A stretch of DNA of 64,000 bases from Isoetes taiwanensis (taxonomy: Eukaryota; Streptophyta; Lycopodiopsida; Isoetales; Isoetaceae), in contig JAJEKV010000052.1 of NCBI GenBank assembly GCA_021234155.1, positions 9,627,284 through 9,691,283 of the forward strand, given 5' to 3'. Below the pieces are notes generated by a model. The model worked only from the letters and a program-made list of their open reading frames with translations. It did not search any database and was not told the DNA's origin. The translations under genes and the position numbers were made by a program. Numbering within the stretch: the stretch's first letter is position 1; each line of letters begins with the position of its first letter. Shown piece after piece: positions 1 through 64,000 of the stretch.

Positions 1-470
1 TCTTTTGTTTATTCCATACATTTTGGGTGATGCAAAGAGTTTAATCCATTATTTTTCTAGGAGAACAGGCTACAAAGACTGCATGCCTTTGCTTCCACGA
101 TAATTAGACAAAGCTTCCTTCCATATCCCCTGTGCAACAATGAGTTGGTTCATAACACCAACATTGACACAAGCTGTACCTCACATAAATTCACCCCTTA
201 AGCGAATCAGTATATAGAAATGTTCGAGGCAGCCTGCCACGATAAATTTCCTGTAACAATAAAAATGCTAACTAGCATGTCCGTTTGTCCATCGCATAGT
301 AATTGTCCACAAAATACAAAGCTCCCATCACAAATATCTCACAAAGTTAAAGTTGTACTTGATTGAATTATCCATCAAGGAATTCATATACTACTACCAA
401 AACAATTGAGTATTGCAAATAGTGTTGCGTTACAACCATTGTTCCTTGTAATTCTTTGGAACTTGGAAAT
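1..470. other. Intergenic, nothing recognised
   Basis: AT-rich sequence without a coding-like reading frame, RNA gene or clear repeat. It lies just beyond the 3' LTR end of the minus-strand miniature retrotransposon that follows. Confidence 0.5.
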
Positions 471-706
471 TGATACGATTCTTGAAATTTGGGAATGTTT
501 AAATAATTATGAAACAATATTATCTCAAAAGAAGTAGTGAAGAACAACTACATACTGGGTTGGATTACAACAAATTGATTGGAGCACATCATTAACCGCC
601 CAATCGGATCCACTGGGTTGATGAAAAATATAAACGCTATGGCAAATACAAAGCTCTGGCTCTGGCTTACTAGCCTTTCAGACTAATCTTGATATTCCAT
701 GTAGTC
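471..706 (-). repeat. 3' LTR of the TRIM-like element
   Basis: This is the downstream copy on the minus strand. It pairs with 1143-1359 along its whole length apart from an extra stretch around 505-530. Its minus-strand ends are TG and CA. Confidence 0.65.
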
Positions 707-1128
707 AAGTCTAGGGCATGAAGGAGCAGAAGGGACGAGAGCTTCTAGATTTTGCTTCTCGTAGGCTTTTAGTAAGATAATTCACATATGTTCTTGTGAA
801 AAGATAATCTTCTCTATAAATGGCAGGCTCCAAAGATTTGCCAATTCATCCATATGCCTAGCCCCAACAATTCTATGGCATAGTAAGATTCTGTAGTACT
901 TGCACCACATGCAGAAGCCCTCGTTTTTTACCACCTTGAGAACTTCTTTTAATAATCCATGGACGTTAAAATATACTTCCTTCCTTCCTTCCTTCCTCTG
1001 CCCATAACCCGATTGGGTTCCGTGGACGTTAAAAATTTCTTCCTTCCTTCCTTCCTTCCTTCCTTCCATAGATTCTTCTCTTTTAATAATCCCTCTGTTT
1101 ATAGATCCCAGAAGAATCGCAAACCTCC

Positions 1129-1140
1129 GCTCTGATACCA
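1129..1140 (-). promoter_or_regulatory. Primer-binding site (initiator tRNA-Met type)
   Basis: The minus strand reads TGGTATCAGAGC, the standard plant LTR-retrotransposon primer-binding site, two bases past the end of the upstream LTR. It fixes the orientation of the element. Confidence 0.75.
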
Positions 1141-1142
1141 AT

Positions 1143-1359
1143 TAATACGACTCTTGAAATTTGGGAATGTTTAAACAATTTTAAAGAAGTAGTGAAGAAC
1201 AACTACATACTTGGGTTGGATTACAACAAATTGATTGGAGCACACCATTAACTGTCCAATCGAATCCACTGGGTTTGGAAAATATAAACGTTATGCAAAT
1301 ACAAAGCTATGGCTCTGGTTACTAGCCTTGCAGACTAATCTCGCTATTCCATGTAGCCA
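1143..1359 (-). repeat. 5' LTR of the TRIM-like element
   Basis: Upstream LTR on the minus strand, directly next to the primer-binding site. Its terminal CA is changed to TA, a sign of age. Confidence 0.65.
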
Positions 1360-2377
1360 CAAGTCAAAAAACAGTTGCAAATCTGTGATGTTGCTGTGGC
1401 AGTAATCTATGATCCCTTGTCATATTTCCGGCCATTACTCCCTCATACAAACGAACTACAAGAAGTTCCATCCAATTTAAAAAGTAGACTCCGAACTAGT
1501 TCCAATGAAGTAAAAGTGGCCTCAATCAGAGCTTTAATTGCGGAGATATGTCCAATTGAAATTTAGCCTATATTTTTAGATCTCTCCACGATTTCAGCCT
1601 TTTTTAGCAGGCACTTGCCTTTTATATTAAAATAGCTACTTGCCTTTACTTGACTTATCATATGGGATATTATCTATGGGCTTTTCTTCAAGCTCCCCCA
1701 ACTAATAATCATCCCAATGATAGTGCATCGACCCTTTCCATAAATATCAATGGTTCTTCATACCCAAATATTATATTATCCTATGCTCCTTCTTTCTAAA
1801 CACCTGAGGAAACAAAACAGAAGTTGGGTCTGCGTTCTTATTGTAGTTTCGACACGTGTCCTCTCCCTCCAACACGGAATGGAAGTCGGCTCGAGGATTC
1901 CGCTCAGCCGGTGAACAACACTTCTGGTCACCGGTGTTCTGCTTCTATTTATCGGTATCTCACATCTTCTGCTTGTCTGCTTCAAAGAGGTTCTTCCGAA
2001 GGCTCTACTTTGCAGACTCGATTCTTCTGCTAATAATCTGTGTTCTTTTGCAAATCAATCTGTTATAGTGTTCCTGTTACCTTCTTTCCTTCTTTCTGGG
2101 TTTGGCCACGGTTTTTCCAGATGCCCATTTTCTGGCTATGGTGACGGTTTCTGGGCTGGCTATGATGAAGCTTTCGACAGATGCTGCATCCATCAGTCTA
2201 TAAATGACAATTAAAAACCCATGAACATGGTCAGAATAGGAGCAAATAACAAAGCAAGGGTTGGGGTGGGCTGCCATAGCCACCGACCTTAAGCTTCAGA
2301 TGCTTCAAATCCGGTACCTTCTGCTTCAGATTTCTTCAGCAATAGGCAAAAATGCATTCCAACTTCTATTTTGTAGC
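1360..2377. other. Noncoding, relic sequence
   Basis: No gene recognised. A more GC-rich stretch at about 1815-1950 starts with the same words as sequence at about 13789 (a shared 'gaagttgggtc' and later 'aacacggaatgg'), so both may come from one dispersed repeat family. Short frames here lack any family motif. Confidence 0.4.
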
Positions 2378-2486
2378 GGAAAGAAAGATGGTCTCACATT
2401 CTGGCACTGCGGGAGACTCGCTCCCAGCTGCCGCTGGTCGCGGGGCCCCTCCCTCCGTGCCAGAATGTGATCCCATATTTCTTTCC
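2378..2486. repeat. Foldback with GC-rich loop
   Basis: Arms of 30 nt (2378-2407 and 2457-2486) are reverse complements with about four mismatches, including a perfect 13-bp core CACATTCTGGCAC / GTGCCAGAATGTG. The 49-nt loop is strikingly GC-rich in AT-rich surroundings and can form smaller stems itself. It could be a small foldback transposon or a transcribed hairpin. No protein-coding signal. Confidence 0.65.
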
Positions 2487-3350
2487 CCTAAACTAACATT
2501 CACATACTACTTGCCATGTTTTTGCCATATTTCCATAACCCATTTGTCGTGGACGACTCCCCCGTGCTTGCTCCATATCAAAAAAACTTTCAGGTTGCCT
2601 ATGGTTCTAAGACGACATTGGCCAATTTTTTTTTGTAGGCTTGCCATGAAGATACACTATAAACTTTTCAATGCCAATGTAAGAATATAAGACCCTTATG
2701 AACAAAGGCATTTCATGAATATTTTTACAATTTGTTGCTTCATGTAAACCACTTAAGAATTATGGACAACGAAAGGTGGAAAAATATCTCTTTTTGCTAA
2801 TTAAATTGCATGGCCTAAATTATCTTAGTTTGAGGTACATATATTTTCCATGAAAAATTGGGCACATATGTATATTATAGTTGATGGGTGCTCTAGCGCA
2901 TTTCCAGCCCTAGGATCTGGGAATATTCCCATGGATATACCCTCTAGGAGCATCAGACCCCTACACCTAAGCATTAAATGGGATCAAACGCTTAAGTGTC
3001 TCTATTTTCTACGGTGTTGGCCACCGTTCACCGGGGCTTCGGTCGCTGGCTTGACAAGCATTGGAAAAAAAAAATCCAATTCCATGTTTTCCAGAATAGA
3101 AACAAACTTGAATTAGTCTCCAATCCCGTAATAGAAATAGTGAGAGGATAAGGATGCTATATTAGCATTGACCTACCTGTGCCACAAGTTTCAACCTGCA
3201 CACAACAGACATGCGAGTTGTCATGTCTACGCCTACCAAACTGATTGACACTATCTTCCAATATGCTGCGACTTGCAAGTATAATGAAGAAAAATGCTGG
3301 GGAATTCGAACCCACTGTGCATGCGCCGCTCCACGCATCATGCCCGTCGT
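2487..3350. other. Noncoding, nothing recognised
   Basis: No supported gene. The stretch 3295-3350 contains a GAATTCGAACCC word resembling a tRNA T-arm, but no other tRNA arms surround it. Confidence 0.4.
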
Positions 3351-3842
3351 TAAAGGGCAGGGCCTATTCCCATGCATATGCATGTCAAGCTCACAGTGAT
3401 TGTCTCATTATTTTTTCAGTTTTTCAAGTCTTTCTTCCACAAGCAAGCAATGCAAACCACAAAATCACACAATTCTAGCTTTTTTTTTTACAAACAATCC
3501 AATGCCTGAATACCAAAAATGCACAAAGGCTGGTTTTCAAAAATCAATCAGGCTTCCTCAATACCTTTCTCCACTGCCCCAATCCAAGCCATCATCAATC
3601 CTTAAAGGGCATGGCCTATTCCCATGCGTATGCATATCAAGCACACAAGGATTGTCTCATTATTTTTTCAGTTTTCCAAGTCTTTCTTCCACAATCAAGC
3701 AATGCAAACCACAAAATCACACAATTCTAGCTTTTTTTTTTACAAACAATCCAATGCCTGAATACCAAAAATGCACAAAGGCTGGTTTTCAAAAATCAAT
3801 CAGGCTTCCTCAATACCTTTTTCCACTGCCCCAATCCAAGCC
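3351..3842 (+). repeat. 252-bp tandem duplication, two copies
   Basis: Copy 1 runs from 3351 to 3602 and copy 2 from 3603 to about 3842, nearly identical throughout. The open frame across both copies only reflects the duplication; its translation repeats itself and shows no domain. Confidence 0.85.
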
Positions 3843-4204
3843 ATACTTTTAAAATATCTTATACTAAGTAAGTTATACAATATTTTTTGCTAAACAGAAA
3901 TTTGTTACAACATGATTCGCTTGAAGAACATATATTTTTTTCTCGAACTGTATACCAGTGAGCTATTTATCAAAGGTCTAGAGCTTAGATATAAAATTAG
4001 AAACCTGTTGATTCGAGCAAATACTATGCAGGAAACCTGTAAATGTATCGTGCTAAGTAATTCCCTAGGCAAGCAACTAGTCTGTAAGCAAAGTTTATAA
4101 GGAGTGCATGTGCAACCAACCAGTCTCCTGCTGCTTATCCTTTGTCGGATGTGAAAAAAAGCACTCATAAATAAACAAGAAATCCTTACCTTCAAGATAT
4201 GGCG
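3843..4204. other. Intergenic, nothing recognised
   Basis: AT-rich sequence between the tandem duplication and the polypyrimidine array. No gene signal. Confidence 0.4.
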
Positions 4205-4581
4205 ATGCCTACTTTTCTTTCTTCTTTCTTCTTTCTTCTTTCTTCTTTCTTCTTTCTTCTTTCTTCTTTCTTCTTTCTTCTTTCTTCTTTCTTCTTTCTT
4301 CTTTCTTCTTTCTTCTTTATGCCTACTTTTCTTTCTTCTCTCTTCTCTCTTCTCTCTTCTCTCTTCTCTCTTCTCTCTTCTCTCTTCTCCTTCTCCTTCT
4401 CCTTCTCCTTCTCCTTCTCCTTCTCCTTCTCCTTCGCCTTCTCCTTCTCCTTCTCCTTCTCCTTCTCCTTCTCCTTCTCCTTCTCCTTCTCCTTCTCCTT
4501 CTCCTTCTCCTTCTCCTTCTCCTTCTCCTTCTCCCTTCTCCCTTCTCCCTTCTCCCTTCTCCCTTCTCCCTTCTCCCTTCT
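4205..4581 (+). repeat. Layered polypyrimidine satellite (7-, 7-, 6-, 7-bp units)
   Basis: Four neighbouring arrays form one polypyrimidine tract: TTTCTTC units (about 4214-4318), then TCTCTTC units after a repeat of the leading word ATGCCTACTTTTC at 4319, then CTTCTC units (about 4388-4534), then CCTTCTC units to about 4580. Neighbouring units differ by one base. The long open frames on both strands are repeat translations (Phe-Ser or Gly-Glu runs), not genes. Long polypurine-polypyrimidine duplexes can form triplex DNA. Confidence 0.9.
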
Positions 4582-7500
4582 TCCTTATTTGCACTTTCTA
4601 GAAAATTTTAAGCTACCAAATTACAAAGTAAAGGCAACCTTATATCTTCTCCTTGAGAATGAGCTAGAACTTGATGTTAGATTAAAAGTACTATTGCATA
4701 TAATAAAGCATTTAAGTGGTAACATGAAGCAAGATGTGTGTCATGAACTCATGTCACATAGCAGATAGTGGTCGGGATTTAGTATATAGACAAAGCTAAC
4801 TTGCATTTGGGACAGAGGGATATGTGCATTTAGTTAATAATGCAAACAATTTGCTCTTACAAAATAAAGTCGATGATATAAATTTGTATAAATCGGCTAC
4901 TCAAGCCTGACAACGCTGGGCACCATTCCAAAGACTTTTATGCTTAGCATGCCACTACAATGTAATAGATGGTATCCACATTAATGCTTGGCCGCATGTA
5001 AAACTTACGACATTCCTTATACAAAACCAGTACATTCTTCCGAACATAACCAATCAGTAGATTCTTGGAACAAACTGTTGCCCTGCTATGGCAACATGGC
5101 AAAGTGCCATCAAATCTTTTTATGTTGCAGGGGAAAAGAAGATACTATATTGAAGAACCAAGTGAAGACATTGAATTGGAATCAAGATCACACATTGAGA
5201 GGACCTAAGCATCTAGAAGTTTGGAAGACCCCTATGAAGTTTGCAAGCTATTAAAGTGGTATCTTTTCTCCTTCATATTGTCATTTCTATTCTCCTACCT
5301 CACACTCCACATTTCCAATGTTCCATTACCCCATACTATCATACATCTCACACATAGCCTTTTGTTCCATAGTTGACCTACCACTACCTAGGCACATTTT
5401 CAAAGTTGTTACACAAAAAGGGTTGCCTAAGCATCAAGTTCTACATCATATTTTTTCATCATATCATTCCATTATCACACACTCCATACCATGTGGCTAT
5501 AAAAAAAAAAAAAGCATTTGAAAAGCTAAACACGAGTTTGCCTAGTCACCATCTCCAAGTGACATGGCATGATGACTAGATACATATGTCATCACTTACA
5601 AAGCCACATTGGTCCACTCACCATTTGCCACTTCCATATATCATTCACCAAGTTGCCACCTAAGCAACAAGTGTCCACATCACCACATCACTCCATACCA
5701 TTACATCACTCAACATCATTCCACATCATCATATCACCTTGCATCATCAAATGATGACTAGGCAAATGTTGACCAAACCCAAAAAGTTGGTCAACCATAA
5801 GATTGAAATGATTGATAAATGTGCCTATTAGCCTTGTTCTCCCTCTTTGCCACCTCACCAAATCCCATGTCTAATGCCTACTCACCCCATTCTTTTTTCT
5901 ACAAAAATCAAAAAGTATTGCATTTGAGAGTTTGATGATACCACCCGATAGCCCTCATGGAATCATGCCACCTGGCACAAAAAAAAAATTTGAAAAAAAG
6001 AGTGCATATTGACCTTCTAAATGGCTTTCTTGGAAAGCGTGCTTCATTTGAAAAAATGGCAAAACCTACCTACATCTACCCCCATCTATCTACCCTCTCA
6101 TCCTCGCCAAGTGGCGTCCCCACAGCATGCCAAGTCAAAAAACGAGCCGAGCTTGGCGGGGAGGAGACCACGTAATCAAGAGAGAGGAAAATAGCTCTCT
6201 ATTTATACCTTAGCCTCTTTTCTGATTTTTGCCTCGTGGGATAATTGCTCTCAAGAAAACTCCAGAACCCTAAAAATGTGACTTGCCAAGAACTTGCTTT
6301 TTGTCGATTGAACCCAGAGCAATCATTGCATTGGCTAACCATTCCTGTCCTATTACACCCAAAGAAATGTCTAAACCAACCAAAAACATGGCCAAGATCC
6401 CGAATTTGCCAAGATCCGGCCGGAAATAGAGTTTTTAAAAGGGGATTCATTCAACAGAGAAAAGTGTGGGCTTTTGCGCGATTCAAAGACGGCACCACGA
6501 AGTGTGAAGTCGTAATTGATCTTTGAGAGTTCCTCCCCGCCTTTAAGAGATCTATCCCGAGGCATATTATGATTGATTTGTATCCAAAAAATTCACGATT
6601 TGTATGTTTTAGAGATGTCCTGTTGATTGATCATCTTGATCATTGACATGACGTCAAATGTGATGACTTTGATTCCAGTTTAATGAAAATCTGACCTTGG
6701 AAAATATCATTTGATGCATTTGTGTTTGAATTAATTCTAGAAATGGGAAGAAAAAGCCATACCTCTGCACCTGGTCGCATACAAAGCTCTAGCTGCATTG
6801 GTACAATTATTTAGGAAAGGAAAAGCTAAAAAAAAGGGGGGAGAAAGATCAACCCACTGATGTTTTAAAAGTCTGTCATACTTTTCATGATCATTAGATG
6901 CTCAGACATACTTCTCAAATTACAGACTGACTTTTTAGCCCTGAAAATACATGCTCTTATTGTGCAGGCCTCGTGTTCACTGTCTAAATTTAGTTGGATT
7001 GAAAATTCATCACCATTCTCATTTGGCAAAATTGAGTGCACTGTCCAGTCCATTGACCAACTTCTGACTTAGTCAAGAATCATTATTTCTCACCAACCGT
7101 GAGGATTCTTTGCATAGACTTTCTCCAACACTTTCTTCAGATATCATGGTGACATGCTATGCTTGTTTGGGTTCAAAATGTTGAATGCATTAATTTCTGT
7201 GCCTGTTAGAATAAGACTAGCTTTTTTGGCTTTTGGGAAACTAGTGAAATCTTGTTTTCTGGAAATTTAAAAACATATATTTTAGCACAGAGTGATCACC
7301 TCAAGTGATCTGGAGGTCCTAGACCAAGATTAGTGCTTCTTTGACCTGAGGTTGGTGGTTTAGCCAGGTTTGCCATCAACACAAACCCAACCATATTATC
7401 ATCATGGGCACTTTGCTAAACAATAGAAGCAAACTTTAAAGTCTTGGACGGATTAATGACACAATATCCACTAACACCAACACAAAGGGAAAGAGGGAGG

Positions 7501-7979
7501 ATCATAATAGCTGGAGCCCCAAGCTTATTTGCTTGCTTCATTGTCCAGGAACAAGCTTGTAGCTATTGCATCAATTCGCACGGGGTCCCACGGGCTACGG
7601 ATTGAGACAGGTAGATGGGAGCGGCCGCAATTGCCGCGAGAAGCGAGACTATGTAAATGTTGTCAGTTACAGGTTATTGAAGATGAAGCCATACTCTTCT
7701 GAGTTGCCCTGCTTTTGAGATAGTCCGGAATCATTTTTTGACCTTGGCATTCCATTCCACGCTTCCACAACTTCTCAGAGCACCATCTGTGCATGACTTG
7801 GCATTATACATACTTGAGGTTCTAGATGAACGTCTTCAATTACTGAGCCCTCAGTAGTCATTATCTCCGATTGTCTAGTATCATCATTACTGCAAAGGTT
7901 TTTCCCTTGAAAACCTTTCGAGGTAGGGGTTTTTTAATCCTAGTAGTAATGATTGTACTAGCCCATATGACGTAAAAAT
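4582..7979. other. Relic-rich noncoding stretch
   Basis: No recognisable gene in 3.4 kb. A TATA-like CTATTTATA sits near 6201 after a G/C-richer stretch and could belong to an old LTR or a promoter; I could not find LTR ends or a primer-binding site to settle it. The part before 7980 (about 7900-7979, with a run into TATTC repeats) looks like the 3' end of a retroposed element, but its coding part cannot be identified. Confidence 0.35.
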
Positions 7980-8008
7980 ATCTATTCTATTCTATTCTAT
8001 TCTATTCC
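7980..8008 (+). repeat. TATTC microsatellite
   Basis: About five uninterrupted TATTC units, directly before the higher-order repeat array. Confidence 0.8.
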
Positions 8009-8009
8009 T

Positions 8010-8960
8010 TAAGGTATTTCACCATTCATTTGCTCCATGCAATTATCCACAACATATGCAACATGTCCACAGAAAAGAGGCATTTGTATACAATGAATAG
8101 GTTATTCGCATACAATTTGAACATAGAATATAAGGACCTTATATATGAATACATGGATTTCAAAGGTATTTCACCATTTATTTGCTCCATGCAATTATCC
8201 ACAAACGAATGCAACAAGTCCACAAAAAAGAGGCATTAAGGTATTTCACCATTCATTATGGATATAAGGACCTTATATATGAACACATGGATTTCAAAGG
8301 CATTTCACCATTTATTTGCTCCATGCAATTATCCACAAATGAATGCAACATGTCCACAAAAAAGAGGCATTAAGATATTTCACCATTCATTTGCTCCATG
8401 CAATTATCCACAACATATGCAACATGTCCACTGAAAAGAGGCATTTGTATACAATGAATAGGTTATTCGCATACAATTTGAACATAAAATAAATGAATGT
8501 GATTTTTTTTTCATCAATTATCCACAACATATGCAACATGTCCACAGAAAAGAGGCATTTGTATACAATGAATAGGTTATTCGCATACAATTGGAACATA
8601 GAATATAAGGACCTTATATATGAATACATGGATTTCAAAGGTATTTCACCATTTATTTGCTCCATGCAATTATCCACAAATGAATGCAACATGTCCAGGC
8701 ATTAACGTATTTCACCATTCATTATGGATATAAGGACCTTATATATGAACACATGGATTTCAAAGGCATTTCACCATTTATTTGCTCCATGCAATTATCC
8801 ACAAACGAATGCAACATGTCCACAAAAAAGAGGCATTAAGATATTTCACCATTCATTTGCTCCATGCAATTATCCACAACATATGCAACATGTCCACTGA
8901 AAAGAGGCATTTGTATACAATGAATACAATTTGAACATAAAATAAATGAATGTGATTCTT
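8010..8960 (+). repeat. Higher-order tandem repeat array
   Basis: A block with the recurring words 'ttcaccatt', 'tgctccatgcaattatccac', 'aacatgtccac' and 'aaaagaggcatt' is repeated many times in units of about 70-150 bp. The units form a larger pattern: the series from about 8010 to 8378 recurs from about 8516 to 8866, joined by partial units. Frames on both strands are repeat translations. The array stops next to the tRNA-Thr gene. Confidence 0.85.
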
Positions 8961-8979
8961 TTTTCCATCAAGTTTAAAA

Positions 8980-9050
8980 GCTCCCAGTGAGGTTTGAACT
9001 CACGACCTTTCGCTTACAAAGCGAACGCACTACCACTATGCTATAGAAGC
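8980..9050 (-). tRNA. tRNA-Thr (anticodon UGU)
   Basis: The minus strand folds into a complete cloverleaf of 71 nt: acceptor stem GCTTCTA/TGGGAGC with two G-U pairs, D stem GCAT/GTGC, anticodon stem TTCGC/GCGAA around loop TTTGTAA (anticodon TGT, reads ACA, Thr), and T stem GTGAG/CTCAC around TTCAAAC. The A box (TAGCATAGTGG) and B box (GTTCAAACC) of the internal RNA polymerase III promoter are present, and a TTTT terminator follows the 3' end at once. No intron. It looks intact. It could also be the head of a tRNA-derived SINE, but no SINE body was seen. Confidence 0.88.
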
Positions 9051-9455
9051 TATAATAAATTTGTTATAGATGTTTTATATTGATATATTGATACATAAAT
9101 ATGATAGAATTTTTTTCGCTTCATCTAATATTAATGGTCCTTATTTCTTACAACTAAAAAAATGAACCTGATGATGCTCGACATTAGTCGTCGGTTGATT
9201 TGGTAGATATGGTGGTGGAATGGATATTGGATTGGTGGAACAATGGGTTAATGTGATGTGTTTTATCATGACCATACTTGTATAATGTGCTTAAATGGAA
9301 ACATTGCCCCGACACGTGGAGCCTAGAGGTGTTGTTGACATCCCAGAAATGTCAAGTAAGACGATAGCATTATGCGCCACTTGTCATATATTTATTCACT
9401 ACAGCCAAGAATGTCGATCAAAATGCAAAATGTTAGTAAGAAAATCCTAGAATTG
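9051..9455. other. Intergenic, nothing recognised
   Basis: AT-rich flank upstream of the tRNA gene. No gene signal. Confidence 0.4.
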
Positions 9456-9783
9456 AAACACTCCACATGGCGCCGTCCCATTGGATGCCACGAAAGAATG
9501 CCTTGTAACCATTCTTTACGATTCAGAAGGATTCTCATTCAATGGATTCGATGGTGAGCTCTTGAAAGAATTTGAAGCAAAAGTATCTATTGGATCTTTT
9601 GAGTGCAAGAAGACTTGGATGGATAAGCAAGATAATGATCAAAGCCATGATGTTAAGAGGCTTTACCCAGAGAAGCTTGGAGTAGGGAAGCATGTCAGAA
9701 AAATGCTCTTTGCTAACTATGAACAAGTTTCAAGTAAAATTTTTAGCACAAATGTTCAAACTAGTGTGATGAATAAATCATAA
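9456..9783 (+). CDS. Unrecognised open frame, possible exon or gene scrap
   Basis: A stop-free frame of about 108 codons follows a TGA and ends in TAA at 9781-9783. Its composition looks protein-like: charged, with acidic and lysine-rich segments and few low-complexity runs. It contains words such as LYPEKLGVGK and FNGFDGELLKEF. The only in-frame ATG with a decent length is at 9481 (100 codons). I do not recognise the family. It has no matching neighbour and lies between a repeat array and transposon remains, so a captured gene piece or a chance frame are both possible. Confidence 0.22.
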
Positions 9784-10514
9784 AAAGCAAGCCTTACTTT
9801 TATGGCTAGGCGGACTTGTAGGACAACCTGCTACTTTGAATTTTTGTTTGATATCATGTATTGACAGGGACATGGCGTTTACATTAAATCTAGTTTGAAC
9901 CTATGTAAAACCAAATTGATATGCTAAATACTGCTTAGTAGCTCTGCTAATAAATTCTTAGGTGTTCTATTTTTGAGGGAAAGTTGCTGAGCCTTTTATG
10001 AGCTCGTACTAAATTTGATAGACAAATATCTGGCAGACTTCTGATAATTGTATATTTGGAACATGAAGGGCTTGCCTTTAATAGTTTGTATTCTATTTTC
10101 TTTTTCCATTTCATGTACTATTGTATTTCAAGGGCACAAGAGTATAGTTGGTGAAGGGTGGAAAACCAAGAAACAATATGTCCTTTATGGCCCTTGAATC
10201 ACTACCAGTATTTGTCAAGATATATGATATCGAGATCACCATCTTGCTGCTAGACGTGATGTCACAGAACTTATGTAACGTTCCTAACCGACATGCCCTT
10301 AACCAACTAGGCAAAACCGTCTAGACGTTTATGAGTAGTCGCTTCTACCCATTTATGTCGGTGTCTCGGGAATGCGATATCAATCTTCCAGAAGTCTTAG
10401 GGAACCATATGGAATCTTAGAGAATCTAAAGAAACTTGAGAGATTTTAAGGGAATCCTTATGGCTACCTAGCACGACAAATTTTACTCAAGCTGAAGGAT
10501 AATTTTATTATTCA
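9784..10514. other. Noncoding, relic sequence
   Basis: No gene recognised. A short minus-strand frame at 10111-10314 has no motif. The neighbouring downstream sequence is the 3' tail of the DUF7869-like relic. Confidence 0.35.
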
Positions 10515-11013
10515 CCCTCATCATCATCTTTTTCCTCATTAGAAACCATGTGTCTCAACTAAGAGGCCACGTCGTTTGGGATCAAAACAGTTGAAGGCAT
10601 CCCTTCAACTGTCCATACAAAATCAGTGGTTTTTACTGTTTGGTATTGAGGCCGATCATTAGGGTTAGGCCTCCACCTCTTCTCCTAACAATTGACGTAG
10701 TATTGGGATAGGATACAATCCCTATTGACAGGCTCCCACCAAGAGATATATACCTCTTCATAGTGAGGGTCTTTTGGGTCTTCTATAGAGTTTTCTTTTG
10801 CATAAGCTAACCATGTTGGACAGCTATCACCTGGCCTCACAAGCAAGGACATATCTTTCTTAGCTTTTGGGTTTTGGGTTTTGGATGGGCTTTCGCGTTT
10901 TTGATTAGGTGGACCTACATATGCTGGTACACCTTACTTTCTTGCTGAAACATAAACTTTGATGCAACCAAAGAATCATGTCGTGTGCGGGGGAAGAAAT
11001 CATGCATGTCAGA
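10515..11013 (-). pseudogene. DUF7869-like gene, C-terminal part beyond the transposon
   Basis: The minus strand here is coding-like. From the insertion point it reads DMHDFFPRTRH and onward. After a one-base shift near 10930 it continues through VPAYVGPPNQKR, LLVRPGDSCPTWLAYAKEN and EEVYISWWEPVNR to a TAG near 10680, then coding-like sequence again to about 10515. The frame at 11013 is the one left at 16375 on the other side of the CACTA-like element, so this is the rest of the gene at 16375-19150. The Tyr-Val-Gly-Pro and Trp-Trp words fit what I remember of the C-terminal region in LDN/VGHTH-type proteins, but this part is less diagnostic than the LDN core. Function is unknown. It is broken by a frameshift and at least two stops. 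Confidence 0.5.
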
Positions 11014-11029
11014 CACAAGGCACCCAAAA
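11014..11029 (+). repeat. Left terminal inverted repeat of the CACTA-like element
   Basis: CACAAGGCACCCAAAA, preceded by the target duplication AGA. Confidence 0.75.
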
Positions 11030-11129
11030 ATTTAACCCCTATAATAAAGCACTAGTAAACCACTATAGAGGTGGTTTTTTATGTTAAAATTTTCATTCTT
11101 CACAAAAACCACATAACATAGTGGTTTTC

Positions 11130-11510
11130 ATAACTAGTACATGGTTATCCATGTTGATTTTTTGTTATAGCGTCATTTATAAAAACCGATATTAGCTTAT
11201 TACATGGTTTCTAGCATCAATAGTGGTAATTCATGTTGGTTTTCTAATGTAGCAGGGTTTATCAAATTGATGGTGGGTTGAGCATGGTTTTTCACACCAC
11301 TTTAGTATGGCAACGGTTGTTTATGTTGGCTTTCTATTGTCACAAAGTCAAAGTAGTGTATGCCATAGTTTTTCATACTAATTTAAATACCATGGTGGTT
11401 ATTCATGCCAGTTTTCTATTATCACGGTGTACATTATAAAATGGAGGTGGTTTATAGCATAGTTTCAATACCGAGTTGATTGTTATGGTAATTGTTCATA
11501 GATTTCACCT
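11130..11510 (+). repeat. Subterminal array, units of about 84 bp
   Basis: Diverged copies of a unit starting 'tggttattcatgttggttttct' in variant forms begin near 11143, 11224, 11312 and 11396. The array lies inside the left end of the CACTA-like element. Confidence 0.55.
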
Positions 11511-13779
11511 AAAATGATGTAGCTATCCAGAGTGGTTACTCATCATAAGGTTCCCAAAAAAACACTTGTCTCATAACTAACCACTATCAAACCACTTGTT
11601 TTCTTGAAGCACACCAGACTTTATTTAAATATCAAGCAAACTAGTACATGTGCAAATACAAAGGCGTCTTTTGTAATTTATAATTTATCATTGTTGGGTC
11701 TTTTAAAAATTATTTTGCATCATTAGGAAACCAATATAGAGTAGTGGTTTTCTAGAACTATATGCAATTGCACTCACACTTCTTACATCAACTAGTAGAG
11801 GTTTATTTCATGGTTTTTAAATTTTAATACCCACTTAATAACCCATGGCCAAGTATGTATTGACGTCATGCTACAACCGTCTTCGAAAGATGGGAACTAG
11901 AAATTACCTTTTCAAAGATGGGAATTATTCTCGAGATTATTTTTTTCAATAAATTGAATTGATCTGTGTCGTCCATAGTATCCAAATTATCTATGAGTCT
12001 ATGAGATTCAATACAAGGACAAGGATAGGCATGCAAACCAATAATGTCATTATTATTTTTTTAGGTTAATTTTTCATATCTAGATTTCCTTGGTCCCAGT
12101 GTTTTTTTCTTTTTTTTGCTAGTTTGTTATTGTGGAAGTTGAAAATCTAGAAGGTTATTTCTTGAAAGTTTTGTTGATCATTTTAAATTGAATAATATTT
12201 TTTCCATCTAAATTGAAGGACATATTTTATATCTATATTTCTTTCTTGAAAAACGTAAGAAAAAGTTCATATTAACATATATAGAAATAATAGTAGACAC
12301 TTGACCAAAACATGTGATACCACCACCAAATATCTAATACATAACTAGGATTTGAGTCTCAGACCATTAATCAAGCCTTGGAGAATGCCTCTTGAATATA
12401 CGCCACAATCAACAATGTTAGGCATCATGCTATAAAAGAAAGGGCAATTTATAAAAATGCCTTTGCATTCTATCAAAATTATGAAAATACCTTGTATTTT
12501 CATAAATTAAGGAAATGCCCATGTAATTCAACAGAGCAATATATAGCTGCAGATCCTTGTCCATCACAAATCTGCTTTGCTGGCTTAACAAATCCTATCT
12601 ACAAGGTCCATCTTTGCATTGACAAATCTAATTTACTTGTCAAATTTGTGTTGTGCAAATTAGCCTTTGTGATATATCATCTTAACATCTTTAGCCAATA
12701 TGAGGTGGAATGGTTGCAGGATATTGTGGAGCTATTATAGCAATGTTAAGGAGCTAATGTACGGATTTGGATTTTTTTTTATGGGGTCACTCGACATGAA
12801 GTATTTGAGAAACCTAATGCATTATCTCACAATGCATCAAATGCTAGAAATATTTGAAATGATTCTTTCTTTGCTAGTTTTTATTTGCGCCTAACAACGC
12901 TTAGAATTTATGGCAAGCTTCATTCCATGGGTTAGGATTAAGGAATTTTTTCACGACCATAAATCTTTTGCAAAATAAATCTTGCAAAGGGGATTAAATA
13001 CCTCTCCCTCGAGAACTACAAAATACCCTTATGTTTTGTCGAAATTCATGAGATGCTCCCCGAGATTTATTCTATTCATGGGATGTCCTTGCTCATTGTG
13101 CATGCCCCTCAGATAAATATGATTTTCATCAAATGCCCTCTACATATAAGTATTTGTCGAGGCGACCTTACGCAATGGAATGTACATCGGACTTTATTTG
13201 GCCTTTGTTTGGCGAAGGCACTCAATTGCAACTAGATAGCATCCATCGGCTTATATCAACAACCCAACATTCAACCACGGTGAATCCATAAATTTTGGAA
13301 TTTAGGGGCCGATTATTGCCTCGTAAGTTCTGTACTTCAATTCATATACAAATTAATGGTTTCTTGCATGCATGCATGATCTAGAGTTCAAGAAAGAATT
13401 GAAGGTCGAATTCGTTAACCAGAGGCGCAAAGCAAAGCAAGATTTTCTCGATTTTGATGGAACTGACAATGCTACATAGGATGTGGATAGTCAGATGCAT
13501 TATGTTCTAGTAAAATTGAGGACGTTGAAGGATAAGTCTAGAATCAAGTCTCAATCATTTGAAATTTAATTAGCAAAAGCATTTGGTAAATTATCAAGAA
13601 TCTTAGCTTCATGAATTAACGTAAGTCTTAAGATAAGTCGTAAAGGTATTTGAACAACTTTAAAAGGTATAAAATATTGTAATGCTAAGCAAGAGCATCC
13701 CATGAATAAAATAGAACTGAGGGGCATCTCATGGATTTTGACAAAACATAAGAATATTTTGTAGTTTTTCCCTACAAAA

Positions 13780-15310
13780 TAACAATATAGAAGTTGGGTC
13801 CGTTCTTTTTGCTGGGAACCAGTCTTTTATCGACGCATGGCAGCATCCAATAACACGGAATGGGGCTTGGGTTCGCCCATTCCGCTTCGACCAAACCGCC
13901 AGGCTAGGTTTTTTTTAGGTTAGGGTTCTTCGTGCTGCGAGCTTGCCGCCGCCCGAGCTTCGGAGGGGATTCGCAGTGTCTGTTTGTTGCCTCTCGACCA
14001 CTTCCCCTGCTTGATCTCGGCTCTTCGATGGAGAAAAAATCGCTTCCCTTGTTTGAATTGTTCTTCCGCCGTTTGATCTGTTCTATAGATGAAGAAAAAA
14101 CATGCCCCGATCTGCAGATGGTGGAAGCGTAACGGCTATGGCGTGAGCTTACGAATTTGTTATGGAGAAAATATTTGATCCGCTCATTGTTAAATTTGAA
14201 GCTCCTCCGATCGCTCTTTTGTTGCATCTGCTCTTTGTCTTTGTTACAAAATAACATAGGATTTGAAATATTATCAAATTAAAGGGAAAATGCACGCAAC
14301 GGGTAGAAATAACGGCTAGGTGGGAGGGTCGTGTGTGTTTGCTTCTTTGGCGATCTGTCATATTCAAATGGTTCAACACGAGAACCTTATGCTTTTGTTA
14401 TTTTTGAAAATAGATGCGCCATAGCCATGGCGGCTAAGCGCGTTGTTCTCGTGCAAATAGAAAGACTATTACCGCTGCGTCTTGAGCTCAAGAATGCTTC
14501 CTTGATCGCTAGACGTGAATCTTCCTCTATTTGCATGAAGCGATGTAGCTATGGCGCAATGCGATTCCTCGCCCATCCGGCAAATCCGTGTTTTTCTTAC
14601 GATATTTGTTTATATGCTTATCCCCTAATTTTTGCTTCTAATCGATGTTCTATTTAAACTGTAGGAAGCTTGAGGATATATGTGTTTTCTTATGGAACTA
14701 GAGTGTTTTCTTTAAGGCTCTCCATTTTGAGCTACTGGCCCGGTGCACAAAGTTTGGGCTATGGCGTAATCCTGCGATTAACCTGCACCCGTAAGGGTTC
14801 TTATCATCTTAAACTTTCCGAATGGAATGAGCTAAACATTGCGCTTTCGTGGTTCAACAAAGGCCTTTGTATCAGATCGACGATGGCATCTAAGATCGTT
14901 TGGACTCTTATTTAATTTATTACATCCCTCCCTTTGCTTCTCAAAATAACCATTTTCATTTGCAGGTTTCGATTCCTAAGCGAACATTTTCATTTGCAAG
15001 TTCGATACTTGGAAAGCCATTCCATTGGCTTATCGCAGGTAAGCTCAATTCACTCTTCCCAGGTTTTAGATTATAGTCACCGGCCATGGCTATGAATTGC
15101 CCCTTTTCTTTTTGTAGCATTTGTATTGAATGGTTCTATTTATTGGCAGTTTAAAGATGGAGTTAAACTATTTCGCAAGCAACAACAGTCCTCCTGCATT
15201 CCATTAATTCTTAACATTTTGCCTTTTTCATATTCCTTTGTTTTCCACTAATCTTTTATCCCCTGTTTTTTAACAGAGAACCAAGCTCTGGCTATGGCAT
15301 CCATCTTCTA
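13780..15310. other. GC-richer interior of the transposon, possible captured fragment
   Basis: Base composition rises here relative to the rest of the element. There is a telomere-like TTAGGTTAGGG near 13915 and several intron-like TTTGCAG words (about 14960 and 14995). It could be the first exon and leader of a captured gene. No frame matches a family I know. Its start resembles sequence near 1816. Confidence 0.3.
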
Positions 15311-16358
15311 TCAAGAAGTGATATGAAGGTCAGGTGTGCAATGCTTGAATAAAGTAACTTAGTACATTGTTTGAAAAGAGAACATAATTCTAATCAATAC
15401 TTGCAGAAGAGAAGATATATTGGAACTTTGAACAATACAGAGATAAAGACTGGCTGATGCATGCCAGAGGCCCATTTTTAAAACTTCAGATGACTTAGAT
15501 ATGCATGTCAGGATTCAGAAGGTAGATGAATTCTGGGCCTTGTTGCGTCACAGATTAAACTAGAGGTGATTATGTATGCACTTAAACTTAAATACAAGTG
15601 CAAGATAGTACTTTTTTGCTGCATTGACTTTACTTCTGGCTATGATTTAAATTTGTTCTATGCGAATTTCTGGCAATAACTTCATCGTTGTTTATGAGTT
15701 TTGGAAATGGTTGGGGTTCAAATCCCCTTGCTTTAAACAACATAGACATTACTGGTTGAAAATGATAATCGGTAGTTTTAGTTTCTTGAACTTGAAATGC
15801 TTCAAAGAACAAAACATTGCTAGTTATATATGATAACCAAATAATTTTATTCTCCTAAATTTGAAATGCTTCAAACAACACAATGTTACTGGTTATAAAT
15901 GATAACCATGAAGATAATGGTTAACATTATGGATTTATAGATGATAACCATGAAACTAATGTATAACAGAACCATGCACACTTAGAACAAACACAGCGGG
16001 GAAGACGTCCATTTACCATGACATTTAACCATGCCAGTTTACCACAATAACCAACCATGTTATGAATCACATGAATAGAGCATTATATTAAACTATCATG
16101 TTATACCACGTGGGCAAACCATAGCCTTACACTATAATTATACCACATCATTTTACCAATATGTAATACCACTTTGACCAACTCTACAAAAGAAGCCATT
16201 GCACTTACCATGCCATAATACCACTCCACCAAACCTTACAAGAGAACCCATTAAGTTACCCACATATGGTTTTTAATGAAATTAACCCCCAAACACCCAT
16301 TGGTTTTGTGGAATGGTTTTCTAGTCATAACCATGAAAAGAACCATGTAGTGTTTTAA

Positions 16359-16374
16359 TTTTGGGTGCCTTGTG
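16359..16374 (-). repeat. Right terminal inverted repeat of the CACTA-like element
   Basis: Exact reverse complement of 11014-11029, followed by the target duplication AGA. Confidence 0.75.
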
Positions 16375-19150
16375 AGATGGACCAGCATTCACCTCACCAA
16401 GCACACGTAGAAGACCCAACTAGCAGTTAATAACCTCATTGATGTATGCACTAGACCACGATTGCTCTTCTCTCTTTGAGATGACTATCCAATGCATGAT
16501 GTACTTTGTTATGGAGCTTCTCAAAGCACCTATATCCTTAAGAGCATTCACTGGCGGTACAGTCTTTGGCACTCGTGAGGAATCATGGGTGTGCCCTCTG
16601 CATCTTCCTTTCACATTTTGATACCCTTCTCCGGCAGCCATTCTCGATGCTCAGGACTCATCTTATAGAACCTTAGAGGCCAACCATCTTTTTTGCAAAA
16701 CTTGAACAACAATGGTTCTAGACACAATCTTGTAGGGCATTGTAACACTTATTATCCAGGACAGGTGCAGCTTTGAATAGTCTCAAAATTTAAACAATTG
16801 ATATGAGAAAGGATAAATGGGGGGCTTCTGAGATGAACAAGCAAAAATGTCATATAATGTATACGGTTGCATAAATAAGAAGGCAAAAACATGCCCATTC
16901 ACCTACAGGTTTCAGGATAGCCAATAAGGTGAAGCCCATGAATTTCTATAATCAAACTACATAGGAACATCAGCATACATGTCTTTTCCTCCTTTGCACA
17001 GCAATCTAATAAGCACAAGGGTCCAGCAGCATGTTATGTTCAGTCTAACCTCATAATGTATAGCAATCTGATAAACACAAGGGTCCAGCAGAATTTTGTG
17101 TTCAGTTTAACCTGAAAAGTGTGAAGTAAGTATTTTCCCTTGAGCAAGGAAGAAACAATTTGACATAAATGTAATTAGAGGGATAAACATAAAAAAAGGC
17201 TGTAAACTTTAGATCATCAAAAGCAATTACAGCATCAGATGCTCCACGAAATTGATCAGAAATCAATCAGTAGTGCTTTTATATACCTACAATAAGGTAG
17301 GACTATTTTGAAAAGGCATGATCTTTAAGTTCCTTATTTCCACAAGAGAATTTGTGCATCCTCAAAGAACATGAAGATTCATTATGTGCACATTCACAAA
17401 GTTTCTTTAAGAGTTTGGATACATGCCACGCCTTATTAGTGCAGCACATAACCACCACATTCATGCAAGAAGAACTGCAAATGAGATGTATCGGTCTACA
17501 TTGTGAGCATGTGTGCTCAAATAGTTAGTCTAGCATCACTTCTGATGAATGTTTCCTGATGCCTTTGTAAATTAAGTTGTCACTTAACTTTAACCCTCTC
17601 TCTGACAGCATAATAAGCTTATTAAAATGCAATAATAAAACTATGATTGATGTTGGCATCTGACCGTCTGCGGGTGAAGACTCCCAAAAGAATCTTCTGG
17701 TTCCGGATTCTGCTCCCCAAAAGAGATTTTACCATTTGTGATCCTCAAGAATCACCCAACCTCTTGCAACCAACATAAATGTGCTACAGCATTTAGAAGC
17801 TCTTTCCAAAATAACTAAGTAGCAAGAGATCCAACTAAGAAAATTTCCCTCTCTCCATCAAAGATGGTTCTGATGCCATTATAGAGTTGGAAAAAATCAG
17901 TATCATAACGAAATGAGATAGCAAACAAGGGAACTAAAGCATATTGTGCCTAGAAGCTCGCTAACCAAAGCAAATAAAAAATGATCACATATGATTTTGC
18001 TTGGCCGAGGTTATTCATGCCTTAGACCTCTAACAGCTTTCTGCAATAGATCACCCTTTCAATCACGAACCCCATGCACAAGGTAAGGCATTGGAGCCTT
18101 TGAACTATATTGCTAGAACAAATGCATTAACTCTGCATCTCTCCTTCTCAAAAGAAGTAATTGTCAAATAGAACATATATATCACCATGTGTATGACCAA
18201 CCATCATGAACCCCAGTTGCACCTCATCAAAGACACCTTGCCACACAAAGGTAAGAAAAGTATGAGACACATATCTGTTCTTGTTCTGGCTGGAGCAATT
18301 ATCAAGCTGAAGGTAAAGCCTCCTTGGTAGCTTTTTTTATTGTGAGATCTCTTTAAGAGGCACATCGTATGATTTGCCCGTAGTAATGGCCATATTAGTC
18401 TTCAAAGCCTTAGAATCTAGAATTGAAGAACCCCACACACATGTTGGCCTAGATATATCACGCAAGTGGCCCAAGTTATCTTCATCTAAATATTCTAGTG
18501 TTTTCAATACATGATTGATAGACCCAATGTCAAAGTTAGAGTTATCCTTCCCAAGCTCCTGACCCATGACCATGCATCAAAGCTCTAGTGATGCTAAACT
18601 TCACGGGCTCCCCTCTCCATGATGATTTGGCTAACTTTTCAAGCCTAGACACCATAGTCTTATTTTGGTCTATTTTATCATGAATAATTGTAAGAGTTTC
18701 ATCTAGCAACGATGCGACAGTGCTCATTAAAACTAGTAAAAGCTTATACAAGATAGTTGTTATATATGACTCTTCCTTTTCCATGCTAACTCTCTTCTTT
18801 CTAATAGATCATGTATTTTAGACAATTTTTGTTTGATGACTATACATGTATTACATATGGAGAAAGCTGTTCGCTTGGCTATGGCAACCCCCGAGTGATT
18901 ATCCTTTTGAGCCTTAAGCACATCCTTAAAAGTCAGCCTCTATAGCAATATCAACTTATACATTCTTCTTGGTCAGAACAGAATGCATCTTTAATAAATT
19001 CTCTCTCATCCCTTGTGTGGTCTTCTTTGATCTATGTGACATAATCTTAGCAATCTTAGCAATATACAATGTGAATATGCTATCTGCTACCAAAGTATGG
19101 GATCTAGATTTCATTGAACCCGAATTTCCATGCTCATCTACCATGTGGCC
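16375..19150 (-). pseudogene. DUF7869-like gene relic, main part
   Basis: The minus strand at about 18330-18170 encodes LYLQLDNCSSQNKNRYV followed, about 20 residues later, by GFMMVGHTHGDI. After a one-base shift near 18140 comes LRRRDAE. The LDN, NKN, VGHTHxDxD and LRRRD words in this order are the hallmark of a widespread uncharacterised, possibly transposase-derived family (DUF7869, named from memory). The final Asp is Tyr here. Further down the strand, 16730-16620 gives GWPLRFYKMSPEHREWLPEKG, and 16580-16384 gives a helical C-terminal segment with a TAG near 16418. At the upstream side, coding-like sequence (18337-19144) with two frame changes may be the N-terminal part, but I cannot match it. 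Multiple frameshifts and stops, plus the transposon insertion at 16374, make it a pseudogene. Confidence 0.55.
17001..17120 (+). repeat. Tandem duplication of about 62 bp
   Basis: Two diverged copies share 'agcaatct', 'cacaagggtccagcag' and 'gttcagt'. The duplication lies in the gap or intron between recognised parts of the DUF7869-like relic. Confidence 0.7.
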
Positions 19151-20810
19151 TTCTACTAAATTCTTCTTTCACCTGTAGAAAGTTGACAAAAGTATGTCAT
19201 AAGCCCATCATCGAGCTTGCTGGCAGACCTCCACTATCTATCTATCTATCTTATTGTTAAGCATCACGGTGCCAACCTGACCATCAACAATACATACATC
19301 AAACATGTTATAGACAAAGGTTGTTCTATCTGATCATTTCATATTCCAGTGAAAGGTTCCGTGGTTTTGTCTTATTCATGCCAGGGTGTACCAATTTTTG
19401 TACCCTTTGAGGTACTCAAACACTAGATACCTTATGGGCTTGGTGGTGACTTTGGTTCCCAAATTTTGTATTGATCTTATAAATGTGTTTTTGATTTGTG
19501 TTTGTAATATTTGAATTCCTCTTAACAAAAGGAAAAAAAGGTACTCAGTTGTTGATTAACTGGCGGTATGTACTTTGGGATGTACCAAAAGTGCTATATA
19601 CTAACATGCTATCCCAAAACATTTTAGAAAGATGAAATAGGTATTGAGAATAGTTGTGTTTGGTCAAATCTAGTAATATAAGATTGAAGCTTCTTTGCAG
19701 AACTAATAATCACTCATAAACTTATACCCGCACCATAGCAATCTCCAATTGCTTATCCTTTTTCATTGTAAATCATTGCTTCTTATAGTGTAAGATCTGC
19801 AATTATTTTCCATGTTGCTTTAAGACCTTTAGATCTAACTCGATTCTAAATAGCAGGCATACACATCTACAAAGATCCATTCGATTGTTTTGTAACCTTT
19901 AGTATAGAATTCATTTTGGACCCTTATAGGGTGCGAACCAGAATTGGGATCGTGGTTGGCGTTTACTATAAATCAATCTTAAGAGAAATGGGAGATAAAT
20001 ACTATTGTATGATATGAACATATGTAAAATAAGAAGAATCAAGTAAAAGATGTTAGACTAAACTCCATCATCTCTTCATGGCAAGACATCATTGGATGCT
20101 ATCACAAATTGCCACGTCGTTTTAAGAACTATGTTTACTTTGTTATGTTGATGATTACAGTGGGCCTAAATGTTTTAAACCACAGGCTTAGTGTTCGTGC
20201 TAAAAATAGCAAGAACCTTCCTCTAGGAAAAAAGTCTTGACGAAAACTCTAGTCTAACAAGTCCAAGTAGATATTGCTATGAGAGGTGTAAATCAAAAAT
20301 TGCCATCTCCTCATCATACCTGACGTGCTTGTCTTTGTGCCATATAGTATATTAAGAGAACTAGATAGTAAGTTGCAAGGAAGCTTGTTAACAAATATGA
20401 CAAAGCTAAGGGGGCTCCACTCATTTGTTGTATGTGTGTCCCATGAACCAATGTTAAATGTTCATGAAATATATATAGTAATTTAACATAAAGTTGTCTA
20501 CATGTCCCTTGGATTCTTATTTTGCTCCGTTTTAGGCAATAATACTCGACCAACCAAGACCGGTCTCAATCTGGAGATGCCACTTGCCAAATGGCCATGA
20601 GGCCACACCATAAGGACTAATTTCCACCACCACCTTGGACTTTGCAAGTATAGATTCAAGGGCTAGCTTATATAAATGGAGGCCGACTTTACATCTACAA
20701 GAAGAAGTATTCATTTGAATTTGTAGGTCAAAAATATGTAAATGCTATTAGTGTTAAAGTAGACAATTCAGGCCATACATGCAACAAAAGGCAAGACAGT
20801 TTGATGATGT
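19151..20810. other. Intergenic, nothing recognised
   Basis: AT-rich, with only short motif-free frames on either strand. Confidence 0.4.
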
Positions 20811-20936
20811 TTTTTCCATGTCGATCTTGGCAATCTCACAAATCTTTGGTCCTGCTATACCAGCCAAGGGCAATTTTAAGCACCATAAAATGGGTCCAAC
20901 AAAGATTTGTGAAGTTGTCAAGGTAGACATGGAAAA
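20811..20936. repeat. Foldback, arms about 43 bp, loop about 40 nt
   Basis: 20811-20852 and 20893-20936 are reverse complements with roughly five mismatches and one small bulge. The best run is AAAGATTTGTGA / TCACAAATCTTT. The loop is unpaired. The size and near-perfect arms would suit a small-RNA hairpin precursor or a tiny foldback element. No known miRNA was recognised in either arm. Confidence 0.7.
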
Positions 20937-23230
20937 GACACTCTGGATGTGGTAGTTATAACTTTGATATTTTATGTTTGTATCTAGTTGCCATAAATTT
21001 GACTACCGGCCTCTGCCATCGACAAGCTTCCATGTTCCTTTTAGATGAAAGTAATTTTCTAATGGAAACTTGTTGGCCCATATTTTTCTTTGTTCTAGTC
21101 CATATTTTGCTAAGAGTTTTCTATTAACAATGGTAGGGAAACTGCTTGACATAACGCTACTGCTGCCTCTGAAGGAGCTAGTAATTGCAGAGGGTATTTT
21201 ATAGCTTTGAAGACTGATCAGTCGGCCAGATGCTACAAGTTTTTGAGTCACTTTCTTTTACAATGACATAGATTGTTGAGGTCGGGAAAATAATGTAAAC
21301 AATTCATTTGTGGAGATTCACTTATTGATTTACTACATATGTAGATTGCATCGAGGTTCTATAAGACCATTTTTAGTTTGAAACACAAAGAGGGATTTTT
21401 AGTATGGGTCGAGACAATGGCGACATGAGGATTTGGAACATGAAGAGGCAAAGTGGATGGGAGTTGAAGAGGCACAACATTGGTTAGTAAGATGGATATT
21501 GTAATGTCCATGAGAAAAAAAAAAGAGCATTTTTTGCATCATGAAAGCCATTTATTGCTTCATGTCATAAACCTTCAAAATTTTAGTTTATGGTCATGGT
21601 GTTTTGTGTTTTAGTTTTAAGGCGATCTTGTTTTCCTCTATTTGAACCTTCATTATTGTATATAACCATTTTTCATATGCAGCACAAGACCTTATCATAG
21701 ATTGTTCGGAAGTAGCCTTCTCGTTGCCATATAAAGTCTAGAGAGCCTTGGCCCAAGCATGGCAAAATGGACTGTTGGACGCCATTCTACAAATCAAAAA
21801 TCATTTGGTACAAAAAGGCCGATGATTTATGGGTTTGTATTGGAGAAAAACCAATATGACATTTGAAAATTTTAAGCAGAACTTGAGACTTCATGCTTTT
21901 TTCTGTTTGATGCATTTTCTGATTTTATTTGAGTATTGTTTGTAGCTTCACAACTTGAATTTATGAGATCCCATGTGCTTTTCTGTTTGAATATGAAACC
22001 CCCTCCCCCCTTCTCTGCCATAGGTATAGATATGTGAGAAATGAATTTGGCTTAGCCAAAACTACTAGTAAACGTATCAAATTCAATTTACACAACAATC
22101 TCGGATCGTTATATCAAGACATGTTATAATAGTATATCCTTTAATCAAATATTGCCACATGGACTTATATGTTTTTGCGAAAGCGAGTGAAAATTTTGAA
22201 GACTAGTTTCTTCGAGTGATTCATATTCAACAAATTTTATGGTTCTTACCCATACTCAACCGATCTGGAATCGGTTCGCAAAAATGAGATGCCCTTCCAA
22301 ATCTTGGTAGTTGTCATTGTCATTGGTTCTGGAAGAAATAAAATTCCAAGAATTCTTGGAATCTGACATTTGCATGTAGCTCTATATTTTCCTGACATGT
22401 ACCCGCTTTTGTGAAGAATGAATATATAAACTTTATGGCAGAGGTTAATGTGAAGAGAACGTATTGTTTTAATGAAGGTTAGCACATAGGAATAAGAAAA
22501 AAGAGGAAGGAGGAGATTCTTCTAGAAGACGATAAGGAGAAAGCAATGTTAGAATTTTGGCGCTCAAAGAAAGCATAAAGCTGTGATGTGAAATCTCATA
22601 TATAAGATTGGTCTTTGTTCTGGCAACAAAAAACGGCAACAAATAGGGTTCTCCTTATATAAAAGCATGCCTGCAATCTGAAATGTATCAATGGATTGAA
22701 TGACATGTGTCTTTGAAATTTAAATGTTGTTGTGTGAAAATAAAGCATTTCTATGCTACATATGTGGCTTCACGCTATGCTTGCATGAATCGTTGCATGC
22801 ATGTTCACATTGGTTGAGTGAATGTTAGTGCATGGCAATGAAATTGAAACCACCATAAGGGACTTCTTTCATGATGAGACTAGGCATGGTTGATACATTG
22901 AGCTTGAGGCGAGTGGAATCTGTTCAATGAGTGGTCGGAATAGTTCAGCTTGACACACATAACTTCCAAAATGGAGAATTTCTATAATGGATATTTGTTT
23001 GTAGAAGCCAATTAGAGTTCAACTGTCAAAGAAAGTGTATGTAATGCGATCTATTTGTCATAGGATAATAGTCCGACCACCGAAGAAAGTGTGTGTAATG
23101 CAATCTATTTGTCATAAAATACTAGACTATTTGTCTAAGGATGATAGGCCAACCGCCTAAGAAAGCTTGTAATGCAAGTATGGTGCTCTCCAATTGGATT
23201 AGAATATTTCGCCATGTCATGAATGTTGTT
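20937..23230. other. Noncoding, minor repeats
   Basis: No gene recognised. At 23029-23178 a unit with 'gaaagtgt.tgtaatgc.atctatttgtcata' is repeated two to three times. The remainder is AT-rich with no motif. Confidence 0.4.
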
Positions 23231-24758
23231 TTTCTAGGGAATCCTTGCTTGAATATGTTACTAGTTTATATACTATTCCAGATGCTGCACAGATGCCAAA
23301 GTTAAATGGAAGTGCAATACCCCTTTTCGATAAAAGTGATGTGTACCGTTCCCTCAAAGAAATGAAAAATGGTAAGGCTCTGGATGCACATGGGCTTGGA
23401 GTAGAGATGTTAAAAAAATGGGGAGGCGATATGCTTCATAAAAGACTTGCTGATCTATGCAACCTTGCATTAGTTCAGATATCGTCTCTTAACGGTTTGC
23501 TGCAATGCTGGAAAAGAAGATTAGTTCTTGGTCTGATGAAACAAATATACATGCTTACGGTTAAGCAGGATTCTGGGCTAGGCATTATGCCGTAGATCAC
23601 CTGGTAACTCTTCGTGTATTGATGGAAGTGGCAAAAGGGGCAAGAAATGCTCGATATTTGGCATTTATTGACTTTACTAAAGCAATTGATCGTGTTGATA
23701 GAAGGAAGCTTGCCGACCGCCTTGAACATCTACAAGTTCCTCTAGAGCTTAGGCATGCAGTATCTTGTCTTTATAAACAGGTGCTCATTGAGCTATTATC
23801 TCCTTTTAAACGGCCAGAAAGATTGCAAAGCACCATTGGTGTTAAGCAAACATGCCCTTGCTCACCAACATTGTATTGTACATTGATGAACTAGAACCAT
23901 AACTAGCAATGCATGGAGGCTTTGGTGATGAAGTTTATGGATATGTTATCCAATTGATTTTGTATGCAGATGATATTGTGCTTATTGCACGTAGACCAGA
24001 GAATCTACAAAAACATCTTGATGCTCTCAGTGAATATTGTAGGCGAAGGGGGATGAGCGTAAACCTACTCAAGTCCAATATTATGATAATTGGCACTAGA
24101 ACTTACCCAGACTTTATGTTTGATGGTAAGCCTATTGAGCAAGTCAAAACACTATAAGTATCTTGGTATAGAGGTAGAAGATAATTATAACTAGAACATG
24201 GCCGCTAAAAAGAGAGCAATTGGAGGCTTTCGAGCTCTTTATGGGATGTTGAACACATGCTACCATAGCAATATAAAACATTGGAAATTAAAATATTTGC
24301 TCTACAATGTAAAGATGAAGACAGTGGTGTTGTATGGATGTCCCGCATGGGCTCCTGGCTTGGCACAAGATTTATGGCAGAAAATAGAACAAGTGCAGAA
24401 GAAATTCCTGATAGAGGAATTGGGGGGTCAAAATCCAAAGATCTATTGCATGATGTTGGCAGAAGTTGGTATGTTACCTTTTGAGGTGGAGGCATTATGG
24501 CTTACACTGGAATATGTAAATAGACTGAATTCTTTTCCAAATGATAGATTGCCATGTCGAGCGATGAATCAATCCAAGAATAGTGGGTGGTACAGGGACA
24601 TAGTTTTATGGGCTAAAGAATGGGGAGTTGAGGAATACGTATGGGAATGTCGATGGAGAACATGGAGCATAGGAACTTGGGCCGAAAAAAATAAAGACCA
24701 TCTCCTTATTATTATGGATAAGTCCATTTTAATAAATATTGCCCAAAAGTTCACTTAA
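23231..24758 (+). pseudogene. Decayed LINE reverse transcriptase (non-LTR retrotransposon)
   Basis: Fragments in shifting plus-strand frames, read in order, give the palm of a non-LTR reverse transcriptase. These are an N-terminal finger part (KSDVYRSLKEMKNGKALDA, about 23329), motif A (FIDFTKAIDRV, about 23665), a degenerate motif B (GVKQTCPCSPTL, about 23840), and motif C (LYADDIVLIA, about 23960). A thumb/C-terminal part with VLYGCPAWAPG and IEQVQKKFL follows (24198-24758). The catalytic YADD is intact, but frameshifts near 23570 and 24155 and stops near 23593 and 23892 prevent a full protein. No endonuclease domain remains, so the copy is 5' truncated. It belongs to the same family as the piece at 30047-30745. 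Confidence 0.82.
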
Positions 24759-27586
24759 AAACAATTAGGGGTCTTCAAAATTGTAAGCACTATAAAGGCG
24801 TCCCCTTGATCAGCCATATGAAACGTGAATATATCTGGAATATATCTGCCATGAGCATGGGCCTGACCTGTGGGCGTCAGCGTCAGCGTGAGCGTGGGCG
24901 TGAGGATGGTTGGTAAGGCATGGCCGTGGGAGATTACATGCTAATCTTTAGATACAACAAAAATTAAATATAAATAGATCATGTAGTAAATTTATGATTC
25001 ACTTTGTATTTATTATGGGCAAATGTGTAATGTCTTTTTTAACCTTTGAATGTAAAAATCTTGTATTTTAAGTTCTCTATACTAACTATATAACTGTTTC
25101 AGAGTCAATTGTAAGGCACAACACGTTGAAACCTCATACATTGTTGCAAAGATGGTTTTTTTAGGATGATATAAAATCAGGCATATTTACCCTTTATTCC
25201 AAGATCTGGACCGTAAATGGCGATCCTCGTTTGTGGGGTATGCATGTACAAGTTTTTATATACTGTATATTAAGGTTTGTAAAATACTATAAGGTTTGAG
25301 AGAATGTACTTAATGGTGTTAATTTTATACATATATTGTAAATATATTTTGGGGGCTCTCGCTGCCCTACGTAACCCCCCCGTGTGAATATGCACCCAAA
25401 CCAGAGGGGGTTTAAGGGGGATTTTAATTTAAATGTGTTAAATGCAATGGTTTGTGTTAATAATGTTAATGGTAGTTGTGTGTTAATTGTTATATTAAAA
25501 AAAATTTTGGGCCCTTCGGGCCCTAACTAAAACAAACATAGGCAAACTTCATGGGCCTAAACATTAATTACTAAAAAGCACAATAACATCAAGACAAACA
25601 AATTATTTCTATTGCAAACAACTATGAGTACATTTTGTGCAATCAATATTTAGCATTATATTCATTATATTCATTATCTATAATCTGAATATTGCAATAC
25701 AAGAATCATGTAAACTATTGTAAACTACACATTTCATGCATATGCTCCTGCATATGGTAGCATGTGCTAGTATCAATGCAAACTTTGTTTGCCCCCGTAA
25801 GCACATAATCTGTAAACATCCGGTGCAAGATCTCCAACAAATATGGAATGATTTGGACCGAATCACTGCACTTTGTCCTCTATGCCAAAATGTTGACCTA
25901 GACCTTAAGCATGGAACTTTCTTTTGCAAAGTCGTGCATTTTGTTTTGCGCATTGAAACTTAAGTGAATAATTTTGCTATATCTTTGAAAGAGAATATTG
26001 CTACTAAACACATTAAAAACTAGAGTATGCTAAGTATGAGAGCTTCCGTTAGATTTTAAATACTTTAAAGAGAGACCAGAATAGAACTAGTTGCAAGTGG
26101 TAGAAAGTCGGCCCGTAGGGCCATCGCCATAGCCAATAGAATAGCCATAGCCATGGCCACTACTTAGCCAAGAAGCTCGCCGTTCCATTCCACGACCTGC
26201 ATACATCGTCGCCATGGGGGTCGTGCCAAGCTCCTAACCTAGGCATGACTATCTCCGATTTTTTGTCGGACCGCTCTCTCTGTTCTTCGTAGCGACATGA
26301 AACGCCTCAAAAGCTTTGGGCGAAAATGCACCGAGAAAGATTTGCGTATCCTTGTCCGGGATATCACGAGGATCATATCGGCGATATTTTTACGTCAAAA
26401 AATCTGCCGTTAGTAGGGATGTGCTCAAAGTTTTGTCGTAGGAATGGGAGACTAATTTGGAGAAATCTCGATGTGGATTGGGGGTTTTAGGCACGGCATA
26501 ATTTTTCAATTGCTTTATGCTCAAGCGAGGGCAAGAGCTAGAGACTGGGCTAGCTAGTATATTACAAGGAATAGATATTACAACTCGGCTAGTCTTTTCT
26601 ACGCAGAGCGTATGCAAAGAATTAATGACTTGCAAGTGAAGGTGAATGAGGAAGAAGGAAATTTATCTCATCGGATGGAGAAGATCCAGGACTCAAGTAG
26701 TTAATGAGCCATTTCTTTCTCGCAAAAGCTTCATACACGAGTGTCAAGTATTCTAAGGATGCTAAAGATTAAAACAGGCTATTTTAAATAACCATGCCCT
26801 CTTCTTTCCTATTACGCCATGAATGCCGGTTATAAGGACAGTTATAAGGAAATCAAGAAAATGCACTGATTCAACCGCTTTGTATTTGCAAGTTCTATAA
26901 CCCGACGGGTAGTTGCCCTCTGGATCCGCTTTTACTGGCCGAAATGACACATGGTTCATAGAAAACAAAACCATTCTTGTCTTGTTTTCGTATTTTGGAG
27001 ACAAGATAAAGCCGACACATTCAAATCTTTGTGTCTATAATTCCTTCAAAGAAAACATCAAAGCCCGCAAGAATCCAAAAATCCCTTTGCATTGGAGTAA
27101 CTCGCCCTTGTGTCCTCTCTGAAAAACAGATTTGAACGGAGGCCTTTTACGCATCGAACTATGGCAAAGCATGGCAAGAACAGTCCGCGGCTTGTGCCCG
27201 CCCTTGACCTTGAGAGATGAGCAACCGGCATTACCAATCGAACCACGAGGTGAGGAATAGAGATCTAAGGCAAATCAATCGAGAGGTAAGCCAACAAAAA
27301 CAAAGATTCCTTTATGCATGATGCTTCCGAAATCTGCTCCCCGTTGTCTTGGGGGGCATTTCCTGCGCTTTGCAACTCCGAGGGAAGATCGGGAAGATAG
27401 CAAACCGAAAAGATAGAAGCGGGGAAGGAAGCGGAGATCATGATTGAATATAGAAGCGGCTGGAAGAAACACATTGCCCTGAGAGGCTTGCATGTTCAGC
27501 CCCTAAAATAAAAAGAGGGCTTTTGTTGTGAGCCCTTGGATGTTGGACCATTGAAAAAAAAAAGCTAAATCAACGACTAAGAAATG
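24759..27586. other. Noncoding, LINE tail and unassigned sequence
   Basis: Directly after the LINE coding part comes a short GCGTCA/GCGTGA repeat (about 24870-24900), then AT-rich sequence. A GGGCCCTTCGGGCCC mini-hairpin lies near 25510. Short frames at 25678-25963 and 26390-27493 show no family motif. Confidence 0.35.
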
Positions 27587-28500
27587 GTGCACTCTAGATG
27601 TACGCATTAGTACATCCATTCGAATACGCCATGAAATCTTAGGAAAACCTTTGTGAAAAGCGTACAAAAACACAAAAGAAACCCCCTGTTATTATGCTAC
27701 ATATTTGAAACTCAAGGAGATGATTTATTATCTTTGTTGCCAAATTGAAAGCTTGAATATCTGAGATGAATTAGGGAATGGCCTGCAAAAAACTAAAAGT
27801 TGAGCCATAAATCCACCACTCAAACTTGTTCATTTGCAAATATCTTCTTTTAGACATTTGGCTCGAAGTGTCCGCTTGAAATTTTGGATTGAATTACTGA
27901 ACTGCACTTAGACATTCATCTATTAGAAAAGAAAATCAGATAATGTTTGCAAGCTATAGAACAATAATATAAGAGTGTTGAAGACTTTTTTAGCTTGTTT
28001 TCAAGGCCTTGGTAAAATCAATCGAAATCAATAGCAAAAATAATCATTCTTATCTTGCATCAAGCTCAACGTGAGTATTTAAAATTGAAACTAGTGTTGC
28101 TTCTGTAAATCATGGAGCTGCTCATAACCTAGTCAGATGACCTTTTCGCATCCTTGATATAAGCAATCAATGTATGAAGACTTATGGATTGAAACCTGAG
28201 AGCATGAAAATGAGTCTGCCTTTATATCATGGAATTCTATATCTCTAAAAAATGAGAGCATGCATCCGGGTTGCTTCCACACAAAATTAGAAGGTACCTT
28301 ATAATGGCTTCTAGAAGCACCTAGGACTGTGAAAAGACAGCCTGGAAGGGACTTTTGAACACAATTCCTTCTGAAGCTGCAAATATATAGCACAATAATA
28401 GGAGGTTGTTTTTGTATTTTTGTACGCTTTTCAATATGGTTTTTCTATGATTTCATCGCATATGCGAGTGGATGTACTAATGCGTACATCTAGAGTGCGC
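27587..28500. mobile_element. 914-bp element with 121-bp terminal inverted repeats
   Basis: 27587-27707 and 28380-28500 are reverse complements over 121 bp with about 85% match by eye. The outer 31 bp (starting GTGCACTCTAGATGTACGCA on the left) differ at one base. The roughly 670-bp interior has no transposase. Such long inverted ends are typical of Mutator-like non-autonomous elements. No target duplication is obvious in the flanks, so the superfamily is uncertain. Confidence 0.72.
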
Positions 28501-28664
28501 ATACGCTTACACTAATTTTGTTGACCTTTCCCAATGGTTTAAGCCCCCTTTATTGCGGCATGCAAGACCTCGAGAATACTACTTCTCCTTCCTATATAAA
28601 GCAGTATCCAATTTTTGTTCGCACCTATTTTGTTCCTTCAAAATTACCACAGCATGACACATAT

Positions 28665-28968
28665 GTGGACTCATTTATTGTGGGCATTTATGGCGGACAA
28701 TCATGACACCTATATAATCATTTTTTTTGTTCTCACACGACGAGACACGTATACATGCTTATTTATTAGGGAGGATTGTGTGACGTCGACATCTCATTTA
28801 TTACAGAAGATTGTGGACTCATTTATTGCGGCCATTTATGGCGGACAATCATGACACCTATATAATCATTTTTCTGTTCTCACACATTACTTGGACGAGA
28901 CAGGTATACATGGTTATTTATTAGGGAGGATTGCGTGACGTCGACATCTCATTTATTACAGAAGATTT
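28665..28968 (+). repeat. 148-bp tandem duplication
   Basis: Copy 1 is 28665-28812 and copy 2 is 28813-28968. Each carries 'catttatggcggacaatc', a 'gaggattg.gtgacgtcgac' segment and 'catctcatttattacag'. The sequence TGACGTCGAC contains a bZIP-type TGACGTC core and recurs a third time just after the array. Confidence 0.8.
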
Positions 28969-30046
28969 TGTGACGTCGACCTTAAACAATGGCTAAGGTA
29001 GTCCACTCCATCCGCCCCTCTTGTGCACACTTTGCAGATAAGCTGAATCATGCTATGGCGAGGTTGTAGTCTTCTGGAGACGTAATCTTATGGAGTCACC
29101 CTATGAGACTACTCCAGGTTACATCTCCCCGATCTGATGAGGCAGGAAAGGGATGACTCCCCTCCAGAATCGCAATGGATCCATGGTGCTAAAGGATATG
29201 TGCCACCTGGGTGCACACACATCCGTACCTGACTTACCCCTTTAAATATATACCGAGTTCATGACGTCCTTATAGGCACATATCATGTGACCCAGGGGGT
29301 GTCAGACTCATACCTGGCCCACACTCAGTGACCGACTATAAGCCTAGCACACTGTAGGAGCCCCAGTAGCCAGGCTCAGCAAGGCTCTGCCCCCACTTCA
29401 GCAGTTGTGACCGTTATTTGGTATTGAACCACATCATAGCATCTACAGCCCGGTGAGCTCTTGTGCACAGGCCGCATCTAATGGGATTTAAGGGGTTCTA
29501 GCTAGGAGCATATCTAATCCCAGATGGCCTTTAGGTCTCTACCCCATTTTTTCCCATATAACACAGGATGAACAAAAAGAGAGCATTCATATCTGATAGA
29601 TCCATTATAATCTCATCTAGAATATAGAATAGAGAGACTAATCGTCCATCTAACAAGCAAGGGTTAGTTCCTAACTAGAATCTCAAGCTAACTATGCCTA
29701 CTAACCAGTATCTGAGCTAGATCTCCCATCTCTCAGTTCTCCATGCCCTGCTGGTGGAATAAGCTCCTCCTCCTTCTCCAATTGCTCCCAAATCGAATCG
29801 GGGCAAAATGGGGTAGAAGAAGCCCCAGTTTGGATGACCCAAAGTTAGCAAGTCTGCCTTGCCCAATCGATTTGAGCCAGGTGGCAATTCTAAATTAGTT
29901 ATCATTAACTAATTTAGTATTTTAGCCTTTTTAATATTAGGCAAATACGAGTTAGGGTTTAGGGTTAGGTTTCCACCTTATTATTTAATGAGTTAACATA
30001 GCTAACCTTAGCTTATGAATAATTAACGCACCATTAATTATTCCTA
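28969..30046. other. Noncoding, with short telomere-like run
   Basis: No gene recognised. At about 29950-29970 the plus strand reads GTTAGGGTTTAGGGTTAGG, two to three plant telomere-type units, as in a telo-box or a small interstitial telomeric tract. The sequence at 29040-29560 has a higher GC content and may be an LTR or other repeat, but no ends were found. Confidence 0.35.
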
Positions 30047-30745
30047 GTGTCATGTCAGGTATTTATACCTAAAAAGGCATATAAATACGTGGAACGTCAC
30101 ATCGACGCCCTGGACACATTATGCCAGGCAACTGACATGCGCGTCAATATGGCCAAGACTCAGGTGATTCTCATATGCACTGGGATGCATCAATCCATCT
30201 ACGAGCGACAGCGGGCTGGAAGGCGCTTTATGCAATGCAGAACAACAGCTAGAGAATGGAGTTGTATGATTGGGGCCATCAATCGCACCTGTTCAGGGTA
30301 TTGGTGGAGCCTGTCCTTTTGTACGGGGTTGAGGTCTGGGGCTCCGCGATCTCCAGGGCTACCTAGAATGACTTGGAGCAAGTGCAAAAAGCCTTTTTGG
30401 CTTGAACATTGGGGGTGAAGTCCACGATCCCCTACCAAATCCTGTTGCATGAGACAGGATTCTTGCCCCTTCAGAGTGCGTCTCTTGATCATCATATTGT
30501 CTACTTTCAGAAGGTGGTCAATAGGGGCAATGCTTATCTCCCTAGACTGGCTTATACCGTGACAATAGGGCCGCAATGCCTCAAGGCTTGCTGGAAGGAA
30601 AAGCGAGCCTAATGGCTCGCCAGATGGAATGTGCAGGAGCACACGTGCATAGAGGTGCAAACAGAGGCAGATCGCCATAGCTTGAGGCAATACCTAGACA
30701 TTTGCTTCCTCAATAAGCTCAGAGGACGTAAGAAATAGGCATATC
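30047..30745 (+). pseudogene. Second LINE reverse-transcriptase fragment, same family
   Basis: Plus-strand frames encode the region after the YADD motif: RHIDALDTLCQATDMRVNMA (about 30091) corresponds to KHLDALSEYCRRRGMSVNL of the copy at 23.2-24.8 kb. Later, SKCKKPFWLEHWG and IPYQILLHETGFLPLQSASL correspond to its EQVQKKFL and YCMMLAEVGMLPFEVEAL. The YADD itself is missing, so this copy starts inside the enzyme. A frame change near 30410 and stops near 30610 and 30736 break it. Confidence 0.7.
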
Positions 30746-30850
30746 GCCCTAGCCAAGCTCTGTGGCGCCACGACGACGCCATAGCTGAAGCTCCGCTGGA
30801 AGAGAGAGAGAGAATGAATGAACAGTAGCAGAAAGTGGCCCACCCGTATT
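30746..30850. other. Spacer with GA microsatellite
   Basis: Contains a short AGAGAGAGAGAG run near 30801. Nothing else recognised. Confidence 0.4.
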
Positions 30851-30974
30851 TTCACGTTACATCAATGTCCACGTGTCGGGGATTTCGGCCAGAAAATTGG
30901 CTTCTGCGCATCCGCACGTCGGCCAATTTTCTAGGCCGGAATCCCCTCCACGCGGACATTCCTGTATACGTGAA
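30851..30974. repeat. Foldback with arms of about 51-54 bp
   Basis: The left arm 30851-30901 pairs with the right arm 30921-30974. For example, GGCCAGAAAATTGGC faces GGCCAATTTTCTAGGCC, and AATGTCCACGTG faces CGCGGACATT. The loop is only about 20 nt. The left arm contains a CACGTG G-box. It may be a small foldback element or a hairpin transcript. It lies in the region upstream of the PPR gene, about 1.1 kb from its likely start. Confidence 0.65.
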
Positions 30975-32040
30975 GTTTGCTTAAGATAAATTCTGGCAGA
31001 GCATTTCTGCGACTATGGCATCCCAAACTCCGGCGATGGCGCCCAAACTCCTGCGATGGCGTTCCAAACTCCGGCTTATGTCTACTGTTGTTTTGTATTT
31101 CTATTTTTGTCTAAGCTCCTTGATCTTTGCAGAAAATAACGAGTTATTGATGTAGGCTTCCTGTATCTATAGTTCCTTATATTTATTTTCTTGTCAGGTT
31201 CTTGTTGAATCTGACGCACAGCAGCAGCTGGTGGGTAACTTGGCTTTTGGCGCTGAGAAGGGACGTGCAATCACTGGCAGATGCTGGGGCTTCTAGTGCA
31301 AGTAGTTCAGGAATCCAGTTTGTGGATAGACTGAGTTGTTTGCGGACAAGCTCTCGAGTTGAAAAATGGAGATGAAGGGGCTATTATGCTGCCTTTTTGG
31401 TGTTTCTTTTCTTGCTCTATCTGCATTTATGTGCTTTGTCGTTGATCTGTTGAAGCTTTTGGAGATCTTGCTTTGGTCGCAAATCCTTGTCTTGCAGATC
31501 TTGGTCGCAGATCCTTTTCTTGCAGATCTTGTTTTGACAGCAGATCTTGTATTTGCTTGTGTAGAGGCCTTTCCAAAGCCGATTTGTGCAATTATACAGT
31601 TTAAAAACAACAACAACCATTTTTTCTTTGGCAAGGCATAAAGGAATTACTCTGTTTAAATCTTTTTTGAAAGGAATCCGTTGCTGGAGCTTTGGTCTCA
31701 CCGAGGTTCAATTCCTTGGCCAGTAAATTAGAAAAAGGATTAGAATGCAAGTAAAAATTCCAGAATGCACGTAAGAGCTCAGAATGCAAGCACAATTCAC
31801 ATAATGCAAGTAAAGTATAGAATGCTAGTAAAAAATCTAGAATGCAACCACGTGACATTCTGGAAAGAATACATGCCATGTGGCAGCATGCTATTGGCCT
31901 GAAAATAGCTATACTGAAAAAGTGACCTCCGCAATTAAAACCGAGGCCCCGCTTCCGTCGATTCCTCAAAAATTGAAGAAAAGAGGCAATGGAGCCTACT
32001 AGAGCCCGAGATCTGATGTGAGGGCTTAAGCAAGTTCATC
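30975..32040. other. Upstream region of the PPR gene, short repeats
   Basis: Three 21-bp repeats of an ATGGCxxCCAAACTCC type word lie at about 31014-31078; the plus frame from 31016 gives a 46-codon ORF with no known family. At 31440-31560 'cttgcagatctt' recurs. At about 31735-31860 an AGAATGCAAGTAA word recurs six times. A 91-codon hydrophobic frame (31366-31641) is largely translation of the repeat and is not supported as a gene. Confidence 0.4.
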
Positions 32041-35000
32041 ATGCTTCGCCGGGCACTTGCAGTTCGTAGATATCAGGCACATGCCTGCCCGGCTGTTCCT
32101 CGTTTTGAACTTTGGGCTGCACGCGATCAATCTGTCGAAGTTCATGGCCAGAATGCTACCGATTTGTCCAGGTATTAATGATATCGATTTTACATATTCT
32201 TTCAGTTGCTTGGGGCTAGTTCTCATATTTTTCCGAATTCAAATGCCAGGGGCTGGTTGGTTGAGGCAGTCAAATCCGCAGAAGTCATGCAGCAACAGGG
32301 CATGCCTGTATCAAGAGACCTTCTTTACCGCTTGGTGCATCAATGCACAAATTCACAAGAGGTGGACCTGGGTCGAAGGGTGCAATCCCTAATGATGCAA
32401 AATGGTTTAGATTCAATTTCTGTCTTGGCCCATTATCTCATTCGGAATTTTGCTTCCTCTGGTAGTCTGGTTGAGGCATTCCAAGCATTTGCCAGAGTGG
32501 AGAAACCAAGCGGATATACATGGAGTGCAATTCTAGGAGCTCCTAAGGTTGGACAAAATCAAATAGCTCTTCAACTGTATGATACAATGCAGCATGAGTC
32601 TACCAAGGCAGACACGTTTACATATTCAAGCATATTGAAAGCCTGCAATAGTAATGACACTATAGAGCAGGGTAAGTGCATTCATGAGCAAGTCATTGAG
32701 AGTGGACTACAATCTGACATTGTTGTTGGTAGCAAACTCATTGACATGTATGCCAAATGTGGGGACTTACAGGAAGCACGAAGAATGTTAAACGAGTTGC
32801 CGATTCGAGATGTAATATCTTGGAGTGCACTTATTGCGGGATATGCACAGCATGGACAAGGAAACCTTGCCCTAGAAAGCTTTCAGAACATGCAGCAAGA
32901 GGGAATAATGCCCAATAAGATCACATTTACCAGCATCTTAAAAGCATGTGGTACCATAGGTGCCATAGAGCATGGAAAACAAATCCACCAGCAGATCATT
33001 GAAAGTGGTCTTCAGTCTGATGTTATTGTGGGGGCCGCTCTTGTTGATATGTATGCTAAATGTGGGGAATTGAAAGTGGCACATAAAGTTTTTCACGATT
33101 TGTCAAAGCAGGATGTCGTTTCATTCGGTGCAATGATTGCTGGATATGCTCAATGTGGCGAAAGCCTTCTTGCTAAAGAATGCTTCGAGAAAATGCAGGA
33201 TAAGGGGATAAAGCCAAATGTGGTGATATGGAGTGCAATTATCGCAGGATATGTGGATCATGGTGAGAACCATCATGCGCTCGAGTGTTTTAAGGTTATG
33301 CAAAATGAAGGGATCAAAGCAGATAGTTTTACATTTTCCAACATCTTGAAGGCATGCAGTGGCTTGGGTGACATAGAGTTGGGAAGATGTATGCATAAGC
33401 TAGTAAATGAGAACGGGCTTCGCTCTGATACTGTTGTCGGCAGTTCCCTTGTTGATATGTATGTTAAATGTGGAAGTTTGGAGGAAGCGAAAAACGTTTT
33501 CGATGGTTTATCAAGTCGAAATGTCGTGACATGGGCTTCAATGATTGCAGGTTATGTTCAGCATGAAAGATGGCTCCTTGCTTTGGAATGCTTTAGAAAC
33601 ATGCAGAATGAGGGCATAAAGTCTAGCAAAGTTACATTTCTAAGCGCCCTCAAGGCATGTGGCAACATGGGTGCCATGGAGCAGGGAGCGCAGATCCATC
33701 AGCAAATAAATGAAAGTAAACTTGAGACAGATTTGCATGTGGGAAGTGCTCTTCTTGAGATGTATGTAAAGTGGGGAATGATGGAAGAGGCTCGAGTTAT
33801 TTTTGAAAATTTACCACACAGAGATACACTGCCATGGGGTTTAATGATAGCGGGATATGCTCACTATGGCAGGGGCATATGTGTATTAGATTGTTTTGAA
33901 CGCATGCAGCAGGAAGGCCAAATACCAAATACAATTACATGGGGGAATATCTTGAAAGCATGTGGCAGCATGAGTGCTTTAGAGCAAGGCAGGCGCATAC
34001 ATGAACACATCATTGACAATGAGCTTCAAATTGATACTATTATTGGAACCAATCTTGTTGATATGTATTGTAAATGTGGCAACTTGGATGAAGCACAACA
34101 AATTTTTGAAGCATTGTCAGAACGGGATGCAGTTGCATGGGGTACATTAATTACGGGACATCTGCATCATGGTAATGATCTCCTAGTTATAGAATGCTAC
34201 AGTAGAATGCAATCTGAAGGCATAATACCAGACAATTTTACATTTTCGGACATTTTGAAAGCATGTGTTAATATTGGTGCCATAGAGCAGGGCAGATGCA
34301 TCCATGCGCATGTCATGGATTGTGGGTTCCAAGACGATGCTGTCATTGGTAATATGCTCGTTCATATGTATGCCAAATGTGGTATTTTGGAGGAGGCACA
34401 TAGAATCTTAAACAGATTAGCAAATCCAGATACAATGACATGGGGTGCAATGATATCAGGGTATGCTCAATCTGGAAACGTTTTGATGGCTGTGCAATGT
34501 CTTGGAGATATGCAAAATGAAGGTGTCAAACCAAGTGAAGTGACATTCCTTACTGTCCTTGCTGCATGCAGCCATGCAGGCTTAGTGGATGAAGGACGAA
34601 GACACTTCATATCTATGAGAGAGAACCATGGCATCATACCGGATACTCGTCACTACAGTTGTATGATTGACATTCTCAGTCGATCAGGATATTTGCTTGA
34701 AGCAGCGAGTTTACTCCGATGTATGAAACCAGAGATTATTTGCTGGAGATCTTTGCTTACAGCCTGTAGAACATATGGAAATGTGAAGCTAGGACAAGAG
34801 TGCTTTGATCAAGTTATTGAACTGGATTTACACGATGCAAGTGGCTATGTTCTTATGTCAGGCATTTACTCTGATGCTGGTATGATAAAAGATGCCGAGA
34901 AAATTGAAGAACTAAGGTTTCATGCACATGCTTGGAAGAAACCTGCCAAGGCATGGATAGAGGTTAATAATAAGGTGCATGAGTTTATTGTTGGTGATAA

Positions 35001-35349
35001 AAGTCACCCTGAGAGTGATAAAATATCTAACATGCTGAAAATGTTAAGTAATAAAATAAAAGAGGCTGGTTATACACCAAAGCTTAACATGGTATTGCAG
35101 CAAATGACAGATGAAGAAAAAGAAGATGCTTTGTGTGGACACTGCGAGAAGTTAGCTGTAGCTTATGGGCTTGTCAGTACGCCTCCAGGTACTCTTATAC
35201 GAGCCACGAAAAATCTTCGAGTGTGTATGGATTGTCATAATGCAACAAAGATCATATCGAAGATTGAAGGGAGGGATATTATTATCAGAGATGCATATCG
35301 CATTCACCACTTTAGTGATGGCTCTTGCTCTTGTGGAGATTTATTTTGA
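32041..35349 (+). CDS. DYW-class pentatricopeptide repeat protein (organelle RNA editing factor)
   Basis: A single frame from 32206 to the TGA at 35347 encodes about two dozen PPR motifs in PLS order (recurring W-x-A-M/L-I-A-G-Y, ILKACGxxGxxExGxxIH, LVDMYxKCG every ~101 residues). An E/E+ region and a DYW deaminase domain follow. The zinc and catalytic signatures are kept: HCE (HxE) at about residue 977, CMDCH, and HHFSDGSCSCG near the end. The PG box SHPES is present. The last residues are DLF instead of DYW. Such proteins bind organelle transcripts and convert C to U. The first in-frame ATG of the uninterrupted frame is 32287 (1,020 codons). An upstream in-frame ATG at 32041 starts an Arg-rich stretch (MLRRALAVRRYQ) that looks like a targeting peptide, but TAA at 32176 separates it. 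A short intron ending at the TTTCAG at 32205 would join them. Confidence 0.9.
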
Positions 35350-35417
35350 CAGTGAGTGTAGTTTGGTCATGATGTGGATCTTAAACTGCTCTGAATTCAA
35401 GTTGGGTGAAGCATCGT
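35350..35417 (+). other. Start of the PPR 3' region
   Basis: Short sequence directly after the stop codon, leading into the tandem duplication. No polyadenylation signal could be assigned. Confidence 0.3.
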
Positions 35418-35727
35418 AATGGACCAAAGCTTTGGCCTAGCGAGGGCACCCCTTCCTCAAAAATATACTGCAACATTGAAGAAAACCCGAACTTCTCGTG
35501 TCATCGTAAATGTGATGTCTTGAACATGTTGTTTTAACATTCACTTGGCTAGATATTGCCGAACTTCTACAAGGGTAATGGACCAAAGCTTTGGCCTAGC
35601 AAGGGCACCCCTTCCTCAAAAATATACTGCAACATTGAAGAAAACACGAACTTCTCGTGTCATCGTAAATGTGATGTCTTGAACATGTTGCTTTAACATT
35701 CACTTGGCTAGATATTGCTACAAGTTT
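35418..35727 (+). repeat. 159-bp tandem duplication after the PPR gene
   Basis: Copy 1 (35418-35576) and copy 2 (35577-35727) both begin AATGGACCAAAGCTTTGGCC and are almost identical. The duplication is recent and probably lies in the 3' UTR or just beyond. Confidence 0.88.
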
Positions 35728-37543
35728 TGATATGAAGCAAGACGGTGCATATTCAGCTGGCTCAGATTTAAGTATTCTTAGACATTGGTACCATCGTCAT
35801 TTTGTTGGTACTCAAAAGTTGTGCTTTAATCAACAAGTTGCAAAATTTTATAAGGCTTGCAGCTAATACTTTTTTGTAAATAAGTGAAAGTTCTACTAAC
35901 CATTGGAGTAAAAAGATACAAAGTTCAGATATAAATTATGGACTACAGGGGAGTTTCGAGACTGTGTTTACCTAATCATGGCTAGAGGGCTTCAAAAGCG
36001 AAAGCATTGTCATTGGGTATGTTTATACGTATGATTTCAACAGTTTATAGAATTCTTTTGTCATAGGCAATAGTGCTATCGTGCTTCATTTGTGAATGGC
36101 TATTTTTGTATTTATAGCTATTTTTTGTATTTATAATCTCAATATTGGACTTAAGCTCGTCATTGGCTATATTTGTATGTACGATTTCAATATCCTGCGG
36201 AGTTCTTTTATAGGGCATGTTGTTTGGGCTTTATTGGTCAATGGCTATGGTTTGCAAACCTTTTATTAATAGATTGAGCATGTGTTTAGATAGCATGGCT
36301 TTGGAAGATATGCAATATTGGTTGTTGATGTTCTGAACCTTTTGTTTTAACATGAAGGTTTGTATGAGATCATTAACGCCGGAGAATTATCTAACATTTT
36401 ATGGCGGCGTCCCATGAGCTTGTGGAGCTCAAAATATTTGAAGGTCGACCTGCACGCAAGAGTTGCCTCGTTCCCATAAGCGAGATCTGACCCTATCTTT
36501 CTTGGCATGAACAGAAGGAGTTTTAGCACAAAAGACAAAAAAATTGCAAAAATTGCTGTAAAAACCAGGAAGAGAGAAAGTGAGGTCTTGACCTCAGCGT
36601 TCAGAAATGACGCCCCAATTCTTGATTTTTAGGTCTGAAACCTGAGCTCCTTCAGGTGAGGCATTTGGAGAAATGCGGAAGATGTACACCTGACCTCAAA
36701 AAAGCCTTGAAGTTTTGGGCCCATGGGAAACTGTAGTTAGGTTGGTTATATAATAGGGAACATCCCAGCTAGAAACTTTTTGCCCCGAAAAGTTTTGGTG
36801 GCGTTATGGTGAGCTTATTTTATTTTCATTTTTACTTCCTTTCTTTTCCTCTGTTGTCGGAGTTATGGCATCGCCCAACCTTTCGTCCTTGGTGATGGCA
36901 TCGCCAGAGTTCTTTTTGCTTGGTGCTTGCAGTTAAAAGAGTTGGCGCTTTGTCTTACCTTACTTTTGGTGCAATTTATACTGTATTTTTATGGCAGAAG
37001 TGCAAGGATCTTGGCTCTCTATTCTTCTGGCTATGTCGCTTGCTGTTTTGAGTGCTTAGACGTGTGGATTGTCATCTTGTGCGAGATTTATGAGCTTTGC
37101 CCGAGTTTTTGGAGTTGCCATGAGTTCCATGAGTACTGTGCGACTTCCGTGGAGTTGTGTGAGTTTTTGGACGAGTTCTTGCCGAGTTCAGTGAGTTCTT
37201 GACAAATTCTATGTGAAGGCTCGTGCTTCTACTTGATTTTTTCTTGATTTTGATGTCTTATTGTCTTTCTAATGTTTGCTTTGTTATTTTTCTAGGTTCT
37301 GGTGGAATAAACAGGTTGTTTAGAATGGCTACAGAAATATACAGTTGAGATCAGTTGCTTGTGTAGTTTCTGGAAAGGTTTAGAGGCGACAGACTGTTCA
37401 GATGCTTTAAATTTTCAAGATTTCATATAGCTGCTCATATCTTCCTAATCTTTTTTCCAGTATAGCTCTCTATTTCCTATTTGACCAGGATTTTCCGGCT
37501 GGTCAGCTAGATAGCTTTTAGAAGGAGTTCGGTAGTCTTCATA
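35728..37543. other. Intergenic, nothing firmly recognised
   Basis: AT-rich, with loosely repeated words such as 'tatttgtat' and 'gatttcaa' at 36010-36250, and ATGGCATCGCC twice near 36865-36905. No coding match. Confidence 0.4.
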
Positions 37544-38345
37544 ATGGTGAAGATGATGTTGCTGAAGACAAGGCTGACTGAATGGGCTAGAAGACATTTT
37601 GATACGTGGAGGAAGCATATTAAACATGATACTTCTGTTGCTATAGAAGATCTGGATCTGAGACAACTCATTAACATGCTTGTGCCTTTCATAATCCAAG
37701 TGAAGAAGAAAAATGGGCATCTATGTTCTATATCTTCCTAGCAGGTATATTTCTTGATTTTCTTATCTGATTATATTTCTTATTAGCTTGTTGATTTACT
37801 AATTGTTTACTTATTTTGTCTTGTAGTTTAAGTGTATTGTTTAGGACTATAGGAAGGATCGTCGGGAAGAAACAGGAACAGAGGGTTGGAGAAACAGGGA
37901 TAGTTGTACCGAAGTTTAATATCATGCAGTCTGATGTATTCTCAAGGTCTATCCAAGCCCTTGTTTCTGCTGTAAAAGGTCGAAGAGTCTAGTGTTGGCC
38001 AATGACCCAAGAAGGCTGCTGCAATTATCTACGTCGAGGAAAATGATCTCCTATCTGACATAGTCAGAAAAGGCTGGCATATATCTTGTGACTAGATTTG
38101 CTATCAGAGGTTGTGGTGAGTTACATGAAGTTCGAGACATGGATCTGAGTTTGGGATCTGATGTGAATGGTAAGCTCATATGGTATGATGAGAGATTGTC
38201 TAAAACCAATCAAGTGACAGCAATCAAGCTTGCTCCTTCTAAGTTCAGGCCTCTAATTTGGAGTTATGAAGATGGTTTCATTAAGATATATAAGTTGTAT
38301 ACGAGGCATCTTCCTTCTAAAAATGATAGTACGCAGGGTCCTTAA
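37544..38345 (+). pseudogene. Unrecognised coding-like relic
   Basis: Two protein-like open frames on the same strand, 37544-37741 (65 codons, basic and amphipathic) and 38088-38345 (85 codons, with words such as LGSDVNGKLIWYDERL and FRPLIWSYEDGFIKIYKLY). A 346-bp stretch with stops separates them. Residue use looks like real protein rather than noise. I do not know the family. They may be parts of one decayed gene or retroelement. Confidence 0.25.
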
Positions 38346-38949
38346 GACTATTCGATTATGGTTAAAAGCTATGATTTAATCTAGACATATCGCACAAGAG
38401 TGGAAGATTTCAGACATTACAAGGATGTGAGTACCGCCAGAGATTGGGATGAAGGTTTTTGGTCATAGGACGCTTGATGAATATCAGGAGTAAGCCTCTT
38501 GTTTTTTGTTTTATTTCTTTATTAGTTTATTTATTTTTATTTCATATTCTTGATAGGTATGATAGGTCTAAAGACTTGCAAATTGCTAAGGCTAGGATTA
38601 AATGAGAGCTAGGACATAAGCAGAGGGAGTGGATGGTGAAATTAAAGGGAGTGGATGGTGAAATTAACAAAGGAAAAACTGCTAAAATAGGCATGATATA
38701 ATTGTATTGATTCAATGGTCGAGATGAGCGGCTGATATTGTGATCAAAGTCCTGCGATTCTATTGGCCCTGAATTAATGGCTGAGATTAATAGCCCATAT
38801 CTGATACTCTCTCCCTCCGGCTTCATGTCGCCGCCTCCTTTCCCGCTTTTGCTCTCCCCTTTTTTGCTTTCCTGCTTCTCGCTTCTGGTCATCGCTCCTG
38901 CTTCTAATCATTGCTTTTGCTTTCCGCTTTCTGATCGCCATCTATTTTC
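38346..38949. other. Intergenic, nothing recognised
   Basis: Contains a short direct repeat 'gggagtggatggtgaaatta' at about 38626 and 38647. Otherwise no signal. Confidence 0.4.
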
Positions 38950-39545
38950 TTATGAAACTGAGGAAAAGAAAAAGGGAGGGGGAAAGGGGAGGACAAGGGC
39001 AAAAGGAAAGGGAATAGAAAGGGGCATGGGAAAAGGAAAAGGGAAAAGAAAGGGGGAGGAGAAAAAAAGACACTGAGAAAGGGGAAGAGAAAAAAGGTGG
39101 AGAAGAGTAGAAAAGAGAAGGGACATGGAAACAAGGGGAAGAAAAAAGCGAGGGAGAAGGAAAGGGAAAGGGAAAGGGAAAGAAAAAAGAAAAAAAAAAG
39201 GAAAAGGGAAGGGAAAAACGACATGGGAAAAAGAGGAAGAGGAAAGGAGGAAAAGGGAAGAGAAAGGATGTGGAACAGAGAAAAAAACAAAGGAGGGCGA
39301 AAAGGGAAGGAAAGGCCACGAGGAAAAAGGAAGAGGGAATGAGTGGGAAAGAGAAGGAAAAAAAGGCACTTTCAAAAGGTAAAGAGAAAAAGAAACAAAG
39401 GTGGAGAGGAGGAAATGGAAGGGAAAAAGGAGAAGAGAGAGGAGGAAAAAGGAAGGGAAAAAAGCCATTGGTAAAAGGGGAAGAAAAAAGGGAACGAAGG
39501 GGATAGGAGAAAAGGAAAATAGAAAAAGGTAAAAGGAAACTAGCA
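38950..39545 (+). repeat. 600-bp polypurine tract
   Basis: The plus strand is almost entirely A and G for about 600 bp, with GGGAAA/GGAAAGGG-type units and very few pyrimidines. The long open frames on both strands (Lys/Arg/Glu/Gly-rich, or Phe/Pro/Ser-rich) come from this composition and are not genes. The tract can form triplex DNA. Confidence 0.92.
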
Positions 39546-39897
39546 AAAGGCACACCAGAAGGCTTTGGCAAGGTAACATTTGTTAGGTTTATGTTTGTTC
39601 ATACGTTTGTGACTTTTTACTCATTGGCAATTTTCTCAATATATTTATTTATCTATTATAAAACCATGGAATACAAGTATAGTTCTTGGCACTATGCCAA
39701 AACTGTGGTGAATTGCTTGAATAACAGGAACAGAAATGCACGGTTACATATAAGAAGCTGACTTCCGCCTACAAGGTTTTCTTAGGCTTGAATACGAGCC
39801 AAGCATGAACATAATGTGTTTGTTCCCATGGTGCAACATCACATTTTTTTTTTTTTTATCTTGTATATAGCATGGGCTTCAGCAATGCTGGAGCTAT
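39546..39897. other. Intergenic, nothing recognised
   Basis: AT-rich, with a poly(T) run near 39846. No gene signal. Confidence 0.4.
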
Positions 39898-40135
39898 GAC
39901 CAGATATTCAAGCTATGACCAAAGGATTCGAACTTCCATTGGGTCTTATTAATGTTCTGGATGCTTGACCACATGATTCAAGCTATGGCCAAAGGATTCA
40001 TACTTCCATTGGGTTCTGTTAATACCAAATGATTCAAACTTCCATTCGGTGTGTTAATGTTTCGAAGGCTTGACCCCATGATTCATGCTATAACCAAAGG
40101 ATTCAAACTTCCACTAGGTTCTATTAATGTTATGA
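39898..40135 (+). repeat. Tandem repeat, unit about 70 bp, three to four copies
   Basis: The words 'gctatg.ccaaaggattc.aacttccat' and 'gcttgacc.catgattca' recur at about 39911, 39981 and 40087, with a partial copy at about 40028. The spacing is 70 bp and then 105 bp. Confidence 0.75.
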
Positions 40136-43100
40136 AAATGATGTAGTGAAGTACAATGCATTCTAAGCTAGATGTACAATTGCACTTTACATGGCCTGAA
40201 TTTTGAGATATAAAGGCATATTCTACAACTAAGCCTCCATCTAAGGACGGAGCAATCCCCTCCGAAAAAGTAGTAAAGATAACTTACATGTTATTATGTC
40301 CCACATTTGATGTGATATCATATTCATTAATATAAGAAAATAATACAATTGTTAATTTGGGGGGCCCTCTTTTAAGGAGTGGTAACAAAAAATTTAAGTG
40401 ATGTAGCATGAACAACATTCCTAAATTGCTGTTAACCTCTCCACAATTTAACCTGTCTACATGCTCGCCCATACATTTCATATACATTATGGTAAATTGA
40501 ATCAAGCACATTATGGTATAGTGGCATGCCATTACTCACATACGTCACTCTATTCTGACAATGAATTAATGAAGTGCCCAACAAGATATTATTGACATTG
40601 CCTTTTTTCAATATTCTGATTTTACAATGGTTGTCCTTAACCTGGTTTTGCTGCGTTCAAGTACAATAGAAACACTGTGGCACCTCCCTTTGAGAAGTTG
40701 TGTGTAATTTTGAAGCACTTTATCAACAACTTTGCAGCAAGAGAGCTTGACAAGGTACAGAGATCTCCATGCTGATCCCTGCCAAAGGCATCCCTTCCAA
40801 AGGCAAGTTTTGCATTACCAGACAAATAAAGATTTGCTTCAAAACCTTCCACCACTATGAGGGTTGGCTTACATGAGGTGTTTCATACCCCCCTCTCCAG
40901 ACAATTGTATAAGTCGAGATGCAAGCTTCTTAAGACAGGTAGCTGCAACAGAATAATCCCCTTAAAATAACCAGAACTGAATTAAGAAATAATACATATA
41001 ATAACTTGCATAAATAACTTGCAGGCTAGAGAGCGTAACGTACCTTAAGGATGGCATCACTTATAAAACTTCTTGGCAAGCCAGGTCCGTACACAAATGT
41101 AACGAGCCACTATTTACATATCCAGCTTGAAATGTTTTCAGCACATCATATATATCATAAATATTTCTTTTTGCAACATTCCATTCACTTTATTATGTAC
41201 TAATAATATTTCCGCTCACAAAACATACTTGTCATCCTTATATCACCATCTTGCAAACACTCAGAAATGTCTATTCAGGGTATAACATCTGGTATTTTAT
41301 GGTGTTAATAAGATTGTCAAACCTATATTGTGCCGCAATGTTAGAATTTCGAGCGCAGGACAGAGATTCAGAAGGCATGATGCTCCCGCGCATGTTGGTT
41401 GAGCACATTCCTGTATACAGAAAAAAATCATAGAACTTGCTATATATTCGTGCATTATCAGACGTGCGAGGGACCTGTTTATAAAACTTTATAAATGCAA
41501 AAATACAAGTAATACACAAACCTCAATTTTCAGTTCAGAAAGGCCACACCAGTTATGGGAAATAATACTTAAGGAATCTGCTGAGCCAAATGAAAGAAAA
41601 TGTATAAGCGTGTAAAAAGATGGACTGTGTAGAAACAACCTTGGATGATCAGAACCACAATTTAGTCAATTATGAGAGTAGGCAACACTCAGCTTGAACC
41701 ACAAACTTAGCATGAAGATGCATTTGCCTGCCAAAACATATCATTTCCCAATATTACGGACAGCAAAAAGAAATAACAACAATGCTATAGAGGTATTTGA
41801 ATAGCTAGAAAGAAGAGATCCTGTCAAATGGTAGTGATCAAAGAGAAGCAACATACAAGCAGGAGAAAACGAACTAACTACAAGTGGGGTGTGTGCGCCT
41901 TTATAATATACATTAGCAGACACATGGTGAGCTATAAAGTGACACATCACCAAAGTCATATGATAAATAATGTTAATTGAGATATGCGATGTGTCAGATT
42001 TTATCTACAGCCAGCAATCAAATGAGTCAGCAGTAAAGTACTTACTTAAAGACAAGCTTGTGCAATGTGTGAAACAAGACAACATTTCACATGCCTTGCC
42101 AAGGATCAATAATTCTCTGTCCATAATACAGTTTATACTACCTTCCAGATTCAGACACTTCAAGTTTGACCCAAAGCCATTATTAAATGTGCTAATACAT
42201 CCATAAGATTAGACAAATGTCTGAGCCAGTAAGTGAAAATATCAGCTGATAAATCCTGCCAAAGGAATGCGTAAAATTAAGACTTGACATGTAAAGACTT
42301 GACATGAAAATATCTCTAGGAATAAATGTACTTGTTTCTCCACTGCTGCAACCACAAGAAATTAACCTGGCGTAAAACTAGATTGTTCATAAAACGTCAA
42401 AGAGAAACAATTGACAATATTCTGCAGCATACAAACATCGGGATTTGTTTCTTGGTTGACTAAGCAAATTCTAGATGGAAAAAGGAGGAAACCTGGAGCT
42501 GTCATTTTGGATGTAACTGGAGATAAAAACCCAGAAAATACCTACTGATCCTGGCCAGCTAGCAAGGGTAATACCCATGAATAAGGTAAGACACAAGAAG
42601 ACTGGCACATCAACCAAACATTCGTTGGGCATTAACATCACCTTCCCTAGCTGAGGCCTGTATAAAAATGATTTCTAAAGCAGCAATAAAAGATGGAGTC
42701 TTAACCAGCAACGATGTATGTGTCTGAATTAACTATCAAACAGATTTAATTACGCCAAATAATTAAATGATAAGCCTAGATGTCTACTCATCTAGCAGTA
42801 GACATAATATCTTAACAAATGAATTCAATAAGAAGAAGATTACCATTGAAATGTTCTCAATTTGAATAGTGTCCCAAGCAACTCTGTTTCACAGCATTTA
42901 TATAAATAAAGAGTTCTGCAAGGTAAACCTGCTCTGCCAACAAAACCTCCAGAGTCTAAAGGCTTATTTAAGAGTGCTGCAAATCCATCCGACATTCTAC
43001 AACACCAAAACATAATTCTGCCACAAGACTCAAAGGCACAAAACGACCAAGGCCATGACTGAGAAAGATCGTCTGGTTGAGGGAAACAAATAGGAAAATG

Positions 43101-44036
43101 AATGGAAAGGGAATGGATGGAAAATGAATGAAAATGCTCGCAATGAAAACCTTACTACTAAATCCTGTCGGTCAGTCTGGCGCATGCTACGGAAATGAAA
43201 CGCCTAAGAGCAATGATGAAGCAATCAACAAGTCTAGAAGAGCGGCATAACAGCCCCATGAGATGGCAAAGACAAAACTGAGGACAACACAGCCTACCTT
43301 GGGCTTAAAGAAGCCTTCACCGTCACCTGTAAATGTGCAGTATTAATCGAAAGGATAACACAATAGAACAAATGCGGACATGATTGGCAGTGACGGCAAG
43401 CTATCAATATTGCAGATTCTAAATAGCCGAGCGAAGCTCGGCGCAGCTGCATTAAAGGACTGCCATAGCCAGCGAAAGGCCCCAAAAATGCCCAAGCGGA
43501 TAGAAGAACACGGAAAAATGCAAAACAGAGCAAAGCCAGGGTAAAAACGCCATAGCAAAAAGATGGATACAGAGAGGCGATGAATTGATGGAAAGAAGCA
43601 GGAAACGGAGGAGGCAGGGAAGAAATGAAAGAAAATAGGGAATTGGGAGAGTGAAATTGCGACTCATCCTATCTCCGTTCTATTTTCTTGGCTATTTTCT
43701 AATTTCCTCGACCCTTGATTTATGAAGCTAGAGATTCAATGGTGTAGATTGATGCCACTTCAGATTTTGATGAGGTGGAAATTACACGTGGATAGGCTAG
43801 AATTTGAGGAAAGGGTGTAGGCCCGGTAGGGCTGGTGTGCTAAAAAGGAATATGAAAAAGGGAGGGGAAAAAAGGGGAAAAAGGGAGGGAAATAGCAAAG
43901 GGGAGAAGGGAAAAGCGGGGAGTGGGAAAATAAAAAAGGGAAACGTGAAAAAATAGGAAAAAAGAGAAAGGAGAATGGGATTGGAAAGCTCGTGAATGAT
44001 GATGGTGGTACTTGCAAAAGTTATGCGCAGGTTTTG
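40136..44036. other. Unassigned 3.9 kb, possible noncoding transcript on minus strand
   Basis: No protein family recognised. Some minus-strand segments are bounded like exons. One example is about 43298-43330, with AG before and GT after a 33-nt segment. Another is a 72-codon frame at 40637-40855. A pyrimidine-rich leader-like stretch lies at 43560-43690 on the minus strand. These could belong to an untranslated or fast-evolving spliced transcript, or be chance. A polypurine tract of about 130 bp lies at 43850-43980. Confidence 0.25.
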
Positions 44037-44443
44037 GGACCTCGTATTTAGAGTTCTGGATGTGGTATTTCCGACTCGGCTCGTGTTATCGCAGTTTCAA
44101 GCCCAGAACCAACTGTCTCGGGGCATTTTTAGATCAACTTGGCTCTATGTGAGTTCAAATCGCTTCCTCTCTTCATCAAACTAGCATTAAAGAGGCTGTC
44201 AAAGTGATTAGAAGGGCTTTTGAAGTAGTTCAAGCCGCCCACAGAGCTACAAGAACGATTTCACCAAAGATCTCAGCTCTGCCACGCAGTTTTGCGCTGG
44301 GTTTTTAGCCAGAAATACCATTGTTTTGGCCGAAAATACCACTTTTTTTTGCCAGAAATACCACTTTTTGGCCAAAAATGCCACCTGGCTAATAACGGTG
44401 GCCGAAAATACCACATCCCGGACTCTAAATACGGGCGTACCCG
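44037..44443. mobile_element. 407-bp TIR element (MITE)
   Basis: The left end (about 44040-44075, CTCGTATTTAGAG then GATGTGGTATTT) is the reverse complement of the right end (about 44401-44437, AAATACCACATCC then CTCTAAATACGGG) over about 37 bp with few mismatches. The 7-bp word GGTTTTG flanks both sides (44030-44036 and 44444-44450) and may be the target duplication. Near the right end, a GCCAGAAATACCAC-like word recurs three to four times. No coding capacity. Confidence 0.6.
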
Positions 44444-44486
44444 GGTTTTGTCTGCTTACATAGATAAGAGAAGAAAGATAGAAACA

Positions 44487-44753
44487 ATGAAAGGCAAGTC
44501 CTTTATTTTGGTTGATGAGAAGGAAAATCATAATGATGTGAAGCAATTTCTAAGTAGTACTTCTGCTATTAGTTCACATGTGCTAGTTGATTTAGATTCT
44601 AATTCTAATGTCCCTGGTTGTAGTTCTAATGTTTTGATTGATTGTGCTATGGTAGTTCAGAAATATACTGGTGATATGTCATTTTACAAGAACAAGAATG
44701 ATAACGATGTGAAGCTGCATGATCCTATAAGAAGTTTTGAAACGTGCTGTTGA
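44487..44753 (+). CDS. Unrecognised open frame
   Basis: An ATG at 44487 opens 88 codons to the TGA at 44751. The product would be acidic and Ser/Asn/Asp-rich (for example VDEKENHNDVKQFL) with one hydrophobic segment in the middle. It resembles no family I know. It directly follows a MITE; the longer open frame runs back into that element. A coding exon or a chance frame are both possible. Confidence 0.2.
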   Translation: MKGKSFILVDEKENHNDVKQFLSSTSAISSHVLVDLDSNSNVPGCSSNVLIDCAMVVQKYTGDMSFYKNKNDNDVKLHDPIRSFETCC

Positions 44754-46175
44754 CTAGATGCTGCTAAGGCTCTGTGTTCTATTGTGATTCAAGAACAATT
44801 CTATCACAACTCATGGTGGATATGCTTTTATTGCTCCTGTAAGCCAGTGTCTTTTCATTACATGTCCCAATGCACAAGGGTTCTAAGAAGCTTGGAAATA
44901 TGGAAGAAGAAGATGTGAAGAACTATGGCACCATTTCTGCCTATTTGTTTTCGAAGTTTTGAAATCATGATCTTGGAGAGATTTGATGTAATGAACTGTT
45001 TTGATGGAATGCAAGACCTTTTTTCAACTGTTATCTGATGTCTTTCCAATGATTATATGTATTTCAATTTGTGATCTTTGTTATCATTGTAATGATGAGA
45101 AAAAACAAGTGACCATCAACTGTCAATTTTGAAATCAATTGTCAATTAGGTGTTTTATTATAGGTTTTAAAATTGACAGAAAACATAAGAAGTCTGACGG
45201 TCTATTCCTTTATTTTCAGATAGCTTCTGGGTCCACGATTTAGGTGGTGCTTTACCGGGGCCAATAGCAACAAAATTTTATTCACATGTATGTTTTTCTA
45301 TAATTATGTTTTGCTAGAACCTACCTATGGAGGGAGTAATGCCAGAGTAGCCCCTTACTGGCAAAGGGTACAACAAGGATGCTTGCGAGAGTGAAAGAGA
45401 TTTAAGATGGACTGTAACATAAGCGCTATTGTCTGCCCCTGCCCGCCTATTATAGAACGAGATTTTAACACTAGCTGGATTATTATATACTAGGTGATCA
45501 ATCTGTTGAGGTTTTTTCACTATGTAAAGTGGAAAGGCACTCAGCCAGCCGAGGCAATGTAGGGGCGATAGAGCGCAAGTGCGCTGCCCACGATGGTGGC
45601 GGCCTGATGGTCATACCAAACGTGATGCATATACATCGAAATATTCTAGCAAGGGGGAAAGAGAAACGCTGCATGTGGCATTACTTGCAGCATTCATGGA
45701 ACAAAAATTAACAAAATTAATATCCTCCCATTCTAATGAAGAAGTTGAACGGCAAAACCACCTGTCTTCCATTCAACCCTCTCCTCCAACCCTTAAATGC
45801 CATATGTCATGCATTCCTTTTTAAGAATATCCTTTTCAAATTTACATTTATATCATCTTACGTTTAAATTTGCCACTAACACAACTTACTAAACTTTTCT
45901 ATATTTATTTAACATTCCATTCTCTCTTGACATTCTACTTAACATTCCATTTCGGCTTAACATTCTACTTAATATTCGTGTATACATTCATAGAAAAAGA
46001 AAAAGAGCTTCATATTTGAAATCAATCAATATAGTAATTATGCCATTTGGAGGACCCATGTCCATATGGCAAAATAGTACATTTGTTGTTTAGGCAATAA
46101 TATGGTCCATATAAGATTCCAAAACGTAACCATCAAGATACATACATTTCAAAACTTTTGAGTAGAGACATGTGG
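44754..46175. other. Intergenic, nothing recognised
   Basis: No supported gene. At 45320-45500 and 45530-45640 the base composition is higher in GC than around it, perhaps an old retroelement end. The word 'ttaacattc' recurs at 45905-45975. Confidence 0.35.
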
Positions 46176-46499
46176 TTATATAAGTATAACATCTGTTCTT
46201 TCCTTGATAATAGACTTTAAATATGATTCCAATTTGGGGGTATGTGAATTGAGCAAGTCCTGAAGATTATCAGCATTAATATCAAAAGCTTCCCGAACAT
46301 GCTCATCAAACGACTTGAAAGGCAATATTGGTCCTGTGCTAAAGGTATGCATAATAAGTATGGCTACCAAGTTGGAAATGGTTGGATCACATTTGAGATA
46401 CATAACATTGTTATCATAATTAAATTCAGAGGTCCTACTTATAAATGGATGGATCACCATTGGATAGACATGTTCCTGAAGATTTCTAAGCAAGCGCAA
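46176..46499 (-). pseudogene. Unrecognised coding-like relic
   Basis: A minus-strand open frame of about 107 codons has protein-like composition and words such as SFDEHVREAFDINADNLQDLL. The 'AFDIN..NLQDLLN' part faintly recalls the helix after the barrel in cupin/globulin-type proteins, but this is too weak to name. The overlapping plus-strand frame (46299-46586) is probably its shadow. No neighbouring exon was found. Confidence 0.22.
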
Positions 46500-47477
46500 G
46501 AGAATGAAGCAAGCAAATTGTTCTCTGAAATCTGGGATGAAGTTTTGCGCACCTGCATCGGTACAGAGTTAGATTGCACCCATTAAAGGCTGGTAGAGGA
46601 AGTTATTGATCCAGAAGTAGTTAAGCAGCCATCAGAAGAGGCTCTAGATTGCACAGCGCCATTGGTGGGCATCAAAAAAATGCTCAAGTTACATGGCCTC
46701 AAATTCAAGTTTAAATGGAAGAGGCAGTCATAATCGTCAATTGTAGATATTTTGCTGCCTTCAGAAAGTATTGAGCATGGAGAAAAAGTGTTACCAAACT
46801 AGAAAACATAAGGCTTGAAGCTGGAATACAAGCATCAAGCAATCATGCTAGCAACAACTTTCGGAATTATTCTGAAGTCTTTGAAAAAGGTGGAACAGAT
46901 GCATTCATGGAATAGCTGGAAAGCGTCTAGAAGCAAGATTTAATAAACTAGACATAGCAGTTTCAAGTCTCCTAAGCCTATTTGCCGGCATAATCGATGA
47001 GAGTTTAGAATTGACTATGCTTGAAGTTAGTGGTGCGACAGCTTTCAGGCGAAAGATATCCAAGGCTTCCCTATTTCAAATCCCAAGGAAAGTGGAATTT
47101 GATGAAGCTGGTGGGGGGAAAGAAACTCAAGCTCCATGCTCTATGCGAAGGAAAAATACCTCATGAGATGGAGGGCCAAAAGGGTGCGACCCTGAATATA
47201 TTTCCGGAGTGGCTATGTCGAATTGCTCTAGTACTGGGGTTTGCCATCATGTTGTTATAGTGTGCTAAGCAAAGTACAATATCTATGCAGAATTTGGACG
47301 TCATAGTGGCCTTTCAGTCAGCGAATGAATTAGAGCTTCCCGATCTGGCCAATTTCCGGAGCTGGAAGAACATAATGGCATGGTTGCCTCGTGAAGGCCA
47401 ACATCACGAAGATGTGATCAGCTCAAGGAATTGTATATGCGAGCCTTTGAAGGCACGGATCCTACTCCAACCATAAT
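46500..47477. other. Unassigned, scattered coding-like scraps
   Basis: Plus-strand scraps at about 46585-46730 (words LVEEVIDPEVVKQPSEEA) and 47021-47476 look protein-like but share no reading frame and match no family I know. Confidence 0.25.
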
Positions 47478-47718
47478 TGTGAGCGAGGGGGAGGGAGGAG
47501 GGAGAGAGGGGGAGAGAGAGGGAGGGAGGGAGGGAGAGAGGAGAGAGCTGAGGGAGGGAGGGGAGGGGGGTAAGGGAGTGGGAGGGGGGGGAGGGGGGGG
47601 GGGGGGGGGGAGAGGGAGGGAGGAGGGAGGGAGAGAGGGAGGAGGGGAAGGGGGAAGAGGGAGAGGCGGAGAGGCGGAGGGAGGGAGGGAGGAGGGGGGG
47701 AGGGAGGGGGAGGGAATG
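47478..47718 (+). repeat. G-rich polypurine tract with long G runs
   Basis: About 240 bp of GGGAGGGAGA-type sequence, including a run of 18 G near 47593-47610. Many GGG runs at short spacing meet the usual pattern for G-quadruplex formation. It ends in GAAATGAAATGAAAT. The open frame through it is composition only. Confidence 0.92.
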
Positions 47719-49363
47719 AAATGAAATGAAATCTTGATTATTACGTCTGTGAGACCATCAGGTCTAGAAGACGTTCAAAACGTACACTCAACATCATAAA
47801 CTAAATCACCTAATATGTCTTCAGGCAAGAACATATTAGTGCTCTCTTCCTCAGTGGCTCATTAGTATCAAAAACATTTTTAGATTTTTAATACTAGTGT
47901 CTCTTACTTGCATAACTTCCACAAGGAAGTGCCCAATTGTGATTGGAGGTAGTTCGAAGAAGTGTACAGTGTCGCTGCATGTATTCCAAACGTTGTTCGA
48001 ATATTTCGATAGGCTGGACATGATAAAATAACATGTCCTTCATCTTCAACTACAAACCTTACAATACCTTAACTCATGTGGTATCTTTGCCCATCGACCG
48101 ATCTCCACTCCTAGATGATGAGGGCTAAGTCGCATTCTACTGATCATATGTCTGAGCTTTACAGAAAGACTAGCTTTTAGATATGAAGCTTTAGAGAGGG
48201 AGGGAGAGGGAGAGGGGGGAGCGGGAGAGAGGGAGGGAGAGGGAGAGGTCGGTCTACAGATCATGCATAGAGGGACGGGGAGGGAGACTACTTCAAAAAT
48301 TCCTTTTTTGCTTGAAAATGCATTATCTGGTGCACGCCTTTTTTAAAAATACCATAATCCATTTACAACTTCCCTTTTCCCAATCCCCTTACAACTTCTC
48401 TATTCCCAATCCCCTTTTCTTGAAAATACCTCGATGTGTATTTGCAATCCCCTAACTCTACCAATATACCTTTTTGATCAAGAATTCCTTGTTTCTACTC
48501 ATCTTCTCGCTATTAATTTACCCCATTAAGATATTACCCCTTTGTTCAAGAATCCTATGTTTCCACTAAACTTCCCCAATACCCTTTTATTAAAAAATTC
48601 CCCTTGCAAACAACCCACTGCTTTGGAGCCCCGTTTCCTCAATGGGGCATTTTCCAAGGGATTTGGGAACTTTTTCTGTTGTGATGGTGGAAAGAGTCTT
48701 TGTATACTGCACTAAAAGAAAGCCTTTGATCTCTGTAGGAACTCAGGTCAAAATCTTGGTAGATGAAATATTGAGGCCACATTCCAAAAAAATAAGGTCA
48801 CAAGAAAGAGAAAAACAAAGCTCGGATTTCTTTGAGGAAGAGCTTCAAAAATGTTAGTTTTTTCATTCTCTCGAGAGTTCCACATGCTTTTCCTGAAATA
48901 TATCGAGCTATGGTGTTGGGCCAGAATCGCTCATACCCAAACTTTACATACCAAAATGTAACACGCAAGTGTAATTTATCCCTTCGCATTTACTCATTAT
49001 GATTTTATGGATGCAATGAAAAGCACTATGCCGCATTTTGGATGCAATTAAAGATTTGAAAATATAATGACACTTACAAAAACCAATATCATCTACATTG
49101 ACCTACCCCAGGACAAGCTTGAAGGCAGGTTCAGAAGTTCCTGGGTCATCTAGGTTGGCAAGCTACAATTTCCCTGCTTAATAATCGGTAATCATCTTGT
49201 AAATTTAGCTTGCCCTGTTCTCTGAACTGCTGCATTGTCAAGAATCTCTTCATAAGGGAATAAAACATCTGCCAACTACTGCGGCTCAGTTTCAGATGTT
49301 CAGAAGCCACGAATGTGAAACTGCTAGCCTGGCTGATGTCCGTTTGCCTGAAGGCCCCAGCAT
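47719..49363. other. Intergenic, with a second short G-rich tract
   Basis: 48190-48290 repeats the GGGAGGGAGAG pattern on a smaller scale. The remainder up to the PAB stop codon shows no gene; the part next to 49363 is presumably PAB 3' UTR. Confidence 0.4.
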
Positions 49364-52077
49364 CTATTCTACCTCAGCTAGATAATCATCAACCTCAGCT
49401 GGTGTCAAGACCCTGTCAATACATATATACAGCAGATTAACACACAAAAAGACATACACCACAGAATCCTTAGTTCAGTACTTGCCTGAATTTACGGTCA
49501 GCACCCACAATTCCAATCTCAATATTTTTACCAGAGATTTGTCCCTCAAACCTGCAAGCTTCTAAATTAAGAACTAGATCTCAATTGAGTATTTCTAAAT
49601 AAAAATTATATATACCCTTCCTTCAGTGTCAGTATTGCTGTGTGCACTGCATCTTCGAGTTCCATGTCATCCGTATATCTAGCAGATTTAATACAAAGCC
49701 ATTAAAGCTCCATCAGGGACATCAAATGGCACAAAATGTGCACTCAATAGTGTTTTATCTGAGGCATTGAGAAAATAATCACCTGACGATATTACTATGT
49801 TTCTTTCAGGCATGGGCATGACATTGCCGCTAATTAGAAAGAACTTGTTTTAACAGATGATGAAAAATGCAGGTTCGAATAAGAATAATGCACTTTCCCT
49901 CAAAGAACATCAAACAGCATATTACTAAGCAACATAGGAAAAAGCACACTAAGTAAGAATTGATTATATTTCATTAAGATGCTGGGTGTGAATAAATTTG
50001 ACCACCTTACATCAAACCTATTACAGAAATGCCACAAGCTTTTTAATCGGCAATTTCCAGATGAGTTATTTTCAAGTACCCTTTGAATTCATCATGCATA
50101 CCTTTTCTCCAAAAATGTCTTCGCATTTGAAGTGTTTTTCCCAATTGCAGATGCTTTCCAAGAGAAATACGAGCCAGATGGATCAACCTGCAATTAGACT
50201 ATATCAATTAGAAAGCTAGCACTACAACAGACGGATTTGGAAAGATACAATATCCTTACCTGATATAAATGAGGGCCATCATCGTCATATCCAGCAATCA
50301 GTAATGAAACTCCAAATGGTCTCACTCCACTAAGGAAGAAAAGATGAGAGAGAATTCAGACTATAAATGAAGTCAGCATCCTACACAGTATAGCGCCTCA
50401 ATCATGATGCATTAATTCGATTTAACCCACAGGTGCTCGTAACAAACCAGAAAATAGCTGGTTCTGATAATGCATAACAATTTCTCCAGCAGAGATGACC
50501 TTTAAACCACTAAACTTACCAATTGAAACGAATAGTTTATTGATCCTTGCATTAAGAAAACTTTTAAGAAATTTAGCTAGAAACTTCAGGACTAAAAAGG
50601 GTCTGCTGGTAGCATTTTCGTACAGCAAACATAAACTCCCACTGTCATATCTTCTTACAGGCTATTGTGTCTATCTTCAGTTTATGCAATGTGGTATTAC
50701 GGGTTCCTCCGTAGTAGGTGCATGGTTGAGAAACCAATCTCTCATACTGAGATTACATGTGCTTATAGAACCATATCCAAGAATCTAGCAAATGAATGGC
50801 TGTCCCCGCCTCAAACAGCAAGCAACCTCATTAAATATATGAAGTTCAGGCTCAAAATCATCTAATTGATTCGTCTTCTTAAGTTGTCACTCCCTTGAAA
50901 GAGAGTAGCTTTCTTTTCTCACTGGACTCGCTCAGACAAACATCTGCTAAATTTGACATAAGTCGTGAACAGGCGATAGACCTCATCAATCACTGCAATG
51001 CAACATTTAAAAGACAGAAAGCTTACTTTTGTGACATAGTAGACCGGATAAGTAAAACCTCCATTCAGGTCTAAATAGTTTGGTTAAGACTAGGTTTAGG
51101 TGCTAAAAAATAAAGTTAAAAACATGCCACGTTTGATATAATAGATGGAGAGATCCGTTGAGAAGCCAAGGAATTGACCTCCAAGTGCTTAACCAAATAA
51201 TTGAAGAGAAAAAATGCCGACCAAGGAAGTCTCTTTTATATGTACACTATGACCACACTGCTGGAAAGCTGCAAATTCTTTTCTTTTCTTTTATTTTCGG
51301 TGGAAAGAGAGGTACCCAGACTGTGTAAATTCTTGCATAACAGCAGCTGTCTCTCTCACCAGCTGAGACACGGGGATATCTTCCTGCGTACCAAAAAGAA
51401 TGAACATGGCAGATGATAAAACTACAAAGCAAGCATGACCATACATGTCAAATTCCAAATATATTTACCTTATAAACACGATGATATCTTACTGCTTGCT
51501 TTCGGCTCTTTCGGACAAGTACCCGGGAATCAGGACCCATTCCACTGTTAAAGATATAACTTCAGTAATTAGAAAGGATTTGCTTTGAAAACCAAAGAAC
51601 GCCAATAATTTGATACTATAATCTTTTACCTATAGACAGTGCCTATATTGGACGTAAGTTTTTGTATCTTTTGTACCTGGAGTCCAATTTCCACCAACTT
51701 AAGAACAGCATGCTAATGTAAACAAATCAAGCTGCATACCGATGTTTCATCTACGAGGATTGATGGGAGCTTCTTCTCTGTTGCAATGACAACTCCATTG
51801 GAAGCTGCGTAACTTTACCTTATTTCAGAACTGTATTCTGAACACAGACGGCATTAAAAAACGGGGGGGAATTCGAACCTTTGATTCCAAGAGAAGTCTG
51901 ACCAGCTCCAACAGCTGTCAAAGCATGCTCGATTTGTACAAGCTTGCCGGAAGGGCTAGTTCAAAGAAGAAACAGCATGCTTCAGAACTATAAAACTTAG
52001 ATCATCAAAGAAGAAACTCCATATTCCACAGATCACCTGAAGGTAGTAAGCGAGAAAGAATATTGACTATCGCCCAT
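49364..52077 (-). CDS. PAB1: 20S proteasome subunit alpha type-2 (PAB)
   Basis: Eleven exons on the minus strand join without a break to 235 codons plus TAG, the length I recall for the plant protein. Exons: 52037-52077, 51879-51955, 51740-51804, 51630-51676, 51469-51544, 51316-51383, 50260-50329, 50102-50187, 49616-49678, 49486-49551, 49364-49412 (708 nt, all phases agree). The start [19 protein letters not shown] carries the alpha-subunit N-terminal signature, followed by [39 protein letters not shown] and the C-terminus DDYLAEVE are typical of alpha-2. It forms part of the outer alpha ring of the 20S core that gates substrate entry in nucleus and cytosol, and has no catalytic Thr. Ten introns are present. 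The last one starts with GC (CAG|GCAAGT) rather than GT. This is the clearest intact gene in the window; the symbol follows Arabidopsis. Confidence 0.97.
49413..49485 (-). other. GC-AG intron of the PAB gene
   Basis: Exon 10 ends ...TTCAG and the intron begins GCAAGT, the consensus form of a GC donor; the acceptor is GACAG. Only this boundary keeps the conserved FRVLTPAEV reading. The other nine introns start with GT. Confidence 0.88.
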
Positions 52078-52189
52078 GTCGATATTTTAACCTAATCGAT
52101 AATCTTCGAAGAACCCTTGCCCAAGATGCGAGACCAAAGACGTTTTAGGGCCGCTTGTGATACTCTAGTTTTGTGGGTTGCCCCTAAGC

Positions 52190-53287
52190 AAACCCTCGCT
52201 TGTGTGGGTATTGGGCATATTCCGGGTATATGCTAGTACATATACGGATATGCCTTGTGACTGCTCCAAACCTACTATTGGAGGTAAATTTCCAGTCATG
52301 GTCACAAATGGAAGCTCTAGCCTCAAATTCATGTCCGATGCAGCACAAGAAATCGCTCTGGTTTAAGCGTCGGGCAGTAATGAAGGCAACTGGCGGAAAG
52401 CTAAATGTAAGAGCTTGCAAGGATATCATCGTTAGCTCTCACAATGCATCCTTCAAGCTTAAGAAAGGAAAATTGAATGTTGGGTTTCAGCCATTTGCTA
52501 TAAAAAGTCCGGTGCAGCAGTGAAGGCAACTGGCGGAATGCTAACCATAAGAGCTTGCAAGAATATCATCGTTAGCTCTCACACTACATCCTTCAAGGTT
52601 AAGAAATAAAAATTGATTGTTGGGGTTTTAACTATTTGCTATAAATCCAGTGGTTTTTGCTAGGGATGAGTTCATTCCAGATAGATTTATGGGGCCGAAG
52701 GGGAAAAGCTGCTTAAATATGTGCTTTGGTCCAAAGGACCTAAGATTGAATTCCCAAAGGATGATTTGTCCTTTTCCATTTTCTTCTCTTTGAGCTAGGC
52801 TATGGCACCGCTTTTGCTGACCCATTTCGGCTATGGCTACCGACAAGAGTGCCTGTGCATATCAAGTCTGATGTTCCATATGTAAGGCTTCAAATTCTCT
52901 TCTTCAATCACTTATATGTATTCATTCTATTCTTTCTTTCGAATCATTTTTCTGCTGCTTGTTTTAGCTTGATGATGGATGCCAATGGAGAAAATATGGC
53001 TAAAAACTAGTGAAAGAAAATCCATGCCCAAGGGCTTACTATCGTTGCACCATGGCATAGGGATTCCATGTTTGCAAACGTCCTTCAAACTATGAATCAA
53101 GTTGGAGTTATTAGTTGTTAGCATATAATTAATGTCTAAAGGACTCAAACATGTGCAGATTACATCTCACTTTTGATCTCAATGTGCAACCGTGAACTTT
53201 CACCAGCAGCACATGCTTTGGCTTCTACTGTTGGTGCAGCAGCAATTATGATTGTTAGGATCAATACACAACTTAACCTTTCCACTG
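52190..53287 (+). pseudogene. WRKY group IIb pseudogene, copy 1
   Basis: Spliced pieces on the plus strand match a WRKY group IIb transcription factor. An exon ending VPVHIKSDVPY (about 52840-52880) is followed by an intron and, at 52968, LDDGCQWRKYG, then TAA (53001-53003) where the invariant Gln of WRKYGQK should be. KENPCPRAYYRCTMA continues in frame and meets TAG at 53058. A further piece (about 53159-53280) reads ISLLISMCNR...SPAAHALAST, the region after the zinc finger, but the His pair (NHP) is lost. Upstream, a 135-bp unit with 'ggcaactggcgg' is itself duplicated (about 52381 and 52516). The DNA-binding domain cannot be made. The CQWRKYG...NPCPRAYYRCTMA pattern is characteristic of group IIb as I remember it. 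Confidence 0.82.
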
Positions 53288-54387
53288 GAAAACCCTCGCT
53301 TGTGTGACTTTGGGCATATTTCGAGTATATGCTAGTATGTACCCAGATATGCCTTGTGAGTGCCCCAAACCTACTATTGAAGGTAAATTTACCAGCCTCA
53401 GATTCATGTCTGATGCAGCACCAAAAGACAGAAGTCACTCTGGTCTAAGCCGCGTGCAGTAGTGCAACTAGCAAAAAGTTAAATATAAGAGCTTGCAAGG
53501 ATAACATCGTTAGCTCTCACACTGCATCCTTCAAGGTTAAGAAAGGAAAATTGATTGTTGGGTTTCAGCCATTTGCTGTAAAAATTATGGTGCAGCAGTG
53601 AAGGCAACTGGTGGAAAGCTAACCATAAGAGCTTGCAAGAATATCATCGTTAGCTCTCACACTGCATCCTTCAAGGTTAAGACAGGAAAATTGATTGTTG
53701 GGGTTTCAGCCATTTGCTATAAAAAATCCAGTGGCTTTTGCTAGGGACGAATCCATTCCAGACAGATTTATGGGGCCAAAGGGAAAAAAATGCTTTAATA
53801 TGTGCTTTGGTCCAAAGGGCCTAAGACTGAATTCCTAAAATATGATTTTCCCTTTCCTATTTTCTTCTCTTTGAACTAGGCTATGCCACCACTTTTGCTG
53901 ACCCATTTCGGCTATGGCTACTGACAAGAGTATCTGTGCATATCAAGTCTGATGCTCCATATGTAAGGCTTCAATTTTTCTTCTTCAATCATTTATATGT
54001 GTTCATTCTTATTTTTGCATGTTGGCTTATTTTAGCTTGATGATGGATGCCAATGGAGAAAATATAGCTAAAAATGGCGAAAGAAAATCCACGCCCAAGG
54101 GCTTACTATCGTTGCACCATGGCACATGAATTTCTTGTTTGCAAATGGGTAAGAATCTTAGTCCAACCTATGAATCGAGTTGAAGTTATTAGTTGTTAAC
54201 ATATAAATAATGTCTAGCGGACTCAAACATGTGCAGATTATATCTCAGTTTTGATCTCAGTGTGCAACCGTGCACTTCCACCAGCAACACATGCTATGGC
54301 TTCTACTATTGCTGCAGTAGCAAGTATGATTGTTAGGATCAACACACGACTTAACCTTTCCACTGGAGTTAAACAGAGGCAGCCCCT
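53288..54387 (+). pseudogene. WRKY group IIb pseudogene, copy 2
   Basis: A tandem copy of the preceding unit, about 1.1 kb period; both begin AACCCTCGCTTGTGTG and end AACCTTTCCACTGG. The domain exon starts at 54036 with LDDGCQWRKY, then Ser and TAA (54069-54071). A one-base loss follows, after which KENPRPRAYYRCTMA resumes in another frame. The last piece (about 54238-54385) reads ISVLISVCNR and PPATHAMAST. The zinc-finger Cys/His set is incomplete. Both copies carry a stop at the same Gln codon, so the stop most likely predates the duplication, while the frameshift is private to this copy. Confidence 0.82.
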
Positions 54388-55187
54388 GTGTGCGCTTCGT
54401 CATCGAATCCCTTGCTAATATCTACTTAGTTCATCACCATGTCCACTTTTTCAACATCTAACTCTTTGTGAGTCCAATTTGGTGACCATAATAAAACTTG
54501 CAGTGCTCTATCTATGGTTTCTGGCAGGATCTAACTGCTTGAAACTACTACAAGTTCCAATATTCCATCTCCAGCAGGAAAAGAGGAACTATTTGTCTTC
54601 AGGTATTGCTACCATTTCAATGTTATCAAAGCTTTATATTTGTTTTCTTCATGTCCTTTAGTATTATCCAAAATTTAACAGAATTAATCAGATAGCAATG
54701 TCATTAACTAATGTCATTCGGTTCAAGTCATGGTCATTTAGATCTCCGCAATGTAATAAGGAATCAAGAAGAGAGATCTAGTTGGTTTCTATTTGGTACT
54801 AATGTTGATTATCTCAGTATCTATGTTTATCAATAAGATCTAAAAGAACGCAAGCCAAGCAGACTGGTGATTTGCCAATGAAGAGATATTGAGCATCTAG
54901 GAAGATATCGTAGCATTCCATGGTGAAATGGTGCTGCTACAAAATTACAGCTGCATGAATTATACATGGTAAATACTGGTTTTTGTCTCCTTTCCAGCAA
55001 GTTTTTGACAAAACTTCCATATATTATGAGGCTTGCTGATGTATCACAATGGCTTCCTTACAACTTCTTATCCTGCATGATGCACACAACAAACAATAAT
55101 AAGAGAAAAAGGAAATAGTATCAAATTGCCAAGGTTCATCATAGAGATAAACTAATAAAATTAATACTAAACCACAACACGATTGGT
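54388..55187. other. Intergenic, nothing recognised
   Basis: AT-rich, between the second WRKY relic (plus) and the ABCB relic (minus). I looked on the minus strand for the linker or second half of the ABC transporter and found neither. Confidence 0.45.
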
Positions 55188-58100
55188 CTACCTCTCAGCA
55201 CGATTTGCAGACTCTTCTATGCGTAAGAGTTCGGCATATGAACCTTCTATGCTCAGAAGCTCATCATGAGAACCCATTTCAACAAGCCGTCCTTCCTCAA
55301 TGACTGCAATACAATCTGCGGTACGAATACTTGAGAGACGATGTGCCACTATCATTGTAGAGCGGCCTAAAATAAGTATGTCAAGTGCTTGTTGAACTAA
55401 TCTTTCCGTCTGCGTGTCAAGATTACTTGTCGCTTCATCAAGCAAAAGAATTAAAGGATTCTTAAGAACAGCTCTCGCAATTGCAATTTTTAATTTTAAC
55501 TCCTCAGTGAGAACTAATTGCTTGTCTCCAATCTGTGCAAGCTCTGGCATGTCAGAACCAACACTAAGGGAATGCGTTCACTACAATAGTGACAATGATA
55601 TTACCTGTGTTTCATAACCATTTGGAAGGGAACTGATAAACGCATGTGCATGTGCAATTTTTGCTGCTTCTTCCACCTCATCAGCACTGCCAGGCGTTCT
55701 TCCATACAATATATTTTCTCTGATCGGGTAGCAAGCAATGCTGGCTCAGGCCCTACAAGCCCTATCTGACTTCTTAACCACTCCAAGCTCAAGGCTTTTA
55801 AGTTTTAAGCCATCTAGCAGGACTTCACCTGACAAGAGTGCAGGGACCAGAGTAACTTCTTAAGTTGCAGATTTCAATAACACATTATTGTAATAAAAGT
55901 TGAAGCATGTAGGTGATCAGTCTTTGTAAGCATGCCAAACATTATTTGAGAATACAGAAATGAAAGCAAAAGCATATTCACCTAATGTCGGACCATAGAA
56001 ACGTTCAATTAAAGATATAGTGCTGCTTCTTCCAGAACCACTAGTCCCAACTAATGCCATTGTCCTTTTCGCTGGAAGTGATAGATATAAGCCACTTAAT
56101 ACTGGAATATCAGGGCGTGATGGGTAGCTAAAATACACATTCCGCAGTTCCAAGTTACCCTGAACATTTGGCAGGGTCTTTCCCTCCTGATCATTTTTTG
56201 AACCACGTTTAATCATATCATATAATCTGTATGCTGCCACTCTGCTCTGTTCAAATGCAAGGAAGTTTGTGGCTGCCTGGTTTAGACCTCTGTTTTTACG
56301 ACATGTAGGTTAGAAGTGATAAATATTATTCTAGACATATTGGAAAACACTTAATTATGCTTCTTACTAATTTCAATAATAAATTAGGCATTTTCTACCA
56401 ACTCTGAACAGCACCAGAGAATAATAAATGCCAACAAGTCTTTTTACGCTCAAGTAAAATTGACTACATATATCTATCTGGAACGCCTTTTTTGCATGTG
56501 TGCGTTGTAATTTTCTGTCCTGATCATAATCATTATCTCCCTAAGCAAAAGAGCTTATTTTCTATATTGCATTTCCCATGCTTCTGCTTTAAAGTAAGGG
56601 GCTATGCTTCTTATTCTTCATTTTTTTAATATCATTCAATAAGCAGAATTTTTTGTTTCTATGAAATTGTTGTTATGAGAGAAACAAATTGTACAATTAA
56701 AATAAGGATGGTATATCTTACAGGCCACTCAAAATGACTGCAAACACAGCAACAATTATATCTCCACCGCTTGCTTTACTATTGGCTACAAGTGAACGCC
56801 CATAGAATAACTGTAATCCACAAGAGCAAATTGCAAGCCCATATATAAAACCAAGACCAACTCCTTGTACAAGGCTGATTTGAACTCCATATTTCAAAGT
56901 TGTCTGTAAAGCATTCGCATACAAATACTTGGCTAAAGTTTCATTGGCAAATGCATACAGTGTGCGCACATAAGTTATAGCCTGCAAAGATACCATCAAG
57001 TAGTTTAGCTAACAGCAGTTTCAATAATTGCACAGTTTTTTTATAAAACACAAAAAACTCAAAGAGAGAGAAAAAGGAAAGAAAGAAAGAAAGAGATATT
57101 TAATAATGTCTAGTTAGGACCCATAGGGTTATCAGACCAAGGATAGACAGTATTTTGATCATGCAGGAAGGCACATCCCTCCTAATAAACTATTGCAAAC
57201 TAAGAACTTATATCAAAAACTGTCTCAAAAGTGTTTGCCGCTTGGTGAAGGTGCGCTCTGACATATGTCCAAATATAAGCATTAGTGAGTTTCCTTTTGT
57301 TTTCTATCAAGTTTCCTCTTCTGAAAGACTCTTTACATTTTAGCAATGCTGCTATTTTCTTGGACATGCCTAATGCTATTCCCTTGAGATCAGGATACTT
57401 CTTTTTCTCTGGTGTGATGAATCACATTGTCATCCTATCTTTAATGGAAAAAATGACATAGTGCTTGCTTTGAACCTTTAGCCTCAGGTGCCTCGTTCTT
57501 CTGCATTTTGAAGAAAGTATATGGGAAAATAGTGACACGTCTTTGGGTCATAAAACTTCATGAGATGCTACTACATCTGCGCCTGTTGCTATCTCATGTT
57601 AAGCATTTCCATTTGGGGACTAGATTGTTGGATCTCGAAAGAGGCAACGATATATTCCTCTTTTGATGTAATAGGCAAGGCAGGTAAAGATGAAATGCTC
57701 CTCCAACTCAACCGTATTCAGATCCCACAATGGGCCTGCTCGCAGTTAACACGCTTAGCTCAAAATCTCCATTTCCAGCTGGTGAGATAACATTCTAAAT
57801 TGCCCCTTTGAGCATTTCATATTATTCGGAAGGTCAATATCTAGATACCCAGGTCTTACAATGAAGCTGTCAGCTGAAGTTCTTCTTGTAAAATCTTCTC
57901 TGTGGACAACTCTGTGGCAGATGGTGAATAAGCTGATTAATCTGCTGGTGATTATGTTGAGATAAGTGCTGCTGAGTTGTATTGAAAAGGTGGAATATTA
58001 TCCATAGAAAAGGCCATGGAGCTGATTTAATTTTCTTTTGAAACCAGCATATCTTATCTAGGTGAACCAAGGTTTTTGCTAAAACATAAGCCAGCAAAGG

Positions 58101-60103
58101 GAGTTTCTTCTGCCTTCTTGTGTGTCCCTGGCTGGAAAGGTGTAACTTTATGTAAATATGACATTGCTTGGCAGACTACTTCCAGTTGCAAGGGTTTAGC
58201 ATCATATTCAGCAAGCAATATTCTAGTTATTTGGAAGGGACTCTTGAATGATATCATATTCACGAACTATGAATTTTGAGGTTCTTGTGGAGCCTTTGAA
58301 AGCATGCATCTGTTTAAATGCGCCTAAGCATTATATTAGATATCTATTAACTATTTGACAGACCATCTGGGCTTCACCAGCTATAGAGTGGGAGATTCCC
58401 ATGGCAAAGATTATCTCTATCGCTAGAAGAAGGAGGAACAATTTGAGCCTCTGTCAGATTTCAGCAATTCATTGGTCAAAAGATAGTGTGATTAACTTTC
58501 ATGTTTTGTAGTTGCTGAAATTATTAATGTGCATAGAAGAGTTTCTATTGCAGGATTCTGTAGCCAAGCCTCATGAAGCAATTATGGTAAAGAGATAGTA
58601 CTAAATGCCAGCCTTTAAATAAATGATAAATTTGTACCTGTTCTGCAATGCTTGCAGCATCAGAATATGCATCCTGGACCTTTTCAGCAAGCCTGTGCAA
58701 AAATACATTTGATGCTCCTCCAGCAGCAACTATAAGAGGTCCGGTGGCTAATGTTAACAGTGCAATCTGCCAACTGTTTAAAAATCCTACAACCAGGCCT
58801 CCCAGAAATATTGCCATGTTGTGAATGTAATGCCCCACCTGTTATAATTAAGAACGGAAGTTTGTATTGCAACTTAACAAAACCAGAGAGCCCTCAATAG
58901 ACAATGGACAATAACATGAAATACCTTATCACTAAGCGTGTATTGAATAAAAAGGACATCTTCAGACACCTGGGCGACAATCTCATCTGAAGTTCCATAT
59001 GTATCAAAAAAACACATGTCTTGATGCAACAGGACGTGAATGCATTTTGACCTGATTATGGATGATTGCCTTTCAGCAGTATACATCCAACACGAAACCT
59101 CTGCAAAAACCATCTCACATAAATCAGCGAGAGCAATGACCCTTTAGACACATAGAGACCAATTGCAGATGCCAAAAAAGAAATTTGAAAATCTAACATA
59201 TCATTTAGATAGCATTTCTGGTAAAATTTAAAAAAAATTGAACCCGCTGAAACAAAAGTGAAGCAAGAGACCAAAGGAAGAAAATGAAAATGAGTAGGAG
59301 CTTATAAGGTTTGATACTAGACAATCAGCCTCCTACAACTCCAACAAGTTCATTATAACTGTTTCTTTTCTTTTTCTTGTGTTACGAGGTTTTATTACAA
59401 ATATCTACTCGTTTTGATTAAGTGAATTGATTTTAAAATTTAGGGTGATTCCTTACCAATCCATCCAGCCAGTAGGACTGCCACCGCGATATATAAAATA
59501 TAAAGTGCTTGCTGCAAAAGAAGAATAGATAAAGAAATCATTTTGTTGTAATATTGAGCAGGCAACATATATTCTGGAACACCAGAGAAGTAACCAAATG
59601 AGTATTAGAATCTTTTTTTCCTTGTCCACAATGCTCTAAATATACATCCAGAGACGATGTTGCAAATAGATTACTAATATTTGCACAGAATCTAATGAGA
59701 AAATAATTTGAAGTTAAGTTACCTTATGAAATTCTCGTATTACATCATCTTGGTAATGCTTATGACCCGCATTGCCTAGGCCAAAAATATTCATTATTTT
59801 TCCAAATATGTGAAGATAAATTGGTAATGAAAGCCCATGAGTCATTGCAGATACGGACCCCATAAACATTAAAAACCAGTCAACCATGTTACCATGGTCA
59901 AAGAGTCTGAAGAAGCTAACTGCAGCTGGAGATGGGTCAAAATCCTCCATCTCTTCTGCAGGTAAATCATCGTCAACATTCACAGGATCAGCCCCAGTAT
60001 CCAAATACGGAGATGGGGATTCTGGTGGTTCTGACACCTCTGAGACGGGTGTCAAAGGCTGAATGTGAGGAGGCGACCAGCCAAACATCCCCTTGGATAG
60101 CAT
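55188..60103 (-). pseudogene. ABCB6/ABCB20-like ABC transporter, N-terminal half only
   Basis: Eight exons on the minus strand (59723-60103, 59457-59511, 58925-59100, 58638-58838, 56722-56981, 55982-56289, 55605-55828, 55192-55532) encode TMD1 and NBD1. The start MLSKGMFGWSPPHIQPLTPV and SEVSEPPESPSPYLD are the ABCB6/20 N-terminus; the family exports auxin at the plasma membrane in Arabidopsis. ERQSSIIRSK and LATGPLIVAAGG follow the family closely. Defects: the Walker A Lys is Arg (GSGRSS, codon 56028-56030); the Q-loop Gln is Pro (codon 55748-55750); there is a one-base gain near 55797 and a one-base loss near 55725, with a TGA in the original frame between them; TAG stands directly at the donor after the last exon. 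Walker B (LILLLDEATSNLD) and the H-loop (VAHRLS) remain. The second half is absent, leaving about 648 codons where the family has roughly 1,400. A remnant rather than a working pump. Confidence 0.88.
56982..58637 (-). other. Large intron of the ABCB relic
   Basis: 1.66 kb between exons 4 and 5, much longer than the other introns. It contains protein-like short frames on both strands (57560-57790 plus, 58054-58263 minus) that match no family I know; an old insertion is likely. Confidence 0.5.
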
Positions 60104-61613
60104 CTTTGTACTTCAGTTGGAATGCACAGCTTGCATATTAAAAATTTCAATGTGTAGTCAAGCCAAAATGCCTGTACATATTCTATGGGTCATTTTAGCG
60201 TGAGAACATGCGAATTCCATAAAAATTGATAATCGCTCCAAATAATACTTCTGCCTCAGTCTGATTACATTAGCCATGGTCCAAGCTACCCAATGCATGC
60301 AACTGACTGCATCTTTCTAATTCTGGCTTCTATGTTCCACTCCCTATGTGAATGAAATCATACCCTTCAACCAGCATTGCTTCAGAAACATAGCTCCTGC
60401 ATAGCACATTTTCTTTTCTCCAGAAAAACGACTCAAACAGGATCTCTAATCTTTAAATTTTCGTCAGATCAGAAGCCACATTTGGGCCAAGCATCCTTCT
60501 AGATAAATGCTCCATAATATGAGATCAGAAAAATACCAGGAAAGGAAAGATGAGTACAGCGATGGGTTGCCATTGCTAGCTCGTAGAATTGCCGGAGCCG
60601 GAGCAACAAGCAACAGCATGTTGAAATTTGACCAAAGAATTTTGACCAGCGGGTCCCACCTGGATGGCTAGCTGGCCCATCATGGGCCCATATTAAAATA
60701 TCCTGTTTTTTAATCCCTTAGATCCTTGCACCAGTTTTAGTTGTGCAAAACGCCCACAAAATTTTTGTATGTTAAGAGACAACATTTCTTCAATTTCAGG
60801 TTTGCCCCTTGTTAACATGGAATGTTAGTGACATATTTGTCCACACCTTGTCCACACCTTGGTCTCATGATAAACCATCTTGCCCTTCCTTCCTTATGTA
60901 GCATCTTGTCCTACCATCTTGTCCGTATGTATCATCTTGTTGAAACGAAAGATACTATGTTGTTTCACGGATGTTGGTTCGCTAAAGATAATCACATTGT
61001 CCACATCTGATGTTGGTGACAAATTCTGTCTCTTGTCCTTTATTTCAATGTCTTGAGCTTTTTTTTTTGTCTTGTGCATGCTCTTTTCAATTGTTTTCTC
61101 TTGTTAAGGTATTATCGCTTGCAACAGACCTATCAGGAGAATAACCTTTTCAATAAAAGAAAAAGTAGTGTAGGAGGTTTTGTGTCAATTCGATTGGATT
61201 GCAACTCCGGACCTGCGGTTAGATTCCAAACTATTCCCGTTAGTTCTCTAAAGTTTCCTTTGAATTCCCTTAGATTCTCTCCAATTCTCATAGGTTCTTG
61301 GATTTTTCTCGAAAGATTATTTTAAACTAGTAATGGTGCCCGGTGTTGCTAGGCATAAGTACGGTTGGATTGTAAGGGGTGATGAAGTTGTAAATGTAGT
61401 TACAATGTGATATAGCAAAAGTGTTGATGCTAGGCTTGCTAAGTTGCCCTAGCACAACAACTTCTTTTTTTTTTTTTTTTTGGGGAGGGTGGGGGTTCAC
61501 ACCATAGGGTTAAATTAAATTAAATTTTAAGTTTAACTATTACTAATTATCTTAAATTAAGGGAAAATTAAGATTTAGTTCATACCATTGGTTATGTTAG
61601 CTAGTAAATAACC
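60104..61613. other. Upstream region of the ABCB relic, nothing recognised
   Basis: The part next to 60104 would be the ABCB leader and promoter. A poly(T) run of about 20 followed by a G-rich stretch lies near 61467-61500. Repeated 'caccttgtccacacctt' and 'atcttgtc' words occur at 60838-60935. No gene signal. Confidence 0.4.
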
Positions 61614-61745
61614 AATTCCGTTAGACTTACCTTCGCACATAATCCATTATGTTAAAAAATTTAATATAACGAATTCCGTTAAATATACCTTCACACCATA
61701 ATCCATTATGTTAAAATTTTTAATATAACGGATTCTGTTATATAC
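61614..61745 (+). repeat. Tandem imperfect palindromes, period about 58 bp
   Basis: Two copies of a 35-bp near-palindrome (61641-61675 and 61700-61734), with AATCCATTATGTTAAAA facing TTTAATATAACGGATT. Each is preceded by 'cttcacacca'-type sequence. Confidence 0.7.
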
Positions 61746-62338
61746 ACCATACATCAGAAATATTCCATACATCATAAAGCCTGAGGTGCACGGTAGGGCC
61801 CCCACATATATGCCACGCACTCATTGGGGAGGTATCTGTTGATTGCAGGAGCTATCATTATGTCTTTCAATAAGGCTTCTTATATTTATATCCCACTTGA
61901 TGTCTTGTGTAAAAAACACAAAGCCTGTAATTATTTTGGTTCAATTGAATTTGCTCCTTAGAACGCAAACCGTTTAATGTGTGAAAATAAAACAAACTCA
62001 TTCAACCCTAATAGACGTCCGAGTTTTCCATTTCTCATAGTGTTGATCCTTGCTATCTGCAATCTTGTATTCTTTTCTCGTAAAAGCATATATAATGCAT
62101 GAGTAGAACTTATTAGACTAAAATGGACCAACCAAACATTTGGTCTTGCTTCATCACGAAACTAAATGAGCATGTTACAAGATAAGTTCTGAGCATAGCT
62201 CATGCAAACTTCACTCAATGATAGAATAGACAACAAGTTGCACATAACAACGTCCAAGAAACCTATTAACTGTTGCAGGAAGCAATATTTCTGAAAGTTA
62301 GAAGCGTGGCAACAATCTGAACTCTCTCGAATTGTTTT
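61746..62338. other. Intergenic, nothing recognised
   Basis: No gene signal. It lies downstream of the TBC relic, whose last frame ends at 62339. Confidence 0.4.
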
Positions 62339-63295
62339 TCACATTAAGGATTGCAATTTGTTATTCTTTAGTAGTTCATTCCAATATATGAACAAGTTCC
62401 TTCTCAAATTACAATGACCCTCACAGTAATCACACACGTGCAAAAGATGACTGGTCATGCCCAAATGAATTAAAACGTTGTACCATTTGTGCTCCAATTC
62501 TGCTTCTAGAGCATGTTCTTGTTTCTGGTGATACTTAATGATTGTGGACATGGTCATAGAACCTAGCTTGTCGAAGGCAACCTGTCATGGAATAAAGATC
62601 AACTATACAGAGAAGTCTCAAGAATGAACATGGTTTACCTTCAACAGAACATCAGGATCAAATGCATGGTGGTGTGAAACCATGTATAGTCTTTATGACT
62701 TCCCCAGCATTCCCTAATCTAGAAACAGGATAGTGATAAATATCAGTGGCTGCAGACCTAAAGATATAGCCCCAAAAATGTTCAAATTTTATCTTAAATA
62801 TAGCTAATGCGACCTTCATTGAAAAAGGCATCCCAAACTCTCATAGTAGTCTGACAAAAAGCAAATTTCATCATCTTAGCTACTCAAAACAAAACAAACA
62901 AGTACAACATACCTCAGAAGGGAGGCTTTTAGCAAAAAGGCATAAGAACCATTATGTTGCAAAAAGATACCAACCCCAATCATGGAAATGGAAAGATGTT
63001 TCTAACAATTAAACCATCTCTTTCTGTGAAAGCAAAAATGCAGAAGACCATGGCAGTCACATTTCCATAACAGAGTTAATAGCCCTAGGTTGGTGCAAAG
63101 ACAGTGGCCTACCTTGGGCACTTCTTTGCTAAAAGATCGTTAGAAATTCTTCGTCCAATATGGCAACCAAACAATGTTCTCTGAGTGTATCATCTAGCAA
63201 AACTTCTAACAACACAACTAGTATCCAGAAGACATCTTCTTCCATTTTCATTACTAAAAGCAACAAAGCTGCCATATAATTCATTCAACTGTTCA
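62339..63295 (-). pseudogene. TBC-domain Rab GTPase-activating protein, broken
   Basis: Pieces of at least four exons on the minus strand match a plant TBC (Rab-GAP) protein in order. About 63290-63113 gives NYMAALLLLVMKMEEDVFWI and, after a shift, GCHIGRR...LLAKKCPR up to a GT donor. About 62960-62913 gives VAT, TAA (62952-62954, where the family has Glu), then WFLCLFAKSLPSE. 62850-62639 gives TTMRVWDAFFNEG, a small deletion, VALAIFKIKFE and, after another shift, HAFDPDVLLK. 62581-62339 gives VAFDKLGSMTMSTIIK and a divergent tail to TGA. TBC proteins switch off Rab GTPases in vesicle traffic. The catalytic Arg/Gln fingers lie in the missing 5' exons or in gaps. A poly(A)-tailed retroelement begins immediately upstream, so the gene is cut off there. 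Confidence 0.78.
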
Positions 63296-63330
63296 TATCA
63301 TATGAAAAAAAAGTTTGATATCTTTATGAT

Positions 63331-64000
63331 GTTTTTTTTTTTTTTTTTTTTGAAGGACGACAACCTATTATCAAGGAATATCAAGATACATACAAAGGAC
63401 CTGTGACATGGGACTCAAAACCTAGAGGGGACGAGATGGTCCACTAAGCGAAAACCACCCCAACCACGATTACATAATCATACTCCTTGTGCCACCTTGA
63501 GGTTTAATGGCCTCATCACAATCAACATATTCTGCAACATCGGGATGATCATCAATAGACATCAAGTTATCATGCCACTGAATAGAACGAGGCAGGATGG
63601 CCTCCTGAGATTACATAACCGATTTCTTCCTCGCTGCCTTCTTCCAATTGACCTGTTGCCATGACTCTTTAGCGCACTGAAGATTAGGACCATCAGCCAT
63701 AACAACCTCAGAAACATGAGAAGCAGAAGCAACAACGGGGAGAGTGGTAGGAACTATAGCTGTAGCTGACGGTGCTAAGGACGACACCATTGGAACTGTG
63801 TGTAGAGCATCTTCCATAGCCGAGGAATCCAAAACAACTGGCAAAGGTTGATCTTGAATAGGTGAAGAAAAACCAGTAGGAGCTTGAACCTGAGAAGAAT
63901 GTTGAACAGATGCCTGAGATGCACGAGTACCTCGATGAAAGCTAGCAAAAGCCTCCTTATCAGGAAACAAACGGGCTAATTCTGGACCATTCAGAAGCTT
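63331..64000 (-). mobile_element. Poly(A)-tailed retroelement, runs off the window
   Basis: On the minus strand an open frame enters from the window edge (KLLNGPELARLFPDKEAF...) and ends at a TGA or similar stop near 63611 after a Pro/Ser/Val-rich, low-complexity region and a basic end (WQQVNWKKAARKKS). About 260 nt of noncoding sequence follow, then a run of 20 A (plus-strand T at 63332-63351). The A tail marks an insertion by reverse transcription of an RNA made from this strand. The frame may be a LINE ORF1-type protein, since it ends in a basic segment, but no zinc knuckle or reverse transcriptase is visible. A retrocopy of a host mRNA is the alternative. At least 130 codons are present; the 5' part is outside the window. 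Confidence 0.5.

Follow-up and report, generated by a model that had tools for sequence, protein, structure and literature searches.

The 64,000-nucleotide stretch of Isoetes taiwanensis DNA analysed here (hereafter the window) carries a DUF7869-like gene copy on its minus strand, the two parts of which are separated by the segment 11014-16374. A preliminary description, made from the raw sequence, had taken this segment for a CACTA-like element inserted into a formerly open gene. The locus thus raises the question of whether the insertion is real, what kind of element made it, and what state the target was in when it was hit. The explanation we favor, and hold to be very probable, is that 11014-16374 is a non-autonomous CACTA-like cut-and-paste transposon, mobilized in trans, and that its target was a member, broken beforehand, of a DUF7869 family of very high copy number. 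What was observed in its support are the inverted ends, the empty sites, further copies with the same ends, the subterminal repeats, and a 3-bp duplication in 12 of the 14 elements; such biology is nothing unusual among plant transposons.

The element and its boundaries

The 16-mer CACAAGGCACCCAAAA lies at 11014-11029 and its reverse complement TTTTGGGTGCCTTGTG at 16359-16374, forming a perfect 16-bp inverted repeat with exactly the coordinates first described. The triplet AGA stands outside both ends (11011-11013 and 16375-16377), again as first described. Perfect inverted 16-mer pairs make up nine collapsed groups in the window, this pair among them, so that such a pair is nothing remarkable in itself; what stands out is how often the 16-mer occurs in the genome. 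A search of 1,658,258,908 bases in 1,110 contigs uncovered 784 copies (410 and 374 on the two strands) and none of the same pattern read backwards. The parts of the element are the following:

11014..16374, plus strand: probable CACTA-like non-autonomous transposon, 5361 bp (inverted ends, AGA duplication, family-wide ends, sister copy of equal length, empty sites)
11014..11029, plus strand: left terminal inverted repeat CACAAGGCACCCAAAA (784 genome copies, backward control 0)
16359..16374, minus strand: right terminal inverted repeat (reverse complement of the left end)
11011..11013, no strand: target site duplication AGA, left (triplet identical to the right side)
16375..16377, no strand: target site duplication AGA, right (present once at the empty site of L057)
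11014..11560, plus strand: left end common to the family, with many TGGTTT/AAACCA repeats (genome matches, motif enrichment)
15990..16374, minus strand: right end, common to the family whole or in part, rich in AAACCA (blastn to 12 other elements, motif counts)

Two frames from the interior of the element were tested, and neither matched any family over its curated cut-off. Interior segments recur in pieces elsewhere, several of them in members of the same family (best 40 of 146 candidates scored), and for this reason gene capture is not claimed.

Empty sites and the state of the split gene

When the element and one AGA are removed, LRVLGEVNAGPS and DMHDFFPRTRH fall into one minus-strand frame, which reproduces the earlier reading, with an open run of 46 codons across the junction. 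Such a run is weak by itself, but the case is solid when it is taken together with three uninterrupted loci and the codon-position counts given below. Relatives were found by a DNA search with the upstream flank, in which the best 40 of 1,057 candidates were scored. One relative, L057, which lies some 240 kb from the window on its scaffold, is identical to the joined flanks at 1102 of 1152 positions (96%), runs through the junction, and has a single TCT there; TCT is AGA on the minus strand. A second locus, L058, is continuous through the junction with 686 of 880 positions identical, and a third, L059, is continuous at the insertion site, where its triplet is TCC. Longer stretches around these last two (L063 and L064, respectively) confirmed continuity at the site in both. 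L058 continues the joined frame, reading LRVLGEVDAGPSGMHDFFPRTRQ. No intact close relative was seen among the copies read, this paralogue having stops elsewhere in its own frame.

The search for an empty site that the preliminary description had proposed thus ended with three uninterrupted loci. Together with the same-ended copies found elsewhere, these loci bear out that the element did insert and duplicated 3 bp of its target. CACTA elements excise, and the three sites could in principle be excision products rather than sites that were never occupied. They are, however, three separate relatives at 74-96% identity, all continuous at the site and with no extra triplet or remnant, and we regard excision as extremely improbable here.

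The flanks were then compared by codon position. Between the window and L058, the upstream flank has 7, 16 and 33 differences at positions 1, 2 and 3 (of 110 each; p = 1.3e-5), and the downstream flank has 36, 27 and 58 (of 167, 166 and 168; p = 3.2e-4). The bias between the window and L059 is strong upstream (p = 2.7e-7) and marginal downstream (p = 0.06), and between L058 and L059 it is present upstream (p = 0.007) and absent downstream (p = 0.56). The window and L057 show no codon-position bias (p = 0.35 and 0.82), a comparison that comprises 13 and 15 differences. We read these counts as the trace of one ancestral coding frame that would span both flanks and would no longer be selected in the two recent copies, those of the window and L057. 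The third-position excess against L058 on either flank agrees with the earlier proposal that both flanks were once coding on the minus strand.

Limits of 10515-19150 had been proposed for the gene copy, and these are nearly right: homology to L063/L064 spans 19358/19359 to 10466/10476, and the stop codon lies at 10508-10510. The layout of the copy is as follows:

18931..19358, minus strand: degraded DUF7869 gene copy, 5' part (homology to L063; L064 aligns through 19359-18054)
18054..18856, minus strand: DUF7869 gene copy, central part (L063/L064 homology, PF25273 match in frame 18151-18333)
16723..18053, no strand: older 1.3-kb insert, absent in many relatives (alignments of the relatives skip the segment)
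16375..16722, minus strand: gene copy upstream of the transposon (L063 83.0%, L064 82.8%, L057 96%)
10466..11013, minus strand: gene copy downstream of the transposon, with the stop at 10508-10510 (L063 75.0%, L064 74.7%)

Many of the listed relatives jump from query position ~927 to ~2259-2275, the intervening stretch being 48 bp long in L064 and 62 bp long in L063, and from this jump the window segment 16723-18053 is seen to be an extra 1.3 kb. The empty copy L057 (near 9.399 Mb) holds 750 bases of this insert, and a copy on C914 holds its first 200 bases. L057 and the window also have in common a 1-base frameshift near QESKVYQ and the in-frame TAG stop VNC*EKR, while the NC*LGLL stop is found in the window only, L057 having TGG there. 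Because lesions are shared with the empty copy, the order of events would be the gene copy, then the older insert and lesions, then duplication, and then the transposon.

The remaining claim of the preliminary description, that the element hit a gene still open at the time, does not survive this comparison. The frame that stays open over the junction and the coding-type substitution against L058 on either flank are what one would expect if the element had broken a working gene, but the empty 96% copy already carries the insert bases, the frameshift and the TAG stop. Assembly errors could explain some of the small lesions, hardly the insert. We therefore consider it very improbable that a working gene was broken; with the target copy already broken, the insertion would have destroyed nothing that worked.

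A family of same-ended elements and its likeness to CACTA

It had also been suggested that the genome be searched for further elements with the same ends and 3-bp duplications, and the 784 ends provided them. Twelve convergent end pairs less than 20 kb apart, taken from the 100 of 784 ends listed, were combined with a sister copy and the window element into a sample of 14, with lengths of 5.2-18.3 kb (13 measured). An identical flanking triplet was present in 12 of the 14, as against 3 of 182 mispaired flanks matching over 3 bp, and in none of the 14 did the flanks match over 2, 4, 5 or 6 bp; the duplication in these 12 is thus of exactly 3 bp. The 12 duplications are AGA, TTC, TGA, GAG, TTA, ACA, TAT, AAT, AAG, AGT, ATG and AGA, and the two elements without a matching triplet are L039+L040 (cat / cta) and L043+L044 (ttt / tat).

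Similarity by blastn between the window element and each of the 12 others is found mainly near the ends, at ~74-87% over pieces of at least 200 bp, and the interiors differ. The left 547 bases matched at 83-100% in 40 scored places (of 739 candidates, the window's own place included). The ends of 13 elements hold 138 occurrences of subterminal AAAACCA, counted on either strand, versus 5.1 expected from their middles. CATGGT outnumbers ACCATG in 12 of 13 left ends (the exception being L038), and in the right ends CATGGT is absent from all 13 and ACCATG present in 11.

The sister copy lies on another scaffold, C919, where the left 547 bases of the window element are 100% identical at C919:5670857-5671403. 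At 5,361 bases it has the length of the window element, and it has its own AGA duplication and flanks that look unrelated to those of the window. The two copies show 227 differences over 5,396 aligned columns, in 79 clusters. CAG or CTG is found in the C919 copy at 43 of these clusters, where 8.1 would be expected and 500 random draws never gave more than 16; in the window copy it is found at 14. The differences at CAG/CTG sites look like unpolished long-read errors in the window copy. Isolated single-column differences number 32, of which 19 are substitutions, and the true distance between the two copies may be below 1%.

PIF/Harbinger elements make 3-bp duplications and target TWA/TNA-type triplets. 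The length of the duplication would suit an element of this kind, but only one of the 12 duplications (TTA) fits such a target, and the combination of CAC termini with densely repeated subterminal stretches is closer to CACTA as defined in PMC8978399, which makes a PIF/Harbinger origin very improbable. In PMC8978399, CACTA elements are given 3-bp target duplications, inverted ends starting with CAC, and several hundred bp of subterminal repeats. The window family is like CACTA/EnSpm so described (PMC8978399) in its 3-bp duplications and short CAC-starting inverted ends, in its direct and inverted subterminal repeats over several hundred bp, and in having many copies with no recognized transposase, tnp2 being present in the same genome. 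It differs in that its ends are CACAA and not CACTA, and in that the members read yielded no tnp2. CACTG termini are also accepted for CACTA/EnSpm. In the genome, the terminal motif CACAAGG... has 784 copies versus nine for CACTNGG... (seven CACTA, one CACTC, one CACTT, no CACTG), and the intact CACTA terminal motif is not that of the family.

The tnp2 domain itself is abundant, with 167 matches to PF02992 from 150 scored of 2,310 candidates. A profile of 10 tnp2 frames, run at E up to 1 on frames of at least 30 residues, found no tnp2-like frame in L001-L046, L060 or the window. This sample comprised 14 paired elements together with 30 loci of 3 kb with one end each, four or more of these loci being ends of the same paired elements; no autonomous member turned up, though autonomous copies may have escaped the sampling. 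Comparing by eye the listed tnp2 places (150 of 2,310 candidates scored) with the listed family ends (100 of 784 in the main listing), we found none less than 20 kb apart, the nearest being ~28 kb away on C412. As a separate observation, CACTAGGGGGCCAAAA was considered as an end of tnp2 elements and rejected: it has 51 copies, but in all four places read it is embedded in an unrelated repeat, which ends close to a hairpin. With no tnp2 linked to the family, the CACTA name is best taken here as standing for likeness, not membership. The original label is kept in this sense: its 3-bp duplication, CAC ends and subterminal repeats hold, the CACTA motif does not, and a tnp2 was sought in the members read and not found.

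Pack-CACTA elements, as described in PMC8903248, are non-autonomous and have conserved ends and variable interiors. The window element resembles them in all three respects (PMC8903248), and differs in that no captured host gene was recognized in its two interior frames. Candidates for captured genes in the family were likewise set aside: among 10 element frames tested, one exceeded a curated cut-off, with 21.7 versus 21.4 bits for a hAT dimerisation domain in L035. The terms CACTA and EnSpm are absent from the searched text of the quillwort genome papers PMC8566536 and PMC10541799. A literature search for Isoetes with EnSpm returned no match, and one with the end sequence CACAAGGCACC returned papers that, to judge by their titles, treat other subjects.

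In the mechanism that we propose, a transposase supplied in trans would bind the terminal 16 bp and the subterminal repeats rich in AAACCA and excise the element, and insertion at a staggered cut would leave a 3-bp duplication, here AGA. The mobilizing enzyme would be a tnp2-type (EnSpm) transposase, of the domain abundant in this genome. The target DUF7869 copy would have been broken by the older 1.3-kb insert and small lesions, then duplicated, and then hit.

The DUF7869 family as a target

The core of the target matches PF25273 (DUF7869) with E 3.8e-20 over the 61-residue frame 18151-18333 (72.7 bits versus a cut-off of 26). The window copy is fragmentary, and the family is very high-copy in this genome: 9,904 first-look candidates were obtained, and 150 of the 150 scored match at E < 1e-45. 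Since the target belongs to so abundant a family, the transposon probably lies inside another repeat. DUF7869 frames also contain or adjoin two of the 30 one-ended loci: homology to the L061 frame of 987 aa breaks off at the last base before the element end in L003 and ~33 bp from that end in L005.

L061 and L062 share the DUF7869 frame and a second frame in the opposite direction. In alignment A1, whose 13 sequences come for the most part from a single subfamily, D637, N638, N643, K644, N645, G672, H673, T674 and H675 are invariant. These invariant positions and the shared second frame suggest a mobile element. We tentatively entertain, as a possibility somewhat short of even, that the split "gene" is a transposase-like gene of an undescribed and very abundant class of lycophyte mobile elements. 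DUF7869 would then be the catalytic domain, with conserved D-N, N-K-N and G-H-T-H, carried with a second, oppositely directed gene, and at this locus three repeats would lie one within another. DUF7869 had no sequence match in the PDB, either as a single sequence or as a profile, and hhalign found no similarity to tnp2 with shallow alignments (Neff 1.1). Peptide patterns found no close DUF7869 relative in viral contigs. A scan of the L063 and L064 boundary stretches gave no inverted end of at least 8 bp with a target duplication, and a scan of L061 and L062 for ends gave short pairs only, which were taken for chance. The name "DUF7869" had no match in the literature search.

The findings on the CACTA-like element show how an empty site elsewhere in a genome can prove a reading made from raw sequence by ends, duplication and joined frame. 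The family to which this element belongs is large, apparently recently active and CACTA-like with a CACAA terminus, in a lycophyte. DUF7869, into one copy of which the element inserted, is a high-copy repeat protein, and care is needed before its copies are counted among ordinary host genes.

Left ends of the transposon on C96

On contig C96 (4938-186633; loci L022-L027), the left end of the transposon occurs six times in one direction inside 182 kb. Because the flanks of these six ends are also almost identical (ctcaaaac or tcaaaaac), the loci are perhaps a repeated segment bearing the transposon.

Inserts and repeats in DUF7869 copies and elsewhere

Two other copies of the very high-copy DUF7869 family pair the DUF7869 frame with a second frame of opposite direction, and the degraded copy in the window holds an older insert:

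L061, 3546-6509 and 7284-8024: DUF7869 frame and opposite second frame
L062, 2999-5572 and 356-1765: DUF7869 frame and opposite second frame
Window 16723-18053: older 1.3-kb insert within the DUF7869 copy

The second frame (469 aa in L062) gave no match in a Pfam search at E 0.1; the short repeats that surround it in both loci code for PEYTLAF-like peptides. Partial copies of the 1.3-kb insert were found on C1087, C645, C914 and C1059. Nested in the transposon, window 13014-13766 carries inverted arms 46 nt (89% complementary) and 36 nt (81% complementary) long, perhaps a smaller repeat inserted into it. Window 7976-8934, where the same peptides (FICSMQLSTNECN, MSTEKRHLYTMN) recur in several frames, is a local repeat array.

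A separate repeat, presumably Helitron-like, is present at four loci (L077, L078, L079 and L080) with mutually unrelated insertion sites. Its common sequence stops just past ACGGGAGTGCTGCAACACTCCCGTTTAATTTGCAATC, with slight variation in L077, and a hairpin lies close to this end.

Differences between sister copies

When the transposon (window 11014-16374) was compared with L060, its equal-length sister on C919, CAG/CTG sites were found in 43 of the 79 difference clusters in the C919 copy, against a background of 8.1. It is as if long-read errors had been retained in the window stretch; stops and frameshifts in this Isoetes taiwanensis assembly should be treated with caution.
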